64,000 bases of DNA from Geothrix oryzisoli (GTDB lineage Bacteria; Acidobacteriota; Holophagae; Holophagales; Holophagaceae), in NCBI RefSeq assembly GCF_022808865.1, contig NZ_JAKZLB010000002.1, positions 572,019-636,018 on the forward strand. Reading direction: 5' to 3'. This document shows, piece by piece, positions 1 through 64,000 of the stretch. A program made the position numbers and the translations under genes. The notes beneath the pieces were generated by a model. That model searched no databases. It worked only from the letters and a program-made list of their open reading frames with translations, and had not been told where the DNA came from. The number at the start of each line of letters is the position of its first letter. Position 1 is the stretch's first letter.

Positions 1-9
1 CCATCATCC

Positions 10-909
10 ATGACCCTCGGCCGCTTCGCTCCTTCGCCCACGGGCATCCTGCACCTGGGGAACCTGCGCACGGCGCTGGCTTCGTGGCTGTCGGCGCGGG
101 CGGCGGGGGGACGCTGGCTCATCCGCCTGGAGGACGTGGACGGGCCCCGCTGCCGCCGGGACCTGGGCGAGGCCCAGCTGCGCGACCTCGCCGCCCTGGG
201 GCTGGAATCCGATGCACCTGTGACCTGGCAGTCCGAATGCAGCGCGGCCTACCGCGCGGCCCTGGGGGCCCTGCACGCGGCAGGGCGGCTGTACCCCTGC
301 GCCTGCACCCGCAAGGACCTGCAGCTGCTCGCCTCGGCGCCCCACGCGGAGGACAGCCTGCGGCCCTATCCCGGCCGCTGCCGGGAGCGGGCCTGGGAGG
401 GCTTTGACCGGGCCCTGAGGCTGCGGCTGCCGGAAGGCCCGATCGCCTGGGAGGACCGGCTGTTGGGCTTCCAGATGGACGATCCCGCCGCTCTCACGGG
501 CGATCCGCTCCTGTTCCGCCGGGATGGCTGCTTCGCCTACCACCTGGCCGTGGTGGTGGATGATGGGGCGCAGGGCGTGACCGAAGTGGTGCGGGGCGCG
601 GACCTGCGGCCCGTCACCGCCACCCAGATCCGCCTCCAGGAGGCCCTGGGCCTGCCGCGCCCCGCCTACGCCCACCTGGGCCTGGTGGCCGCGCCGGACG
701 GGAGTCGCCTGGGCAAGCGGGCCGGGGCCCTGGGCGTCGAAGCCCTGGCGGCTCGACGCGTGTCCCCCGCGGCCATCCTGGGCTGGCTGGGCTGGAGCCT
801 GGGCTGCCTGGAACGACCGGAACCGTGCCGGGCCGGGGACCTGATCGCCTCGTTCGCCTGGAATCAGGTCCCGGCGGGCGAGGTGCGCGTTCCCGAAGCG
901 TGGGCCTGA
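10..909 (+). CDS. gluQ: Glutamyl-Q tRNA(Asp) synthetase
   Basis: Tyrosine-free class I synthetase fragment that attaches glutamate to the queuosine base of tRNA(Asp), a cytosolic tRNA modification step. The protein is 299 aa, the usual GluQ size, and lacks the anticodon-binding domain of GltX. The HIGH-type motif is HLGN at residues 15-18 and the KMSKS-like loop is RLGKR at 233-237. The zinc site typical of this family is complete: Cys97, Cys99, Tyr120, Cys124. The MTLGRFAPSPTG start is standard for the family, although only nine bases of upstream sequence are visible. It ends two bases before the convergent DUF5329 gene. Confidence 0.93.
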   Translation: MTLGRFAPSPTGILHLGNLRTALASWLSARAAGGRWLIRLEDVDGPRCRRDLGEAQLRDLAALGLESDAPVTWQSECSAAYRAALGALHAAGRLYPCACTRKDLQLLASAPHAEDSLRPYPGRCRERAWEGFDRALRLRLPEGPIAWEDRLLGFQMDDPAALTGDPLLFRRDGCFAYHLAVVVDDGAQGVTEVVRGADLRPVTATQIRLQEALGLPRPAYAHLGLVAAPDGSRLGKRAGALGVEALAARRVSPAAILGWLGWSLGCLERPEPCRAGDLIASFAWNQVPAGEVRVPEAWA

Positions 910-910
910 C

Positions 911-1246
911 TCACGGGGCGGCTTCCATCCGTTTCAGCTCGGTCCACAGCCAGTCCCGGGCCAGAACCGTGCGGCCGTCCTTGAGACGGATCTCGTAGGG
1001 CCTGCCGCTCATGGAACTGCCCGTGGCGCAGTGCTGGATGAACTCCGGAGCCGTCTTCACCCGCTTTCCGGCATTCCGCCACTTCAGGCGGAGGTGCGCC
1101 GCAGCCTCCACCGGGGTGTGCTCGCTTCCATTCCGGATGAACACGGCGCCCTGAAGTCCCGCCACCGCCTGGATGAGCGCTTCGATCTTCTGGGCCTCGG
1201 GCATCGGGGCCGGGGCGGCGAGGAGCAGGAGCGGGACAGGAATCAT
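911..1246 (-). CDS. DUF5329 family protein, probably exported
   Basis: The 111-aa product begins with a short hydrophobic stretch (residues 2-13) that may be a signal peptide. The body matches my memory of DUF5329: a FIRNGSEHTPVEAAAHLRLK block, then a KRVKTAPEFI block, a SSMSGRPY block and a WLWTELKRME tail. Function is unknown. It is convergent with gluQ and lies just downstream of the rpsT terminator on the same strand, so it may depend on its own promoter or on read-through. Confidence 0.75.
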   Translation of the reverse strand: MIPVPLLLLAAPAPMPEAQKIEALIQAVAGLQGAVFIRNGSEHTPVEAAAHLRLKWRNAGKRVKTAPEFIQHCATGSSMSGRPYEIRLKDGRTVLARDWLWTELKRMEAAP

Positions 1247-1258
1247 GTCCCCAGCATG

Positions 1259-1288
1259 ACAAAGGACCCGGCTCGCCGGGTCCTTTGT
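1259..1288 (-). terminator. rpsT terminator hairpin
   Basis: A perfect 13-bp stem (1259-1271 with 1276-1288) closed by a CTCG tetraloop. It lies 19 bases past the rpsT stop and upstream of the DUF5329 start on the same strand. The stem base is A/T-rich, but no long T run follows. Confidence 0.75.
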
Positions 1289-1306
1289 GCAAGATCGTAA
1301 GGCTCG

Positions 1307-1570
1307 TTAAGCCAGGTTGTTCACTTTCTGGGCCAGCCGGGACTTGGTCCGGTCGGCGGCGTTCTTGTGCATCACGCCCTTGCGGCAGGCCTTGTCGACC
1401 AGGCCCTGGGTCAGGGGCAGCACCTTGGCGGCCTCATCCTTCTTGCCGCCGGCGATCAGGGCCAGGAAGCTCTTGACGGCGGACTTCAGGGTCGAACGGT
1501 TGCTGCGGTTGCGGAGGCGGGCCTCGGCATCGCGGCGGGCCTTCTTGGCGGCGGACTTGTGATTGGCCAT
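1307..1570 (-). CDS. rpsT: 30S ribosomal protein S20
   Basis: The 87-aa product starts MANHKSAAKKARRD and is rich in Lys, Arg and Ala, as is typical of S20, a 16S rRNA-binding protein of the 30S body. The ATG at 1570 is preceded by a GGAG ribosome-binding site nine bases upstream. The open frame extends upstream, but the S20 N-terminus fixes the start. It is monocistronic: its own promoter lies at about 1618-1645 and a hairpin terminator follows. Confidence 0.97.
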   Translation of the reverse strand: MANHKSAAKKARRDAEARLRNRSNRSTLKSAVKSFLALIAGGKKDEAAKVLPLTQGLVDKACRKGVMHKNAADRTKSRLAQKVNNLA

Positions 1571-1617
1571 GAGTCGGATCTCCAGCTTCCCTGGGAACCC
1601 CGGAAGCGCGAAAGACC

Positions 1618-1645
1618 ATCCTATCGCAAAATGCCTGAGGGTCAA
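1618..1645 (-). promoter_or_regulatory. Sigma-70-type promoter of rpsT
   Basis: On the minus strand, TTGACC (1645-1640) and TAGGAT (1623-1618) are separated by 16 bases. Transcription would start near 1611, giving a leader of about 40 nt before the rpsT ATG. Position and near-consensus hexamers make this one of the clearest promoters in the window. Confidence 0.7.
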
Positions 1646-1745
1646 GGGCAAAAGGCGGCACGAGAGGTCCATTCGCCCCTTCCGGAGCGGCCCTCCCCAG
1701 GGCATCCTAATCGGAGGCGAATGGCCTCCCGGGAAGGATGGGGTC

Positions 1746-2576
1746 ATGCCTCAGCAGAAACTGGAGTCCGTCGAGGATCTGGCGGCGAAGGCGAAGGCCT
1801 TGCGGCGGGACGTGCTCCTGCAGGTCTACAAGGCCCAGAGCGGCCACCCTGGGGGCAGCCTCAGCTGGATCGACATCGGCGTGGCGCTCTACTACCACGA
1901 GATGGCCGTGTTCCCCGAGGACCCCGCGAACCCGGCCCGGGACCGCTTCGTGCTCTCCAAGGGTCACGCCTGCCCCGCCCAGTACGCCCTCCTCGCCGAC
2001 CAGGGCTTCTTCCCGAAGGCCTGGCTCGAGACCTTCCGCCAGTACCCCACGAAGCTCCAGGGCCACGCGGAGAACCACTACACGCCCGGCGTGGAGGTCA
2101 CCACCGGCAGCCTGGGCCAGGGGCTGCCCCAGGCCGTGGGCATCGCCCTCGGCCTGAAGGTGCAGAAGGCCGCCCAGCGCGTCTACTGTGTGATCGGCGA
2201 CGGCGAAAGCCAGGAGGGCGTGATCTGGGAGGCGGCCATGGCCGCGCCCCACCACAAGCTGGACAACCTCTGCGTCTTCCACGACCTCAATGGCCTGCAG
2301 ATCGACGGCGACGTGAAGAAGGTCATGAACATCAACCCCGTGCCCGACAAGTGGCGTGCCTTCGGGTGGGCCGTGAAGGAGATCGACGGCCACGACTTCA
2401 CCCAGATCCTGGAGGCCCTGGCCTGGGCCCGGACGGTGAAGGGCCAGCCCGCCATGATCTGCGCCCGGACCGTGAAGGGGAAGGGCGTGAGCTTCATGGA
2501 GAACCAGGCCGGCTGGCACGGCGTGGCCCCCAAGACCGAGGACTACGAGAAGGCCCTGGCCGAGCTGGCCGATTAA
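1746..2576 (+). CDS. Transketolase, N-terminal (TPP-binding) subunit
   Basis: This 276-aa protein corresponds to the first half of a transketolase, which moves two-carbon units between sugar phosphates using thiamine diphosphate. The SGHPGGSLS block and the diphosphate-binding GDGE (151-154) are present. The pyrimidine-binding and C-terminal domains are absent, so it must be one chain of a split enzyme. Split transketolases usually have the C-terminal gene next door, but here the next gene is argS, 19 bases on. The ATG at 1746 has a purine-rich GGAAGG site upstream; the longer open frame runs into the rpsT promoter region. Confidence 0.88.
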   Translation: MPQQKLESVEDLAAKAKALRRDVLLQVYKAQSGHPGGSLSWIDIGVALYYHEMAVFPEDPANPARDRFVLSKGHACPAQYALLADQGFFPKAWLETFRQYPTKLQGHAENHYTPGVEVTTGSLGQGLPQAVGIALGLKVQKAAQRVYCVIGDGESQEGVIWEAAMAAPHHKLDNLCVFHDLNGLQIDGDVKKVMNINPVPDKWRAFGWAVKEIDGHDFTQILEALAWARTVKGQPAMICARTVKGKGVSFMENQAGWHGVAPKTEDYEKALAELAD

Positions 2577-2595
2577 GGACTGAGGACTGACCCTG

Positions 2596-4395
2596 ATGGA
2601 TGCTTTGCGACACACCTTCGAACAGCGGCTGGCGGCGGCCCTTCCCGGCGTGGAGATCGCGCTGGAGCGGCCGAAGTCCGGCGAGCTGGGGGACCTGGCC
2701 TTCCCCTGTTTCCGCGCCGCCAAGCAGGTGGGGAAGAACCCGGTGCAGCTGTCGCAGGAGCTGGCGGCCGCCATCGCCATCGAAGGCGCCACGCTCGTGG
2801 CCGCGGGGCCGTATCTGAACCTGAAGCTGGCGCCGGACACCCGCGCCAGGGCCGTGCTGGGGGCCATCCTCGAGGCGCCGGCGGCCCGGCCCTACGGCTC
2901 CCGCGCCGCCAACGGCAAGAAGGTCATCGTCGAGTACAGCTCGCCCAACATCGCGAAGCTCTTCACCATCGGACACCTGCGCTCCACCATGATCGGCCAC
3001 ACCCTGGCCCAGGCCCATCAGTTCCTCGGCTATGAGGTGATCCGCCTCAACCACCTGGGCGACTGGGGCACGCAGTTCGGCACGCTGCTGGCCGCCTACA
3101 CCCGCTGGGCCCAGGCCGAGAACGCGGACCTGGAGCAGGACTTCGACTGGGCCGAGCCCGCGCCGGAGAAGCGCCGCACGCCGCTGTTCCGCCTCTTCCA
3201 GCTCTACGTGCGCTTCCACGCCGAGGAGGAGGGCGACCCGGCCATGCGCGACGAGGCCCGCGGCTGGTTCCGGCGCCTGGAGGAGGGCGACGCCGAGGCC
3301 CGCCGTCTCTGGAGCTGGTTCCGGAAGATCTCCCTGCGCGAGTTCCAGCGCATCTACGACCGCCTGGGCGTGAGCTTCGACACGCTGGAGCAGGGCGAGG
3401 CCTTCTACGAAAACCAGCTCGTTCCGACCATGCAGCGGCTGGAGGACGCGGGCCTGCTGGTGGAGGGCAACCACGGCGCCCGCATCGTGGACCTCGAGGA
3501 TGTGGGCATCAGCACGCCCTGCCTGGTGCAGAAGGCGGACGGCACCAGCATCTACGCCACCCGCGATCTGGCGGCGGCCCTGTACCGCAAGCAGGCCTAT
3601 GACTTCGACCGCTGCCTCTACGTGGTGGGCACGGACCAGGTGCTGCACTTCCAGCAGATCTTCGCGGTGCTCGACAAGCTGGATCCCTGGTTCAAGGGCC
3701 GCATGCTGCACACGCCCTTCGGCATGGTGAAGCTGCCCGAAGGGAAGATGAGCACCCGCAAGGGCAACGTCATCTTCCTGGAGGATGTGCTGGACGAGGC
3801 CCGGGAGCGCGTGGCTGCCATCATCGCGGAGAAGAACCCCGACCTGAAGGACAAGGACGCGGTGGCCGAGATGCTGGGCATGGGCGCGGTGGTGTTCTTC
3901 GACGCCATGAACGACCGCGTGAAGCCCATCACGTTCACCTGGGACCGCGTCATCGCCCTCGACGGCGACACGGGCCCCTACGTGCAGTATGCCCACGCCC
4001 GCATCATGAGCGTCCTGCGCAAGGCCGGTGGCGACTGGGCGGGCCGGGCCCAGGCGGGCGAAGCCAACGGACCCTTCCTCTCCTTCACGGATCTGGCCCT
4101 GCCCGCCGCGTTCGAGGGCTTGGCCGCGCCCGAAGCCCAGGCCCTGCTCTTCGAGCTGGCGGGCCTGCCCGGCGCCATCGCCGCCGTGGCGGACGGGTGC
4201 ATGGCCACCCCCTTGGCGCGCCAGCTGGTGGCCCTGGCCCGTTCCTTCAGCGGCTACTACACCAACTGCCCCATCCTGGCCCCGGAGAACACGCCGGAGG
4301 TGCGCGAGGCCCGCCTCGCCCTCTGCGTCGCCACCGCCCGCGCCCTCCGCCAGGGTCTCCACCTCATGGGCATCCAGGCCCCGGAGGAGATGTGA
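2596..4395 (+). CDS. argS: Arginyl-tRNA synthetase
   Basis: Class I aminoacyl-tRNA synthetase that charges tRNA(Arg). The 599-aa product has the ArgS-specific N-terminal additional domain (about 1-110), a HIGH-type site around [13 protein letters not shown] (GH at 126-127) and a KMSTRKG signature at 384-390. The C-terminal helical DALR anticodon domain follows. It lies 19 bases after the transketolase subunit and probably shares its transcript; pyrG follows 31 bases later. Confidence 0.97.
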
Positions 4396-4426
4396 CCACC
4401 CCCCATTCCCGATTCCAGGAGCTCCC

Positions 4427-6037
<1,611 letters not shown>

Positions 6038-6060
6038 CCTTCAAGGAAACCGGGACGCTT

Positions 6061-6091
6061 GTCGCGACAGAGGACCATCCTCTGTCGCGAC
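6061..6091. terminator. 31-nt perfect inverted repeat after pyrG
   Basis: A 14-bp perfect stem (6061-6074 with 6078-6091) with a CCA loop, 23 bases beyond pyrG. Each arm contains the self-complementary word GTCGCGAC. It probably terminates pyrG, but there is no T run on the plus side, so a protein-binding role is also possible. Confidence 0.6.
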
Positions 6092-6173
6092 GGCGTTTGC
6101 AAGGAATCTGAAAGGTTGGCGGTGGTCCAATGGGTCTGCCGCGAAGATTATCGATGGGTAATCTAACGAGGTA

Positions 6174-6213
6174 TTGAAATCTACCTACAAGTAATCTTTG
6201 ATGAATCGTCAAA
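6174..6213 (+). promoter_or_regulatory. Candidate promoter and operator of the acl-like operon
   Basis: The stretch 6140-6240 is markedly AT-rich for this genome. TTGAAA (6174-6179) and TTTGAT (6197-6202) are spaced 17 bases apart, a plausible but weak sigma-70 promoter with a leader of about 94 nt. A small inverted repeat, TTTGA/TCAAA (6197-6201 and 6209-6213), overlaps the -10 and start site and could be an operator. Apart from these and the repeat at 6061, I see nothing else in the 265-base gap between pyrG and the operon. Confidence 0.3.
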
Positions 6214-6302
6214 GGTGATCTTGATATCATTTATCTGGACCCGGTGCTCTCCAGACGGACCCGGCGCTCCAGTTCATTGCCAGAGTCGACCGAGGAGGGA
6301 CC

Positions 6303-7580
6303 ATGCAACTGTCGGGCTTGCGCTACGGCTCCAAGCTTTTGCAACTGGTTGAATTTCCCGTGGCGGATTTCATCGATGGGTCGGCTACCAACCCGGAGAT
6401 CCAGCAGTTCCTCGAGAAGCACAGGAAGCTGGTGGTGAAGCCCGCTTTCAACGGCGGCGTCGGCAAGAAGGGGAAGGCCGGACTGGTGCGCGTCGTGAGC
6501 ACGCTCCAGGAGGCCTTGCAGGCGAAGCGGGAGCTCTTTTTCGCCCAGCACACCTACGGCAACAAGCTGGTCACGGCCAACGGCGTGACCATGGAGGCCT
6601 TTGTCCCGTCCGATCTGGAGGTGTACTTCAGCATCATGAGCTCCAGCGAACACCGGGGCCCGGTGTTCACCATCACGCCCTGGGGCGGGGTGGACATCGA
6701 GGCCCTGCCGGCCGACAAGAAGCGGGTGGTGGAGATCGATCCCTTCATCGGGATCAACGCCTTCGAGATCACCAACGCCCTCACGGATACCGGCTGTCCC
6801 GAACCCTTCATCTCGGCCCTGGTCCAGCACCTCCCGAAGCTGTGGGAGCTCTATGACGGCTACGGCCTGACCACCATCGAGCTGAACCCCATCCGGGTCA
6901 TGCGGAAGGGGAACCAGCTGCTTCCCGTCGCCTGCGACGTGAAGGCCAGCTTCGACCAGGACAACCCGGCCTGGAAGCGCATCGGGCTGCCGGATGCCCT
7001 CTTCCAGACGGAGACGACGGCCTTCGAGGCTGACATCAACGAGCTGCGGACCTATCAGGGGCAGAGCGACGTGCTGGAGATGAATCCCCACGGGAGCATC
7101 ATCCCCTTCATGTTCGGCGGCGGCGCCAACAGTGCCGGCACGGAGACCCTCGGCGAGGCGGCCATCTTCTCGTCGGACTTCGGCGGCAACCCGCCCTACG
7201 AAAAGATCTACGAGATCAGCCGCATCACCTTCGAGCACTGGTACGACCAGGCCAGCATGCTGCTGCTCATCGGCGGCAAGGCGAACAACACGGATATCTA
7301 CGTGACCTTCAAGGGCGTGTTCGACGCCCTGAGGGACCACGTGGCGAAGGCCGGGTGGAAGCCGCTGTATGTGGTGATCGGGCGGGGCGGACCGAACGTC
7401 GTGAAGGGGATGTTCTACGCCAAGGACATCCTCGACCGCCTGCGCCTCCCCTACAAGGTGTTCGGCCACGACACCTCCATGATCCTCACGCTGGAATACG
7501 CGAAGCGGGTCGATGCCTGGTGGCGCGCGGAGGGCGCCAACGCCTACCGGAAACAGATCGAAACGCAGGTCCGGGCCTAG
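6303..7580 (+). CDS. ATP-citrate lyase, ATP-grasp/citrate-binding subunit (AclB-like)
   Basis: This 425-aa protein resembles the N-terminal third of animal ACLY and bacterial AclB. Residues 1 to about 245 are a succinyl-CoA-ligase-beta-type ATP-grasp domain (KLVVKPAFNGGVGKKGKAG early on; TTIELNPIRV further in). The rest is a citrate-binding Rossmann domain with FGGGANSAGTETLGE, an IGGKANNTDIYVTFKG block and RGGPN then VFGHDTSM. The family uses ATP to activate citrate toward citryl-CoA. A strong GAGGAGGG site precedes the ATG, and the partner subunit starts nine bases after the stop. The conserved citrate-binding motifs argue for a citrate-like substrate rather than succinate. Confidence 0.8.
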   Translation: MQLSGLRYGSKLLQLVEFPVADFIDGSATNPEIQQFLEKHRKLVVKPAFNGGVGKKGKAGLVRVVSTLQEALQAKRELFFAQHTYGNKLVTANGVTMEAFVPSDLEVYFSIMSSSEHRGPVFTITPWGGVDIEALPADKKRVVEIDPFIGINAFEITNALTDTGCPEPFISALVQHLPKLWELYDGYGLTTIELNPIRVMRKGNQLLPVACDVKASFDQDNPAWKRIGLPDALFQTETTAFEADINELRTYQGQSDVLEMNPHGSIIPFMFGGGANSAGTETLGEAAIFSSDFGGNPPYEKIYEISRITFEHWYDQASMLLLIGGKANNTDIYVTFKGVFDALRDHVAKAGWKPLYVVIGRGGPNVVKGMFYAKDILDRLRLPYKVFGHDTSMILTLEYAKRVDAWWRAEGANAYRKQIETQVRA

Positions 7581-7589
7581 GAGGGTGCC

Positions 7590-10316
7590 ATGCGACGGTT
7601 GAAGACGAAGCCTTTCCCCTACTACGTGGGCCTTCATTCCCTCGAAGAGCTCGTGACCCGGGAGCACCGGGTCTGCGTGATGAACATCCTGGGCAGCGAG
7701 AGCCGCAAGGTCACGCCGGTCTCCCACGAGTACAGCGGCGGCAACGTGGTGGCCGGCGTGCAGTACGGGCGCCGCGGCAGCCTCGAGACGAAGCTCGGCG
7801 CCATCCCCGTCTACCGCAGCATCCGCGAGGTCATGGAGAAGGGGATCACCTTCGACATGGGCGTGGTCTACATTCCGCCGCTCGGCGTGTGCAAGGCCGT
7901 CTCGGAGCTGGTGACCCACAACGAGGCCCTCAAGCGCATCGTCATCGTCACGGAGAAGGTGCCGGCGCGCGACTCGCGGAACATCCGGGCCCTCTGCCAG
8001 GAGGCGGGCGTGGATGTCATCGGCGCCAACTGCCTCGGCATGGCCAACGCCTGGGACCAGGTGCGCATCGGCGGGAGCCTGGGGGGAGACCACCCTGAGG
8101 AGACGCTGGTGAAGGGTTCCATCGCCATCCACTCCAATTCCGGCAACTTCACCACCACCATGGCGGAGTATCTGCGCACGGCGGGCTTCGGCATCAGCAC
8201 GGCGGTCTCCAGCGGCAAGGACGTCTACATCCACTTCGCCCTGCCCGAGTTCCTGTATGCCGCCCAGAACGACCCGCGCACCAAGGCCGTGGTCGTCTAT
8301 GTGGAACCCGGCGGCTACTACGAGAAGATGGCCCTGGACTGGATCCGCGACCGCGCCTTCGGCTTCACCAAGCCGATCATCGCCTGCGTCACCGGCCGCT
8401 GGAAGAAGAACATCACCAGGGCCTGCGGCCACGCCGGAGCGCTGTCGGGCAGCGGGGACGACGCCGAAAGCAAGGAGCGCTGGTTCGACGAGTACTTCGG
8501 GGTCGAGGTCTTCGATCCGAGCACCTGCAAGGTCAGCAAGCGGGGGGTGCGCGTCTCCAGCATCCAGTACATCCCGGACGCGGTGAAGGCGGTCTTCGAG
8601 AAGATCGACGAGAAGCCGGATTTCCCGTCGACGGGGGACCTGTCGCTCAAGCTCTGGCTGGGCGACACAATGGTGAAGCTGCCGCCCTTCCTCGAGCTGC
8701 CCATCGTCCAGGCGCCCGCACCCTACGACCAGCAGATCGTGGAGGTGAACAAGCAGGTGGGGGCCCACTACCTCCGGCAGAACATGGCCTGCAAGTCAGG
8801 GGCGTCCAGGATGAGTCCCGAGACCCAGGTGGCCGAGCTGCACGGGATGACCGTGCTGGAGCTGTCCCGGCGCACCCTCGAGGAGAACCTGTACTTCGCG
8901 CTGGCCAAGGTGATGCCGGAGAAGGCGGACATCCCCACGCTGAACCTGATCCTGAACCTGTTCATGAAGATCGATGAGCGGCGCATGGAGCTCATCGACG
9001 TGGGCCGGGCGAACGGCTGCACGCCCAACGCCTACCTGGCCTCCCAGATCGCATTGGTGGGAGACAAGGATCTGCTGGCGAAATCGCGGGAGCATGCGCG
9101 ATTCATCATCGACCTCATCCGGGAGTTCGGCCTGGATGAGCACACGAAGGCCTTTCCGCCCGAACTGGACGCCTTCGTCGAAACGCACCTCCTGCGGGCG
9201 GAGCCCTCCCGCAAGACGGACATCTCGGAGCTCCTCCTCAAGGAGGTGAAGCGCTCGAAGAAGTCCTGCGTGGCCCTGAAGGTCTGCCAGCACATCATCG
9301 ACCTGGCGGAAAAGCGGGGACTGGAGATCCGGGACGCCTACGAGTTCCTGCTGTCCACCATCGCAGTCTGCGTGCTCTGGAACCCGATGCTGGAGAAGCG
9401 CATCACCCGCCAGCTCGTCGAGGACTCGGTCACCTATTTCTACCTCATGTCGCGCATCGTGGCCTATTCGGTGGTGGCCCGGGAGCACAACCCGCACTGG
9501 AAGAAGCTGGTGGACCAGAAGCTGTCGAACCTCAACCACAGCTTCACGGAGAACGCCTTCAAGGTCCTGTTCAGCCGGGTGCCCAATCCATCGGAGCTCG
9601 TCGAGTTCCAGACGCTGCTGGGGCTCACCATCACCAACGGCCCCGGAACGCTGTCGGCGAAGGGGGCCAAGGAAAGCGTCAGCGCCCGGAACGACATCTC
9701 CATGGCCTTCGTGGGCTTCCTGGCCAACACGGGGCGCGCCCACGGCGGGAACGGCTATGAGGCCATCGAGTTCCTCGTCGAGCAGTTCAAGGATGTGGCG
9801 CTACCCGATCCAGGCGATCCCGGCCACGGCCTGGATCTCAAGCAGATGGCGAACCGGGCGGCGAAGGCCTACAGGGCCTACAAGAAGCAGGCCGTGGAAG
9901 TGGAGGATGGGCATGTCAAACCCATCCCCTGCATCAACCATCCCATCTTCCGCGGCAACAAGATCAACGTGGATCCGCGGGAGCAGTTCGTGGCCGGGGT
10001 GATGGCGGAGAAGGGCGTCTACAACGCTTTCTGGGAGTTCTACCACTTGCTGGTCCACGAACTCTACGACGAGGGTGCCACGAAGAGCGTCTTCTGCGTG
10101 AACGTGGATGCGGTGCTCGCGGTCATCACCCTGAAGCTGGTGTGGAAGGACCTTCAGGCCGGGCGGATCACCCTGCGTCAGGTCCAGGAGCTGGCCTTCA
10201 CGCTCTTCCTCTTCGGCCGGACCCTGGGCGTCAGCGCAGAGATCGCCGACCACCGGGACCGCGGCCTGGACATGGACTGCCGTACGCCTGAGCGGGACCT
10301 GGCCTTCGTCCTTTGA
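7590..10316 (+). CDS. ATP-citrate lyase, CoA-ligase plus citrate-synthase-like subunit (AclA-like, oversized)
   Basis: Partner of the preceding AclB-like subunit. Residues 1 to about 380 form a succinyl-CoA-synthetase-alpha-like CoA-binding and ligase region with the phospho-His site GHAGALSGSGDD (His281). The last 230 or so residues resemble the citrate-synthase-homology module that cleaves citryl-CoA: the ITNGPG block, a TGRAHGGNGYEA block, CINHP (His784) and NVDAVLAV (Asp840). Bacterial AclA is usually about 600 aa, and this protein has roughly 300 extra residues in the middle that I cannot place. As I recall the family, the first catalytic His lies in a DHGP motif; here the aligned residue is Asn683. 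Citryl-CoA synthesis seems likely. Lyase activity is less certain. Confidence 0.72.
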   Translation: MRRLKTKPFPYYVGLHSLEELVTREHRVCVMNILGSESRKVTPVSHEYSGGNVVAGVQYGRRGSLETKLGAIPVYRSIREVMEKGITFDMGVVYIPPLGVCKAVSELVTHNEALKRIVIVTEKVPARDSRNIRALCQEAGVDVIGANCLGMANAWDQVRIGGSLGGDHPEETLVKGSIAIHSNSGNFTTTMAEYLRTAGFGISTAVSSGKDVYIHFALPEFLYAAQNDPRTKAVVVYVEPGGYYEKMALDWIRDRAFGFTKPIIACVTGRWKKNITRACGHAGALSGSGDDAESKERWFDEYFGVEVFDPSTCKVSKRGVRVSSIQYIPDAVKAVFEKIDEKPDFPSTGDLSLKLWLGDTMVKLPPFLELPIVQAPAPYDQQIVEVNKQVGAHYLRQNMACKSGASRMSPETQVAELHGMTVLELSRRTLEENLYFALAKVMPEKADIPTLNLILNLFMKIDERRMELIDVGRANGCTPNAYLASQIALVGDKDLLAKSREHARFIIDLIREFGLDEHTKAFPPELDAFVETHLLRAEPSRKTDISELLLKEVKRSKKSCVALKVCQHIIDLAEKRGLEIRDAYEFLLSTIAVCVLWNPMLEKRITRQLVEDSVTYFYLMSRIVAYSVVAREHNPHWKKLVDQKLSNLNHSFTENAFKVLFSRVPNPSELVEFQTLLGLTITNGPGTLSAKGAKESVSARNDISMAFVGFLANTGRAHGGNGYEAIEFLVEQFKDVALPDPGDPGHGLDLKQMANRAAKAYRAYKKQAVEVEDGHVKPIPCINHPIFRGNKINVDPREQFVAGVMAEKGVYNAFWEFYHLLVHELYDEGATKSVFCVNVDAVLAVITLKLVWKDLQAGRITLRQVQELAFTLFLFGRTLGVSAEIADHRDRGLDMDCRTPERDLAFVL

Positions 10317-10327
10317 TGGTTCCTGGG

Positions 10328-10365
10328 CAGAAAAGGGGCGGGCCAGCTGGCCCGCCCCTTTTCTG
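10328..10365. terminator. Bidirectional terminator between the acl operon and gltA
   Basis: A perfect 38-nt palindrome with no loop bases in DNA. Each arm has a GC-rich core and an AAAA/TTTT base, so either transcript would form a hairpin followed by U residues. It sits 11 bases after the AclA-like stop and 17 bases beyond the gltA stop, and can serve both genes. Confidence 0.88.
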
Positions 10366-10382
10366 GTGAACGAAAGATCGGC

Positions 10383-11693
10383 CTACTTGCTTCCGCCCTT
10401 GGCGGCCCAATCCTCGAGCATGGCCGTGGTGACGGACTTCGGGCGTTCGAGCGCGTAACCCAGGGCGCGGTCCCAGGTGATGTTGGCCAGCACGCCGATG
10501 GCGCGGCCCACGCCGAAGAGCACGGTGTAGAAGTCGTACTCGGTGAGGCCGTAGTACCACTGGATGACACCGCTCTGGGCATCCACGTTGGGCCAGGGGT
10601 TCTTGGTCTTCCCCTGCTCGGTGAGCACGCCCGGGGCCACGTGGTAGATCATGTTGACCAGCTTGAAGAGCGGATCGTTGGGCAGATGCTTGAGGCAGAA
10701 CTCCATCTGCGCGGTGTAGCGGGGGTCGGTCTTGCGCAGCACGGCGTGACCGTAGCCGGGGATGACGTGGCCGCTGTTCAGCGTGTCCCAGAGGGCGGCC
10801 TTGACGTTCTCCTCGGTGGGCTCGGCGCCGTTGAGCTTCTTCTGGAAGTCCATGATCCACTGCAGCACTTCCTGGTTGGCCAGACCGTGGAGGGGGCCCG
10901 CGAGGCCATTGAGGCCGGCGCTGAAGGCGTAGTAGGCGTCGGACAGCGCGGAGGCCACCAGGTGGGTGGTGTGGGCGCTGACGTTGCCGCTCTCGTGGTC
11001 GCTGTGCAGGATGAAATACATGCGGGCCACGTCGTCATAGGGCTTGGCGATGCCCATCATGTGGGCGAAGTTGGCTCCCATGTCGAGGCTGTAGTCAGGG
11101 GCGATGATGTCGCCGTTCTTGTACTTGTAGCGGTAGATGAAGGCGGCGATCTCCGGCAGCTTGGCCAGCAGATCGCAGGCATCCTCGTAGGTGGTGTCCC
11201 AGTAGTCGTTCTTCTTCAGGCTGTGGTAGGCCTTGTTGAACTTGCTCTCCTTCTGCATGGCGAGCACGGCGGTGGAGAGCATCACCATGGGGTGGCTGTC
11301 CTTGGGCAGGGTCTTCAGCACGTCGAAGACATAGCCCGGAACCTTGGCGCGGGACTTGAAGTCCAGGCGGATCTCGTCGGCCTCTTCGGCCGTGGGGATC
11401 TCGCCGGTGAGCATGAAGAACCAGAAGGACTCCACGGTGGGGTACTCGGCGCCGGGCAGCTTGGGCAGGGCGGCGAAGGTCTCGGGGATGAGCTTGCCGC
11501 GGAACCGGATGCCCTCCTGGGAGTCCAGGTAGGAGATGTCAGTGACGAGACACTTGATGTCCCGGGCGCCGCCGATGCACTGGTCGATGGTCACCTCGTC
11601 GATGACCACCTTGCCGAACTCTTTCAGGAGCCGGGTGGTTCGAGGGCGATGTTCCTCAATCTTCTGTTGAAGACGGGTTTTGAGGCGTGTCAT
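10383..11693 (-). CDS. gltA: Citrate synthase, eukaryotic (mitochondrial-like) type
   Basis: Condenses oxaloacetate and acetyl-CoA in the TCA cycle. Motifs include HSDHESGNVSAHTTHLV, a PLHGLANQEV block, GHAVLRKTDPRY and FGVGRAIGVL, so all three expected catalytic regions are present. The long N-terminal helix region and overall sequence resemble mitochondrial enzymes, as known in Geobacter, rather than E. coli GltA. I chose the ATG at 11693 (436 aa) because GGAG sits six bases upstream; the ATG four codons earlier (11705) has no visible site. The gene is convergent with the ATP-citrate-lyase-like operon. Confidence 0.93.
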   Translation of the reverse strand: MTRLKTRLQQKIEEHRPRTTRLLKEFGKVVIDEVTIDQCIGGARDIKCLVTDISYLDSQEGIRFRGKLIPETFAALPKLPGAEYPTVESFWFFMLTGEIPTAEEADEIRLDFKSRAKVPGYVFDVLKTLPKDSHPMVMLSTAVLAMQKESKFNKAYHSLKKNDYWDTTYEDACDLLAKLPEIAAFIYRYKYKNGDIIAPDYSLDMGANFAHMMGIAKPYDDVARMYFILHSDHESGNVSAHTTHLVASALSDAYYAFSAGLNGLAGPLHGLANQEVLQWIMDFQKKLNGAEPTEENVKAALWDTLNSGHVIPGYGHAVLRKTDPRYTAQMEFCLKHLPNDPLFKLVNMIYHVAPGVLTEQGKTKNPWPNVDAQSGVIQWYYGLTEYDFYTVLFGVGRAIGVLANITWDRALGYALERPKSVTTAMLEDWAAKGGSK

Positions 11694-11876
11694 GGCTGGC
11701 TCCATGAAATGGGGAAGGGTGGATGGGGTGGCTTAGGAAGGAACAGGGGTCCGATCATCATACGGGCATCATCTATCGATGCGATGCCTTTCATTCTGTT
11801 TGATGACCACGTGGGAATTAATCGATCTGACCATGACCCATAATCCAGAGTATGGATGGAGCTGATAGGAGTTGCC

Positions 11877-12842
11877 GTGACCTGCGTCAATCTGAAGGTA
11901 TTGATGATCGCAATGGTGGCCGTGGGCCTCGTGGCGCAGGAGACGCCCCGGCCCAACCGTCTTGCCTGGTTTGAGGGCTTCCCCGAGCCCCTCCCGGAAG
12001 GCGTCACGGAGCTGGCGCTGGAGGCCACCAGCCAGATGCTGCGCCCCGATCTGGAGCACAGCGCCGATGGCCGCACCTGGGCCCGCCTGGACGGCGAGGA
12101 ATGGCAGCTGACCTGGGACTGGGCCGTGAAGGCCGGCTCCTCGCGGTTCAACCTCCGGACCCGGGTCGCCTCCCGGTCCGGGGGCATCGCCGATCAGGCC
12201 ATCTGGAACTGGCATCAGCTGTTCAACATGCCTCAGGGCGGCCGGGAGGATGCGCCCAAGAACCGGCTGGTCTACCACCTGGAGCGGGATGGTCATGTCA
12301 TCGGCGACCTGACGCGACCCGGCGTGGCGCTCATGGACCTGGACGTGGCCTGGGTGAGGCCGTTCGGTACCGCGGACGCCGGCGGTCGCCTCGGGGCCTC
12401 GATCCAGTTGCCCACGGGCCGGCAGTCCGACTTCTCCGGCGATGGCGGCACGGACGGGCTGGTGGGGGCCGCAGGCTGGAAACGGTATGGCCGCTTCAAG
12501 GTCTTCGGCCAGGCCGAGCGCGTGATGCTGGGCCTGCCCCGGAACAGTCCCCTGCGGGAGGTCATGGATCGGACCTCCTTCAACCGCGCCTGGGGCTCCG
12601 TGGCCTGGTTGGGCCAGGGGCCGGGGCTCCTGGGCGGGCTGGGCCTGGAGATCAGCGTGGGCTACACCGGCAGCCCCTACCGCACGGGCCTCGCGCGCCT
12701 GGACCGGGCGGGCTGGCAGCAGCACTGGACCCTGCGCCACACGCGGCTGCCCCGCTGGCGGTTCGGCGTCAGCGAGGAGGCGGGGACCTTCACCGCGCCG
12801 GATATCACGGCCTATGTCGCCTACCGCTTCGGAGATCGCTGA
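11877..12842 (+). CDS. DUF3187 family protein, probable outer-membrane beta-barrel
   Basis: The product (321 aa from the GTG at 11877) has a signal-peptide-like N-terminus with a hydrophobic run ending near VAQE, then beta-rich sequence with many alternating aromatic residues and a terminal TAYVAYRFGDR strand, as in outer-membrane barrels. It matches my recollection of DUF3187, whose function is unknown. The GTG is preferred because AGGAG lies five bases upstream; an in-frame ATG at 11856 has no such site. It diverges from gltA, with a 183-base shared upstream region, and precedes lysS by 37 bases. Confidence 0.7.
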   Translation: MTCVNLKVLMIAMVAVGLVAQETPRPNRLAWFEGFPEPLPEGVTELALEATSQMLRPDLEHSADGRTWARLDGEEWQLTWDWAVKAGSSRFNLRTRVASRSGGIADQAIWNWHQLFNMPQGGREDAPKNRLVYHLERDGHVIGDLTRPGVALMDLDVAWVRPFGTADAGGRLGASIQLPTGRQSDFSGDGGTDGLVGAAGWKRYGRFKVFGQAERVMLGLPRNSPLREVMDRTSFNRAWGSVAWLGQGPGLLGGLGLEISVGYTGSPYRTGLARLDRAGWQQHWTLRHTRLPRWRFGVSEEAGTFTAPDITAYVAYRFGDR

Positions 12843-12879
12843 TCGTTCGGTAAACTAGATGGTTCGTGCCGGAGTTCCC

Positions 12880-14394
12880 ATGCAACCCAACCAGTACCGC
12901 GACATCCGCCTCGAGAAGCTCGAGAAGCTCAAGGCCCTCGGACTGGACGTCTGGCCCCGGAAGGCGCTCCGCACCCACGGCATCGCCCAGCTGGCGGCGG
13001 CCTATGCGGACGCCGAGGCCTGGCCCAACGAGAAGCTGGAAGCCCTGGGCCTCACGGTGTCGGTCATGGGCCGCGTGCTCACCATCCGCGAGATGGGCAA
13101 GAGCGTCTTCGCCCATCTCACGGAGAATGGCGAGAGGATCCAGGCCTTCTTCCGCATGAACGACGTGGCCGAGCCCGGCTGGGACGTGCTCAAGCTCCTG
13201 GACATGGGTGATTTCATCAGCATCACGGGCCCGCTCATGCGCACCAAGACCGGCGAGCTGAGCGTGCGGGTGAAGGACGTGCAGTTCCTCTCCAAGGCCA
13301 TCCTCCCGCTGCCGGAGAAGTGGCACGGCCTCCAGGACAAGGAGCAGCGCTACCGCCAGCGGTACCTCGATCTCATCTCCAACGGCGACGTGCTGAAGAC
13401 CTTCCAGACCCGCTCGCGCATCGTGAGCGCGGTGCGGCGCTACATGGAAGGCCAGGGCTATCTGGAGGTGGAGACGCCCATGATGCAGCCCATCCCCGGC
13501 GGCGCCACGGCCCGGCCGTTCATCACGCACCACAATGCCCTGGACATGGCCCTCTACCTCCGCATCGCGCCGGAGCTGTACCTGAAGCGGCTCATCGTGG
13601 GCGGTTTCGAGAAGGTGTTCGAGATCAACCGCAACTTCCGGAACGAGGGCCTCAGCGTCCGCCACAACCCCGAATTCACCATGATGGAGATGTACGAGGC
13701 CGGCAGCGACCTCCGCGACATGATGGCCCTCACGGAGAACCTCCTCAGCACGGTGGCCCGCGAGGTCATGGGCTCCGAGCAGCTGCCCTGGGGCGAGCAG
13801 ATGATCTCGTACGCCGCGCCCTTCCGCCGCCTCACCATGAAGGATGCCATCGCCCAGTACGGCGGCATCGATCGTCACCAGCTGGAGGATGGCGACAGCG
13901 TGCGCACCCTGGCCAAGGCCGTCCACATCGACGACGCCGACACCAAGACGGTGGGGACCCTCCTGGGCGATCTCTTCGAGCACCATGCCGAAAAGCAGCT
14001 CATCCAGCCCACCTTCATCACGGACTATCCCATCGAGCTGTCGCCGCTGACCAAGACGCTGGAAGGCGACGACCGCTTCGTGGACCGTTTCGAACTGTTC
14101 ATCGGCGGCATGGAGCTGGCCAACGCCTACTCGGAGCTGAACGATCCCATCGACCAGATGGGCCGCTTCCAGGCCCAGATGGACGAGCGCGAGGCCGGCA
14201 ACGACGAGGCCATGCTGCTGGACATGGACTTCGTCACCAGCCTGGAGCACGGGCTGCCCCCCACCGGCGGCGAAGGCATCGGCATCGACCGCCTGGTCAT
14301 GTTGCTGACCAACAGCGCCAGCATCCGCGACGTCATCCTGTTCCCGCTCATGCGGCCGACGAAGCCCAGCGAGGCTCCCGAAGAGTCGATGTGA
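12880..14394 (+). CDS. lysS: Lysyl-tRNA synthetase, class II
   Basis: Charges tRNA(Lys). The 504-aa product has an N-terminal OB-fold anticodon domain (about 50-150) and a class II catalytic core with motif 2 (FRNEGLSVRHNPEF) and motif 3 (GEGIGIDRLVML). The ATG at 12880 follows GGAG by five bases; an upstream in-frame ATG at 12859 lacks a site and would add residues not typical of LysS. A TAAACT hexamer at 12851 could be a -10 element, but no good -35 is visible. Confidence 0.96.
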   Translation: MQPNQYRDIRLEKLEKLKALGLDVWPRKALRTHGIAQLAAAYADAEAWPNEKLEALGLTVSVMGRVLTIREMGKSVFAHLTENGERIQAFFRMNDVAEPGWDVLKLLDMGDFISITGPLMRTKTGELSVRVKDVQFLSKAILPLPEKWHGLQDKEQRYRQRYLDLISNGDVLKTFQTRSRIVSAVRRYMEGQGYLEVETPMMQPIPGGATARPFITHHNALDMALYLRIAPELYLKRLIVGGFEKVFEINRNFRNEGLSVRHNPEFTMMEMYEAGSDLRDMMALTENLLSTVAREVMGSEQLPWGEQMISYAAPFRRLTMKDAIAQYGGIDRHQLEDGDSVRTLAKAVHIDDADTKTVGTLLGDLFEHHAEKQLIQPTFITDYPIELSPLTKTLEGDDRFVDRFELFIGGMELANAYSELNDPIDQMGRFQAQMDEREAGNDEAMLLDMDFVTSLEHGLPPTGGEGIGIDRLVMLLTNSASIRDVILFPLMRPTKPSEAPEESM

Positions 14395-14447
14395 CGGATA
14401 CGCACACGCCCCGCTGCCATACTTGAAAACCCTGATTGGAGGCTCCC

Positions 14448-15575
14448 ATGGCCGTCCCGATGCTTGAGCTCGCCCCGCAGAATGCCGCCGTGAAGGCCAA
14501 GGTGCTGGAGGGGCTCTCGGGCCTCATCGACCGGTCCGCGTTCATCCTGGGCGAGAACGTGAAGGGTCTGGAGGCCGAGATCTCCGCCTACGCGGGTGCC
14601 GCCCACGCCGTCGCCATGTCGAGCGGCACGGACGCCCTGCTGGCGGCCCTGATGGGCCTGGGCATCGGCCATGGCGACGAGGTGATCGTCCCCAGCTTCA
14701 CCTTCTTCGCCTCCGCGGGGGTGGTCTCGCGCCTGGGCGCGAAGCCCGTCTTCATCGACCTCGACCCGGCCACCTTCAACGCCACCGGGGCCCTGGTGGA
14801 GGCCGCCATCACCCCCCGCACCAAGGCCATCATGCCCGTGCACCTCTTCGGCCAGCTGGCGGACATGCCCGGCATCATGGCCGTGGCGGCGAAGCACGGC
14901 ATCCCCGTGGTGGAGGACGCCTGTCAGAGCCTGGGTGCCAAGGGCTGGGGCAAGTCCGCCGGCCAGTTCGGCGACCTGACGGCCTACAGCTTCTACCCCA
15001 CCAAGAACCTCGGCGCCTTCGGCGATGCCGGCATGACCGCCATCCGCGGCGATGCGGCCCTGGCGGCCCGGGTGCGCCGCATCCGCGTCCATGGCATGGA
15101 GCCCGTCTACATGCACCACGAGGTGGGCATGAACGGGCGCATGGACGAGTTCCAGGCCCTGGTGCTGCGCGCCAAGCTGCCCATGCTGGATGGCTGGCAC
15201 GAGGGCCGCCGGAAGCACGCCGCCTGGTACCTGGAGCGCATGAAGGGCCTGACCGCCGAGGAGGCCGTGCTGCCCCGCGAGGTGGTGCCCGACGGCCGCC
15301 ACATCTACAACCAGTTCACCATCCGCGTGAAGGGCGGCAGGCGCGATGCGCTGCAGGCCCACCTGAAGGAGCGGGGCATCGGCAGTGCCATCTACTACCC
15401 CATCTGCCTCCACGAGCAGCCCTGCTTCGCCTCCCTGGGCTACAAGACCGGCCAGCTCCCCGAGTCCGAGCTTGCGGCCAAGGAAGTGCTCAGCCTGCCC
15501 GTCTACCCTGAAATGACCGGGGCCATGCTGGAGGAAGTGGCCAAGGCGATCCTGGGCTTCTTCGGGAAGCAGTAG
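14448..15575 (+). CDS. DegT/DnrJ/EryC1-family PLP aminotransferase
   Basis: Sugar-aminotransferase-type enzyme (375 aa) that usually puts an amino group on a keto-sugar nucleotide for surface polysaccharide synthesis. Visible motifs are the SSGTDALLAAL cofactor pocket, PSFTFFASAG, VEDACQSLGA and the Schiff-base Lys186 in FYPTKNLGAFGDAG. A TTGGAGG ribosome-binding site sits six bases before the ATG. No other sugar-nucleotide genes are nearby, so the exact substrate cannot be inferred. It lies 53 bases after lysS and is convergent with the PilZ-like gene. Confidence 0.85.
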   Translation: MAVPMLELAPQNAAVKAKVLEGLSGLIDRSAFILGENVKGLEAEISAYAGAAHAVAMSSGTDALLAALMGLGIGHGDEVIVPSFTFFASAGVVSRLGAKPVFIDLDPATFNATGALVEAAITPRTKAIMPVHLFGQLADMPGIMAVAAKHGIPVVEDACQSLGAKGWGKSAGQFGDLTAYSFYPTKNLGAFGDAGMTAIRGDAALAARVRRIRVHGMEPVYMHHEVGMNGRMDEFQALVLRAKLPMLDGWHEGRRKHAAWYLERMKGLTAEEAVLPREVVPDGRHIYNQFTIRVKGGRRDALQAHLKERGIGSAIYYPICLHEQPCFASLGYKTGQLPESELAAKEVLSLPVYPEMTGAMLEEVAKAILGFFGKQ

Positions 15576-15591
15576 CCCCCCTCGGCTTCGA

Positions 15592-15975
15592 TCAGGCGTC
15601 CGTCCGTCCGGCCGCCGCGGCCGCGTCCACCCAGGCTTCCAGCGCCTGGCGGGTGGGGGCGTCCACTGAGAGAAACTGCAGGCCCATGCCCACCTGGTCC
15701 GTGGCCTCGCCGCCGAAGGCGTAGCCCAGGACATAGGTCACGGCCGCGCGGATGGAACCCCTGGGCAGGTCCGGATGGAGGAACACCAGGTCGTCCAGGG
15801 TCACCCCCGGCAGGAAGAAACGGGCCGTGCGGGCTCCCACCAGGGCGAAGCACCCGCCCACGCTCAGGTTCATGATGCGGACCTCCCGGAAGTCGTGTCC
15901 TTGGAGGGTGAAGGAGATGGCGAACTCCGGTCCGGTGACGATGCGGGTGTCCCGTGGGTTGGCGTGGTGGTTCAT
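15592..15975 (-). CDS. PilZ domain-like protein
   Basis: A 127-aa protein with the layout of a single PilZ domain, the usual cyclic-di-GMP receptor. The NLSVGGCFAL stretch corresponds to the (D/N)xSxxG motif, but the preceding RxxxR arginine motif is poorly preserved (FREVRIMNLS), so c-di-GMP binding is uncertain. The later VGMGLQFLSVDAPTRQALEAWV segment fits the end of PilZ domains. The ATG at 15975 has GGAGG about ten bases upstream. The frame stays open well upstream, but that part has no PilZ character. Confidence 0.65.
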   Translation of the reverse strand: MNHHANPRDTRIVTGPEFAISFTLQGHDFREVRIMNLSVGGCFALVGARTARFFLPGVTLDDLVFLHPDLPRGSIRAAVTYVLGYAFGGEATDQVGMGLQFLSVDAPTRQALEAWVDAAAAAGRTDA

Positions 15976-16189
15976 GGCTGGAGCGCCTCCGGTCGGAAAT
16001 CCCTGCTTGGGTATCGGACGGACCGTGGATAAACTGGATTTTCTGATCGGCCTGAACCCACCGGGGGACAGGGCGGGTTCCCGGGAATCCGGCCCTGACG
16101 GCGCAGGACGCCGTCTCACCCAAGCGGAGACAACGCGAGTTCCACAGCGCTGGCCGAACCTTCAACCCATTCATCCTCCTGGAGTTCCC

Positions 16190-16639
16190 ATGGAAATCCT
16201 CCTCATCGAGAACGTGCCCAGCCTCGGCGCCCGTGGCGACGTCGTGAACGTCAAGGACGGCTACGCCCGCAACTTCCTCCTGCCCCGCAAGATGGCCCTG
16301 CCCGTCACCGCCGGCAACAAGCGCCAGATCGAACTCGAGAAGATCCGCGCCGAGAAGCTCCGCGCCAAGGAACTGGCCGATGCCAAGAGCCTGGCCGAGA
16401 AGCTCGAGGCCATCAGTCTCGCCGTGGCCAAGAAGGCCGGCGAGAACGGCCACCTCTTCGGGTCCGTCACCAACGCCGACGTGGCCGAGCTCTTCAAGGG
16501 CAAGGGGTTCACCCTGGACCGCCGCGAGATCACCGTGCCCCACATCAAGGATGCCGGCACCTACGTCGTGGACGTGCGCCTCTACAGCGGTGTGCACGCC
16601 AAGGTCAACCTCGAAGTCACCGCCACCGCGGCCGAGTAG
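16190..16639 (+). CDS. rplI: 50S ribosomal protein L9
   Basis: The 149-aa product has the L9 N-terminal domain (MEILLIENVPSLGARGDVV then the KDGYARNFLLPR signature), the long connecting helix (about 40-75) and the C-terminal rRNA-binding domain. It binds 23S rRNA at the base of the L1 stalk. The start follows TGGAG by five bases. L9 normally clusters with rpsF and rpsR; here it stands alone, followed 108 bases later by an HU gene. Confidence 0.96.
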   Translation: MEILLIENVPSLGARGDVVNVKDGYARNFLLPRKMALPVTAGNKRQIELEKIRAEKLRAKELADAKSLAEKLEAISLAVAKKAGENGHLFGSVTNADVAELFKGKGFTLDRREITVPHIKDAGTYVVDVRLYSGVHAKVNLEVTATAAE

Positions 16640-16747
16640 GCTCGCCCGAATCCATCCCCCCACCTGGCCGGCTCCTCGCGGAGGCGCTGGTCCTGCCGGG
16701 ATTCCGCGCCGCCGGATCCCGCCCACCCCATCCCAAGGAGTCCATCC

Positions 16748-17047
16748 ATGGCGAAGACCACTGCCAAGCCTGAAACCCTCGGCATCGCCGAGCTCGCAGC
16801 CACCCTGGCGGAGGCCCAGGACCTGTCCAAGGCCCGTGCCAAGTCCATCCTCGACGGCGTCCGCGACCACATCGTGGAGACCCTGCTCTCCGGCCAGCGC
16901 GTCAACCTCTTCGGTCTCGGCACCTTCGAAGTGCGCGCCACCAAGGAGAAGATGGGCCGCAACCCCAAGACCGGCGAGAGCATCCAGATCCCCGCCGGCC
17001 GGAAAGTCGTCTTCAAGACGGCCAAGGGACTCAAGGACCAGATGTAA
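16748..17047 (+). CDS. HU/IHF-family DNA-binding protein
   Basis: A 99-aa nucleoid protein. The helical dimerisation part (about 10-50) precedes the beta-arm region, where GLGTFEVRATKEKMGRNPKTGES matches the HU signature (GxGxFxxxxRxxRxGRNPxTG), and the conserved PAGRKVVFK ends the fold. The extra N-terminal MAKTTAKPET is slightly longer than classical HU. An AAGGAG site precedes the ATG. The last eight codons and 3' flank are duplicated 214 bases downstream (see the repeat at 17231). Confidence 0.93.
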   Translation: MAKTTAKPETLGIAELAATLAEAQDLSKARAKSILDGVRDHIVETLLSGQRVNLFGLGTFEVRATKEKMGRNPKTGESIQIPAGRKVVFKTAKGLKDQM

Positions 17048-17068
17048 CCACCGGAAGAGAACGGTGCA

Positions 17069-17092
17069 GAAGGCCGCCGAAAGGCGGCCTTC
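17069..17092 (+). terminator. Terminator hairpin of the HU gene
   Basis: A 10-bp stem (17069-17078 with 17083-17092) with a GAAA tetraloop, 21 bases after the HU stop. T-rich sequence after it is limited. A near copy occurs at 17341-17364. Confidence 0.75.
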
Positions 17093-17175
17093 GTCGTGTT
17101 GGAGAGACGACTTTCCGGCCGTGGAAAGGCGTCTTCACCATCCGACCGAAGGGCAGCGAAGGGAGGATAGGGCCG

Positions 17176-17223
17176 CATCGGCGCAGCCGATGGCGGGGGC
17201 GAAGCCCCGAGGGCCGGAGGCCC
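17176..17223. repeat. Three consecutive short stem-loops, REP-like
   Basis: Three GC-rich hairpins in tandem: 17176-17182 with 17186-17192 (loop GCA), 17196-17200 with 17204-17208 (loop GAA), and 17211-17215 with 17219-17223 (loop GGA). The pattern resembles intergenic REP/BIME-type elements. It lies between the two copies of the HU 3' end, in a 421-base gap that holds no convincing gene. Confidence 0.5.
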
Positions 17224-17230
17224 GAGCCAG

Positions 17231-17263
17231 GACGGCCAAGGGACTCAAGGACCAGATGTAACC
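17231..17263 (+). repeat. Second copy of the HU gene 3' end
   Basis: These 33 bases are identical to 17017-17049, which encode the last HU residues TAKGLKDQM, the stop codon and two following bases. The second copy has no HU coding sequence upstream, so it is a fragment left by duplication or by insertion of the 17050-17230 segment. Confidence 0.85.
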
Positions 17264-17340
17264 GACCGCCGGGTGACGGAGAATGCGCCAGTGGCGCGTT
17301 CGGAGTCGGGACCCGGCGAGGAGGTTATGCCACAGATGAA

Positions 17341-17364
17341 GAAGGCCGCCGGAAGGCGGCCTTC
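17341..17364 (+). terminator. Second terminator-like hairpin after the HU repeat
   Basis: A 10-bp stem (17341-17350 with 17355-17364) with a GGAA loop followed by TTCATT. Almost the same stem as the one at 17069-17092, consistent with duplication of the HU tail plus terminator. Confidence 0.65.
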
Positions 17365-17468
17365 TTCATTCGGGAAGATCCTCTTCTGCTGCCAGCCAAG
17401 CTGGCAGCCTGACGCCAGACCGCATCGCGGATTGGCGCAGAATCCCGACCTTGGCCCATGATCGAGTC

Positions 17469-18095
17469 ATGGACCTGATCTACCTCCACGGCTTCTCCTC
17501 CGCGCCCGGCGGGAACAAGGGGTGCTTCACGCGTGCCTGGGCGGAGGCGCGCGGGATCGCCTTCCATGCGCCGGACCTGAACCTGCCCACCTTCGAGGGC
17601 CTCACGATCACGGACCAGGTCGAGGCCGTGGAGGCCCTGGTGCGCGGCCTGCCCGGGCCGCCGGTCCTGGTGGGCAGTTCCCTCGGCGGGTTCATCGCCA
17701 CCGCCGTGGCCCACCGGGGGAGCCGGGTGAAGGCCATGCTCCTGCTGGCTCCGGCCATCCACTTCGCGGGGCGTCGCATGACGCATCCGGCCTGGGCTGC
17801 CTACCGCGAGCGCGGGGAGATGGAGGTCTTCCACCATGGCGCGGGGCGGGCGCTGCGGCTGGGGCCGGACCTGCTCCGGGACCTGCCGAACTGGCTGGGG
17901 GACGACACCTGGCGCCTGGCCGTGCCCACCGTGATCCTCCATGGCCGTGCCGACGAGTCCGTTCCACTGGCCGAGAGCGAAGCCTACGCGGCCCGGAACC
18001 CGGAGGCGATCCTCCATGTCCTCGACGATGATCACGGGCTGCTGGCCCCGGCCTCCCTCGCCCGCTTGGAGGCCGAGCTGGACGCGGCGCGGTGA
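17469..18095 (+). CDS. YqiA/YcfP-like alpha/beta-hydrolase
   Basis: A 208-aa small esterase. The fold is shown by YLHGFSSAPGGNK at the N-terminus (oxyanion region), the nucleophile elbow GSSLGG at about residues 71-76, HGRADESVP (acid) and DDDHGLL (His). This is the YqiA-type arrangement, a family with esterase activity but no firm physiological substrate. I chose the ATG at 17469 because the product then begins directly at the first beta-strand; no clear ribosome-binding site is seen. It is convergent with the LysR gene, one base apart. Confidence 0.75.
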   Translation: MDLIYLHGFSSAPGGNKGCFTRAWAEARGIAFHAPDLNLPTFEGLTITDQVEAVEALVRGLPGPPVLVGSSLGGFIATAVAHRGSRVKAMLLLAPAIHFAGRRMTHPAWAAYRERGEMEVFHHGAGRALRLGPDLLRDLPNWLGDDTWRLAVPTVILHGRADESVPLAESEAYAARNPEAILHVLDDDHGLLAPASLARLEAELDAAR

Positions 18096-18096
18096 A

Positions 18097-19008
18097 TCAG
18101 GAGCCGAACTCCGCCGGGCTGAGCGACTGCAGGTACCGCGTGAGCAGCTTCTGCTTCTCCTGCGCGGCCTTCACCTTCTTCTGGTAGATGGAGAAGCGGT
18201 CCTCGGTGGGGCGGATGGACGGGAAGAGGGCCACGAGGTCACCCCGCTCCAGCTCCTCCAGCACGCTGTAGCGGGGCACCAGCAGGGCGCCCATGCCCTC
18301 GGCGGCGGCGTGGATCATGGCGCGGACGTGGTTCACGGCGATGAAGCGGTCCAGGTGGGGCTGGTCCCGGTCCGGCACGGCCACAAGGAAGCGGTTCCAC
18401 CAGGCACCCGCCTTGTCCAGGGACAGGACGGGGCAGCGCGAGAGGTCGGCTGGCACGCGCAGTCGGTGGGCCTTGCGGAAGGCGGGCGCACAGGCCACCA
18501 CGTAGGTCTCGCGGAAGAGGGGTGCCTTCTTCAGGACGGGCAGGGGGTGCTCCACGCAGTCGATGACGAGGTCGAGGTCGTCCCGCAGCAAGGGGGCCAG
18601 CAGGTCCTGGCTGAGGGTGAAGTCGATCTCCAAGTCGGGGTTCGCGGCCAGGAAGGGCTGCATGTGGCGCATGAGGATGCTGCTGCCGAACTCGACCGTG
18701 GCCCCCACCCGGAGGCGGCCCCGGGCCTGGGTCTGGTGGCGCTTGAGGTCCTCGGCGGCGGCGTCGAGGGTGGTGAAGGCCTGCTCGCAGGCCTGATAGA
18801 GGCGCCGGCCCTCTTCGGTCAGGTCCAGCCCCCGGCTCCGGCGATCCAGCAGGAGGACGCCGGCCAGGTCCTCCAGCTTGGCCATGGCGTGGCTGACGGC
18901 GGACTGGGTGCGGCCCAGGCGCCGGGCGCAGGCGGTGAAGCTGCCCACCTGGGCGAGGGTGTAGAAGGTCCGCAGCTGAGGGAGGTCAAGGAGGGCGTCC
19001 ATAGCCAT
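18097..19008 (-). CDS. LysR-family transcriptional regulator
   Basis: A 303-aa regulator with an N-terminal winged helix-turn-helix (about 8-67, including FTACARRLGRTQSAVSHAMAKLE) and a periplasmic-binding-like effector domain (about 95-300). It diverges from the ALDH7-type dehydrogenase gene; in this layout the regulator usually controls the neighbour and itself. Its start codon overlaps a perfect ATGAAT-TAT-ATTCAT palindrome, which suggests autoregulation. There is no obvious ribosome-binding site; a second ATG lies two codons in. Confidence 0.88.
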   Translation of the reverse strand: MAMDALLDLPQLRTFYTLAQVGSFTACARRLGRTQSAVSHAMAKLEDLAGVLLLDRRSRGLDLTEEGRRLYQACEQAFTTLDAAAEDLKRHQTQARGRLRVGATVEFGSSILMRHMQPFLAANPDLEIDFTLSQDLLAPLLRDDLDLVIDCVEHPLPVLKKAPLFRETYVVACAPAFRKAHRLRVPADLSRCPVLSLDKAGAWWNRFLVAVPDRDQPHLDRFIAVNHVRAMIHAAAEGMGALLVPRYSVLEELERGDLVALFPSIRPTEDRFSIYQKKVKAAQEKQKLLTRYLQSLSPAEFGS

Positions 19009-19051
19009 GAATTATATTCATGTCTCATGTGAATCGAATGAATTTTATAAT
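19007..19051 (+). promoter_or_regulatory. Divergent LysR operator and dehydrogenase promoter
   Basis: An AT-rich 83-base gap contains a 15-nt palindrome (19007-19021), an ATTCA-N9-TGAAT inverted repeat (19016-19034) that fits a LysR T-N11-A box, and a perfect TATAAT at 19046-19051. No good -35 sits 16-18 bases upstream of the TATAAT, as expected for an activator-dependent promoter. Transcription would start near 19058. Confidence 0.6.
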
Positions 19052-19091
19052 TGAAACAAAAAAAGATACAAATGAATCCGGGAGGTGGGCC

Positions 19092-20606
19092 ATGGAGAAA
19101 GTCCTGACATTGCTGGGCATTTCGGAGGTGAACCCGGGCGGGTTCGCGGGCGCGTGGCTGGGCAGCGGGAAGGCCCAGAAGGTCGTCTCCCCGATCGACG
19201 GCGAGGCCCTGGCCACGGTCACCAATGTCACTCCGCAGGAGTTCGAAGCGATCCTCGCGAAGAGCCACGCGGCCTTCGCCTCCTGGAAGCTGGTGCCCGC
19301 CCCCAAGCGCGGCGAGGTGGTGAAGGCGCTCGGCGACGAGCTGCGCCGGAACAAGGCCGCACTGGCCGAGCTGGTCACGCTGGAGATGGGCAAGACCCTG
19401 CGCGAGGGCCTGGGCGAGGTCCAGGAGATGATCGACATCTGCGACTTCGCCGTGGGCCTGTCCCGCCAGCTCTATGGCCTGACCATGCCCAGCGAGCGGC
19501 GCCTGCACCGGCTCCAGGAGCAGTGGCACCCCCTCGGCGTGGTGGGCGTCATCACGGCCTTCAACTTCCCCGTGGCCGTGTGGAGCTGGAATACCGCCCT
19601 GGCCCTGGTCTGCGGCGACACGGTGCTGTGGAAGCCCTCCTCCAAGACGCCCCTGACGGCCCTCGCCTGCACGAAGATCGCCGAGAAGGTGCTGCGCGAC
19701 CTCGGCTACGACCCCGCCATCTGCAGCCTGGCCATCGGCAAGGGCAGCGAGATCGGCGATCTCATCAACACCGATCCGCGCGTGGCCCTGGTGTCGTACA
19801 CGGGCTCGGTCCCGGGCGGCCGCCACGTCGGCAAGCTGGTGCAGGAGCGGTTCGGCCGCCACATCCTGGAGCTGGGCGGCAACGGCGCCGTGATCGCGAG
19901 CGACAAGGGCGACCTCGACATCGCCCTGCGCTCCATCTACTTCGGCGCCATCGGCACCTCGGGCCAGCGCTGCACCTCCACGCGCCGCGTCATCGTGCAC
20001 GAGTCCATCTACGGCACTTTCCGGGACCGCCTGCTGGAGCTCTACAAGAAGACGCCCATCGGCGATCCCCGGAAGGGCGAGATGCTCATGGGGCCCCTGG
20101 TGGACGCCGGAGCCGTGGCCACCATGCTGGCCGCCATCGAGACGGTGAAAGCCCAGGGCGGGACGATCCTCGTCGGCGGCGAGCCGCTGCCGAACGCCGG
20201 CGGCTGCTACATCACGCCCTGCATCGCCGAAGTGTCCGGCAACCTGCCCATCGTGCAGGAGGAGACCTTCGCGCCGGTGCTCTACCTCATGCCCTACCGC
20301 ACCATCGAGGAGGCCATCGCCCTCCAGAACGGCGTGCCCCAGGGCCTCTCCAGCGCCATCATCACCAACGATCTGGGCGAGAGCGAGCTGTTCCTCTCGG
20401 CGGCCGGCAGTGATTGCGGCCTGGCCAACGTCAACACGGGCACCAGCGGCGCGGAGATCGGCGGCGCGTTCGGTGGTGAAAAAGAGACCGGTGGCGGCCG
20501 CGAGAGCGGTTCCGACGCCTGGAAGGCCTACATGCGCCGCCAGACCAGCGCCATCAACTTCAGCGGTCAGGTGGAACTGGCCCAGGGCATCACGCTGGAA
20601 CTCTGA
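19092..20606 (+). CDS. ALDH7-family aldehyde dehydrogenase (aminoadipate semialdehyde / piperideine-6-carboxylate dehydrogenase type)
   Basis: A 504-aa NAD(P)-dependent dehydrogenase. The catalytic residues are Glu260 in LELGGN and Cys294 in SGQRCTSTRR. The C-terminal GGGRESGSDAWKAYMRRQT is the mark of the ALDH7 (antiquitin/AmaB) group, which oxidises the semialdehyde from lysine breakdown to 2-aminoadipate. The divergent LysR gene fits substrate-induced catabolism. A GGGAGG site precedes the ATG. No other lysine-degradation gene is in view, so the substrate is a family-based inference. Confidence 0.85.
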   Translation: MEKVLTLLGISEVNPGGFAGAWLGSGKAQKVVSPIDGEALATVTNVTPQEFEAILAKSHAAFASWKLVPAPKRGEVVKALGDELRRNKAALAELVTLEMGKTLREGLGEVQEMIDICDFAVGLSRQLYGLTMPSERRLHRLQEQWHPLGVVGVITAFNFPVAVWSWNTALALVCGDTVLWKPSSKTPLTALACTKIAEKVLRDLGYDPAICSLAIGKGSEIGDLINTDPRVALVSYTGSVPGGRHVGKLVQERFGRHILELGGNGAVIASDKGDLDIALRSIYFGAIGTSGQRCTSTRRVIVHESIYGTFRDRLLELYKKTPIGDPRKGEMLMGPLVDAGAVATMLAAIETVKAQGGTILVGGEPLPNAGGCYITPCIAEVSGNLPIVQEETFAPVLYLMPYRTIEEAIALQNGVPQGLSSAIITNDLGESELFLSAAGSDCGLANVNTGTSGAEIGGAFGGEKETGGGRESGSDAWKAYMRRQTSAINFSGQVELAQGITLEL

Positions 20607-20662
20607 GCGGTCCGGGGAAGGGGAGGATCCGCTAAGCTTTGGGGACCCACCCGTGAGGCCTC

Positions 20663-22423
20663 TTGTCTGGGCAACGCCTTCCCGCCCTCCGTCGGAGCGA
20701 TCCGTCGGTCCAGTTCCTGCCGATGACCGCCCGGGCGGTCCTGGTGGGGGTCTGGGTCGCCGCAGCGCTGCTCCACAGGTTCCTGCCCGGGGACCAGCGT
20801 CCCCTGGCCTGGCCCCTGAGCTACGCCGCGCTGGAGCTCCTTGCCGCCGCCAGCCTGGGCTACCGCGCATGGCGGTCCCCCGGGGCGGGCCGCCTGGCCT
20901 GGTGGCTGCTGGCGATCTCGGCCACGCTGGAAATCCCGAACCTGATGATCGGCCTGCTCCTGAGCCGGGGTTGGACCGCGCCCTGGGCCGAGGGGCTGCC
21001 GAGCCTGCTGGGGCTGGGGACCGGGGTCCTGGTGCTGGCGGGGGTCCTGAGTTTTCCCCGTGCCCAGGAGCCCCGCGGGGTGCTCGGGCGGCGGGTCCAG
21101 GATGGCCTCATCTTCGCGGTGTCGGTCCTCTTCCTGCTCTGGGTGCTGGGCCTCCAGGGCAGCCTCCACCTCACGATCAGGGGCATGGGGCTGCGGGTCT
21201 TCGTGGCCTACCTCAATGCGGCCCTGCTGGGGGGCGGTGTGGTCTTCATGACGTCGTACGACCCGGGCCGGATCCGGGGGCCGCTCGGATGGCTGGGCGC
21301 CTCGGCCCTGGCCTGGCTGGCCGCCCTGTCCGCCTGGGCCCTGGCCGGCCTGCCCCCGGTGGTGGCCACCCAGGGATGGATCGTCCTGGCCGGGGCCATC
21401 CCGCTCTTCCAGGGACTGGCGGCCTGGTCCCCCCGTCCGGTGGAGGAGGTCCTGGCCGGTCCTGGATCCGAGCGGAGGGCCGTGGTCCTGCTGCCCTACC
21501 TTCCGGTCGCCGTCGCCATCGGCGTCCTGGCAGTGCTGCTCCTCTCCGCCCCCGGCAGCGTGACCCGGGGCGCGTTCTCGATCTTCCTCGTCATGGTGGC
21601 GCTCCTCCTGTTGCGGCAGTTCCAGTCCATCCAGGACCTTCTGGCGGCCCGGCGGACCCTGGAGGACCGCGTCCGGCAGCGGACCCGGGCCCTGGAGCAG
21701 GCGCAGGACACGCTGCTGAGGACGGAGCGGATGAACACGGTCGCCCTCATGGGCGCAGGCCTGGCCCATGACCTCAACAACCTGCTCTGCGCGATGAAGA
21801 GCTCGGCCGAGTTGGCGACCCTGCGGCTCGACGAGGGCGAGGTGCCGGGACGGGAAGATCTTCGCCGCATCGGCGTGGCGGCGGATCGGGCCGCGCACTT
21901 GACCGGCCGCCTGATGGGATTTGCCCGGCGGGAGGAAGAGGGCCTCTCCTTCCTGGATCTGGGCACGGCCGTGAAGGAGATGGAGGCGACCCTGCGACTG
22001 CTCCTTCCCCAGACCGTGGAGCTCCGCATCGAGGCGGCTCCGGGGGCGGGGCTGACCGTCCAGAGCTCCCGCCTCCGGGTGGAGCAGATGGTGGTGAACC
22101 TCGTGGCCAACGCCCGGGACGCCATGCCGGAGGGCGGCATCCTCCGGGTGCGGACCGGGGTGGGGGATTCGGAGCAGCCCATGGCGCTGCTGGAAGTGGC
22201 CGATACGGGAGTCGGCATGACCCCCGAGATCCAGGCGCGGATCTTCGACCCCTTCTTCACCACCAAGGCCCCCGGCCATGGGACGGGCCTGGGTCTGTCC
22301 TCCCTGAAGGCCCTGGTGGAGGAGGGTGGTGGCCAGCTGGAGGTTCGGAGCGCGCCCGGGCGCGGCTCCCGATTCAGGATCCTCCTGCCCCTGCTCCCGG
22401 TCGCGGGGGTCAGCCCCCGCTGA
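20663..22423 (+). CDS. Membrane sensor histidine kinase
   Basis: The 586-aa product has about seven or eight hydrophobic segments in residues 20-330, then a short coiled coil (LEDRVRQRTRALEQAQ), a HisKA-type site with His369 in GLAHDLNNLL and a HATPase domain with the N box (NLVANARDAM), DTGVGM and GTGLGLSSL. It has no periplasmic, PAS or receiver domain, and no response regulator gene is adjacent. The TTG at 20663 is used because GAGG lies five bases upstream; an ATG at 20723 is the alternative. Its 3' end overlaps the convergent MoaD-like gene by 14 bases. Confidence 0.85.
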   Translation: MSGQRLPALRRSDPSVQFLPMTARAVLVGVWVAAALLHRFLPGDQRPLAWPLSYAALELLAAASLGYRAWRSPGAGRLAWWLLAISATLEIPNLMIGLLLSRGWTAPWAEGLPSLLGLGTGVLVLAGVLSFPRAQEPRGVLGRRVQDGLIFAVSVLFLLWVLGLQGSLHLTIRGMGLRVFVAYLNAALLGGGVVFMTSYDPGRIRGPLGWLGASALAWLAALSAWALAGLPPVVATQGWIVLAGAIPLFQGLAAWSPRPVEEVLAGPGSERRAVVLLPYLPVAVAIGVLAVLLLSAPGSVTRGAFSIFLVMVALLLLRQFQSIQDLLAARRTLEDRVRQRTRALEQAQDTLLRTERMNTVALMGAGLAHDLNNLLCAMKSSAELATLRLDEGEVPGREDLRRIGVAADRAAHLTGRLMGFARREEEGLSFLDLGTAVKEMEATLRLLLPQTVELRIEAAPGAGLTVQSSRLRVEQMVVNLVANARDAMPEGGILRVRTGVGDSEQPMALLEVADTGVGMTPEIQARIFDPFFTTKAPGHGTGLGLSSLKALVEEGGGQLEVRSAPGRGSRFRILLPLLPVAGVSPR

Positions 22424-22607
22424 TGAGGTGGATGACCTTCACCACCGCGCCATCGGGGACAGTGGTGGTGTCGTACTCCTTCTTCGGCACCAGCGTCTCG
22501 TTCACGTGGATGACGAGCATGGGGAAGCGGTAGTTCCGGGCGCGGAGGATGTCCCGGACCGTCATGCCCTCGTGCCACGCGAGCGGTTCCTCGTTGACCA
22601 GGATCAT
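22410..22607 (-). CDS. MoaD/ThiS-like small sulfur-carrier protein
   Basis: A 65-aa beta-grasp protein ending in Gly-Gly (VIHLISGG), the tail that MoaD and ThiS use for thiocarboxylate formation. Family members pass sulfur to molybdopterin or thiamine thiazole. Its place directly after the tungsten oxidoreductase gene points to pterin dithiolene assembly for that enzyme. MoaD is usually about 80 aa, so this is short. A terminator lies between it and the oxidoreductase gene, so expression needs read-through or a separate promoter. An AGGTGGG site sits upstream of the ATG. Confidence 0.75.
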   Translation of the reverse strand: MILVNEEPLAWHEGMTVRDILRARNYRFPMLVIHVNETLVPKKEYDTTTVPDGAVVKVIHLISGG

Positions 22608-22630
22608 GCGCGTTTCCCACCTTTGCTGTT

Positions 22631-22667
22631 CAAAAAGAGAATCGGCCGCGGATGCGGCCGGTTCTCT
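22631..22667 (-). terminator. Terminator of the aldehyde oxidoreductase operon
   Basis: A 14-bp stem with one mismatch (22636-22649 with 22654-22667), loop GGAT, followed on the minus strand by TTTTTG. It begins at the oxidoreductase stop codon and precedes the MoaD-like gene. Confidence 0.82.
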
Positions 22668-24892
22668 CAGAGGTGCTGCTTGACGACCTCGACGACTTCC
22701 GGGAACGCATCGAGGCCCAGCTCCTTCAGGCGCGCCAGGGTCGGCACGCCGTCGAGCGTCCAGCCGCGGCGGGTGTAGACGCTGTCCATAAGCTGGGAGA
22801 AGCGGCCGGTGCGCCACTCGCGGTGCAGGGCCATCTTCTCCTCGGTGCTCTTGCCCGCGGGGTCGAGGCCCATCTCCGTGAGAATCTGCTGGTCGTAGCG
22901 CTCGGCGCGGGACTCGTACTCCTCCTTCGTCACGGGGCCCAGGGAGCGGTAGGGCGCCGCGTCGTGGAGGCGCAGGCCCTTGCCCATCCGGATGTTGAAC
23001 ACGCGCTGGAAGTTGTAGACCCGCGCGGACTGCATGATCAGGTCTTCCTTGTCGATCTTCACGCCCGTGGTGGCGCTGAAGAGGTCCACGTAGTTCTGCA
23101 CGTGCTCGGGCACCTTGTGGGCCTCGGGCTGCTCGGAGTTGTTGGCGGGCACCACGTCGTTCCAGGGCAGCTTGCAGAAGCCGTTGAGGCCGAACCAGGT
23201 GCGGAAGAGGGGGAAGTAGTAGAGCGCCTCCGCCTTGTCCTCGAAGGTGGGGATCTGCTTGTTCACCATGTCCATAAAGATCAGCCAGGCCTCGTCGTGC
23301 TGGGGCCCCTTGTTGGTGAGGGCGTAGCCGCCCTGCTGGGCCAGGGACTCCTTGGACATGTACTGGGAGTATTCGAGGCCCTTGTTCTCCATGCCGATGT
23401 CGTTGATGAGCTGCGGGTCGCCCCAGCCCTTCGCGATGAAGTATTCCTTCATCTTCTTCACGCCCAGGCCGGCGATCTTGCCGAAGCCTTCGCCGCGGGC
23501 CATCTGGTGCATCATCTCGAGGTCGGCCTCGGCATTGCCCCAGGTCATCTCCAGGCCGCCCGTGCGCTCCTTGTTGAGGATGCCGCGCTGGTAGCACTCC
23601 ATGACGAAGGCCGTGAGGGTGCCGTAGGTGATGGTGCAGATGCCGTAGGTGTCGCAGTAGAAGTTCAGCTCCAGCAGGTAGTCGGGATTGAAGACGCCGC
23701 AGTTGGAGCCCAGGCCCGCCGCATTCTCGTACTCGGGGCCGTCCACCGTGACCATGTCGCCCTGGTACGGGCCGGTCTTCAGGACGAGGCCGTCCGCGCC
23801 CTTGGCGCAGGCCATGGAGCAGCCGTACCAGCAGCCGTCCACGGTGTGCTGGGTGCAGCGCTGCTGCCAGTAGCTGCTGTCGATCTTGTGGACATCCGGG
23901 TGCGAGCCGTACTGGAAGTTGTGGACGGGCAGCAGGTCGTAGGCGTCCATGATCTCCACGATGTGCGCCGTGCCGTTGCGCCGCATCATGCACTGGCTGC
24001 CGTCGTTCTCGCGGATCTCCTTGTGGTACTTGATGCCGGTCTTGGCGATGGTCTCGGGATCGACTGGGTGGTTGAGGTCGCCCGCGACCTTGGGCCCGCG
24101 GACGACGAGCGCGCGGATGCGCTTGTCCCGGAACACGGTGCCGATGCCCCCCCGGCCGGCCTGCTTGAAGCGGACGCACTTGCGGCGGCGGTCGTAGAAG
24201 GAGAAGTTCAGCATGCCGATGAGGCTGTGCTCGGCCGCCGCACCCGTGGACACCACGGAGATGTTGGGCAGGTCCTTCTCGTTCTCGGCGTACATGTGGG
24301 TGAGGACCTCGGCCAGCACATGGCTGTCCACGGGATCCTTGGGCGCCTCCTCGATGCGGATGAGGCCCTTCACGCCGTCGATGAACAGGATGATGTCCTT
24401 GTCCGACTTGCCCTGCAGCTCCAGGGCGTCGAAGCCCGAGAACTTGAGCAGGGGACCGTAGAAGCCGCCCACGTTGGAATCGATGGGGATGTCCGTCTGG
24501 GGCGAGAGGCTCACCACCAGGGACTTGCCGGTGCCCGCGTACTGGGTCATGCCGGCCACGGGGCCGGGGCTGATGATGATCTCGTTCTCGGGGTCGTTCC
24601 ACCGGGTGGTGGGCTTCACGGCGTTCCAGAGGTGGTAGAGGCCGAAGCCGCGGCCACCGATGAAGACGTCCTTCATCTGCTGGGTGACGGGCTTCTCCGT
24701 GATCTCCAGGGAGCCCACGTTCACGTAGAGCGTGCGGTTCGTGTAGCCCTTGTCCGGCAGGCTGGGCGTGTAGGTGATCTCCTTCAGCACCTTGTGGGCG
24801 GCCTGGATGGCCTCGAGGCCCTCCAGGTACTCGGTGCGCTGGGTGTAGTCGATGGCCATCACTTTGCTGGGATCGAAGACGAGCTGGCTCAT
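22667..24892 (-). CDS. aor: Tungsten-containing aldehyde:ferredoxin oxidoreductase-family enzyme
   Basis: A 741-aa catalytic subunit that would oxidise aldehydes to acids (or reduce acids) at a tungsten bis-pterin centre, with electrons leaving through a [4Fe-4S] cluster. Family landmarks are FIGGRGFGLYHLW, SPGPVAGMTQYAGTGKS, DxxGxC at Asp414-Cys419 (DTYGIC) and cluster cysteines at 354, 358, 362 and 573. The first three are spaced CX3CX3C, whereas CX2CX3C is the spacing I recall for archaeal AOR. At 741 aa it is also longer than the usual 600-620. The ferredoxin-like subunit gene ends 13 bases upstream, so they probably form a complex. The substrate cannot be read from sequence. Confidence 0.85.
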   Translation of the reverse strand: MSQLVFDPSKVMAIDYTQRTEYLEGLEAIQAAHKVLKEITYTPSLPDKGYTNRTLYVNVGSLEITEKPVTQQMKDVFIGGRGFGLYHLWNAVKPTTRWNDPENEIIISPGPVAGMTQYAGTGKSLVVSLSPQTDIPIDSNVGGFYGPLLKFSGFDALELQGKSDKDIILFIDGVKGLIRIEEAPKDPVDSHVLAEVLTHMYAENEKDLPNISVVSTGAAAEHSLIGMLNFSFYDRRRKCVRFKQAGRGGIGTVFRDKRIRALVVRGPKVAGDLNHPVDPETIAKTGIKYHKEIRENDGSQCMMRRNGTAHIVEIMDAYDLLPVHNFQYGSHPDVHKIDSSYWQQRCTQHTVDGCWYGCSMACAKGADGLVLKTGPYQGDMVTVDGPEYENAAGLGSNCGVFNPDYLLELNFYCDTYGICTITYGTLTAFVMECYQRGILNKERTGGLEMTWGNAEADLEMMHQMARGEGFGKIAGLGVKKMKEYFIAKGWGDPQLINDIGMENKGLEYSQYMSKESLAQQGGYALTNKGPQHDEAWLIFMDMVNKQIPTFEDKAEALYYFPLFRTWFGLNGFCKLPWNDVVPANNSEQPEAHKVPEHVQNYVDLFSATTGVKIDKEDLIMQSARVYNFQRVFNIRMGKGLRLHDAAPYRSLGPVTKEEYESRAERYDQQILTEMGLDPAGKSTEEKMALHREWRTGRFSQLMDSVYTRRGWTLDGVPTLARLKELGLDAFPEVVEVVKQHL

Positions 24893-24905
24893 GGGATTCC
24901 CTTTC

Positions 24906-25328
24906 TCAGATGATCCGGACGGCCGGCTCGGGGGCGTCCACGATGGAGAGGGCCCCATGGGGGCAGACCTTCACGCAGATGCCGCAGGAGGTGCACTTGT
25001 GGGGGACGATCCAGTCCGGGTTCCGCATGAAGGCGTCCTTCTCGCAGAAGCCGATGCACATGTAGCAGCCCACGCAGAGCTGCTTGTCGATCATCACCAC
25101 GCCCAGCTTGTTGCGCTTGAGGGCCTCGGAGGGGCAGACCACCACGCAATCGCCGCACTGGTCGCAGAGGATGGCCTGGCCGCCGCCGTCCTCGTAGGCC
25201 TTGATCTGGAGCGCGGCCTGGGCGGGATCGTCCACCTTGAAGACCTTGATGGCGCACTCCAGCTCGCACTCGTGGTTGCAGTTGCGCCCTGCGTCGCACT
25301 TCTGGAAATCGATCACCAGCTGTTTCAT
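24906..25328 (-). CDS. Ferredoxin-like electron-transfer subunit with four [4Fe-4S] sites
   Basis: A 140-aa protein with four cysteine groups: CDAGRNCNHECELEC near the N-terminus, CDQCGDCVVVCP, CVGCYMCIGFC and CTSCGICVKVCP. This is the HycB/DmsB-like arrangement found in AorA-type subunits of bacterial aldehyde oxidoreductases. It would take electrons from the neighbouring tungsten subunit. No FAD/NAD (AorC-type) subunit gene is in the window, so the final acceptor is unknown. The ATG at 25328 has GGAGG about ten bases upstream; an earlier in-frame ATG is less likely because the family starts close to MKQLVIDFQKC. Confidence 0.85.
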   Translation of the reverse strand: MKQLVIDFQKCDAGRNCNHECELECAIKVFKVDDPAQAALQIKAYEDGGGQAILCDQCGDCVVVCPSEALKRNKLGVVMIDKQLCVGCYMCIGFCEKDAFMRNPDWIVPHKCTSCGICVKVCPHGALSIVDAPEPAVRII

Positions 25329-25438
25329 GGCTCGGGCGCCTCCAACCTCTGACCTTTGACTACACGACAATCCGGAGTGGCCGGGACCACTCCAGATGCG
25401 AGGCTAGTCCGGGCCAGGACCCCGGGCAATGGACGCGG
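25329..25438 (-). other. Gap between tupC and the ferredoxin gene, with a hairpin
   Basis: A 110-base gap within an otherwise tightly packed co-directional series. It contains a 7-bp stem (25374-25380 with 25387-25393) and no T run. This may separate the transporter operon from the oxidoreductase operon. I cannot show a promoter or riboswitch here. Confidence 0.4.
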
Positions 25439-26557
25439 TCACACTTCGGCGTCGAGGCCCTCCCGCCGGATGAGGTGGGCTGCCGTGGCCTTGAAGGAGG
25501 CCACGATGGCGCCACCGGGCTCAAGGCCCAGTTCTGCCAGGGATTGCGCGGTCACGTAAGCCGCCAGGAAGAAGCCGCAATCCAGCTCGATCTTGAAGAA
25601 GGGACCCCTCGGAATGACCTTGGCGATGGTGCCGGGGAAGGCGTTCCGGGCGCTGCTGGATTTGTCGGTGTGTAAAGAAAGGGAGACATTTTCCGGACGG
25701 ATGCCCACCAGGACGGTCTGACCGGGCCGGGCCTCTCCCATGGCCAGCACCTCATGGCCATCGGCCCCCTTGCCGAGCCGCAGGGTCAGCAGCCCCTCGC
25801 CGCTCGCGGCCACCTGCCCCTTGAGCAGGGTCTCCATGCCCACGAAGGCCGCCACGAAGGGATCCTGCGGGTGGTTCATGACCTCCCGCAGGCCCCCGGT
25901 CTGGAGGATGGCCCCGCCTTTCATCACGGAGAGCCGGTGCGCCAGACGCGCGGCCTCGCCCTGGTCGTGGGTGGAGATGACGGCGGTGCTGCCGGTCTCC
26001 GCCAGGATGCGGCCCAGGTCGTCGAGCAGGCCCTCCCGGGCGGGCGCGTCCAGGGAGGCGAAGGGCTCGTCCAGGAAGAGGATCTCCGGCCCCAGGACGA
26101 AGGCCCGGGCCAGGGCCGTGCGCTGGGCCTCGCCTCCGGACAGGTGCCGCGCGGACCGGTCGAGCAGGTGCCCGATGCCCAGGCGCTCGGCCCAGGCGCG
26201 CACGGCGGGCTCGCGCACGGCGGAAGGAAGGCCCCGGAGCCTTGGCCCGGTGGCGATGTTCTGGGCCACGGTGGCGTCGAAGAGGAGAGGGTCCTGGAAG
26301 ACCATGGTCATGCGGCGGCGGTAGGCCTCGCGCTCCGACCGGACGCCCAGGTCCGCGCCTTTGAAGCGAAGATTCCCCCCGGACAGGGGCAGCAGGCCCG
26401 CCAGGGCCAGCATGAGCGTGCTCTTGCCGGCGCCGTTGGGGCCCATGAGGGCCAGCACCTCGCCGGCGCGGAGGTCCAGCGCGGGCACGTCGAGAACCTG
26501 GGTTCCGCCCCGGTGGACCTTGAGGTTCCGCGCCTCCAGGACGGTCGCGCGGCTCAT
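25439..26557 (-). CDS. tupC: Tungstate/molybdate ABC transporter ATP-binding protein
   Basis: A 372-aa ATPase with Walker A (GPNGAGKST), the Q-loop (FQDPLLF), the LSGGEAQR signature, Walker B (ILFLDEPFASLD) and the H-loop (STHDQ). A C-terminal TOBE-like domain (about 270-365) fits oxyanion sensing in ModC/TupC-type ATPases. Its ATG overlaps the tupB stop by four bases (ATGA), so the two are translationally coupled. Tungstate is preferred over molybdate because the permease and binding protein are of the Tup type. Confidence 0.88.
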   Translation of the reverse strand: MSRATVLEARNLKVHRGGTQVLDVPALDLRAGEVLALMGPNGAGKSTLMLALAGLLPLSGGNLRFKGADLGVRSEREAYRRRMTMVFQDPLLFDATVAQNIATGPRLRGLPSAVREPAVRAWAERLGIGHLLDRSARHLSGGEAQRTALARAFVLGPEILFLDEPFASLDAPAREGLLDDLGRILAETGSTAVISTHDQGEAARLAHRLSVMKGGAILQTGGLREVMNHPQDPFVAAFVGMETLLKGQVAASGEGLLTLRLGKGADGHEVLAMGEARPGQTVLVGIRPENVSLSLHTDKSSSARNAFPGTIAKVIPRGPFFKIELDCGFFLAAYVTAQSLAELGLEPGGAIVASFKATAAHLIRREGLDAEV

Positions 26558-27252
26558 CGGGGCCGGTTCCGCTGCTGGAGGTGCGTCAGCACGGCGTTCA
26601 CCGAGAACGCCAGGACCAGCAGGAGGATGCTGAGGGCGAAGGCCACCTCGAAGTTGCCCTTGCTGGTCTCCATGACCGTGGCCGTGGTCAGCACCCGTGT
26701 CTGGCCCTTGATGTTGCCGCCCACCATGATGGAGGCGCCCACCTCGGAGATGACGCCGCCGAAGCCGGCCATCACGGCCGCCAGCAGGGGCAGGCGGGCC
26801 TCCTTCAGGAGCAGCCACACCATCTGGGGCCGCGAGGCGCCCAGGGCGAGGATCTGCAGCCGCAGGCCCGGCGGCAGATGCTGGAGGGCCGAGAGGCTGA
26901 TGCCCGCGATGATGGGCGAGGCGATGACGGCCTGGGCCAGGATCATGGCCGAGGGCGTGTATAGGATCTCCAGGAAGCCGAGGGGTCCGTTCCGCCACAG
27001 CAGCACGGTGACGAAGAGGCCCACCACCACGGGCGGCAGGCCCATGCCTGTGTTGAGCAGGGCGATGACCAGCCGCTTGCCGGGAAACTCGTTCAGGGCC
27101 ACAGGGATGGCCACGCCCAGGCCGATCACCAGGCTGATGAGGGTGGCCAGGCCCGACACCTCGAGGGAGAGCAGGGTGATCCGGAGGACCTCGGGATCCA
27201 GCGTGAGCAGCAACTCCAGCGCCTTCCGCAGGCCCTCCCAGATCAGGTCCAT
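26554..27252 (-). CDS. tupB: Tungstate ABC transporter permease
   Basis: A 232-aa inner-membrane permease with about five or six transmembrane helices. The EAxxxG-type cytoplasmic loop region reads SEVGASIMVGGNIKG, followed by TRVLTTATVMETSKGNF, both strongly characteristic of TupB. It starts six bases after the pruA stop and overlaps tupC. Confidence 0.9.
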   Translation of the reverse strand: MDLIWEGLRKALELLLTLDPEVLRITLLSLEVSGLATLISLVIGLGVAIPVALNEFPGKRLVIALLNTGMGLPPVVVGLFVTVLLWRNGPLGFLEILYTPSAMILAQAVIASPIIAGISLSALQHLPPGLRLQILALGASRPQMVWLLLKEARLPLLAAVMAGFGGVISEVGASIMVGGNIKGQTRVLTTATVMETSKGNFEVAFALSILLLVLAFSVNAVLTHLQQRNRPR

Positions 27253-27258
27253 GGGCTC

Positions 27259-28890
<1,632 letters not shown>

Positions 28891-28913
28891 GGGGTTCCCT
28901 CCGTCCGGCCCGC

Positions 28914-29750
28914 CTATTCCGGCCTGCCGGCATCAGGAAAGAATAGCGGTGATCCAAAGGTTCCAATTCCGAATTCTTTGATGGTGGTCTGCACAGCTTT
29001 CGACACCAGGAAGTCAGCAAATGCGCGGGCTCCGGGGGTGTTCACCCTGGGATGCCGCGCCGGGTCGACTTCGATGACGTGGTAGACATTCAGGAGGGCC
29101 GCATCGCCTTCGCTCAGGATCTCCAGCCCGAGTTTTTTCCGCAGGGCCAGGTAGGTGCCCCGGTCTGACAATGTGTAAGCCCGCTTTTCGGCGGCCACGG
29201 CCAGGGTCTGGCCCATGCCGAGGCCGGTCTGCTGGTACCAGGCCTGGCCCTCGGGCTTGAGGCCCGCGGCGGCCCAGAGCTTCTTCTCCTGGGCGTGGGT
29301 GCCGGAGTTGTCGCCCCGGGACATGAAGACGGCGTGCCCCGCGGCGATGGCCTGGAGCGCTGCGGCCGCGGCCTTCCCGCGCACGCGGGCAGGATCCCCG
29401 GCGGGGCCGAGGAGGATGAAATCGTTGTGCATGACGAGGCGGCGGTTCACGCCGGAGCCCTCGGCCATGAGGGCCTTCTCAGCGTCCGGAGAGTGCACGA
29501 GGAGCACGTCCGCCTCGCCCTTCTTCCCCATGGCGATGGCCTGGCCGGACCCCACGGCGATGGTCTTCACCACATAGCCCGTCTGCTTCTCGAAGCGGGG
29601 AATGAGCTCGTCCAGCAGGCCGGAGTCCTGGGTGCTGGTGGTGGTGGCGAGGATCACCGTCTTCGCGGCGGGCTGGCCCGCCTGGAGGCCCGCGCAGGCC
29701 AGGGAGGCCGCCAGCAGCCAGGTCCATCCGGGGAATCTCGGGGTGCGCAC
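28914..29750 (-). CDS. tupA: Tungstate-binding periplasmic protein
   Basis: A 278-aa solute-binding protein with a signal peptide (about 1-25) and the TupA-typical ATTTSTQDSGLLDELIP just after it, whose TTTS segment binds the oxyanion. Further motifs are GSGQAIAMGKKGEADVLLVH, FMSRGDNSGTH and YTLSDRGTYLA. The GTG start at 29750 is chosen because AGGAGG lies just upstream; the reading frame extends further but not with plausible sequence. It is the first transporter gene after the ModE-like regulator and leads pruA-tupB-tupC. Confidence 0.92.
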   Translation of the reverse strand: MRTPRFPGWTWLLAASLACAGLQAGQPAAKTVILATTTSTQDSGLLDELIPRFEKQTGYVVKTIAVGSGQAIAMGKKGEADVLLVHSPDAEKALMAEGSGVNRRLVMHNDFILLGPAGDPARVRGKAAAAALQAIAAGHAVFMSRGDNSGTHAQEKKLWAAAGLKPEGQAWYQQTGLGMGQTLAVAAEKRAYTLSDRGTYLALRKKLGLEILSEGDAALLNVYHVIEVDPARHPRVNTPGARAFADFLVSKAVQTTIKEFGIGTFGSPLFFPDAGRPE

Positions 29751-29827
29751 GGTGCCTCCTGGGCGATGGCTTCGACAGGATACAACGGAAGTGGGAATCA
29801 GCCCGGCCTGGCAGCTGGAATGTGACC

Positions 29828-30187
29828 TCAGTCCAGCAGCCGCTTCCGGAAGGCCCGCACATCGGTGGCGATGGCTTCCGCCGCCTTGGCCTGGATCGCC
29901 CGGAAGCGGGCGAGGGCCTCCTGGCCGGTGGGGGTCAGGACCGCCCCACCCCCCCGGTGGCCGCCCTTGGCCGCGGCCACCACGGGCGCGTGGAAGCACT
30001 GGTTCATCTCGTCCACCAGCAGCCAGGCCTTGCGGTAGCTCATCTCCAGCCGCCGGGCGGCGGCGGAGATGGAGCCCGTCTCCCCGATGGCCTCCAGGAG
30101 ATCGGCCTTGCCCTGGCCGATGGCGATATCGGCGCCGTAGGCGATGCGGATGCGGATGGAGGCGGCGGGAGAGGCGGCTTTGGCCAT
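29828..30187 (-). CDS. ModE-type DNA-binding regulator without oxyanion domain
   Basis: A 119-aa protein covering only the winged-helix N-terminal part of ModE (GKADLLEAIGETGSISAAARRLEMSYRKAWLLVDEMN). The C-terminal Mop/TOBE domains that sense molybdate or tungstate in E. coli ModE are absent, as in many short ModE proteins. It would repress or activate the tup operon that begins 77 bases downstream. The ATG at 30187 is used because GAGG lies seven bases upstream. A canonical ModE box was not found in the gap before tupA. Confidence 0.85.
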   Translation of the reverse strand: MAKAASPAASIRIRIAYGADIAIGQGKADLLEAIGETGSISAAARRLEMSYRKAWLLVDEMNQCFHAPVVAAAKGGHRGGGAVLTPTGQEALARFRAIQAKAAEAIATDVRAFRKRLLD

Positions 30188-30250
30188 GGCGGGACCTCGG
30201 GGCGAACCCATTTCAGCACAGGGGGGAAGGGGATCTGCTAGAAGGGAAGC

Positions 30251-30694
30251 ATGGATTCCAGCGACACGGGCCGTTCATCCCCCCGCACCCTCCGGACGCT
30301 GCTGTTCCCGGAGCGGCCCCGGTTCTTCCCCTGGGCGCGGCCGGTGCAGCTCTTCCTGCGGAGCGTGCACATCGCGGCCATGGCCCTGGTGGTGGGCGGC
30401 CTCCCCTTCGGCGCCGGGTTCGAGGCCCTGCGCGGCCCCATCCTGGTCACCATCGCCAGCGGCATCCTGCTCTTCGGCATCGACCTGGCGCGGGACCTGG
30501 GCATCCTCGTCCAGGGCAGCGGCGTGGCCGTGCTGGTAAAGCTGGCCCTGCTGGGCCTGGGCGCCTTCCAGCCCGCCCACCGCCTGCCCTGGTATCTGGC
30601 GGCCACGCTGGTCGCCTCGGTGGGCTCCCACATGACCGGCGCCTGGCGCCACTTCTCCTTCGTGCAATGGAAGGTCCTGAGGTACCCGGACTGA
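30251..30694 (+). CDS. Small membrane protein of unknown function
   Basis: A 147-aa protein with about four hydrophobic segments (around 40-58, 63-80, 85-100, 112-126). Possible ligands are His40 in LRSVHIAAMALVVGG and the SHMTGAWRH stretch near the C-terminus. The first hydrophobic segment loosely resembles CopD-type membrane proteins, but I do not assign it. Its stop overlaps the moeA start (TGATG), so it is coupled to moeA, and it diverges from the ModE-like gene. Context suggests a link to molybdenum or tungsten cofactor use. Confidence 0.7.
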   Translation: MDSSDTGRSSPRTLRTLLFPERPRFFPWARPVQLFLRSVHIAAMALVVGGLPFGAGFEALRGPILVTIASGILLFGIDLARDLGILVQGSGVAVLVKLALLGLGAFQPAHRLPWYLAATLVASVGSHMTGAWRHFSFVQWKVLRYPD

Positions 30695-31920
30695 TGCCCA
30701 CGCCCGCCCAAGCCCTCGACCTGATCCTGGACCGCGTGGCGCCCCTGCCGCCCCGGTCCGTCCCGCTATCCGAGGCCCTGGGACTGGCCGCAGCCGAGGC
30801 CCTGGTCGCCGCTGAGCAGGTGCCCCCCTTCACCAACTCGGCCATGGACGGCTACGCCGTGCGGGCCGCGGACCTCGCCGCCGCCGCGCCGGACCACCCC
30901 ATCCGCCTGCGGGTGCTGGGGGACCTCGCCGCCGGGGCCACGTCGGACCGGGCCGTGGAAACCGGTACGACTTGGCGCATCATGACCGGGGCGCCCCTGC
31001 CCGAAGGCGCCGATGCCGTGGTGCCGGTGGAGGATACCCAGCGGGGCGCCGACTGGATGGAGGCGCGGAAGCCCCTCCGCGCAGGCGCCCACATCCGCCA
31101 CGCGGGCGAGGACATCCAGGCAGGCCTGGCCTTGGTGGCCCCCGGCCGCGTGCTGCGTCCGGGCGACTTGGGCGTCCTGGCCGCCGTGGGGAAGCCCGTC
31201 GTGCCGATCCATCCGCGGGCGCGGGTGGCCGTCCTCACCACCGGGGACGAGCTGGTGGATGCCGCGGAACGGCCCGGCCCCGGCCAGATCCGCGACGCGA
31301 ACATCCACTCGATCTGCGCCCAGGTGGCCGCCTGCGGGGCCGTCCCCGTCCCCTTTCCGCGGGTGCGGGACGACCGGGCCACGCTGGCCGGCGTGCTGCG
31401 CGAGGCGCTGCAGGCCGACGCCATCCTCACCACTGGCGGCATCTCCGTGGGCGACTACGACTTCGTGAAGCCCATCCTGGAGGAGCTGGGCGCGCGCCGT
31501 GTCTTCTGGAAGGTGGCCCAGAAGCCGGGCGGGCCGCTGGGTTTCTGGATGATCGAAGGCAAGCCGGTCTTCGGCATTCCCGGCAATCCGGTGGCCGCCA
31601 TGCTCATGGTGGAGGAGTATGTGCGGCCGGCCCTGCGGCGGCTCATGGGCTTCTCCGCGCTGCACCGCCCCGTGGCCGAGGCCGTGCTGGAGGATGGCTG
31701 GAGCGGGAAGGCCGGCGACCGGCGCACCACCTTCCTGCGGGTGGTGGCCCGCCGCGAAGGGGACCGGCTCCTGGCCCGGCTCACGGGCCCGCAAGGCTCC
31801 GCCATCCTCTCGTCCATGCTCCACGCCAATGCCCTGGCCGTGATCCCGCCCGGAGTGGACCGCGTGGAACCCGGGGGCACCCTCACGCTCCACCTCACGG
31901 AAGCGGCAGAGGATCACTGA
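30694..31920 (+). CDS. moeA: Molybdopterin molybdenumtransferase
   Basis: Inserts molybdate (or tungstate) into adenylated molybdopterin. The 408-aa product has PFTNSAMDGYAVRA near the N-terminus, the MoCF/MogA-like domain with VLTTGDELV and TTGGISVGDYDF, and the C-terminal beta-barrel domain IV. Coupled to the upstream membrane protein gene by a TGATG overlap. In this setting it probably supplies tungsten cofactor to the oxidoreductase encoded on the other strand. Confidence 0.93.
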   Translation: MPTPAQALDLILDRVAPLPPRSVPLSEALGLAAAEALVAAEQVPPFTNSAMDGYAVRAADLAAAAPDHPIRLRVLGDLAAGATSDRAVETGTTWRIMTGAPLPEGADAVVPVEDTQRGADWMEARKPLRAGAHIRHAGEDIQAGLALVAPGRVLRPGDLGVLAAVGKPVVPIHPRARVAVLTTGDELVDAAERPGPGQIRDANIHSICAQVAACGAVPVPFPRVRDDRATLAGVLREALQADAILTTGGISVGDYDFVKPILEELGARRVFWKVAQKPGGPLGFWMIEGKPVFGIPGNPVAAMLMVEEYVRPALRRLMGFSALHRPVAEAVLEDGWSGKAGDRRTTFLRVVARREGDRLLARLTGPQGSAILSSMLHANALAVIPPGVDRVEPGGTLTLHLTEAAEDH

Positions 31921-31932
31921 AGGGAGGACGCC

Positions 31933-32319
31933 ATGGCCATCCGCGTGGTGCGACTGGGAACACCGAGGGTGGCGGGCGAGGGTCTGCGGATCGGCACCGT
32001 GCGACGGCCGCCCCGGGGCGTGCCCAAGGCCGAGTTCGCCACCCGCGACTTCTACGACGTGTGGCTGCCGGAGGCGGCGCCCAGCGAGGAGCTGGTGAAG
32101 CAGGCCCAGGCCGCCGAAACCGACAAGGACTGGGCGGCCTTCAAGAAGAAGTACCGGACGGAGATGGGCCATCCCGAGAAGGCCCGCCTCCTGGACCTGC
32201 TGGCGGCCCTGTCCCACCGGATGGACCTGGCCGTGGGCTGCTACTGCGAGGACGAGGCGCGCTGCCACCGCTCCGTGCTGCGCGAGCTGCTAACCGAGCG
32301 CGGCGCCCTCATCCGCTGA
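31933..32319 (+). CDS. DUF488 family protein
   Basis: A 128-aa protein with the DUF488 layout: RIGTVRRPPRGVPK near the start, a FYDVWLPEAAPSEELVKQA block, KKKYRTEM in the middle and the C-terminal VGCYCEDEARCHRSVLRELL. The family has no firm biochemical role. A GGGAGG site precedes the ATG, 12 bases after moeA, so it is probably in the moeA transcript. It overlaps the convergent amidohydrolase gene by 11 bases. Confidence 0.82.
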   Translation: MAIRVVRLGTPRVAGEGLRIGTVRRPPRGVPKAEFATRDFYDVWLPEAAPSEELVKQAQAAETDKDWAAFKKKYRTEMGHPEKARLLDLLAALSHRMDLAVGCYCEDEARCHRSVLRELLTERGALIR

Positions 32320-33502
32320 GGGCGGCCGGATCCCGCTGGAAGACGCCGGCTGCGAACCGGCGCCCCGTGCGGGGATCCCGCAGGGTGCGCTTCAGCACGA
32401 AGTCGAAGAGGAGCGGGTTGGCCTTCCAGACCTCGTTGAGGGCCCTCCGCTCCGCGGGGGTGATGAACTTCAACTGCACGAGACCACGGGTCCAGATCAC
32501 GAGGTCCACGCCGGGCAGGGGGTAGTCGCTGCCGTTGAGCAGCCGGCCGTCCAGGTCCCGGTTCAACAGCGTGCGAAGCGGACGGGGCAGCCGATTGACC
32601 TGGGTGATGGCGGAGAGATCGCCGTAAAGCTGGCCCCGGTACCTGGGCTCGTCCATGAGTCGGAGGAAGAGGTCGAAGTTCGAGGCCGTCTTCCCGGGAT
32701 GATCCAGGTCCGCGTTCCGCCCCAGGCTGGCACCGTGGGCCACGATCACCGTGACACCCAGGTCCAGCGGCCGGCGCAGGCGCAGCGGGTTGCCCAGGGC
32801 CTGGGCATCCTTGACTGCCACGGCCTTCTCCTCGCCGGCATGGGTGAGCAGGACCACACCGAGCGCCTTCATGCGGCGGTAGAAGGGGTCGTAGCGGGGA
32901 TCCGCGGGATCGATGGCCTGGGCGTTGGGCAGCCACTTGAGCAGCCGGATCCCCTTGGCCGCGCAGCGCTCCAGTTCCTCAAGGGCGTCCTTCCGGGCCG
33001 GGTGGATGGAGGCCACGGGGACGAAGACATCCGGGTACCGGGCGGCGGCCTCCAGCACATAGTCGTTCGGCACGTGGAACTCGGTTCGCGCGGGATCGGG
33101 GGTGCCGTCGGGATGGTAGGCCCGGTCCATGGCCAGCAGATGGACCTTCACGGGACGGGGGAAGGCCCGGGCGCGGGAGGCCAGGATCTCCAGGTAGTCG
33201 CGGTCGAAGTGGTCCAGCCCCTTCACGCCCGTGGCTTTCAGGTAGAGGTTCGTCCCCAGGCGCTTCATGGGATGACGGGTACTGAGCTTCTCGGGGTTCA
33301 CCGAAGTCCCGTCACCGTCCTGCCCGAGGCCGATGGCATGCACGTGGACATCCATCACGGGGCGGGCCGGATCCAGGTCCGAGAAGGCGCGGTCGATCAG
33401 GGTCTGCGCGGCGGGGGAGAAGGGTGGCGCGGCGGATAGAGAGGTCAACCCCAGGGCCAGGGCCAGGGTCAGGCGGAACCGGCGGGAAGGGCGGGGGGAC
33501 AT
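32309..33502 (-). CDS. Exported amidohydrolase-2 family protein
   Basis: A 397-aa protein with a signal peptide (MSPRPSRRF then a hydrophobic run to about residue 25). The metal-dependent TIM-barrel hydrolase landmarks are MDVHVH (beta-1 HxH), LLTHAGEEKA, VIVAHGASLG and NGSDYPLPG. This is the Amidohydro_2 group, which includes decarboxylases and lactonases; the substrate is not evident. It is transcribed alone and diverges from the peptide transporter gene. Confidence 0.75.
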   Translation of the reverse strand: MSPRPSRRFRLTLALALGLTSLSAAPPFSPAAQTLIDRAFSDLDPARPVMDVHVHAIGLGQDGDGTSVNPEKLSTRHPMKRLGTNLYLKATGVKGLDHFDRDYLEILASRARAFPRPVKVHLLAMDRAYHPDGTPDPARTEFHVPNDYVLEAAARYPDVFVPVASIHPARKDALEELERCAAKGIRLLKWLPNAQAIDPADPRYDPFYRRMKALGVVLLTHAGEEKAVAVKDAQALGNPLRLRRPLDLGVTVIVAHGASLGRNADLDHPGKTASNFDLFLRLMDEPRYRGQLYGDLSAITQVNRLPRPLRTLLNRDLDGRLLNGSDYPLPGVDLVIWTRGLVQLKFITPAERRALNEVWKANPLLFDFVLKRTLRDPRTGRRFAAGVFQRDPAALSG

Positions 33503-33574
33503 CTGCCAGAGATACCAGAATCCGCGGGCCGGGGACACCTCGCCATGCGAGACTAATGCGACCTTGAGGTAGCC

Positions 33575-34939
33575 ATGTCTGCAGAACCCTCCTTCCGCGA
33601 GAAGTACTCCTTCCCTGCCAGCTACTGGAACGCGAACCTCACCGAGCTCTTCGAGCGGGCCGCCTACTACTCCATGGCGAGCTTCATCGTCATCTACCTG
33701 GGGCGGCTGGGGCTCGGCGACTACTGGCCGAGCACGCTGAACGGGGTGCTCTGGTTCCTGGTCTACTTCCTGCCCATCCTCAGCGGCACCATCGCGGACC
33801 AGATCGGCTTCCGACGGAGCCTGCTCCTGGCCTGTGTGCTGCTGGTGGGCGGCTACTTCCTCATGGGCTATCCCGTCTGGTTCGGCGGACAGACCCTCGC
33901 CCTGCAGGCCGGGAAGGAGGTCACGGCCGGAATGGGCGTGATGGTGCCCGTGGCGGCGGCCATCGTGCTGGTCGGCATCGGCGGCTCCTTCGTGAAGCCC
34001 TGCATCGCCGGCACCGTGCAGCGCACGCACCTGGGCAAGGCCACCCTGGCCTTCGCCATCTTCTACATGGTCATCAACATCGGCAGCGTGTTCGGCCGCC
34101 TCACGGCCTTCTTCGTGCGCACGAAGCTCGGCAAGCTGGACACCATCTTCCTGGTCTCCATGGCGGCCTCGGTGCTGGCCTTCCTGGTGGTGGCCCTGCT
34201 CTACCGCGATCCCGAATCCACCGTGGACCCCGCCAAGCCCAAGCGGACGATCCCCGAGATCCTCCTGGGCATGGTCACGGTGCTGGGCAGCGGCCGCTTC
34301 GCCCTGTTCCTGCTGGTGAGCAGCGGCTTCTACTTCATCTACAACCAGGTCTACAACGTGCTGCCGCTCTACGTGAAGAAGACGGTGGAGCTGAGCCCGG
34401 CCATGGATCTCTACACCATGGCCAACCCCATCACCATCGTGCTGTTCCAGCTGCTCATCACCAAGCTGTTCGGTAAGCTGCCGCCCATCAAGTCCATCAT
34501 CGTGGGCACCGTGATCATCGGCCTCGCCATGCTCATCAACGTGGCGCCACTCTTCATGGCGGGCGGCGTGACGGTCAGGCTGTGGCTTCCTCTGGGGAGC
34601 CTCTTCATCGTGATGACCGTGGCCCTCATCGCCTTCGGCGAACTGTTCGCCTCCAGCCGCCTCTACGAGTACATCGGCTCGCTGGCGCCCAAGGGCCAGG
34701 AGGGCCTCTACCTTGGCTATTCCAACCTGCCCATGGCCATCGGCAGCCTGGTGGGCGGCCCTGCCGGGGCCTGGCTCTTCAACCGCGTCATGTGTGCCGG
34801 CGCCGTGAAGCAGGCGGATGGCCTGCTGAAGCTCGACCCCAGGGCCGCCGCCACCGGCTGGATCATCCTCACCCTCTTCGGCCTGGGCAGCGCGCTCAGT
34901 CTGTGGATCTACAACCGATGGCTGCAGAAGCAGGCGTAG
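33575..34939 (+). CDS. POT-family proton-coupled oligopeptide transporter
   Basis: A 454-aa major-facilitator protein with about 12 transmembrane helices. The N-terminal ELFERAAYYSM matches the ExxERFxYY proton-coupling motif of POT/PTR carriers, with Phe and Tyr variations. Helix-rich blocks such as FVKPCIAGTVQ and YNQVYNVLPLYV also fit. It would import di- and tripeptides, in keeping with the peptidase-like and amino-acid catabolic genes nearby. A GAGG site lies upstream of the ATG, and a terminator follows. Confidence 0.85.
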   Translation: MSAEPSFREKYSFPASYWNANLTELFERAAYYSMASFIVIYLGRLGLGDYWPSTLNGVLWFLVYFLPILSGTIADQIGFRRSLLLACVLLVGGYFLMGYPVWFGGQTLALQAGKEVTAGMGVMVPVAAAIVLVGIGGSFVKPCIAGTVQRTHLGKATLAFAIFYMVINIGSVFGRLTAFFVRTKLGKLDTIFLVSMAASVLAFLVVALLYRDPESTVDPAKPKRTIPEILLGMVTVLGSGRFALFLLVSSGFYFIYNQVYNVLPLYVKKTVELSPAMDLYTMANPITIVLFQLLITKLFGKLPPIKSIIVGTVIIGLAMLINVAPLFMAGGVTVRLWLPLGSLFIVMTVALIAFGELFASSRLYEYIGSLAPKGQEGLYLGYSNLPMAIGSLVGGPAGAWLFNRVMCAGAVKQADGLLKLDPRAAATGWIILTLFGLGSALSLWIYNRWLQKQA

Positions 34940-34971
34940 AAGATCTCGACGAAGGGCACGAAGGGAAGACC

Positions 34972-35002
34972 AGGGCACGAAGCGGGAGAGGCTTCGTGCC
35001 CT
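34972..35002 (+). terminator. Terminator after the peptide transporter gene
   Basis: A 12-bp perfect stem (34972-34983 with 34991-35002) with a seven-base loop, followed by TCCTGCCTTTCT. It lies between the transporter and hmgA. Confidence 0.78.
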
Positions 35003-35093
35003 TCCTGCCTTTCTGGGCGATCTTGGTGGAGTCCTTGCTTTAGGCATTGAGCTTGAATTTGGAGATAATGGAACCCCGCTCCCCGAGGCTCCC

Positions 35094-36236
35094 ATGTCGA
35101 AGAAGGAAACGCCGCTCTTCCCCCTGCGCAAGGGACTCCACACGCGCCAGGCGCACGTGGACCTGCCTGCGGGCACCTTCGAGGAGGAGCACGCACGAAA
35201 CGGGTTCTTCGGCCGCACCACCCACCTCTACCGCCTGCATCCGGTGACGGACTGGACCCGCATCGAGGGCCCGCTGCGACCCCACAGCTACGACCTGAAT
35301 GGGCTGAAGCCCTCGGCGGATGAGGCGGTGCGGGCCTCCATGTTCGGCTCGACGGAACCGGCCTTCGCGCCCATCTGCATCCTCCACAATGCCGACGTGG
35401 CCCTGCACTGGGTGGCGCCCGCGGCCATGGACTTCTTCTACCGCAATGCCGACGGCGACGACGTCTACTACATCCATGCGGGAGCCGGGAAGCTGGAGAC
35501 CACCTTCGGCGTGATCCACTACGCCACCGGCGACTACCTGGTGATCCCCCGGGGCACGACCTACCGCTTTCTGCCGGACGCCTCGGAGCAGCGCCACCTG
35601 CTCATCGAGAGCTTCAGCGAGGTCACCATCCCCGACCGCAACCAGCTGGGGCCCAACGCCATCTTCGACCCGGCCATGGTGGACACGCCGGAGCTGGAGC
35701 CCTACGACGCCACCCCGCGGGAGTGGGCCGTCCACATCAAGCGCGAGAGCCAGATCACGAAGGTGTTCTACCCCTTCAATCCCCTGGACGTGGTGGGCTG
35801 GAAGGGCGACCTCACCGTGTGGCGCATCAATGTGAAGGACATCCGGCCCGTCGTCAGCGCCCGCTACCACCTGCCGCCCAGCGCGCACTCCACCTTCATC
35901 GCGGCCAACTTCGTCATCTGCTCCTTCCTGCCACGGCCCTTCGAGGAAGAAGAAGGCGCCATGCGCGTGCCCTTCTTCCACTCCAACATCGACTACGACG
36001 AGGTGCTGTTCTATTCGGCGGGGCACTTCTTCTCGCGCGATGGCATCGGCGCCGGCATGATGACCTGGCATCCCCAGGGCATCCACCACGGGCCGCACCC
36101 CAAGGCGATCCCCCTCAGCCGCACCAAGGACCGGACGGACGAGGTGGCCGTCATGGTGGACGCCTTCCGGCCGCTGAAGGCCACCCCTGCGGCGGAGCTG
36201 ATGGAGAACGCCAACTACTGGGCCTCATGGAAGTAG
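35094..36236 (+). CDS. hmgA: Homogentisate 1,2-dioxygenase
   Basis: An iron(II) ring-cleaving enzyme of tyrosine and phenylalanine breakdown that opens homogentisate to maleylacetoacetate. The 380-aa product has the cupin-fold iron site in FFHSNIDYDEVLFY (His and Glu ligands) and WHPQGIHHGPHP (His). It requires oxygen, which bears on the organism's lifestyle. A GAGG site lies five bases before the ATG. A fumarylacetoacetase-family gene lies 4.4 kb away on the other strand; the preceding (HPPD) and isomerase steps are not in the window. Confidence 0.92.
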   Translation: MSKKETPLFPLRKGLHTRQAHVDLPAGTFEEEHARNGFFGRTTHLYRLHPVTDWTRIEGPLRPHSYDLNGLKPSADEAVRASMFGSTEPAFAPICILHNADVALHWVAPAAMDFFYRNADGDDVYYIHAGAGKLETTFGVIHYATGDYLVIPRGTTYRFLPDASEQRHLLIESFSEVTIPDRNQLGPNAIFDPAMVDTPELEPYDATPREWAVHIKRESQITKVFYPFNPLDVVGWKGDLTVWRINVKDIRPVVSARYHLPPSAHSTFIAANFVICSFLPRPFEEEEGAMRVPFFHSNIDYDEVLFYSAGHFFSRDGIGAGMMTWHPQGIHHGPHPKAIPLSRTKDRTDEVAVMVDAFRPLKATPAAELMENANYWASWK

Positions 36237-36248
36237 ACTGATGGCGTG

Positions 36249-37172
36249 ATGCTTCTGACCCTTCAGCCTCTGATCAAGACCGAAGTCCGGCGCTTCGACC
36301 ACTTCCTGGCGTGGATGGACCGCACGGGCTGGTCCCGGCTGGAGCACCTCCTCATGGTGGGGGTCGCCTGCCTGGCGATCCTGTGGAGCGTGAAGCTGGT
36401 GTCCCGCGCCGTGCGCAAGGCCGTGGACGACGGGAACGACCAGACGACCTCGGATGCCGAGCGGCGGGCGGAAACCCTGGGCTCCGTGCTCAACAACACG
36501 GCCCGGGTGCTGGCGATCATCTTCTTCCTGCTCATGACGCTCCAGGAATTCGGCGTCAACATCGGCCCTCTGGTGGCCGGCGCCGGCATCGCGGGCGTGG
36601 CCCTGGGCTTCGGGGCCCAGAGCCTGGTGAAGGACGTCATCAGCGGCTTCTTCCTCCTCATGGAGAACCAGTTCGGCGTGGGCGACATCATCAGCGTGGA
36701 CGAGAAGCATGTGGGCACCGTGGAGCGCATGACGCTGCGGGTGACCCAGATCCGGGATGCCGAGGGCAAGGCCCACTTCATCCCCAACGGCTCTGTGGTG
36801 CGGGTGGTGGTGCTCTCCAAGGAGTTCGCCCGGGCCAAGGTCGAGGTGGGCGTCAGCTACGACACGGACATCGACGCGGCCATCGCGCTGCTGACGCGCA
36901 TCGGGCAGGAGCTGGCGGAGGCCTGGCCCGACCGGGTGCTGGAGCCCACCCAGGTGCTGGGCGTGGAGGACCTGGGGGAGAGCGCCGTGACCCTGCGGAC
37001 CTACACCAAGACAGCCCCCGCCAAGCAGTGGGAGGTGGCCCGGGAGCTGCGCCGCCGCATCCTCTTGGCCTTCCGCGAGGCTGGCATCGACATCCCCTAT
37101 CCCCAGCGCGTCATCCATCACCGGGGAGAGGCGGTGCCGCCCGTACCGGAAACCGGGGACCGGAAGGCCTAG
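36249..37172 (+). CDS. MscS-family mechanosensitive ion channel
   Basis: A 307-aa small-conductance channel. One or two N-terminal hydrophobic segments (about 30-50, 80-100) precede the pore helix region (VAGAGIAGVALGFGAQSLVKD) and the MscS beta domain (GDIISVDEKHVGTVERMTLRVTQIRD is split across it), then the alpha-beta C-terminal domain. It protects against hypo-osmotic shock. The ATG at 36249 lacks a clear ribosome-binding site, and a GTG lies one codon earlier. It ends in a CTAG shared with the stop of the convergent amidohydrolase gene. Confidence 0.9.
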   Translation: MLLTLQPLIKTEVRRFDHFLAWMDRTGWSRLEHLLMVGVACLAILWSVKLVSRAVRKAVDDGNDQTTSDAERRAETLGSVLNNTARVLAIIFFLLMTLQEFGVNIGPLVAGAGIAGVALGFGAQSLVKDVISGFFLLMENQFGVGDIISVDEKHVGTVERMTLRVTQIRDAEGKAHFIPNGSVVRVVVLSKEFARAKVEVGVSYDTDIDAAIALLTRIGQELAEAWPDRVLEPTQVLGVEDLGESAVTLRTYTKTAPAKQWEVARELRRRILLAFREAGIDIPYPQRVIHHRGEAVPPVPETGDRKA

Positions 37173-38635
37173 CGGATGCCCACGTGCCCGCGCACGGAGT
37201 CGAGGAGCTTCGCGGGGTCGTAGCCGAGGCCGTCCTTGAACACCGTCACCACGTTCTCGATGTCCTCGATCTTCTGCGTGGGGTCGCCCTTCACCACCAC
37301 CAGGTCCGCCTGCTTGCCGGGCTCCAGGGTGCCGATGCGGTCCAGGCGGCCCAGGAAGGTGGCGCCGTTGGCGGTGTAGATGCGGATGGCCTCCAGGGGC
37401 GTGAAGCCGGCCTCCACCAGCAGCTCCAGCTCCCGGTGGTCGCCGAAGCCGGGCAGCACGCCGCCCATGCCCGTGGGATCGGGCCCCGCCAGCAGCAGTC
37501 CGCCGGCCCGGACGAAGGCCCGCTCGAAGGCCATCTCCTTCCGGAGCAGCTGCTCGGCACGGCTGTTCGAGACCGCGGGGACCCGCGCCCGGGCCGCCAA
37601 GTAGCTGGCCTTGGATTCCGCGGACATGGCCGCGAGCATCCGCGCCTGCAGGGGTGGGCGCCCGGGCACCCCCAGCTCGAAGACCGGCAGGGTGGAGGTG
37701 ACCGCCACCCCCTTCGCCACCAGGTCCCGGATGAGGCCCTGCACCTCGGGGCCCGACACGTCCAGCTTCAGCCAGGAACCCCAGGAGGCGGCCACCGGGG
37801 GGCCCACGTCGGGCTTCTTGCCCGGCGTGAACTCGGTGTCCGTGAATACGGGACCGTGCTCGAAGTCGTCGATGCCCAGGGCCATGGCCTCGGGCCAGGT
37901 GACGGAGCCCAGATGCCCGGTCACCTTGAGGCCCCGGGCGTGGGCGGCCTGGATGGCGGCGCCGAGGTCGGCCCGGCGGACGTTCATGTAGGCCTTGAAG
38001 GAGGTCACGCCCGCATCGGCCCAGAAGTCCACGAAGCGGCGGGCGTCCTCGGGGCTCCGCAGGGCGTACATCTGCGGCGTCATGGGCTCGAGGCCCTCGA
38101 GGTAGGGGCCCGTCACGTCCATCTTCGGCCCGGGCATGAGGCCCGCATCGATCTGCCGCTTGAGGTTGAGGTCCGTGTAGGGCTCCAGGCTCCCCGTGGT
38201 GCGGATGGTGGTGACGCCGCAGGCCAGGTAGAGGCGCGGGGCCGAGTAGGCGATCTCGGCGAAGGTCCGCCCCGGCGCGGGGGCGCCGCCCTTGTCGTCG
38301 TTGTGGATGGAGTGGGTGTAGAACAGGTGGTTGTGCATGCCCACCAGGCCCGGGAGCACCGTGTGGCCCGTGAGGTCCAGCACCAGAGCCTCCTTGGGCG
38401 CCGGCAGGGCCGAGGCCGCACCCATGGCTTCGATGCGACCGTTCCGCAGGACCAGCGTCTGGTCCTCGCGGGCGGGTGAACCGGTGCCATCCACCACGCG
38501 CGCATGAACCAGGGCCACCACCGGCGCCTCGACCTTCAGGAACGCGCGCACCTCGGCGGAGGGCGTGGGGACCTGGGCCCCCAGCTGGAGCGCGAGGGCC
38601 GCGAGGAGGAGCGTGATGCAGCTTCGAGAGGACAT
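37169..38635 (-). CDS. Exported amidohydrolase (imidazolonepropionase-like)
   Basis: A 488-aa protein with a signal peptide (about 1-20). The metal-binding site appears as HNH in LPGLVGMHNHLFY, a candidate carbamylated Lys in SFKAYMNVRR, and TGHLGSVTW for the next His. The end has the small beta-sandwich domain (GTLEPGKQADLVVVKGDP). Related proteins include secreted Xaa-Pro dipeptidases and other cyclic amidases. It is the last gene of a probable four-gene operon starting at 41620. A GGAGG site precedes the ATG. Confidence 0.78.
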   Translation of the reverse strand: MSSRSCITLLLAALALQLGAQVPTPSAEVRAFLKVEAPVVALVHARVVDGTGSPAREDQTLVLRNGRIEAMGAASALPAPKEALVLDLTGHTVLPGLVGMHNHLFYTHSIHNDDKGGAPAPGRTFAEIAYSAPRLYLACGVTTIRTTGSLEPYTDLNLKRQIDAGLMPGPKMDVTGPYLEGLEPMTPQMYALRSPEDARRFVDFWADAGVTSFKAYMNVRRADLGAAIQAAHARGLKVTGHLGSVTWPEAMALGIDDFEHGPVFTDTEFTPGKKPDVGPPVAASWGSWLKLDVSGPEVQGLIRDLVAKGVAVTSTLPVFELGVPGRPPLQARMLAAMSAESKASYLAARARVPAVSNSRAEQLLRKEMAFERAFVRAGGLLLAGPDPTGMGGVLPGFGDHRELELLVEAGFTPLEAIRIYTANGATFLGRLDRIGTLEPGKQADLVVVKGDPTQKIEDIENVVTVFKDGLGYDPAKLLDSVRGHVGIR

Positions 38636-38662
38636 GCAGCCTCCGGGTGGGTCTGTGCCAGC

Positions 38663-39520
38663 CTACGCGCGCAGGCGGAGCCCCGCCAGCCGCCAGGCCT
38701 CGTCCAGGTCGTTCCGCGCCAGGGCCGCCTGCAGGGCCCGCTCCAGGCCCTCGATGTCCAGGGGATCGCCCGCCCTGCGCACCATGGCCTCCAGGTCCGG
38801 CAGGCCGGGGCTGTTGGCCAACTGGCCCAGGTCGTTGGCGGTGAGGAGGCGGCTCTGCTTCAGGGGCGCGGGCAGGGCGTCGTAGCCCAGGGGCTTCCCG
38901 GCGGGCTTGGGCACCTGGAACACCGCCGCGCCGCTGGCCCGGGTGTAGAAGGCGCCCCCATTGCGGCCGATGAGGTCGAGGGCGTCCGGATGGAGGAGGC
39001 CGTCCACGAAGCAGTCCTCCCGCACATGGAAGGCCAGCACCTCGCCGATGAGCATGAGGCCGGAACCCGGACTCGTGCCCAGCTCCACCACCTGCTGCAG
39101 CCGGCACTCCATCTGGAAGGGGCTCTCCGCCACCAGGGCGGGCTGCACGAGCCGCGCAGGCAGGGGCGTGAGGCCGCTCTTGGGGAACTCGTCCACGCCG
39201 TCGGGCCACTCGGCGCTGGCCACGTTCATGGGATGCAGCATGGCGTGGCTCACAGCGGCGATGACGAACTCCCCCGTGGCCACGGCGTTCAGGTAGGTGT
39301 GCTTCACGGTGCCGTCGCGGCCCCGGCGGTTGGGCGCGAAGGCCACCGTGGGCGGGTTCGAGCCGAAGGCGTTGAAGAAGCTGAAGGGCGAGAGGTTCCG
39401 GATGCCGTCCTTCGAGAGGGTGCTGGCCAGGGCGATGGGCCTGGGCGCCACGCCGCCGCAGAGCAGGGCGTTGGTCTCGATGGGCGAGAGGTCCGCGGGG
39501 AGGATGGTGCGCAGGGACAT
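38663..39520 (-). CDS. Flavin reductase-like FMN-binding protein
   Basis: A 285-aa protein with a split-barrel flavin fold in the first 190 residues: RPIALASTLSKDGIRNLSPFSFFNAFGSNPP is the typical FMN-binding region, followed by GEFVIAAVSH. The C-terminal 90 residues form a helical extension not seen in the smallest members. These proteins reduce flavin or act as FMN-dependent oxidases; the role here is unknown. It starts eight bases after the iminopeptidase-like gene in the same operon. Confidence 0.78.
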   Translation of the reverse strand: MSLRTILPADLSPIETNALLCGGVAPRPIALASTLSKDGIRNLSPFSFFNAFGSNPPTVAFAPNRRGRDGTVKHTYLNAVATGEFVIAAVSHAMLHPMNVASAEWPDGVDEFPKSGLTPLPARLVQPALVAESPFQMECRLQQVVELGTSPGSGLMLIGEVLAFHVREDCFVDGLLHPDALDLIGRNGGAFYTRASGAAVFQVPKPAGKPLGYDALPAPLKQSRLLTANDLGQLANSPGLPDLEAMVRRAGDPLDIEGLERALQAALARNDLDEAWRLAGLRLRA

Positions 39521-39528
39521 ACGCCGGC

Positions 39529-40566
39529 TCAGGGCTTCCCGAAGGTGACGGTCTTCCGGCCGGCGTCCGTTTCTTTCAGGAAGCGGATGAGGCCTTCGCA
39601 GTAGGTGCGCTGGTCATCCCACATCGACATGTGGCTGCCCTTCGGACAGAGCAGGAAGCTGCCGTGCTGCACCTGGGTGGAGACCCACTGCATGTGGGCG
39701 GGGTCCATGGTGTCGTAGGTGCCGCCGATGACCAGCGTGGGCATGGCCAGCTTCGGCAGGTCGGCCTTGCGGTCCCACGTCTCCAGCCGGCCCGAGGCGC
39801 CGAACTCGCTGGGGCCCTGCATGAGCACGTAGATGTCGTTGTTCGAGTGGGCCGAGGAGCGCTTGAAGGCGTCCGGCCACTCGGGCAGGCGGCAGAGGTG
39901 CAGGTTGTAGAAGTTCGGGACCAGCAGCTCCATGTAGCGGGGGTTCTCGTACTGGCCTCTGGCCTCCAGTTCCTTCACCTCCTTCACCACGGCAGGGTCC
40001 ATCTGCCTGGCCAGCACCTCGGCGGCGTAGCGGTTGTAGTCGGTGATGCTCATCATCATGTTCGAGATGATCAGCCCCTTGAGGTTGGCACCGTACTTCA
40101 GGGCGTACTCCGCGGCCAGGATGCCGCCCCAGGAGTGGCCCAGCAGGTAGAAGTCGTCCTTGGTCAGGCCCAGGGCCTTCCGCACCTGTTCGACCTCTTC
40201 CACGAACCGCTCGGTGGTCCAGAGGTCGCGGTCCTTGGGCTGGTCCGAGTAGGCCGAGCCCAGCTGGTCGTAGTAGATGAACTCGATGCCCTCGGCGGGG
40301 AGGTAGCCCTCCAGCGACTCGAAGTACTCGTGGGTGGAGCCGGGTCCGCCGTGGAGCAGCAGCAGCTTGATGCGCGGGTTGTTCCCGAAGCGCTTGGTCC
40401 AGACCTTGAAGGTGCCCTTGGGTGTCTGGATGGGGATGACCTTCACGCCGCCCTCGCGCACGGCCGAAGCGTCCGCAAAATAGGCACGCAGGCTGGGTGC
40501 CTTCTGGGCGGAGGCCCCTGCCGGTCCGAGCAGCAGCGCGAGAAGAAGGACGAAGAGGCGTCGCAT
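39529..40566 (-). CDS. Exported proline iminopeptidase-like alpha/beta-hydrolase
   Basis: A 345-aa hydrolase with a signal peptide (about 1-20). The oxyanion HGGPG motif and the nucleophile elbow GHSWGG are the signature of the prolyl aminopeptidase (S33) family; TYDTMDP and KGSHMSMWD supply acid and His regions. It probably removes N-terminal proline from peptides outside the cytoplasm. I chose the ATG at 40566 since GGAG lies five bases upstream; the ATG five codons earlier has no such site. Spacing to neighbours (34 and 8 bases) places it in an operon with the fumarylacetoacetase-like gene. Confidence 0.83.
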   Translation of the reverse strand: MRRLFVLLLALLLGPAGASAQKAPSLRAYFADASAVREGGVKVIPIQTPKGTFKVWTKRFGNNPRIKLLLLHGGPGSTHEYFESLEGYLPAEGIEFIYYDQLGSAYSDQPKDRDLWTTERFVEEVEQVRKALGLTKDDFYLLGHSWGGILAAEYALKYGANLKGLIISNMMMSITDYNRYAAEVLARQMDPAVVKEVKELEARGQYENPRYMELLVPNFYNLHLCRLPEWPDAFKRSSAHSNNDIYVLMQGPSEFGASGRLETWDRKADLPKLAMPTLVIGGTYDTMDPAHMQWVSTQVQHGSFLLCPKGSHMSMWDDQRTYCEGLIRFLKETDAGRKTVTFGKP

Positions 40567-40600
40567 GGGGGCTCCGGACATGGGGGGTGTCCCAGTCTAG

Positions 40601-41620
40601 TCAGTCCCCGGCCTCGCCGGCGGGCGTGCCGGCATAGAGGTCGGGAAGGGTGCCGCCCACCAGGGACGCGGGCATGTCCGCCAGGCGCTCGGGCACATGG
40701 GTGATGGTGTTCATCAGGCGGCCCAGGCCCTCGATCTCGAGGACGACCTCGTCGCCGGCCTTGAGCCAGAGGTTGTCCGTGATCTTCGAGCCGTTCAGCT
40801 CCAGCAGGCAGCCCGTCCCCACGGTGCCGCTGCCGATGACCTCGCCGGGCTGCATCTGGATGCCGTAGCTGGTGCGCTGGAGGATCTGGGCGAAGGTCCA
40901 GTTCATGGCGTCGGCGTTCCCGTCGGACAGGCGATGGCCGTTCACCTCGCAGGTCATGCGGGCGTGGAGCAGCTCGCCTGCGGCGGTCTCCTCGAGGTTC
41001 AGCTCGTCCTTGGTCACCAGCCACGGGCCCAGGCTGGTGGCGAAGTCCTTCCCCTTGCAGGGGCCCAGGGAGAGCTTCATCTCCTCCATCTGGAGCATGC
41101 GGGCGCTCCAGTCGTTCATCACCAGGTAGCCGAAGATGGCCGCGTCCGCCTCCTCCAGCGTGGCGTTCTTCAGGGGACGACCCGTGACGATGGCCACCTC
41201 CAGCTCGAAGTCCAGGCGCGTCAGGTGGTGGTCCTGCACCCGCACCTCGCCGGGGCCCGTGACGGCCAGGTGGTTGGTGAAGTAGGTGACGGGGAAGAGG
41301 TCGAACTCGGGGATCATGTCCAGGCCGCGGTTGCGGCGCGCCGTGGCCACATGCTGGCGGAAGGCGTAGCCGTCGCGCATGGACACGGGGCGGGGCACGG
41401 GGGCCAGCAGGCGCACGGACGCGGCCTCGATCAGGGCTCCGGCCGGCGGGGCTGTGGCAAGGGCCCGGGCCAGGGGCATGAGCTCGTCCTGGCGGCGGAT
41501 GAGCGTCAGCATGTCCACGGCCAGGCGGGCCTCGGCGGCGGCGAAGTCGAGGATGCGGCCACCCGCCACGACGGCGCCGATCCTCTCCGCGTCGGCCTGC
41601 AGGAACGTCACCAGCTTCAT
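40601..41620 (-). CDS. Fumarylacetoacetate hydrolase-family protein
   Basis: A 339-aa protein with the FAH fold. The metal-binding acidic residues appear in LDFELEVAIVTGR, a NDWSARMLQ block and KGKDFATSLGPWLVT, and the turn GEVIGSGTVGTGC follows. The length and N-terminal domain resemble bacterial short fumarylacetoacetases, which would complete the tyrosine pathway with hmgA. FAH-family enzymes are diverse, so the substrate is an inference from the neighbourhood. First gene of the operon running to 37169; GGAG lies six bases before the ATG. Confidence 0.85.
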   Translation of the reverse strand: MKLVTFLQADAERIGAVVAGGRILDFAAAEARLAVDMLTLIRRQDELMPLARALATAPPAGALIEAASVRLLAPVPRPVSMRDGYAFRQHVATARRNRGLDMIPEFDLFPVTYFTNHLAVTGPGEVRVQDHHLTRLDFELEVAIVTGRPLKNATLEEADAAIFGYLVMNDWSARMLQMEEMKLSLGPCKGKDFATSLGPWLVTKDELNLEETAAGELLHARMTCEVNGHRLSDGNADAMNWTFAQILQRTSYGIQMQPGEVIGSGTVGTGCLLELNGSKITDNLWLKAGDEVVLEIEGLGRLMNTITHVPERLADMPASLVGGTLPDLYAGTPAGEAGD

Positions 41621-41710
41621 CGGATTCTCCGCAAAGACCCAGTGTAATGCCGGAAAAACACGACTTCGGCATCGTCATTCACGGCGGATGGGACGAGGTA
41701 CACTTGGGCC

Positions 41711-42607
41711 ATGCGCGCCCTCCTCCTCGCCACGATCCTTCTGCTGCCGGGAACCGCCATGATGTCCTCCGCCCCGACGACCGCCTCCCGCCTCGAGCCC
41801 CTGCGCCTGGGCCAGCTGCAGGTGTGGAAGCTGCAGGACGGGCGGATCCCTCTTGCCGCCTCGCTCCTCAAGGGCCTCGATCCTGCGGATGCGCGACGGA
41901 TGCTGGGCGGGAAGGACGCGGCGGACACCCCCGTGAACGCCTTCCTCGTGCGGATGCCCGGCCGGACCGTCCTCGTGGATACGGGCATCGGCCAGGATCC
42001 CGAAGACGACTCGGGCCATCTGGTGGACCAGCTTGCCTCCGCAGGCGCCACGCCTGCGGACATCGACCTCATCCTCATCACCCACGACCACTTCGACCAC
42101 ATCGGCGGCCTGCTGAAGGCCGATGGGACCCGGGCCTTCCCCAATGCGATCCTGCGCGTGGCCCGCCGCGAGCACGCCTTCTGGACCGAGGACCCCTCGC
42201 GCCTGCCCGAGCGCCTGCGGGACCGGGCGCCGAAGCTGAAGGCCCTCTTCGAGGTCTACGCGAAAGCCGGCGCCTTCCGCCCCTTTGAGGACAGCGAGGA
42301 ACTCGCCCCGGGCCTCCGCGCCATTCCCGCCCACGGCCATACGGGCGGCCACACCGTCTACGCCTTCACCTCGGAAGGCCGGGAGCTCTGGTGCATCGGC
42401 GACCTCATCCACTTCGGCGCGGTGCAGTTCCAGCGGCCGGAGATCGGCGTTGCCTTCGACCTGGACGGGGACCGCGCCGTGAAGGTCCGTCAGGAGCTCT
42501 TCCGCGAGGCCGCCCGCCGGCAGGTGGTGCTGGCGGGCGCCCACCTGCCTCAGATCGTGCGGATCATCCCGAAGGGCGCGGGCTACGACGCGGTGCCGGT
42601 GCCCTGA
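41711..42607 (+). CDS. Exported metallo-beta-lactamase-fold hydrolase
   Basis: A 298-aa protein with a signal peptide (about 1-20) and the MBL zinc motif THDHFDHIGG, then HGHTGGHTVY and a terminal GAHLP histidine. The sequence around PVNAFLVRMPGRTVLVDTG is typical of lactonase- or SoxH-like members rather than true beta-lactamases. A TACACT hexamer ends only six bases before the ATG, so a leaderless mRNA is possible. It diverges from the fumarylacetoacetase-like gene and is convergent with bioA. Confidence 0.8.
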   Translation: MRALLLATILLLPGTAMMSSAPTTASRLEPLRLGQLQVWKLQDGRIPLAASLLKGLDPADARRMLGGKDAADTPVNAFLVRMPGRTVLVDTGIGQDPEDDSGHLVDQLASAGATPADIDLILITHDHFDHIGGLLKADGTRAFPNAILRVARREHAFWTEDPSRLPERLRDRAPKLKALFEVYAKAGAFRPFEDSEELAPGLRAIPAHGHTGGHTVYAFTSEGRELWCIGDLIHFGAVQFQRPEIGVAFDLDGDRAVKVRQELFREAARRQVVLAGAHLPQIVRIIPKGAGYDAVPVP

Positions 42608-42612
42608 CCCGT

Positions 42613-43980
42613 CTACCCGCGGGACAGCAGGTCCAGCAGCGTCTCCGCGGCCTCGCGGAGGCGCGCGGGGGGCGTGCTGAGGGGCGGCAGCAGGTAGAGG
42701 CAGTCGCCCATGGGGCGCACCAGGAGGCCGTGGTCCAGGGCGCGGCGGTGGAGCCGCCAGCCGAAGCGGTCGTTGGTGTCGTGGGCCACGCCGGTAGCGG
42801 GATCCACCAGCCGGCAGGCGCCGATGGTGCCCAGCACACGGGCCTGGCGCACGGTGGGATGCGCGGCCAGGGCCGTGAAGGCGTCCCTCATCGCTTCGTG
42901 GAGGGCCGCGGCGTTCGCCAGGACGGGCTCCTCGTCGAAGAGGGCCAGGCTGGCGCAGGCCACGGCGCAGGCGGCGGGGTTGGCAGTGTAGCTGTGGCCG
43001 TGGAGGAAGGCCCGACCCGAGGCCGGCGTGCCCCAGAAGTGGCCGTAGAGCTCCTCCGTGGCCCAGGTCATGGACAGGGGCAGGGTGCCGCCTGTGAGGC
43101 CCTTGGAGAGGCAGAGCAGGTCCGGGGCCACGCCTGCCTGTTCGCACGCGAGGAAGGTGCCCGTGCGGCCGAAGCCTGTGGCCACCTCGTCGAGGATCAG
43201 GTACACGCCGTGGGCGTCGCACTGGACCCGCAGCTCCTGCAGCAGCTCCGGCGGCCACATGCGCATGCCCCCGGCGCACTGGATGAGGGGCTCGGCGATG
43301 AAGGCGGCGAGGCGGTGGCCGTGCGTGGAGAAGAAGGCCCGGAGGCTGGAGTGGGCCGCTTCCAGGCGCTCGGGCCAACCTGCGAGATCCGGCGCCAGCT
43401 CGCAGCGGGGATCCTCGGGCACCTCCAGCCGCTCGCAGGCCAGGAGCAGGGGGCTGAAGAGGCCCGTCATGAAGTTCTCCAGCTCACCCACGCCCACGGC
43501 TCCGAGCGTATCGCCGTGGTAGCCGCCGCGCAGGGCGCCGAAGCGGTCGCGGCCTTGCTCGCCCCGCTGGAGCTGCGCCTGGAAGGCCATCTTGAGGCCC
43601 ACTTCCACGGCCGTGCTGCCGTCGTCGGAGAAGAAGGCGCGGGTGAGGTTCGGCGGCAGCTTCGGCCGCAGCCGCACCACCAGCTCCAGGGCGGGCTCGT
43701 GGGTGAAGCCCGCGAACATCACGTGGTCGAGCTTCGCGGCCTGGCGCTCCAGGGCGCTCACCAGCTTCGGATGGCCATGGCCGTGCAGGCAGGTCCACCA
43801 GCTGGAGACGCCGTCCAGCACGCGCTCTCCATTGGCCAGCAGCAGGTCGCAGCCCTCGCCGCCGATCACGGGCACGGGCGGATCAGCCTCGTGCACCTTC
43901 ATCTGGGTGAAGGGATGCCAGACGTGGGCGCGGTCCAGGGCGAGGCGGTCAGTCCAGTCGGGGGGCAGGGGCGTCGGCAT
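42613..43980 (-). CDS. bioA: Adenosylmethionine-8-amino-7-oxononanoate aminotransferase
   Basis: A PLP enzyme that converts 8-amino-7-oxononanoate to 7,8-diaminopelargonate in biotin synthesis. The 455-aa product has HVWHPFTQMK at the N-terminus, GVSSWWTCLHGHGHP, YHGDTLGAVGVGE, ILDEVATGFGRTG and the PLP lysine in CLSKGLTGGTLP. It lies 24 bases downstream of the sensor gene on the same strand; bioD is one gene further up. bioB is not in the window. Confidence 0.95.
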   Translation of the reverse strand: MPTPLPPDWTDRLALDRAHVWHPFTQMKVHEADPPVPVIGGEGCDLLLANGERVLDGVSSWWTCLHGHGHPKLVSALERQAAKLDHVMFAGFTHEPALELVVRLRPKLPPNLTRAFFSDDGSTAVEVGLKMAFQAQLQRGEQGRDRFGALRGGYHGDTLGAVGVGELENFMTGLFSPLLLACERLEVPEDPRCELAPDLAGWPERLEAAHSSLRAFFSTHGHRLAAFIAEPLIQCAGGMRMWPPELLQELRVQCDAHGVYLILDEVATGFGRTGTFLACEQAGVAPDLLCLSKGLTGGTLPLSMTWATEELYGHFWGTPASGRAFLHGHSYTANPAACAVACASLALFDEEPVLANAAALHEAMRDAFTALAAHPTVRQARVLGTIGACRLVDPATGVAHDTNDRFGWRLHRRALDHGLLVRPMGDCLYLLPPLSTPPARLREAAETLLDLLSRG

Positions 43981-44004
43981 GCCCACAGTCTAGATGAGCC
44001 CGGT

Positions 44005-45870
44005 TCACCCGTTGGGTTCCCGGTGGTGGAGGTCCGGATAGAGCCTCTTCGCGCAGTCGGGGCAGATGCCGTGCGTGAAGTCGGCGTCCGTGTGCTGGGA
44101 GATGTAGGTCTCGAGCTGGTTCCAGGAGCCCTGGTCATCCCGGATCTTCTTGCACGAGGCGCAGATGGGGAGGATCCCGTGCAGCGTCTTGATGGTGTCC
44201 AGGGCGGTCTGGAGTTCCTGGGTCCGGGTGGCGACGCGCAGCTCCAGCGTGTCCTTCAGGTCGTTCAGCTCGTGGAAGGAGCCACGGAGCGCATGGGTCA
44301 TCTGCTGGAAGCGGTCGTTGAGGTGCTGGATTTCCGCGATGCGGCTGGGGGTCAGGGCCAGATCGGCAGCCGAGTCCCCGCCAAGGAGCTCGGGGAAGGT
44401 GCGGGTGGCCTCCTCCAGGTGGGCGATGGCCCCGGTGATCCTTCGGCTGAACGCGTGGGCCAGGGCGATGGTCAGCAGGATGAGGAACAGGAGGGTGCCG
44501 AGGCCCTGGATGGTGATCCGGGTCAGGTCCGCGATCAGCGGGGCCTGGGGGGATTCCACCACCAGTTTCCAGGGGAGCTGCGGGCTCAGGAGGTCTTCCT
44601 GGACGATGAAGGACTCGCTCCACCGCTGCAGGGCGCTGCGCCCCGGCCTGGCCGGAGGGATGGCGTGCCAGATCCCCTCGCCCAGCGGGCGGCGCTCGCC
44701 GGGCGGCGATGCGAAGGCTGACATCATGGCCAGGTCCTTCCGGGTGCTGGCGACCACGTGCCCGGAGCGGTCGAGGAGGGTCAGCCGGGCGTCGGTGGAA
44801 CTGGCGACGATGGCGAGGACCTCCTGGATCAGCCCGGCATCCACGATGCCGATGCAGTAGCCGTCGTACCGTCCGTCGCGGACCACGGGGACCACGAGGG
44901 AGATGACCGGCTCCGGCCGGCCGATGCGGCCCATGACCACGTCGGCCACCCAGGGGCTGAGGGATTCTCGCAGGATCGGGATGTAGGGCCGATCGGAGAA
45001 GTTCCGTCCGAGGGTGGAATGCCCCAGGTTATCGACCAAGGGGCTGAAGACGATGACGTCCGCATGGACATCCAGCACGCCCGCCCGCTTGAAGGCCGGC
45101 ATGGCCGTCCGGATGGCCTCCACCGTGTGCTGCAGGTCCTCCCGCCGCTGATTGGGCTGGGAGGCCAGGCTCGCCAGGGTGGCGATGCTCTGGTGGCGAT
45201 CCTCGATCCAGGTCTGGAGCACCTGACTGGCCACCAGGCCGAGTCCAGTGGTTTGGCGAACCATCTCCCGCTCGCCCCGGCGGACTTCCTGGTGGACGAA
45301 GACCGTCAGGAAGAGAAGGGCCGGGAAGGTCACCAGCGACACCATCGTGACGAAGACCACGGAGCGGAAGGCCGGGCGGGCCGCCCCGTCCCCACGGACC
45401 CGCGCCCGCCATATCAGGTGGAGGATGCAGGCCAGCAGGGCGTTGATGACGCCGTTGATGGCCTGCTTCAGGAAGACCAGGGCCGTCGTCTGCACCGGGG
45501 TCCGCAGCACAAGGTGGTAGAACACCCAGATCAGGGGGATCCCCAGGGCACTCCAGAAGAGGAGGTCCGCCAGGAGGAGGTCCCACGACCGGCGCCACAC
45601 GAGCCAGCCCACGAAGAGGGCCTCGCCCGCGAGGATCACCATGGCCCAGGGGTGGTTCCAGAGGATCCAGGTGGCGCTGCCCGCGATCAGGGCCGCCACC
45701 ACACCGGGCCGCTCGCCGAGGTGGAGGATCGCGAGCATCACGAAGACCGACCCGAAGATCAAGTCCACGTTGAAGAAGATCTCGTAGCGCAGCAGGTTGA
45801 CCAGCAGCCCGGCCAGCCCGAGGAGGAACGCGGGCAGCAGCTGGCGGCGGAACAACGCGGGAGCTGGCAT
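44005..45870 (-). CDS. Membrane sensor protein with C-terminal four-cysteine domain and no output domain
   Basis: The 621-aa product starts with about six transmembrane helices (1-165), then a TM near 180-200, an extracytoplasmic dCache-like sensor (about 205-430), another TM (about 450-470), a HAMP-like and coiled-coil region (470-570) and a C-terminal domain with CASC and, about 35 residues later, CPDC, probably a metal site. There is no histidine kinase, GGDEF, EAL or receiver domain. I recall the same C-terminal block at the ends of other bacterial signalling proteins, role unknown. It lies between bioD and bioA on the same strand. Confidence 0.75.
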   Translation of the reverse strand: MPAPALFRRQLLPAFLLGLAGLLVNLLRYEIFFNVDLIFGSVFVMLAILHLGERPGVVAALIAGSATWILWNHPWAMVILAGEALFVGWLVWRRSWDLLLADLLFWSALGIPLIWVFYHLVLRTPVQTTALVFLKQAINGVINALLACILHLIWRARVRGDGAARPAFRSVVFVTMVSLVTFPALLFLTVFVHQEVRRGEREMVRQTTGLGLVASQVLQTWIEDRHQSIATLASLASQPNQRREDLQHTVEAIRTAMPAFKRAGVLDVHADVIVFSPLVDNLGHSTLGRNFSDRPYIPILRESLSPWVADVVMGRIGRPEPVISLVVPVVRDGRYDGYCIGIVDAGLIQEVLAIVASSTDARLTLLDRSGHVVASTRKDLAMMSAFASPPGERRPLGEGIWHAIPPARPGRSALQRWSESFIVQEDLLSPQLPWKLVVESPQAPLIADLTRITIQGLGTLLFLILLTIALAHAFSRRITGAIAHLEEATRTFPELLGGDSAADLALTPSRIAEIQHLNDRFQQMTHALRGSFHELNDLKDTLELRVATRTQELQTALDTIKTLHGILPICASCKKIRDDQGSWNQLETYISQHTDADFTHGICPDCAKRLYPDLHHREPNG

Positions 45871-46013
45871 GGGACCCGACTTCTGCAGGGTGGTGCGTTG
45901 GGACAACGGCCGGGCTGGATGGTCATTCCGCCCGGACACGACGATGGCAGCGGGCTCTGGCGGCTTGGCCGAGCAGAGGATAGCGCCTGGATCGGACGGA
46001 TCCCCGCCGAAAG

Positions 46014-46622
46014 TTAGTTCAGGACATGGACCGGAATGGGAAGAAATCCTTGCAGGACGGTCGCATTCTCTTCTGCCGTTTCGAGCACGGTGCCGTCGGC
46101 CCCGGGATTGAGCAGGACGGCCTCGATCCGCCACCCGCGGAGCATGAGGGCCTCGGCGCTGAGCAGGGTGTGGTTGAGGGTGCCCAGGCCGCCCAGGGCC
46201 ACCAGCACGCAGGGGATCTGGAGGTCCGTGGCCCAGGCCAGGAAGTGGATGCTCGGCGCCAGGGGCACCATGACGCCGCCCACGCCTTCAAGCAGGACCC
46301 GTCCCCCGGCGGGGCGGCGGCACCAGGCAGCGGTGGCTTCCAGGTCCAGCGTGCGGCCTTCCCGCAGGGCGGCGGCCAGGGGTGACAGCGGCGCCCGCAG
46401 GAGGACATGGCTTTCGGCGGTGATGGCCGGGCCCGCCACCGCGCTGGCGTCAGCTTCGGGATGGTCCGGCCGGTCCACCCCCGTCTGGAAGGGCTTGCGG
46501 TAGCTCACGGGACCCGAGGCCGCCCAGGCCCGGGCGATGCGCGAAGCCACGAAGGTCTTCCCCACGCCCGTTCCGGTTCCGAGGACCCAGAGCGGGCTGG
46601 GGAGGGCGTCGAGGTTCAGCAT
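46014..46622 (-). CDS. bioD: Dethiobiotin synthetase
   Basis: ATP-dependent enzyme that closes the ureido ring of dethiobiotin from diaminopelargonate and CO2. The 202-aa product has the P-loop GTGTGVGKT near the N-terminus, YRKPFQTG with the catalytic lysine and EGVGGVMVPL. It is slightly shorter than typical BioD. It starts 16 bases after the TPR gene and is followed, after 143 bases, by the sensor gene and bioA. Confidence 0.92.
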   Translation of the reverse strand: MLNLDALPSPLWVLGTGTGVGKTFVASRIARAWAASGPVSYRKPFQTGVDRPDHPEADASAVAGPAITAESHVLLRAPLSPLAAALREGRTLDLEATAAWCRRPAGGRVLLEGVGGVMVPLAPSIHFLAWATDLQIPCVLVALGGLGTLNHTLLSAEALMLRGWRIEAVLLNPGADGTVLETAEENATVLQGFLPIPVHVLN

Positions 46623-46638
46623 GGATTCGGGGGGCGGA

Positions 46639-47286
46639 TCAGCGGGGGGCGCCGCCCTTGTTGAGTTGGGCGAGCAGCTGGCGGGCCTGGGTGGCCTGCT
46701 CGCTGTTCGGGGCGAGGACCAGCACCTTGTTCCAGGCCTTGGCGGCCTCGTCCGGCTTGTTGAGGTCGCCGGCGTACACGATGCCGAGGTTGAAGAGGCT
46801 GGGCACATGGGCGGGGTTGATCTTGCCGGCCTTCTGGAAGTTCGCGATGGCCTTGTCGAACTGGTTGAGCTGGCGGTACATAACGCCCTGGTCGGTGAGG
46901 ATGTCCGGATCATCGGGCTTCAGGGCCAGGGCCTTGGCATAGGCGTCCACGGCCTTCTGGGGCTGGTGGCTGTCGAAGTAGTCGTTGCCGAGGCCCACCC
47001 AGGCGTCGCGGTTCTTGGGCTCGGCCTTCACGATGCCCTCCAGCTTCATGATGCGGGCCTGCATCTCGGCGTTCGGAAGGCCCATGCCCGGCGGGATCTG
47101 GCCAGGCGCGGCGATCCCCGGCGCCATGCCGCCACCCAGCGAGGGGGCAGGCAGGACCACGCCAGCCGTGGGGGCGGCGGTGGTGGGACCCGCGGTTTCC
47201 TTGGCGCTGCCGGTGCCGACGAAGTAGCCCGCCAGGAATCCGACGACGAGGCCTCCAGCCAGGGCGAACATGATGTTCCGGTTCAA
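46639..47286 (-). CDS. Membrane-anchored TPR protein
   Basis: A 215-aa protein with an N-terminal signal anchor (about 5-20), a Gly/Ala/Pro-rich linker (25-70) and about four TPR units (75-205), for example AWVGLGNDYFDSHQPQKAVDAYAKALALKPDD. The layout resembles NrfG/CcmH-type or assembly-scaffold TPR proteins. The TTG at 47286 is chosen because a perfect AGGAGG lies six bases upstream; the ATG five codons later lacks a site. It shares a transcript start region with bioD and diverges from the hybrid kinase gene. Confidence 0.8.
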   Translation of the reverse strand: MNRNIMFALAGGLVVGFLAGYFVGTGSAKETAGPTTAAPTAGVVLPAPSLGGGMAPGIAAPGQIPPGMGLPNAEMQARIMKLEGIVKAEPKNRDAWVGLGNDYFDSHQPQKAVDAYAKALALKPDDPDILTDQGVMYRQLNQFDKAIANFQKAGKINPAHVPSLFNLGIVYAGDLNKPDEAAKAWNKVLVLAPNSEQATQARQLLAQLNKGGAPR

Positions 47287-47437
47287 ATGCCACCTCCTGA
47301 AGACCTTCCGGTCTCTTGGAATTCTCCCACAGGTCCTGCCGGAGGCCAGGTTGCCGACAAAAAAAGGCGCAGAATCCCCCGAAGAGATTGGTCCATGCCA
47401 GGATAATTTCCACACCCAGCCCCCGACCGAGGTATCC

Positions 47438-50038
<2,601 letters not shown>

Positions 50039-50039
50039 A

Positions 50040-51179
50040 TCAGGCCGGCTGCAGCTCCCGCAGGGCTTTGATCAGGGCCTCCACCTGGGCCTCCTCCAGG
50101 TGGGCGCCGGTGGTGATCCGCAGGCGCGCGGAGCCCTCGGGCACGGTCGGGGGGCGCACGGCGCGCACGTCGAACCCCAGGCCCTGCAGGCGGGAGGCCA
50201 GGCGCACGGCGGCGGCGTCCGGTCCCACCGGCACCGGGATGATGGCCGAGGGCAGGTCGGGCTGGCCCAGGGCGTTCCGCAGCCCGCGGGCGAAGGCCAG
50301 GGCCCGTTCCCGCCGCCAGGGTTCGGCTTGCGCGATCCGTGCGCCCGCCAGGGCCGCCCCCACCACCGGCGGCGGCAGGGCCGTGGAGAAGATGAAGCCC
50401 CGGGCCGTGTTGACCAGGTGGTCCCGCATCAGGGCGTCGCAGCCGACGAAGGCGCCGAAGGCGCCCAGGGCCTTGCCGAGGGTGCCCATGACCAGCGGTA
50501 CCCGGCCATGGACGCCCTGGAGCTGGGCCAGGCCGGCGCCGTCGGCACCCAGCAGGCCCGTGGCGTGGGCCTCATCGATGAGCAGCAGCGCCTCGTGGCG
50601 GTCGCAGAGCTCCAGGAGGTCCGGGAGGTCCGCCGCATCGCCGTCCATGCTGAACACGGCATCCGTGGCCACCAGGGCCAGGGCCTCCGCGGGGGCCCTG
50701 GCCTGCCAGGCGGCGAGTTGGGCCGCCAGGTCCGCCAGGTCCAGGTGCCGGTAGATGCCCAGGTGGGCGCCCCCGGCCCGGGCCAGGCGGCAGCCGTCCA
50801 CCAGGGAGGCGTGGTTGAGGGCGTCGGAGAAGACGGCGTCGCCGGCACCGACCAGGGCGGGGAGCAGGGTGGCATTGGCCTGGAAGCCGGTGTTGAAGAG
50901 GAGGCAGGCCTCGGTGCCCTTCCAGGCCGCGAGGGCGGCCTCCAGCTCCTCATGGAGGGGCGTGGTGCCCCGCAGGAGCCGCGCGCCGCCCGCGCCGGCC
51001 CCATGCTCGCGGGCGGCGGCCGTGGCGGCCTCGGCCAGGCGGGGATCCCGCCGCAGGCCCAGGTAGTCGTTGGAGCAGAAGTCCACGCCGGCGGGGGGGT
51101 GGATGGCCCGGTCCCGACCCAGGGTCACGCGGCCTTCCGCTTGGCGCTGAAGGCGTTGTCGCCAGGAGGAGGGGGTCAT
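50040..51179 (-). CDS. bioF: 8-Amino-7-oxononanoate synthase
   Basis: A PLP enzyme that condenses pimeloyl-ACP (or -CoA) with alanine in biotin synthesis. The 379-aa product has FCSNDYLGLRRDPRL, HGAGAGGARLLRGTTPLHEELE, a DAVFSMDGD block, IDEAHATGLLG and the PLP lysine in MGTLGKALGAFG. A GAGG site precedes the ATG. It is separated from bioD and bioA by the hybrid kinase and TPR genes but is on the same strand as both. Confidence 0.94.
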   Translation of the reverse strand: MTPSSWRQRLQRQAEGRVTLGRDRAIHPPAGVDFCSNDYLGLRRDPRLAEAATAAAREHGAGAGGARLLRGTTPLHEELEAALAAWKGTEACLLFNTGFQANATLLPALVGAGDAVFSDALNHASLVDGCRLARAGGAHLGIYRHLDLADLAAQLAAWQARAPAEALALVATDAVFSMDGDAADLPDLLELCDRHEALLLIDEAHATGLLGADGAGLAQLQGVHGRVPLVMGTLGKALGAFGAFVGCDALMRDHLVNTARGFIFSTALPPPVVGAALAGARIAQAEPWRRERALAFARGLRNALGQPDLPSAIIPVPVGPDAAAVRLASRLQGLGFDVRAVRPPTVPEGSARLRITTGAHLEEAQVEALIKALRELQPA

Positions 51180-51234
51180 GGAACCTCGGGGTCCTTGGAG
51201 GCAGGGTAAGGGTGGGGGGAATGTTAGGATCTGA

Positions 51235-51257
51235 GGGGGATCCGCTGCGGATCCCCC
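51235..51257 (+). other. 5' leader hairpin of the BI-1 gene
   Basis: A 9-bp GC-rich stem (51235-51243 with 51249-51257), loop GCTGC, ending two bases before the GGAG ribosome-binding site. A TAGGAT hexamer at 51225-51230 could be the -10, which would put the hairpin at the very 5' end of the mRNA. Confidence 0.45.
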
Positions 51258-51269
51258 TTGGAGCGTGGC

Positions 51270-51950
51270 ATGGATTATCAGCAGTCGTGGCAGGGAGCTT
51301 CCACTGGAGCGCAATCCCGCGTCGATTTTGTCCGAAGCGTCTACTTGTGGCTCATGGGCGGGTTCGCCGTGGCGGCCCTGGGCGCCCTCACCGCACCCCT
51401 GGTCGGCAGCGCCCTGGTGGCGGTGGCCGGCCGGTTCTGGTTCTGGGTGCTCTTCGGCATCCAGTTCGGGAGCCTGATGTTCGCCTCCCGGGTCAGTCGC
51501 CGGAAGCCCCTCAACCGGGTGGCCTATGTGCTGTTCACATTCATCTCGGGCGTCATCGCCGGCATCGTGGCCCTGGCGCTGGCCCAGGGGGCGGGCTTCG
51601 TCCCGGTCTTCACGGCCTTCGGCCTCACGGGCGTGGTGTTCCTGACCCTGACGGTCACGGCCTTCGTCTCCAAGAAGGACTTCAGCTTCCTTCGGAACTT
51701 CGTCATCGTCGGCATCGCCGTGATGTTCTTCGGCAGCCTGGCGGCGGCGATCTTCCACCTGGAGACCTTCAGCCTGATCATCTCCGGCGTGGCGGTCATC
51801 GCCTGCTCGGCCAAGCTGCTCTGGGACACCTCCGCCATGCTCCGCACGAACGACTTCGGCGATCCCGCCGGCTTCGCCCTGGCCCTGTTCGTGAGCCTCT
51901 ACAACATCCTGATCTCCCTGATGAACCTTCTCGGCGGACGACGCCGCTAG
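51270..51950 (+). CDS. Bax inhibitor-1/YccA-family membrane protein
   Basis: A 226-aa integral membrane protein with about seven hydrophobic helices spread from residue 25 to 220, and the C-terminal SLYNILISLMNLLGG typical of bacterial BI-1 (UPF0005) proteins. Family members are stress-related membrane proteins, some calcium-leak channels. The ATG at 51270 has GGAG six bases upstream. The two parvulin genes follow on the same strand after 26 bases. Confidence 0.88.
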   Translation: MDYQQSWQGASTGAQSRVDFVRSVYLWLMGGFAVAALGALTAPLVGSALVAVAGRFWFWVLFGIQFGSLMFASRVSRRKPLNRVAYVLFTFISGVIAGIVALALAQGAGFVPVFTAFGLTGVVFLTLTVTAFVSKKDFSFLRNFVIVGIAVMFFGSLAAAIFHLETFSLIISGVAVIACSAKLLWDTSAMLRTNDFGDPAGFALALFVSLYNILISLMNLLGGRRR

Positions 51951-51976
51951 CGCCTTCCCGGCACCCAAGGAATCCC

Positions 51977-53011
51977 ATGCTCCGTGCTTCCCTGATCTCC
52001 CTGATCGCCCTCGGCGTCGTCGCGCAGGAGCCCGCCAAGGCCCCCGCCCCCGCTCCGGCGCCAGCCCAGGCCCAGCCTGCGGCGCCCGCCCCGGCCCAGG
52101 CTCCGGCGCCCAAGCCTGAAGAGGTGGTGCTGGCCAAGGTGGGCGGCGAGCCCATCACCGAGGCCGACTTCCAGGCCGCCTTCCGCCTCCTGGGCCAGCA
52201 GGAGCAGATGCAGATCCTCATGGTCCAGGGCGGCAAAGAGGAATTCGTCAAGCGCATGGCCGAGAGCAAGCTCCTGGCCGTGAAGGCCAAGCGCCTGGAC
52301 CTGGACAAGACGCCCGCCTTCCAGCGGGCCCTGGATCGCACCAAGGATGACCTCCTGGCCCGCGAGTTCCTGGCCAAGGAGGGCGAGGCCCTCCAGAAGA
52401 AGCTCGTGGTCTCCGAGGCCGATGTGCAGGCCTTCTATGAGAAGAACAAGGACCGCTTCAAGCAGCCCGAACTCGCCAGCGTTCGCCACATCCTGGTGTC
52501 CGTGAAGCGCGAGGGCCAGGCCGAGGGGCTGACGGAGGCCGAGGCCAAGGCCAAGGTCGCGAAGATCCAGGCTGAGCTGAAGAAGGGCGCCAAGTTCGAG
52601 GCCCTGGCGAAGAAGTACAGCGATGATCCGGGCAGCAAAGAGAATGGCGGCCTCTACGAAGACCAGGACCCCTCCAACTGGGTGCCCGAGTTCGGCACCG
52701 CCGCCCGCACCCAGCCCATCGGCAAGGTGGGGGCACCGGTGAAGACCCAGTTCGGGTACCACCTCATCAAGGTCGAGGGCCGCAAGGCCGCCCGGCAGGT
52801 TCCCTTCGAGGAGGCCAAGACCGTGGCAGAACAGGGGGCCCAGCGCGAGCGCCAGGCGGCGGTCTGGGATGAGCTGATGCAGGGGCTCCGCAAGGAGATC
52901 CCCTTCGAACTGACCAAGCCCGCACCCACGGATGCGCCCGCCCCGAAGGCCCCGGCAGTTCCGAAGGCCGCACCCAAGGCCGAGGAAGCCCCCAAGGGAG
53001 GTGCCCGTTGA
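51977..53011 (+). CDS. Exported parvulin-type peptidyl-prolyl isomerase
   Basis: A 344-aa foldase with a signal peptide (MLRASLISLIALGVVAQ), a Pro/Ala-rich linker (about 18-50), a SurA_N-like helical part (50-165) and a PpiC rotamase domain (about 165-285, from SVRHILVS to FGYHLIKVEG). A second Pro/Ala-rich tail closes the protein. It would help fold outer-membrane or secreted proteins. Its stop overlaps the next foldase gene by four bases, so the two are translationally coupled. Confidence 0.88.
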   Translation: MLRASLISLIALGVVAQEPAKAPAPAPAPAQAQPAAPAPAQAPAPKPEEVVLAKVGGEPITEADFQAAFRLLGQQEQMQILMVQGGKEEFVKRMAESKLLAVKAKRLDLDKTPAFQRALDRTKDDLLAREFLAKEGEALQKKLVVSEADVQAFYEKNKDRFKQPELASVRHILVSVKREGQAEGLTEAEAKAKVAKIQAELKKGAKFEALAKKYSDDPGSKENGGLYEDQDPSNWVPEFGTAARTQPIGKVGAPVKTQFGYHLIKVEGRKAARQVPFEEAKTVAEQGAQRERQAAVWDELMQGLRKEIPFELTKPAPTDAPAPKAPAVPKAAPKAEEAPKGGAR

Positions 53012-53997
53012 AGGCGCTGAATTCCGCCCTGGCCCTGGCGCTGCTGGCGCCCGCAGGGCTGGTGGCCTCCGCAGAGGTGCGCGAGGAAATCCTCGTCATC
53101 GTCAACAACCACATCATCACCCGGCGCGACCTGAACCAGGCCGTGGAGCAGCAGCACGCGGCCCTCTACCGCCAGTTCTCCGGCAAGGAGCTGGACGAGA
53201 AGCTGAAGGATGCCCGGGAGAAGACGCTCCAGGGTCTGGTGGACGCCTACCTTCTGGAGGACAAGGGCGCTGAGCTCGGTTCGCCCGTGACGGACGACTA
53301 TGTGCGCGCCAGCATCGACGGCATCAAGAAGGACAACAACTTCGCCACGGATGCCGATCTGGAGCGGGCCCTGCGCAGCAGCCTCGGCATCGGCCTGCCC
53401 GAGTTCATGAAGCGCCAGAAGCAGCAGGCCACCCAGCAGTTCGTCCTGCAGCGCGAGGTCTTCTCTAAAGTGGCGGTGGAGGACAACGAGCTGCGCGCCT
53501 ACTACGAGGACCACAAGGAGGAGTACCGCCTCCCCTTCCGCTTCCGCATCCGCGAGCTGGTGCTGGCGAAGGGCGCCACGGCCGAGGAGCAGGCCGAGGC
53601 CCGGAAGAAGCTCGAGGCGATCCAGGCCGAGCTCAAGGCCGGCAAGTCCTTCGAGGACCTGGCGAAGCAGAACTCCGTCAGTCCCAGCAAGGCCACGGGC
53701 GGCGACCTCGGCTGGATGAACAAGGGCTTCCTCCGCGCCAGCATCGAGGACGCGGCGGTGAAGCTCAAGCCCGAGCAGGTCTCCGCTCCCATCGAAACCG
53801 ACAAGGACCTTTACCTGATTCAGCTCATCGCTCTCGAGGATGCTCCCGTGAAGGACTTCTCCGAGGTGAAGGCCAAGATCCTCGAGAAGCTGCAGGAGCC
53901 CAAGGCCCAGAACGCCATCGAGCAGTACCTGTCGAACCTGCGGATGCGCGCCAACATCCGCTACCTGGTGCCCAAGGAACAGATCGTGAAAGGCTGA
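53008..53997 (+). CDS. SurA-like periplasmic chaperone/PPIase
   Basis: A 329-aa protein with a signal peptide (about 1-22), a SurA-type N-terminal chaperone segment (VREEILVIVNNHIITRRDLN onward) and one parvulin domain (about 175-275, from RIRELVLAKG to LYLIQLIALED), then a C-terminal helix. The TTG start is supported by GGAGG six bases upstream and by overlap with the previous stop. Together the pair forms an outer-membrane-protein folding operon. Confidence 0.85.
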   Translation: MKALNSALALALLAPAGLVASAEVREEILVIVNNHIITRRDLNQAVEQQHAALYRQFSGKELDEKLKDAREKTLQGLVDAYLLEDKGAELGSPVTDDYVRASIDGIKKDNNFATDADLERALRSSLGIGLPEFMKRQKQQATQQFVLQREVFSKVAVEDNELRAYYEDHKEEYRLPFRFRIRELVLAKGATAEEQAEARKKLEAIQAELKAGKSFEDLAKQNSVSPSKATGGDLGWMNKGFLRASIEDAAVKLKPEQVSAPIETDKDLYLIQLIALEDAPVKDFSEVKAKILEKLQEPKAQNAIEQYLSNLRMRANIRYLVPKEQIVKG

Positions 53998-54001
53998 TGC
54001 C

Positions 54002-54325
54002 GTGCGTCTCGATGCCTTCCTCAAGAAGAGCCTGCTCATCAAGCGCCGGGAGCTGGCCAACCAGCTCTGCGACGAGGGCATGGTGCGCGTGAACGGCGTG
54101 CCCCGGAAGGCCAGCCACGACCTGAAGGTGCAGGACGAGCTCGAGTTCCCGCTGTACAACCGGGTGCTGAAGGTGCGGGTGCTGAACCTGCCCGAAGGCA
54201 ACGTGAAGAAGGCCGACCAGTGGTCCCTCTTCGAGGTGCTGGAGGACAAGCGGCTGCCTCTGGACCTGGGCTATGGCGACGAGGATCCCTTTGGCCCGCC
54301 CCCCAAGGTCCCGCGCAATCATTGA
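54002..54325 (+). CDS. S4-domain RNA-binding protein (Hsp15/RqcP-like)
   Basis: A 107-aa protein starting MRLDAFLKKSLLIKRRELANQLCDEGMV, the alpha-L fold of S4 domains, then VRVNGVPRKASHDLKVQDELEF. Hsp15/RqcP proteins bind stalled 50S-peptidyl-tRNA complexes in ribosome rescue. The GTG at 54002 lies four bases after the SurA-like gene. The acidic C-terminal tail (about 85-107) is not part of the S4 fold. Confidence 0.83.
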   Translation: MRLDAFLKKSLLIKRRELANQLCDEGMVRVNGVPRKASHDLKVQDELEFPLYNRVLKVRVLNLPEGNVKKADQWSLFEVLEDKRLPLDLGYGDEDPFGPPPKVPRNH

Positions 54326-54376
54326 CCGCCACTGTCGCATCAGCTGCCCGAGCCTGATGGGACAAAGGGAGTGCCC

Positions 54377-55369
54377 ATGTCCGACCAGCCGATCCTCCGC
54401 AGTCTGAAGGAAGGCGCAGCCTTCCAGGGCTTCCTCCTCGCCCAGGAGGCCGCCTACAAGACCAGCGCCAAGGGCAGCGAGTACCTGGAGCTCAAGCTCT
54501 CGGATGCCTCCGGCGACCTCAAGGCCTTCCTGTGGGACCTGCGGGCCATCGAGGGCGACATGGAGGCCGTGTGCGCGGATGCCTTCCTCTGGGTGAAGGG
54601 CTCCGTGACCAGCTACAACGGCCGGCTCCAGATGAAGCTGGACAAGGTGCGCTTCGCGGCGGATGCGGAAGTGGGGGATCTCTCCCGGTTCTTCCCCGTC
54701 AGCCTCCGGCCGGTGCCCGACATGCTCGCGGAGCTGGATGGGTTCATCGGGTCCGTGCAGGATCCCTGGATCCGCCGCCTGCTGGAGGCGCTGTTCGTGG
54801 CGGACACGGACCTGCGCGCCGCCTTCGCCCAGGCTCCGGCCGCCAAGTCCATGCACCACGTCTACCTGGGGGGGCTGCTGGAGCACACCCTGTCGGTGGC
54901 GGGCATGGCGGAGCGCGCCTGCGGGCACTACCGGGACCTGAACCGCGACCTGGTGCTGGCCGGGGTCTTTCTGCACGACGTGGGCAAGACGGCGGAGCTG
55001 AGCTACCAGCGCAGCTTCGGGTACACGGACGCGGGCAACCTGCTGGGCCACATCGCCCTGGAAGCCGACTGGGTTAGCCGGGCAGTGGGCAAGATCCCCG
55101 GTTTCCCGGAAGACCTGCGCCTGCAGATCCTGCACATCGTCCTGAGCCACCACGGCCGTCTGGAATTCGGCTCGCCGGTGCTGCCCAAGACCCCCGAGGC
55201 CCTGCTCGTCCACTACCTGGACGACCTGGACGGCAAGCTGGAAGTGATGCTCCGCGCCACCAGCGACGAGTCGGACAGCGGCTCCTGGAGCCCCTACAGC
55301 CGCGCCCTGGACCGGATGATCTACCGGAGGCGGTGGCCGAAGGTGGAGGCCGTCGAAAACCGATCATAA
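54377..55369 (+). CDS. YhaM-like 3'-5' exoribonuclease (OB fold plus HD domain)
   Basis: A 330-aa protein with an N-terminal OB-fold nucleic-acid-binding domain (about 10-100) and an HD phosphohydrolase domain (about 150-310). HD motifs are visible at EHTLSVAGMAERA, LHDVGKT, LGHIALEADW and ILSHHGRLEFGSP-like HIVLSHHG. This is the arrangement of Bacillus YhaM. The ATG at 54377 follows GGGAG by five bases. It ends 184 bases before the next gene; that gap has a short imperfect palindrome near 55379-55395 but no gene. Confidence 0.85.
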   Translation: MSDQPILRSLKEGAAFQGFLLAQEAAYKTSAKGSEYLELKLSDASGDLKAFLWDLRAIEGDMEAVCADAFLWVKGSVTSYNGRLQMKLDKVRFAADAEVGDLSRFFPVSLRPVPDMLAELDGFIGSVQDPWIRRLLEALFVADTDLRAAFAQAPAAKSMHHVYLGGLLEHTLSVAGMAERACGHYRDLNRDLVLAGVFLHDVGKTAELSYQRSFGYTDAGNLLGHIALEADWVSRAVGKIPGFPEDLRLQILHIVLSHHGRLEFGSPVLPKTPEALLVHYLDDLDGKLEVMLRATSDESDSGSWSPYSRALDRMIYRRRWPKVEAVENRS

Positions 55370-55553
55370 GCCTTTTGAATGTGTTCACATGTGGACGCAT
55401 TTGAGGAGGACGGCCTTCATCTGGGCAGGTCCGGCTCGGCAGAAGGTGAGAGGAAGTCCTGACAATTCAGGCGATGTGCTAAACCTGCCGTGACATGGCG
55501 GCCCTGGCACGGCTCTGGCCCTAGTGGGAGGTCCGATCCTCCCGAGGTGCGCC

Positions 55554-56039
55554 ATGAAGCTGTCCCGCAAAGCCAAACGCTATGACGATTCCGTTCTGCC
55601 CGGCGAGTTCCATGGGTTCGAGCCCTTCCATCAGGCGGACCTGGAGCTGGACGGCACCCTGGAGGGCTTCCTCCGGCGCGGCGACGACGGGGTGCAGCTG
55701 GGGGAGATGGTCCTGGAGTGCCACGGGGCCAAGCGGCTCAGCTTCGCCAAGCTGAAGACCAAGGCTGAGATGCTGTCCGAAAATGTGAACTACCTGAAGG
55801 AGCGCCTGGAGATCGTGGACCACGACCGCCGGGGGATGTACATCCAGCTGCGTAGCCTGCCGCCCTACAAGGACGACACCCAGATCCAGTTCAACGAGAT
55901 CAGCCTTGGCAAGAACAAGGTCGTGGTGAAGCGCATCGCCTTCTACCGCAAAGAGGAAGTGAAGCAGCAGGTGCCCCTCAACCTCACCGAGCTGGAGCTC
56001 AAGCGCCTCCTGTTCGATATTCGACAGGCAATTGCCTGA
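55554..56039 (+). CDS. Conserved-looking hypothetical protein
   Basis: I do not recognise this 161-aa protein. It has no signal peptide or membrane segment and looks soluble and mixed alpha/beta: a charged N-terminus (MKLSRKAKRYDD), an acidic centre, a likely helix around KLKTKAEMLSENVNYLKERLE and a C-terminal helix LNLTELELKRLLFDIRQAI. A GAGGTG site precedes the ATG, a small stem (55526-55531 with 55538-55543) lies in the leader, and a clear terminator follows, all of which support a real monocistronic gene. Confidence 0.75.
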   Translation: MKLSRKAKRYDDSVLPGEFHGFEPFHQADLELDGTLEGFLRRGDDGVQLGEMVLECHGAKRLSFAKLKTKAEMLSENVNYLKERLEIVDHDRRGMYIQLRSLPPYKDDTQIQFNEISLGKNKVVVKRIAFYRKEEVKQQVPLNLTELELKRLLFDIRQAIA

Positions 56040-56073
56040 TTGGCTATCTGCTGTCATGTCTCAGCTTTCAGTG

Positions 56074-56106
56074 AACGGGGCGCCGAAAGGCGCCCCGTTT
56101 CTTTTG
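56074..56106 (+). terminator. Terminator after the 161-aa hypothetical gene
   Basis: An 11-bp perfect stem (56074-56084 with 56089-56099) with a GAAA loop, followed by TCTTTTG. It is a textbook intrinsic terminator for the plus-strand gene. Confidence 0.88.
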
Positions 56107-56129
56107 CTGATAGCCGATAGCTGATAGCT
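56106..56129. repeat. Degenerate 24-mer intergenic repeat, copy 1
   Basis: Built from GCTGATAGC-like words repeated with a period of seven to nine bases. It lies two bases beyond the stop of the LapA-LapB gene. Copy 2 (57545-57568, inverted) matches at 20 of 24 positions, and a looser relative occurs at about 56041-56070. Confidence 0.55.
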
Positions 56130-56131
56130 CC

Positions 56132-57499
56132 TTACAGCATCGCCATCCAACTGCCGCTCTCGACTCCCCGGAGGGGCCCATCCGGCAGGTCGCTTTCCTT
56201 GAAGAGGAAGTGGTTGCTGTTCCAGCTGCCGCAGCTGTCGCAGCGGTCCACGTAGTCCTGGGTCTTGTGGCCGCAGACGGCGCACTCGAAGCGGAGCTTG
56301 AGGACGCCCAGGTTGCGGAGCAGCTGGCGATACTCGTTGAGGGCCGCGTCCAGGCGGCCGCGGCGGCTGTGGATCTTGGCCATGAAGAAGAAGAGGATGG
56401 GGCTGTAGACGACCTGGCTGCGGACTTCCTGGAACAGGTCCAGGGCCTCGTCCAGGATCTCCAGGCGGTAGAGCATCTTGCCCAGGAAGAACTTGGCGGT
56501 GGTGGCGTGCTTGGAGGTGGCGGCGACCCGGCGCATGAGGGCGAGCCCGTCCTCGGGCCGGCCCAGCTGGATGAAGTAGTCCTCGATCTCCTGGAGGAAG
56601 GTGCCCTCGCCGGTCTTGCGGAAGCCCTCCAGCCAGATCTCCTGGCCCTGGGCCTCCTGGTCCTGGAGGATCATGCAGCGGCCCAGGCTGAGGTAGGCGG
56701 GCACGAAATCCGGCTCGTCCTTGATGACCTGCTGGAAGATCTGGGCCGCATCCTTGAACTGGTCGGCCTCCACCTTGGTGATGCCCACCTGGTAGGCCAG
56801 GGCCGCGCCCTGGGCCTTCTCGCCCTGGGTGAGCTCGCCGGCGAAGTGGGTCTGCAGCTTCTTGTGGGCCTCCAGGGCCTCGTCCCAGCGCTGGGCGTCC
56901 ATGTGGATGGCCCGCAGGCGGCGCCAGGCGCGCAGGGCCTTCTTGGGATGGCTGGAGGCGAGCTTGGCGAGCACCGCGACGGAGGCTTCGGGATGGCGGG
57001 TGGCCATGTGCGCCTCGGCCAGCTGATAGGCGGCCTCGACCAGATCCGGCTCGTCATCGCAGAGGGCCTGGAAGAGCTTCACGGCCTCGTCCGGGCTGCC
57101 GGTCTTCAGGAGGATCTCGCCCATGAGCAGGCGGGCGGGTACGTGCTCCTTGCGCTGATCAAGGATGCTTTCCAGGATCTCCTTGGCCTCCCGCGGCAGG
57201 CCGTGGGCCACGAGGTCGCGGGCGTCCTGCATGCGCTCGGAGATCCGCTTCACCAGCCGGGTGTCGGCGGAGGCATTCAGGCCGCGCACCAGCCGCACCA
57301 GCTCCATGATGCCGGTGTAGAGCACGTTCAGCAGGAAGCCCAGCAGGAAGGCCAGGAGGATGACGCTCTGGATCTTGATGTCTTCGCCGAAGATGACGAC
57401 TTCGCGCACCAGCAGGTCGTGGTTGGTGAGGTACAGGTTGCCCAGCACGAAGAGCACGAAGGCCAGGAGCACGAAGAAAAACACGTTCACAAGACGCAT
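56132..57499 (-). CDS. LapA-LapB fusion: membrane-anchored TPR protein with rubredoxin-type metal site
   Basis: The 455-aa protein begins with two transmembrane helices (about 5-25 and 42-65) of the LapA (DUF1049) type, continues with about nine TPR units (80-390) as in LapB/YciM, and ends with a rubredoxin-like CAVCGHKTQDYVDRCDSCG (about 405-425). In E. coli LapA and LapB are separate proteins that tune lipopolysaccharide synthesis through FtsH-LpxC; here they are one chain. A GAGGTC site precedes the ATG. It appears monocistronic. Confidence 0.85.
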   Translation of the reverse strand: MRLVNVFFFVLLAFVLFVLGNLYLTNHDLLVREVVIFGEDIKIQSVILLAFLLGFLLNVLYTGIMELVRLVRGLNASADTRLVKRISERMQDARDLVAHGLPREAKEILESILDQRKEHVPARLLMGEILLKTGSPDEAVKLFQALCDDEPDLVEAAYQLAEAHMATRHPEASVAVLAKLASSHPKKALRAWRRLRAIHMDAQRWDEALEAHKKLQTHFAGELTQGEKAQGAALAYQVGITKVEADQFKDAAQIFQQVIKDEPDFVPAYLSLGRCMILQDQEAQGQEIWLEGFRKTGEGTFLQEIEDYFIQLGRPEDGLALMRRVAATSKHATTAKFFLGKMLYRLEILDEALDLFQEVRSQVVYSPILFFFMAKIHSRRGRLDAALNEYRQLLRNLGVLKLRFECAVCGHKTQDYVDRCDSCGSWNSNHFLFKESDLPDGPLRGVESGSWMAML

Positions 57500-57544
57500 G
57501 GGCCGACCTCGAAAGCTGGGCCTAGCATGACACAGGTGACCACG

Positions 57545-57568
57545 GGCTCTCAGCTGTCGGCTGTCAGC
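57545..57568. repeat. Degenerate 24-mer intergenic repeat, copy 2 (inverted)
   Basis: The reverse complement matches copy 1 at 56106-56129 at 20 of 24 positions. It overlaps the last codons of the uracil-DNA glycosylase gene and supplies its TGA stop. Confidence 0.55.
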
Positions 57569-58379
57569 TTTCCGCGGGGCGGTCGATCCACTCCTTCGCC
57601 GCTTTCAAGTCCTCCCACACGGAGCGGCGCACGTCCTGGGTGTACTGGCGCAGCACGTAGGCGGGATGGAAGGTGGGCATGACGGGGATCTCGCGGCCGC
57701 CGACCCGCACGCGCTTCCACTGGCCCCGCGCCTTCGTGATGCCTTCGCTGAGGCCCACCAGCTCGCGCAGGGGGGTGGCGCCGAGGGTGACGATCACGGC
57801 GGGCTGGATCAGCTCGATCTGGCGATGGAGGTAGCCGAGGCAGGCTCGGGCCTCCTCGGGGCTGGGCGTGCGGTTGTCGGGGGGGCGGCACTTGACCACG
57901 TTCGCGATGTAGGTCTCCTCGCGCTTCAACCCGATGGCGCCGATCATCTTGTCCAGCAGCTCGCCGGCCTTGCCCACGAAGGGGCGGCCCTGCAGGTCCT
58001 CGTCCCGGCCCGGGCCCTCGCCCACGAACATCAGCCGGGCCCGGGGATCGCCCTCGCCGAAGACGAATTTCAGGCGGCCGGGGCCCAGGGGACAGGCCAG
58101 GCAGCCCTGGATGGCCTGCTCCAGGTCCGCCAGGGTGGCCGCGGCGGCCACGACCCCCGGCGGCGGGCAGCCGCGGGGATCCGCCGGTGGGACATAGGTC
58201 GGGGCGGGGGCGGGGGCCGCTCTCGGCGCAGGGCGGGCCGCCACGGCCGGGCGGGCCGGCGGACGGGCGGCGGCCGGCGGCAGGTCCGCCTCCGGGGCAG
58301 TGGCCACCGGTTCCCGGACGAGGCCCATCACCCCCAGCTCCTCGAGGGTGTCGCGCCAGGCTTGCAGGGGCGAATCCAT
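57564..58379 (-). CDS. Uracil-DNA glycosylase, family 4 (iron-sulfur type)
   Basis: Removes uracil from DNA. The 271-aa product has the catalytic-region motif GEGPGRDEDLQGRPFVGKAG, the HPAYVLRQ motif near the C-terminus, and four cysteines suited to a [4Fe-4S] cluster: CLAC, KCRPP and ARACL. An Ala/Pro-rich segment (about 28-75) separates a short N-terminal piece from the enzyme domain. The ATG at 58379 has GGA four bases upstream. The stop codon lies inside an intergenic repeat. Confidence 0.9.
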   Translation of the reverse strand: MDSPLQAWRDTLEELGVMGLVREPVATAPEADLPPAAARPPARPAVAARPAPRAAPAPAPTYVPPADPRGCPPPGVVAAAATLADLEQAIQGCLACPLGPGRLKFVFGEGDPRARLMFVGEGPGRDEDLQGRPFVGKAGELLDKMIGAIGLKREETYIANVVKCRPPDNRTPSPEEARACLGYLHRQIELIQPAVIVTLGATPLRELVGLSEGITKARGQWKRVRVGGREIPVMPTFHPAYVLRQYTQDVRRSVWEDLKAAKEWIDRPAES

Positions 58380-58443
58380 AGCTTCCAGCCTAGCTCGGAA
58401 CTTCCCCTCCGGATGGGGCATCCTAGAGCGTCGGAGTCCATGC

Positions 58444-58959
58444 ATGGAGCAGTCCTCACAGGAAACCCCGTTCGGCAGCCAGGAGGCCTTCCACGGCGCC
58501 TTCGCCGAACTCTATCCCCGGCTGGTGAGTTATGCCCGCCGCTATGGGGCCACCTTCCCGGAAGACATTGCCCAGGAGGCCTTCGTCATCCTCATGCAGC
58601 GGGAGGTGCGCGTGGAACATCCCACCGCCTTCCTGTACGGGACGGTGAGAACCCTCTCCCTCACGGAGCGCCGTCCCATGAAGAACCAGAACCTCAGCCT
58701 GGAAGCGGTCTCCGAACCCGGTCTGGCCGGCGGTGCCGATGACCAGGTGCTGAACCAGGAGGTCCGGGAGCGCATGCGGCTGCTGTCGCCCACCTTCCGC
58801 GAGGCCCTGTGGCTCTTCGTGGTCGAGGGCCTCTCCATCCGGGAGATCGCGGATATCCTCGGCATCCCCGAGGCCACCGTGAAGACCCGCATCCACCGGG
58901 CCAAGGCCCAACTCAAAGATCAGCTCAATCCCACTGGAGGCGTGCATGTCCTGGTCTGA
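58444..58959 (+). CDS. ECF-type RNA polymerase sigma factor
   Basis: A 171-aa sigma-70 family protein with region 2 (LYPRLVSYARRYGATFPEDIAQEAFVIL across about 24-51) and region 4 helix-turn-helix (LSIREIADILGIPEATVKTRIHRAK, about 130-155). Region 3 is missing, as in ECF factors. GGAG lies seven bases before the ATG. Its 3' end overlaps the next gene by 14 bases, the usual arrangement of sigma and anti-sigma pairs. Confidence 0.9.
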   Translation: MEQSSQETPFGSQEAFHGAFAELYPRLVSYARRYGATFPEDIAQEAFVILMQREVRVEHPTAFLYGTVRTLSLTERRPMKNQNLSLEAVSEPGLAGGADDQVLNQEVRERMRLLSPTFREALWLFVVEGLSIREIADILGIPEATVKTRIHRAKAQLKDQLNPTGGVHVLV

Positions 58960-59467
58960 TCCCGCCCGGCGTTTCGAACCCGCCGAAGATGTGCAGCTGC
59001 GGGCGGAGCTCCGCGATCTTCTGGGCCTCGGGCCCGTGGCCGCCCGCGCCCCCGAGGTTCCCACCGCCGAATTGACCGCCCTGGCCGAGGACCTGCGCCG
59101 GGAGGCCCTGCGCCGACGCCGCACGGAGCGCCGGCGTCCCACCTGGGGCCTGCTGGCCGCCGCGGCCCTGCCCCTGCTGGCCGTCCTGACCGGGCTGGGG
59201 GCCTGGGGCTTCCAGCAGAAGCACCGGGCGGACGGGCTCGCCCTCCAGGCCCAGCGCCAGGAGCAGGAACTCACCCGCATGGCCGCCACCCACGCCGCCG
59301 AGGTGGCCAAGGAGCGCCAGGCGAAGGAAGAAGTCCAGCAGCAGCTTCAGTTGGCCTCGAAGCAGGGCGGGCGCAAGGCCGAGCCCTACCTGGTCATCCC
59401 CGTGGAAAAGCCCATGAAGTTCCAGGGCGATGACTACCAGCGGGTGAAGGCCAAGCCCCAGCAGTAG
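58946..59467 (+). CDS. Single-pass membrane protein, candidate anti-sigma factor
   Basis: A 173-aa protein with a cytoplasmic N-terminal part (1-65), one transmembrane helix (about 67-88) and an extracytoplasmic coiled coil (95-140). It overlaps the ECF sigma gene by 14 bases and has a TGGAGG site, so translation is coupled. The N-terminal part lacks the HxxxCxxC zinc motif of common ZAS anti-sigma factors, and I do not recognise its fold. The anti-sigma role is inferred from gene order and topology. Confidence 0.7.
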   Translation: MSWSDPARRFEPAEDVQLRAELRDLLGLGPVAARAPEVPTAELTALAEDLRREALRRRRTERRRPTWGLLAAAALPLLAVLTGLGAWGFQQKHRADGLALQAQRQEQELTRMAATHAAEVAKERQAKEEVQQQLQLASKQGGRKAEPYLVIPVEKPMKFQGDDYQRVKAKPQQ

Positions 59468-59501
59468 CCGCAGCACCGCGCTTCCGGGGGGAAGAGGGAG
59501 G

Positions 59502-59528
59502 GGAAGAGCCGGCCACGCCGGCTCTTCC
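59502..59528. terminator. Terminator shared by the sigma operon and the WYL gene
   Basis: A 12-bp stem (59502-59513 with 59517-59528), loop CAC, followed by TTTCCTC on the plus side. It lies between two convergent genes. Confidence 0.78.
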
Positions 59529-59533
59529 TTTCC

Positions 59534-61444
59534 TCATCCGGCTTGGCTGTGGTTCGCCGGGGTCCAGCCGCGCTCGTTCAGGAGCTTTACGCCCTGGATG
59601 CGGGTGAGCCGGAAGGCCATCTCCTCCTGGTGGAGGTGGCAGAAAGCCAGCAGGTGGTCCTCCTGGATGGTGCGGGGCGACACCCGCCGCAGCTGCGTGC
59701 GGTGGGCGGCCGGGGGCAGGTAGGTGAGTTCCACCATGAGGGTGTGGCCCGCGGCGTATTCGAGGATCCGCTGCACTTCCTCGGCCAGCTGGTCCTCGCC
59801 GCCCAGGTGGAGCATGGGGATGCGACGCTGCACTTCCTGGTAGAGGGCGGGGTCCTCGTCATGGAGCTTCTGGAGGGCCGAGCGCACCATCTGCTGTACG
59901 GGTTCCAGGTGGTGGTTCATGCCCTTCTCGTCCACGAAGGCCAGGGCGGCCAGGGCCCACAGGTAGAACTTCTCGTCCGAATCCACGCTCAGGGCCAGGA
60001 ACCGCCCGGGTTTGGGCATGAAGCCCGCCTGCTTGAGCAGCGCATGGGCATTGCCGTCGCCCCGCACCTCCAGCACGGTGTCGGACAGAGTGGCCAGTTT
60101 CAGGGGGGCCAATTCCGGCCGCAGCTTCAGCTCATCCGCCAGGTGGGCCGTGCGGGCGCGCACCAGCCGGACGCCCTGGTGGACCTCCACCTCGCCCACG
60201 CGGCGGGAGAGATCCTCCAGCAGCTGGAGCAGGGGCTGGGGCAGGGTCTGGGTGGAGGCGCCCAGGCGCTGGCCGAGCTCCTCGAGGGGGACGCCGGCGT
60301 CCAGGGCGCGCACCAGGGTGGCGTGGCTCACGCGGAAGGTGCCCATGGCATCAAGGGCTTCCACGTCCGCCAGCTGGGCCAGCTGCAGCAGGCGATGGGG
60401 GTTCTGCAGCAGGGGGGTCAGCAATTCCAGCGTGGGCTGGAGGATCATGGGCTGATCGAACTCCAGGGGCTGCCAGTGGGCGGCGGTGGCCTTCAGGTCG
60501 CGCAGCAGGTACTCGTGGGCCAGGGCCTCGCCGTGCTCGGTGAGCCGCAGGTGCGCGTAGCCCCCGTCGGCCTGGATGATGCCCATGCGCCCCAGGAACG
60601 GCAGGAAGACGGCCCGGGTGCGCTCTTCGTCGAGGGGGTGCAGGGTCCTGAGGAAGGCCAGGAAGGGCTGGACGGCGAGGGTCTGGCCCCGGCGCTCCAG
60701 CAGGTGCTGCATGAGGAAGTGGCGGTCCTCCGCGGGCGGCATGCCCCAGGCCTTGAGGTCGTGCTCCAGCAGGCTGGCGAAGGCGCGCTCGGCCACCCAG
60801 CGGGGGGGATGGCTCGTGACGGCCGGCAGCAGGGTCTCCACGCGGCCCTCGCGGCTCCACAGCAGGCCCAGGCGGTGCAGCAGGGTGAAGAGCAGGGTGG
60901 CGTCCTGCTCCTCCTGCAGCATGGCATTGCGCTGCATGAGCTGGCCCAGCTCCTTCTTGGCGGGCAGGCCGCCCTTCAGGACGCGCAGGCCCGCCGCGCA
61001 GCGCAGGAGGACGCTGGTGAGGGCGAGGGAGAACCGGAAGGGCTCGGCGGCCCGCAGCTTCACGCCCTCGGGGGCCTGGAAGTTCAGGGCGCCATCGTCG
61101 AAGTCGTCGAGGGCGTCGGCCACGCGGTCGGCCACGGTCCAGCCCTTGCCATCCGGCAGGACCAGCCCCAATCCGCGGAGGGCCTCGAGCACCGGCGGGG
61201 CCGGCAGCGTGCCCTCGCCCGCGAGGTGCTTCAGGGCCACCAGGGAGCTGCTGTCCAGGTCGGCCAGGGTGTCGGACAGGCGCTTGTGGTCCTCCAGGTG
61301 GAAGACCATGGTCTTCAGCAGGCGCACCCGCCCTTCGGCCTCATCCTCCCAGCGGAGGGGGATGGGCAGACGGCGGCGCTCGCAGATGGTCCTGAGCTGC
61401 TCATCCGAGCAGTTCGAAAGGAGCTGATAGTGGGTGAACGCCAT
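59534..61444 (-). CDS. Helicase-associated (Helicase_C_3-like) and WYL-like protein
   Basis: A 636-aa cytosolic protein. The long N-terminal and central part (about 20-470) is leucine-rich and helical and resembles the helicase-associated domain found beside XPB-type helicases in actinobacteria. The C-terminal part (about 560-630, HTLMVELTYLPPAAHRTQLR then VSPRTIQEDHLLAFCH) looks like a WYL ligand-sensing domain. There is no helicase ATPase motif. It may be a ligand-responsive DNA-binding or repair accessory protein. The ATG at 61444 has AGGTG a few bases upstream. Confidence 0.65.
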   Translation of the reverse strand: MAFTHYQLLSNCSDEQLRTICERRRLPIPLRWEDEAEGRVRLLKTMVFHLEDHKRLSDTLADLDSSSLVALKHLAGEGTLPAPPVLEALRGLGLVLPDGKGWTVADRVADALDDFDDGALNFQAPEGVKLRAAEPFRFSLALTSVLLRCAAGLRVLKGGLPAKKELGQLMQRNAMLQEEQDATLLFTLLHRLGLLWSREGRVETLLPAVTSHPPRWVAERAFASLLEHDLKAWGMPPAEDRHFLMQHLLERRGQTLAVQPFLAFLRTLHPLDEERTRAVFLPFLGRMGIIQADGGYAHLRLTEHGEALAHEYLLRDLKATAAHWQPLEFDQPMILQPTLELLTPLLQNPHRLLQLAQLADVEALDAMGTFRVSHATLVRALDAGVPLEELGQRLGASTQTLPQPLLQLLEDLSRRVGEVEVHQGVRLVRARTAHLADELKLRPELAPLKLATLSDTVLEVRGDGNAHALLKQAGFMPKPGRFLALSVDSDEKFYLWALAALAFVDEKGMNHHLEPVQQMVRSALQKLHDEDPALYQEVQRRIPMLHLGGEDQLAEEVQRILEYAAGHTLMVELTYLPPAAHRTQLRRVSPRTIQEDHLLAFCHLHQEEMAFRLTRIQGVKLLNERGWTPANHSQAG

Positions 61445-61528
61445 GGACACCTGGGTACAGATGATCCTCCAGTGTCCCATGGAATCCGGGAACGCTCACG
61501 CGGAAAAAACGCCCGGCATGCCTTCGCG

Positions 61529-64000
61529 CTATTCGAGGACCTTGATCTGGGGGCGGCGTCCCGTGGCGCCGCTGCTGAGGGCCAGGTCGAGGCGCTGCAC
61601 CCGGGTCGTGAATGTCTGGCGACCGCCGGAGAGAATGGCGAGGACCTCGCCGGTATCCGCGTCGCGGACCAGGGCCGCCGGATGGACCATCGCGTCCCAG
61701 GTGAGCTGGACCTTATCCTCCGAGAGGCGCTGGACCTCGGGCGACGGGGCCGCACCGGCCGTGGTGCCAAGGCTGGCGAGGACCTTGCTGTCCTTGAGGA
61801 GCTTCACCTCCGCGACCGAATCGAGGACGGCCGCATCGATCGGAAGGGCCGCCACGAAGTGCCGCACGGGACCGTCGGGCGAGCAGCCCAGCTCCATCAC
61901 CTCGAGGGCGGCGGTGAACACGGCCAGGCCGGCCGCGTCCACGCATTCCAGGGTGTAGTCCTTCGCGTGGGAGGCCGCGGAGGGCAGCGCCCGGGTCCGG
62001 AAGGACGGGAGGAACTCGGCCTTCCCATCCGCGTGGAGGATGCCCCGGACGATCAGGCATTCCCGGGCGGAGGTCGAGTTTGCCGCCGTGGGCGTGTCCT
62101 CCGCAGCGGCCTTGAGGAACCCGCCCGTGCCGCCCCGGAAATCGAGGATCTTCCGGTAGACGTAGTCGCTGACCCAGTTGGGGGAGCAGTAGCCCATGAT
62201 GTCCTTGTTGCCCGTGGGGGACTTCAGCTGGCCGGTGGTGGTGTCGTAGCCCCAGACGCCGATCACCCCGCCGAGGTAGGGGTAGTAGGGGTCGGGATTG
62301 GCCGCGCTGCCGCAGGGGCTGTGCGGGCGGCCCATGTTGTGGCCCAACTCGTGGGCGAAGACTTCGGGGAAGTTGCCTCCGTCGCTGTAGCCCGTCTTGT
62401 CCCAGCCGATGGCGGTCCGGTACTGGTAGGAGTCCGACGGGGCGTTGGGGACATAGCCCATTCCCGAGATCCCGGAGGTGTAGCTGACGTTGACCGCCCC
62501 GTAGTAGTAACGATCCGACACGCCGTCAATCCGGTGCTTGGTCGCGAGTTCGTTCAGGAGGGTGCTCCATTGCGTGGAGTCGGAGGTGAGGGTGGCGCTC
62601 GAGGGGGTGAAGGTGGCCCCCACCACGACGTCGACCGAGGCCACCGGATACATCTTCGCCAGCCGGGCGACCCATGCGGCCTTGTTGGTGGCCGTGATGT
62701 TCCCGGTCCCGCTGGCCAGCGCGACCGGGAAGATCGTGGTCCGGAAGATCGGGACCGTGGTTCCGCCCAGGGCCGCGGTGGCGGAGTTGTTCGTCTCGTC
62801 GGCTTCGGGCACCGCGTCCGCGGGGTCCACCACGGCCTGGAGGCTGTAGCCGGTGCCCGTGGGGGTGGTGAGGTCGGTGCCGGGGACCGCCAGGTTCAGA
62901 CTGCTGGAAAGCAGGCTCTCATCGAGGTACAGGGCCGCGGTGTAGCCCGATGAGGTGATGGTCTTCGGATAGCCGGCCACCGGCACGCCATTGTTCAAGA
63001 GGGTGACCTGCACGACCGGAAGCACGGAATTCGGCTTGTTGGCCAGGACGAAGACCCTGATCAGGCCGTCCTTGCCGGCCACGATGGGGACGGCGTTGTC
63101 GAGGGTCTGGGTGCTCTGGGTGAACTGCAGCTTCTCGATGTGGAGGTCCAGGGTGCTGCTGGCGGTGTTGACCGTGAAGGTCCTGACCACGGTCCCACCG
63201 GGAGTGCTGATGACCAGGTCGCCGGAAGTGGCGCCCGCCGGCACGGTGAAGGCGATCTGGCTGGCGCTGAGGCTGGTCGGCGTGAGGGCCGTGCCGTTCA
63301 GGGTCAGGGTTGTGCCGGGATAGCCCAGATAGGTGCCCGTGACGATGACGGGCGTCCCCACGGGGCCCTGGGTCGGATTCATGCCCGTAACGACAGGAAC
63401 TCCGTAGATCACGGAGAAGTTCATCGTGGAGGTGCCCGTACCCTGGGCATTGGAAAGGCTGATGGGGGCGCTGCCGATGGCCGCGCCCGCGGGGACGCCA
63501 GCGGCCAGAGCCGTACCGTCCGTGAGCGTGATTCCCGGGCTGGCGCCTCCGATGCTCGCGCCGGTCAGCCCGAAGAAGTTCATTCCCGAGATCTGGACGG
63601 TGACTTCACCTGCGATGCCGGAGGTGGGCGTGAAGCTGGAGATGATCGGCTTGAGATCGGCGCTGGGCGCATCGATGGTGGCCACCACATCGTCCAGCAG
63701 GAAGCTGGTGGCGTTCTGGGCATCCTCCTGGCTCCGGAAGGACAGGCGGATGACCCTGCCCCGGTAGGCCAGCAGATCGACCGAATAGGCCCGGTAGTCG
63801 GCGGCGTCCAGGTTGGTCTTGGTGAGCAGGGGCCCCAGGACGGCCCCTGAGGTGTCCAGGGCCTCCACGAAGAGGGAATCCGTGGCGAGGGTCCCCGGCT
63901 CGGCGGTGACGATCTTCAGGTAGAAGGTGGCCGTGGCGGACAGGGCCGTGGCCGGAATGTAGAGGTCCTGGGTGACCTGGTCGGATTGGACATACCCGTA
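61529..64000 (-). CDS. Secreted multidomain metzincin metallopeptidase (5' end outside window)
   Basis: The frame stays open to the right edge, so the N-terminus is missing; 823 residues are visible. In order: part of a beta-sandwich domain (to about the DDVVATI stretch), two IPT/TIG-like immunoglobulin repeats (ITSFTPTSGIAGEVTVQISG-type openings), a CARDB-like domain, and a zinc peptidase domain with HELGHNMGRPH, the HExxHxxGxxH metzincin motif. A short beta-rich C-terminal part follows. It is probably a secreted protein-degrading enzyme. No partner genes are seen; it lies 84 bases from the WYL gene. Confidence 0.85.
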   Translation of the reverse strand, partial: YGYVQSDQVTQDLYIPATALSATATFYLKIVTAEPGTLATDSLFVEALDTSGAVLGPLLTKTNLDAADYRAYSVDLLAYRGRVIRLSFRSQEDAQNATSFLLDDVVATIDAPSADLKPIISSFTPTSGIAGEVTVQISGMNFFGLTGASIGGASPGITLTDGTALAAGVPAGAAIGSAPISLSNAQGTGTSTMNFSVIYGVPVVTGMNPTQGPVGTPVIVTGTYLGYPGTTLTLNGTALTPTSLSASQIAFTVPAGATSGDLVISTPGGTVVRTFTVNTASSTLDLHIEKLQFTQSTQTLDNAVPIVAGKDGLIRVFVLANKPNSVLPVVQVTLLNNGVPVAGYPKTITSSGYTAALYLDESLLSSSLNLAVPGTDLTTPTGTGYSLQAVVDPADAVPEADETNNSATAALGGTTVPIFRTTIFPVALASGTGNITATNKAAWVARLAKMYPVASVDVVVGATFTPSSATLTSDSTQWSTLLNELATKHRIDGVSDRYYYGAVNVSYTSGISGMGYVPNAPSDSYQYRTAIGWDKTGYSDGGNFPEVFAHELGHNMGRPHSPCGSAANPDPYYPYLGGVIGVWGYDTTTGQLKSPTGNKDIMGYCSPNWVSDYVYRKILDFRGGTGGFLKAAAEDTPTAANSTSARECLIVRGILHADGKAEFLPSFRTRALPSAASHAKDYTLECVDAAGLAVFTAALEVMELGCSPDGPVRHFVAALPIDAAVLDSVAEVKLLKDSKVLASLGTTAGAAPSPEVQRLSEDKVQLTWDAMVHPAALVRDADTGEVLAILSGGRQTFTTRVQRLDLALSSGATGRRPQIKVLE

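Follow-up and report, generated by a model that had tools for sequence, protein, structure and literature searches.

The window examined here, a stretch of 64,000 nucleotides from Geothrix oryzisoli, contains two adjacent genes resembling those of ATP-citrate lyase (ACL), and the question it raises is what to make of an asparagine that the larger protein, AclA, has in place of the histidine of the DHGP motif. The gene pair encodes an ATP-citrate-lyase-type complex of the class already named type II, and AclA and AclB together are a real, intact and divergent enzyme of this named but poorly characterised class. The features listed in a preliminary description of the locus, namely 908 amino acids, an intact phospho-histidine at position 281, Asn683 within TNGP, His784 and Asp840, are all present in the open reading frame. 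Coordinates of these and of the other features are collected in Table 1.

Table 1. Features of the type II ACL locus, in window coordinates
Feature	Position	Strand	Description and evidence
aclB-like gene	6303..7580	+	425 aa, ATP-grasp and citrate-binding domain, partner subunit; PF16114 2.1e-16, PF08442 2.3e-14
AclB Asn329	7287..7289	+	position of human ACLY Phe347; Asn in 72/72 type II
aclA-like gene	7590..10316	+	908 aa; citryl-CoA-synthetase small-subunit-like half fused to citrate-synthase-fold half
AclA His281	8430..8432	+	phospho-histidine of synthetase half; GHAGA 63/63; pairs with SCS/CCS phospho-His motif
AclA residues 396-901	8775..10292	+	predicted complete citrate-synthase fold, including the 'extra' ~300 residues; AF2 pTM 0.86; 2c6x_A Z 26.9
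AclA Asn683 (TNGP; LTITNGPG)	9636..9638	+	position of CS His238 / ACLY DHGP His; 63/63; profile alignment
AclA His718 (AHGGNG)	9741..9743	+	position of CS His274, Phe in type I ACL; 63/63; profile alignment
AclA His784 (INHPIF)	9939..9941	+	position of CS His320; 63/63; profile alignment
AclA Arg797 (DPR)	9978..9980	+	position of CS Arg329; invariant, 47 aligned sequences; profile alignment
AclA Asp840 (NVDA)	10107..10109	+	position of CS Asp375; 63/63; profile alignment
AclA Arg877	10218..10220	+	position of CS Arg401; 63/63; profile alignment
ordinary citrate synthase gene	10383..11705	-	440 aa, convergent neighbour; PF00285 1.2e-96

The aclB-like gene sits just upstream of the aclA-like gene, and the two carry the synthetase and citrate synthase (CS) family domains of a type II pair: a domain search of AclA recognises CoA_binding and Succ_CoA_lig at residues 50-289 and the C-terminal domain of Citrate_synt at 620-887. 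The best PDB match of AclB is the large subunit of citryl-CoA synthetase (CCS; 6hxq_B, 8e-35), and both synthetase parts, AclB and the N-terminal half of AclA, match the Hydrogenobacter enzyme best in sequence as well as in fold. All the elements of such a synthetase are in place, that is, an ATP-grasp subunit, a CoA-binding subunit with its phospho-histidine, and the citrate loop, with the citrate-site motifs GGxANxTD and RGGPN retained. The Phe that type I enzymes have in this loop (3/3 type I loci and human ACLY) is absent, its place being taken by the invariant Asn329, and Hydrogenobacter CCS likewise has Asn there. With a CCS-like synthetase half and Asn at the Phe347 place, type II thus looks like a CCS joined to a lyase of the CS or citryl-CoA lyase (CCL) type.

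That the pair might belong to a known divergent class called type II had been raised in the preliminary description, and the gene pair, its domains and the published primer peptides do fit that class. The name goes back to Hugler and Sievert 2011, according to the passages that cite it in PMC3522073, PMC6783814 and PMC6315080, and type II ACL has been reported from tubeworm symbionts and from Magnetococcus (Mmc1_3638/3639) in the same three papers. It is termed putative or postulated (PMC3522073, PMC6783814); no purified type II ACL was found in the literature checked, nor any paper tying Geothrix to the class. The published primers encode VAKEEWF and NGFEAIA (PMC3522073), and the counterparts in AclA are KERWF at 295-299, a partial match to the former, and NGYEAIE at 721-727. 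The site of the reverse primer coincides exactly with aclA codon 721, with 3 mismatches, the forward primer has no DNA-level match in the window, and in the relatives L066, L073 and L080 the two best primer sites lie 1.3 kb apart.

Asn683 is kept in all 63 aligned AclA sequences and is therefore neither a sequencing error nor the result of drift; judged from this conservation, it is a mark of the class and no lesion or defect. Its surroundings were compared by profile-profile alignment (hhalign) of type II AclA with 29 citrate synthases (prob 95%), in which Asn683 falls on the His of SDHE, and the invariant His718, overlooked in the preliminary description, falls on the His of LHG. The remaining pairings are those of Table 1; they are given in the numbering of pig citrate synthase, and we take His238, His274, His320, Arg329, Asp375 and Arg401 to be the residues in the aligned columns. 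The triad His274/His320/Asp375 thus has its counterparts in AclA, and His238 has none. Against the CCL-family and type I profiles, Asn683 pairs with the His of DHG or DHGP and His718 with HGG or RFGG, the match of type II to type I being weak by itself (prob 14%, with a shallow type I profile). Type I AclA of the Bacteroidota phylum reads DHGP and GPRFGG, and stand-alone proteins of the CCL family, with DHG and HGG, have both histidines. Type II, on these alignments, keeps the citrate synthase triad and lacks the DHGP His (His900 of ACLY), type I shows the reverse, and each ACL type is therefore without one His common to CS and CCL; of the two, it is type II that appears to retain the textbook triad. 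The earlier statement that the lyase half differs from ACLY in its residue set is borne out, with TNGP and AHGGNG against DHGP and RFGG. That description had also taken another His in the active site as evidence against impaired cleavage: His718 supplies one at the level of profile alignment.

Structures were predicted from window and locus sequences only. The AF2 model of AclA residues 378-908 alone has a mean pLDDT of 84, and its module (~396-901) superimposes on residues 7-354 of the citrate synthase 2c6x_A with 335 of 363 residues aligned (rmsd 3.5, 15% identity). The best 50 fold matches are citrate or methylcitrate synthases, aligned from ~396 to 901, and Foldseek agrees; CCL 6hxp and the type I modules fall outside these best 50, though either may resemble the module as well. 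In predicted AclA, pLDDT drops below 50 in the loop that follows Asn683 (688-696) and at the C-terminus (893-908). The fold match from ~396 onwards suggests that residues 396-640 form the N-terminal half of a citrate synthase. By sequence, the C-terminal profile gives weak matches in the PDB, and residues 400-491 match the N-terminal part of CS weakly. A second, degenerate CS-like unit, which had been proposed for residues ~380-680, is rejected, the prediction showing a single complete fold and the stretch corresponding to the N-terminal half of an ordinary CS; the repeated SFxExAFxxLFN-like motif is seen within ordinary CS as well (profile alignment). The protein differs from a stand-alone citrate synthase in being fused to CCS-like domains with a phospho-histidine, and from the compact lyase module of type I (AclA ~610 aa) in having a full-length CS fold. 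In a tree of the lyase domains of CS, CCL, type I and type II, the type I, type II and CS groups each receive 100% support, and the placement of type II with CCL or CS has a support of 45.

From the gene pair, its conservation, the alignment positions, the predicted fold and the distribution, all computed here, we infer the activity, the chemistry and the direction in Geothrix. The best explanation as a whole, and in our judgement a probable one, is that the pair is a type II ACL in which the CCS-like half makes citryl-CoA and the CS-like half cleaves it. The conserved sites suggest that AclB and the N-terminal half of AclA act as a citryl-CoA synthetase, in which ATP would phosphorylate His281, the phosphate would move to citrate bound in the citrate site of AclB, and reaction with CoA would then yield citryl-CoA. 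Cleavage would follow in the CS-like half by the chemistry of citrate synthase in reverse, Asn683 merely helping to hold the oxaloacetate part, as His238 does in CS. That the module is the cleavage site is suggested by the CCS-like synthetase half together with the conserved triad. In another account, the second model put forward for human ACLY (PMC10115795), cleavage would take place in the synthetase half, and the C-terminal module would be a relay for CoA and acetyl-CoA and an allosteric part. Cryo-EM and LC-MS of the D1026A variant favour the relay for ACLY itself (PMC10115795), but the model makes use of the movement of Phe347 (PMC10115795), for which type II has Asn, and all type II sequences have the full CS triad, so that we regard its extension to type II as unlikely.

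Desulfobacter provides a link to physiology. D. postgatei uses ATP-citrate lyase in the citric acid cycle by which it oxidises acetate (Moller et al. 1987, as cited in a passage of PMC12137691), and in two Desulfobacter genomes neither a PF00285 protein besides type II AclA nor a type I AclA was found, though a Re-citrate synthase may be encoded there. Of their type II AclAs, the Pfam model detects one and the other falls below detection. A normal ACL with the same Asn, which the preliminary description had named as evidence against its own suspicion, is thereby found indirectly, in an ACL user in which the search of the CS family finds only type II. That suspicion was that the Asn makes cleavage slow or absent, or calls for another subunit, the complex then halting at citryl-CoA or relying on a separate lyase. 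It draws on proposals that count the DHGP His among the catalytic residues of ACLY, but the Asn and the CS triad are both invariant in sequences from many phyla, and the two Desulfobacter genomes have no other PF00285 protein to do the cleavage; a defective lyase is consequently very improbable. Absence of the DHGP His in 63/63 with retention of the triad suggests instead that the type II enzyme is probably fully active and built differently from the human-type ACL. In Magnetococcus MC-1, where citrate cleavage has been detected, the sole candidate for it is the type II pair (PMC6783814).

Plasmid homologues, alpha- and betaproteobacterial and 42-45% identical to the Geothrix AclA, adjoin transporter genes. 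The acl pair lies beside TctA/TctB (tctA/tctB) and a two-component sensor pair on a Microvirga plasmid, beside an MFS transporter and dctA on plasmids of Burkholderiaceae, and near the tricarballylate genes tcuA/tcuB, a 4-oxalomesaconate tautomerase and a tripartite tricarboxylate transporter on a Gemmobacter plasmid. That the type II pair is a working ACL appears supported because ACL-using Desulfobacter (two genomes) have no other CS-family protein and because these plasmid homologues adjoin tricarboxylate transporters. The Gemmobacter neighbours, together with the methylcitrate synthases among the best fold matches, might also point to a complex whose main substrate is not citrate but another tricarboxylic acid resembling tricarballylate or methylcitrate. 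This is improbable, since the AclB citrate-binding motifs are retained, Desulfobacter depends on an ACL for citrate, the only one found there being of type II, and the tcu pathway itself gives cis-aconitate and hence citrate. A gene for an acyl-CoA thioesterase accompanies the pair in Gemmobacter, where it overlaps the end of aclA (L147:9702-10088), and in Microvirga, where it lies nearby (L080:4911-5288); its product perhaps releases acetate or hydrolyses an acyl-CoA product. On the Aminobacter plasmid pUSP3 (L076:10001-16210), a CBASS phospholipase and a nucleotidyltransferase are annotated near the acl pair.

The reaction of a type II ACL would be reversible, so that the enzyme could take part in citrate breakdown or in a reductive TCA cycle, or, as in Desulfobacter, make citrate with a yield of ATP. 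The host genome contains aconitases and two 2-oxoacid:ferredoxin oxidoreductases, so both citrate breakdown and a reductive branch are possible. The ordinary citrate synthase gene lies 66 bp downstream of aclA in the opposite orientation; the acl pair is therefore not essential for making citrate here, which, like the absence of the gene from 11 of 21 genomes of the genus, weighs against the best explanation, and we infer that the lyase direction is likelier in this host, probably a heterotrophic soil or aquifer bacterium of the iron-reducing type. Geothrix fermentans reportedly ferments citrate (Coates et al. 1999), for which the literature checked gave no confirmation, and the AclA of its strain DSM 14018 is a close match among named genomes (96% identity).

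Within the genus the gene is unevenly distributed: aclA is present in 10 of the 21 sampled genomes and absent from the other 11, and was not found in six other genomes of the same family, while a copy with 68% identity occurs in a single genome that belongs to a different family of the phylum. Both of the acl-less genus genomes that were checked (L142, L143) have argS, pyrG, citrate synthase and lysS in the same order, pyrG adjoining the convergent citrate synthase; the pair has thus been cleanly inserted or lost between these two genes. The block concerned is 6037-10383 of the window. Relatives of AclA occur in MAGs and genomes labelled Ignavibacteria and other Bacteroidota, KSB1, Calditrichota and Planctomycetota, and further in those labelled Krumholzibacteriia, SAR324 and Desulfobacter. 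A MAG labelled Myxococcales (L052) has AclBA 85-90% identical to the Geothrix pair but without its Geothrix neighbours, owing either to recent transfer or to a binning error. The SAR324 genome (L066, G302) has a type II AclA; a clear citrate synthase was not found in it, and two weak CS-family ORFs of 321 and 360 aa lie close together on contig C18:80379-82072 (L141).

The role of the CS-like part of ACL is disputed, the alternatives being citryl-CoA cleavage and a CoA relay only (PMC10115795). The main points of this analysis are the reciprocal lack of a His, the full CS fold to which the extra residues belong and Asn at the place of ACLY Phe347, none of which was found in the literature checked, Verschueren et al. 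2019 and Hugler and Sievert 2011 being outside it. They make the dispute testable in a natural variant, since type II keeps the CS triad and has neither the DHGP His nor Phe347. It is conceivable, at somewhat less than even chances, that type II was built independently, from a citryl-CoA synthetase and a complete CS-fold module running citrate synthase backwards, and that type I has a compact module in which His274 was lost instead of His238. If so, the two types would be mirror-image natural experiments on which His cleavage needs. These features also bear on the kinship of citrate synthase, citryl-CoA lyase and ACL, and the signature of TNGP and AHGGNG in AclA with GGKANNTD in AclB would help to annotate type II ACLs, which are labelled 'CoA-binding protein' or 'hypothetical protein' in plasmid records.

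Compared with known systems, the Geothrix pair shares with described type II ACL the aclB-aclA arrangement, the primer peptides and an occurrence in Desulfobacter and further lineages that lie outside type I; no feature compared, namely the gene arrangement, the domains and the primer peptides, separates the two, and the Geothrix host, a probable heterotroph, has the gene of an ordinary citrate synthase next to the pair. With type I ACL (AclAB, human ACLY) it has in common the domain order from synthetase to CS-family module, the phospho-histidine, and the His and Asp of the module (His975 and Asp1026 in ACLY). Type I combines DHGP and RFGG with a compact module (AclA of 609-620 aa) and has Phe at position 347 of ACLY, whereas the Geothrix pair has TNGP, AHGGNG, a predicted full CS fold (908 aa) and Asn. 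Hydrogenobacter CCS and CCL (6hxq, 6hxp) resemble it in the synthetase half, which is closest to CCS, in the Asn at the Phe347 place and in the HGG of the lyase, but the lyase CCL stands apart as a compact protein that has both histidines (DHG, HGG), and the Geothrix AclA is fused, of CS length, and has Asn for the DHG His. Finally, citrate synthase shares the whole predicted fold of the C-terminal module, the triad His274/His320/Asp375, Arg329 and Arg401, and differs in keeping His238, in having no synthetase fusion and in an identity of ~15%.
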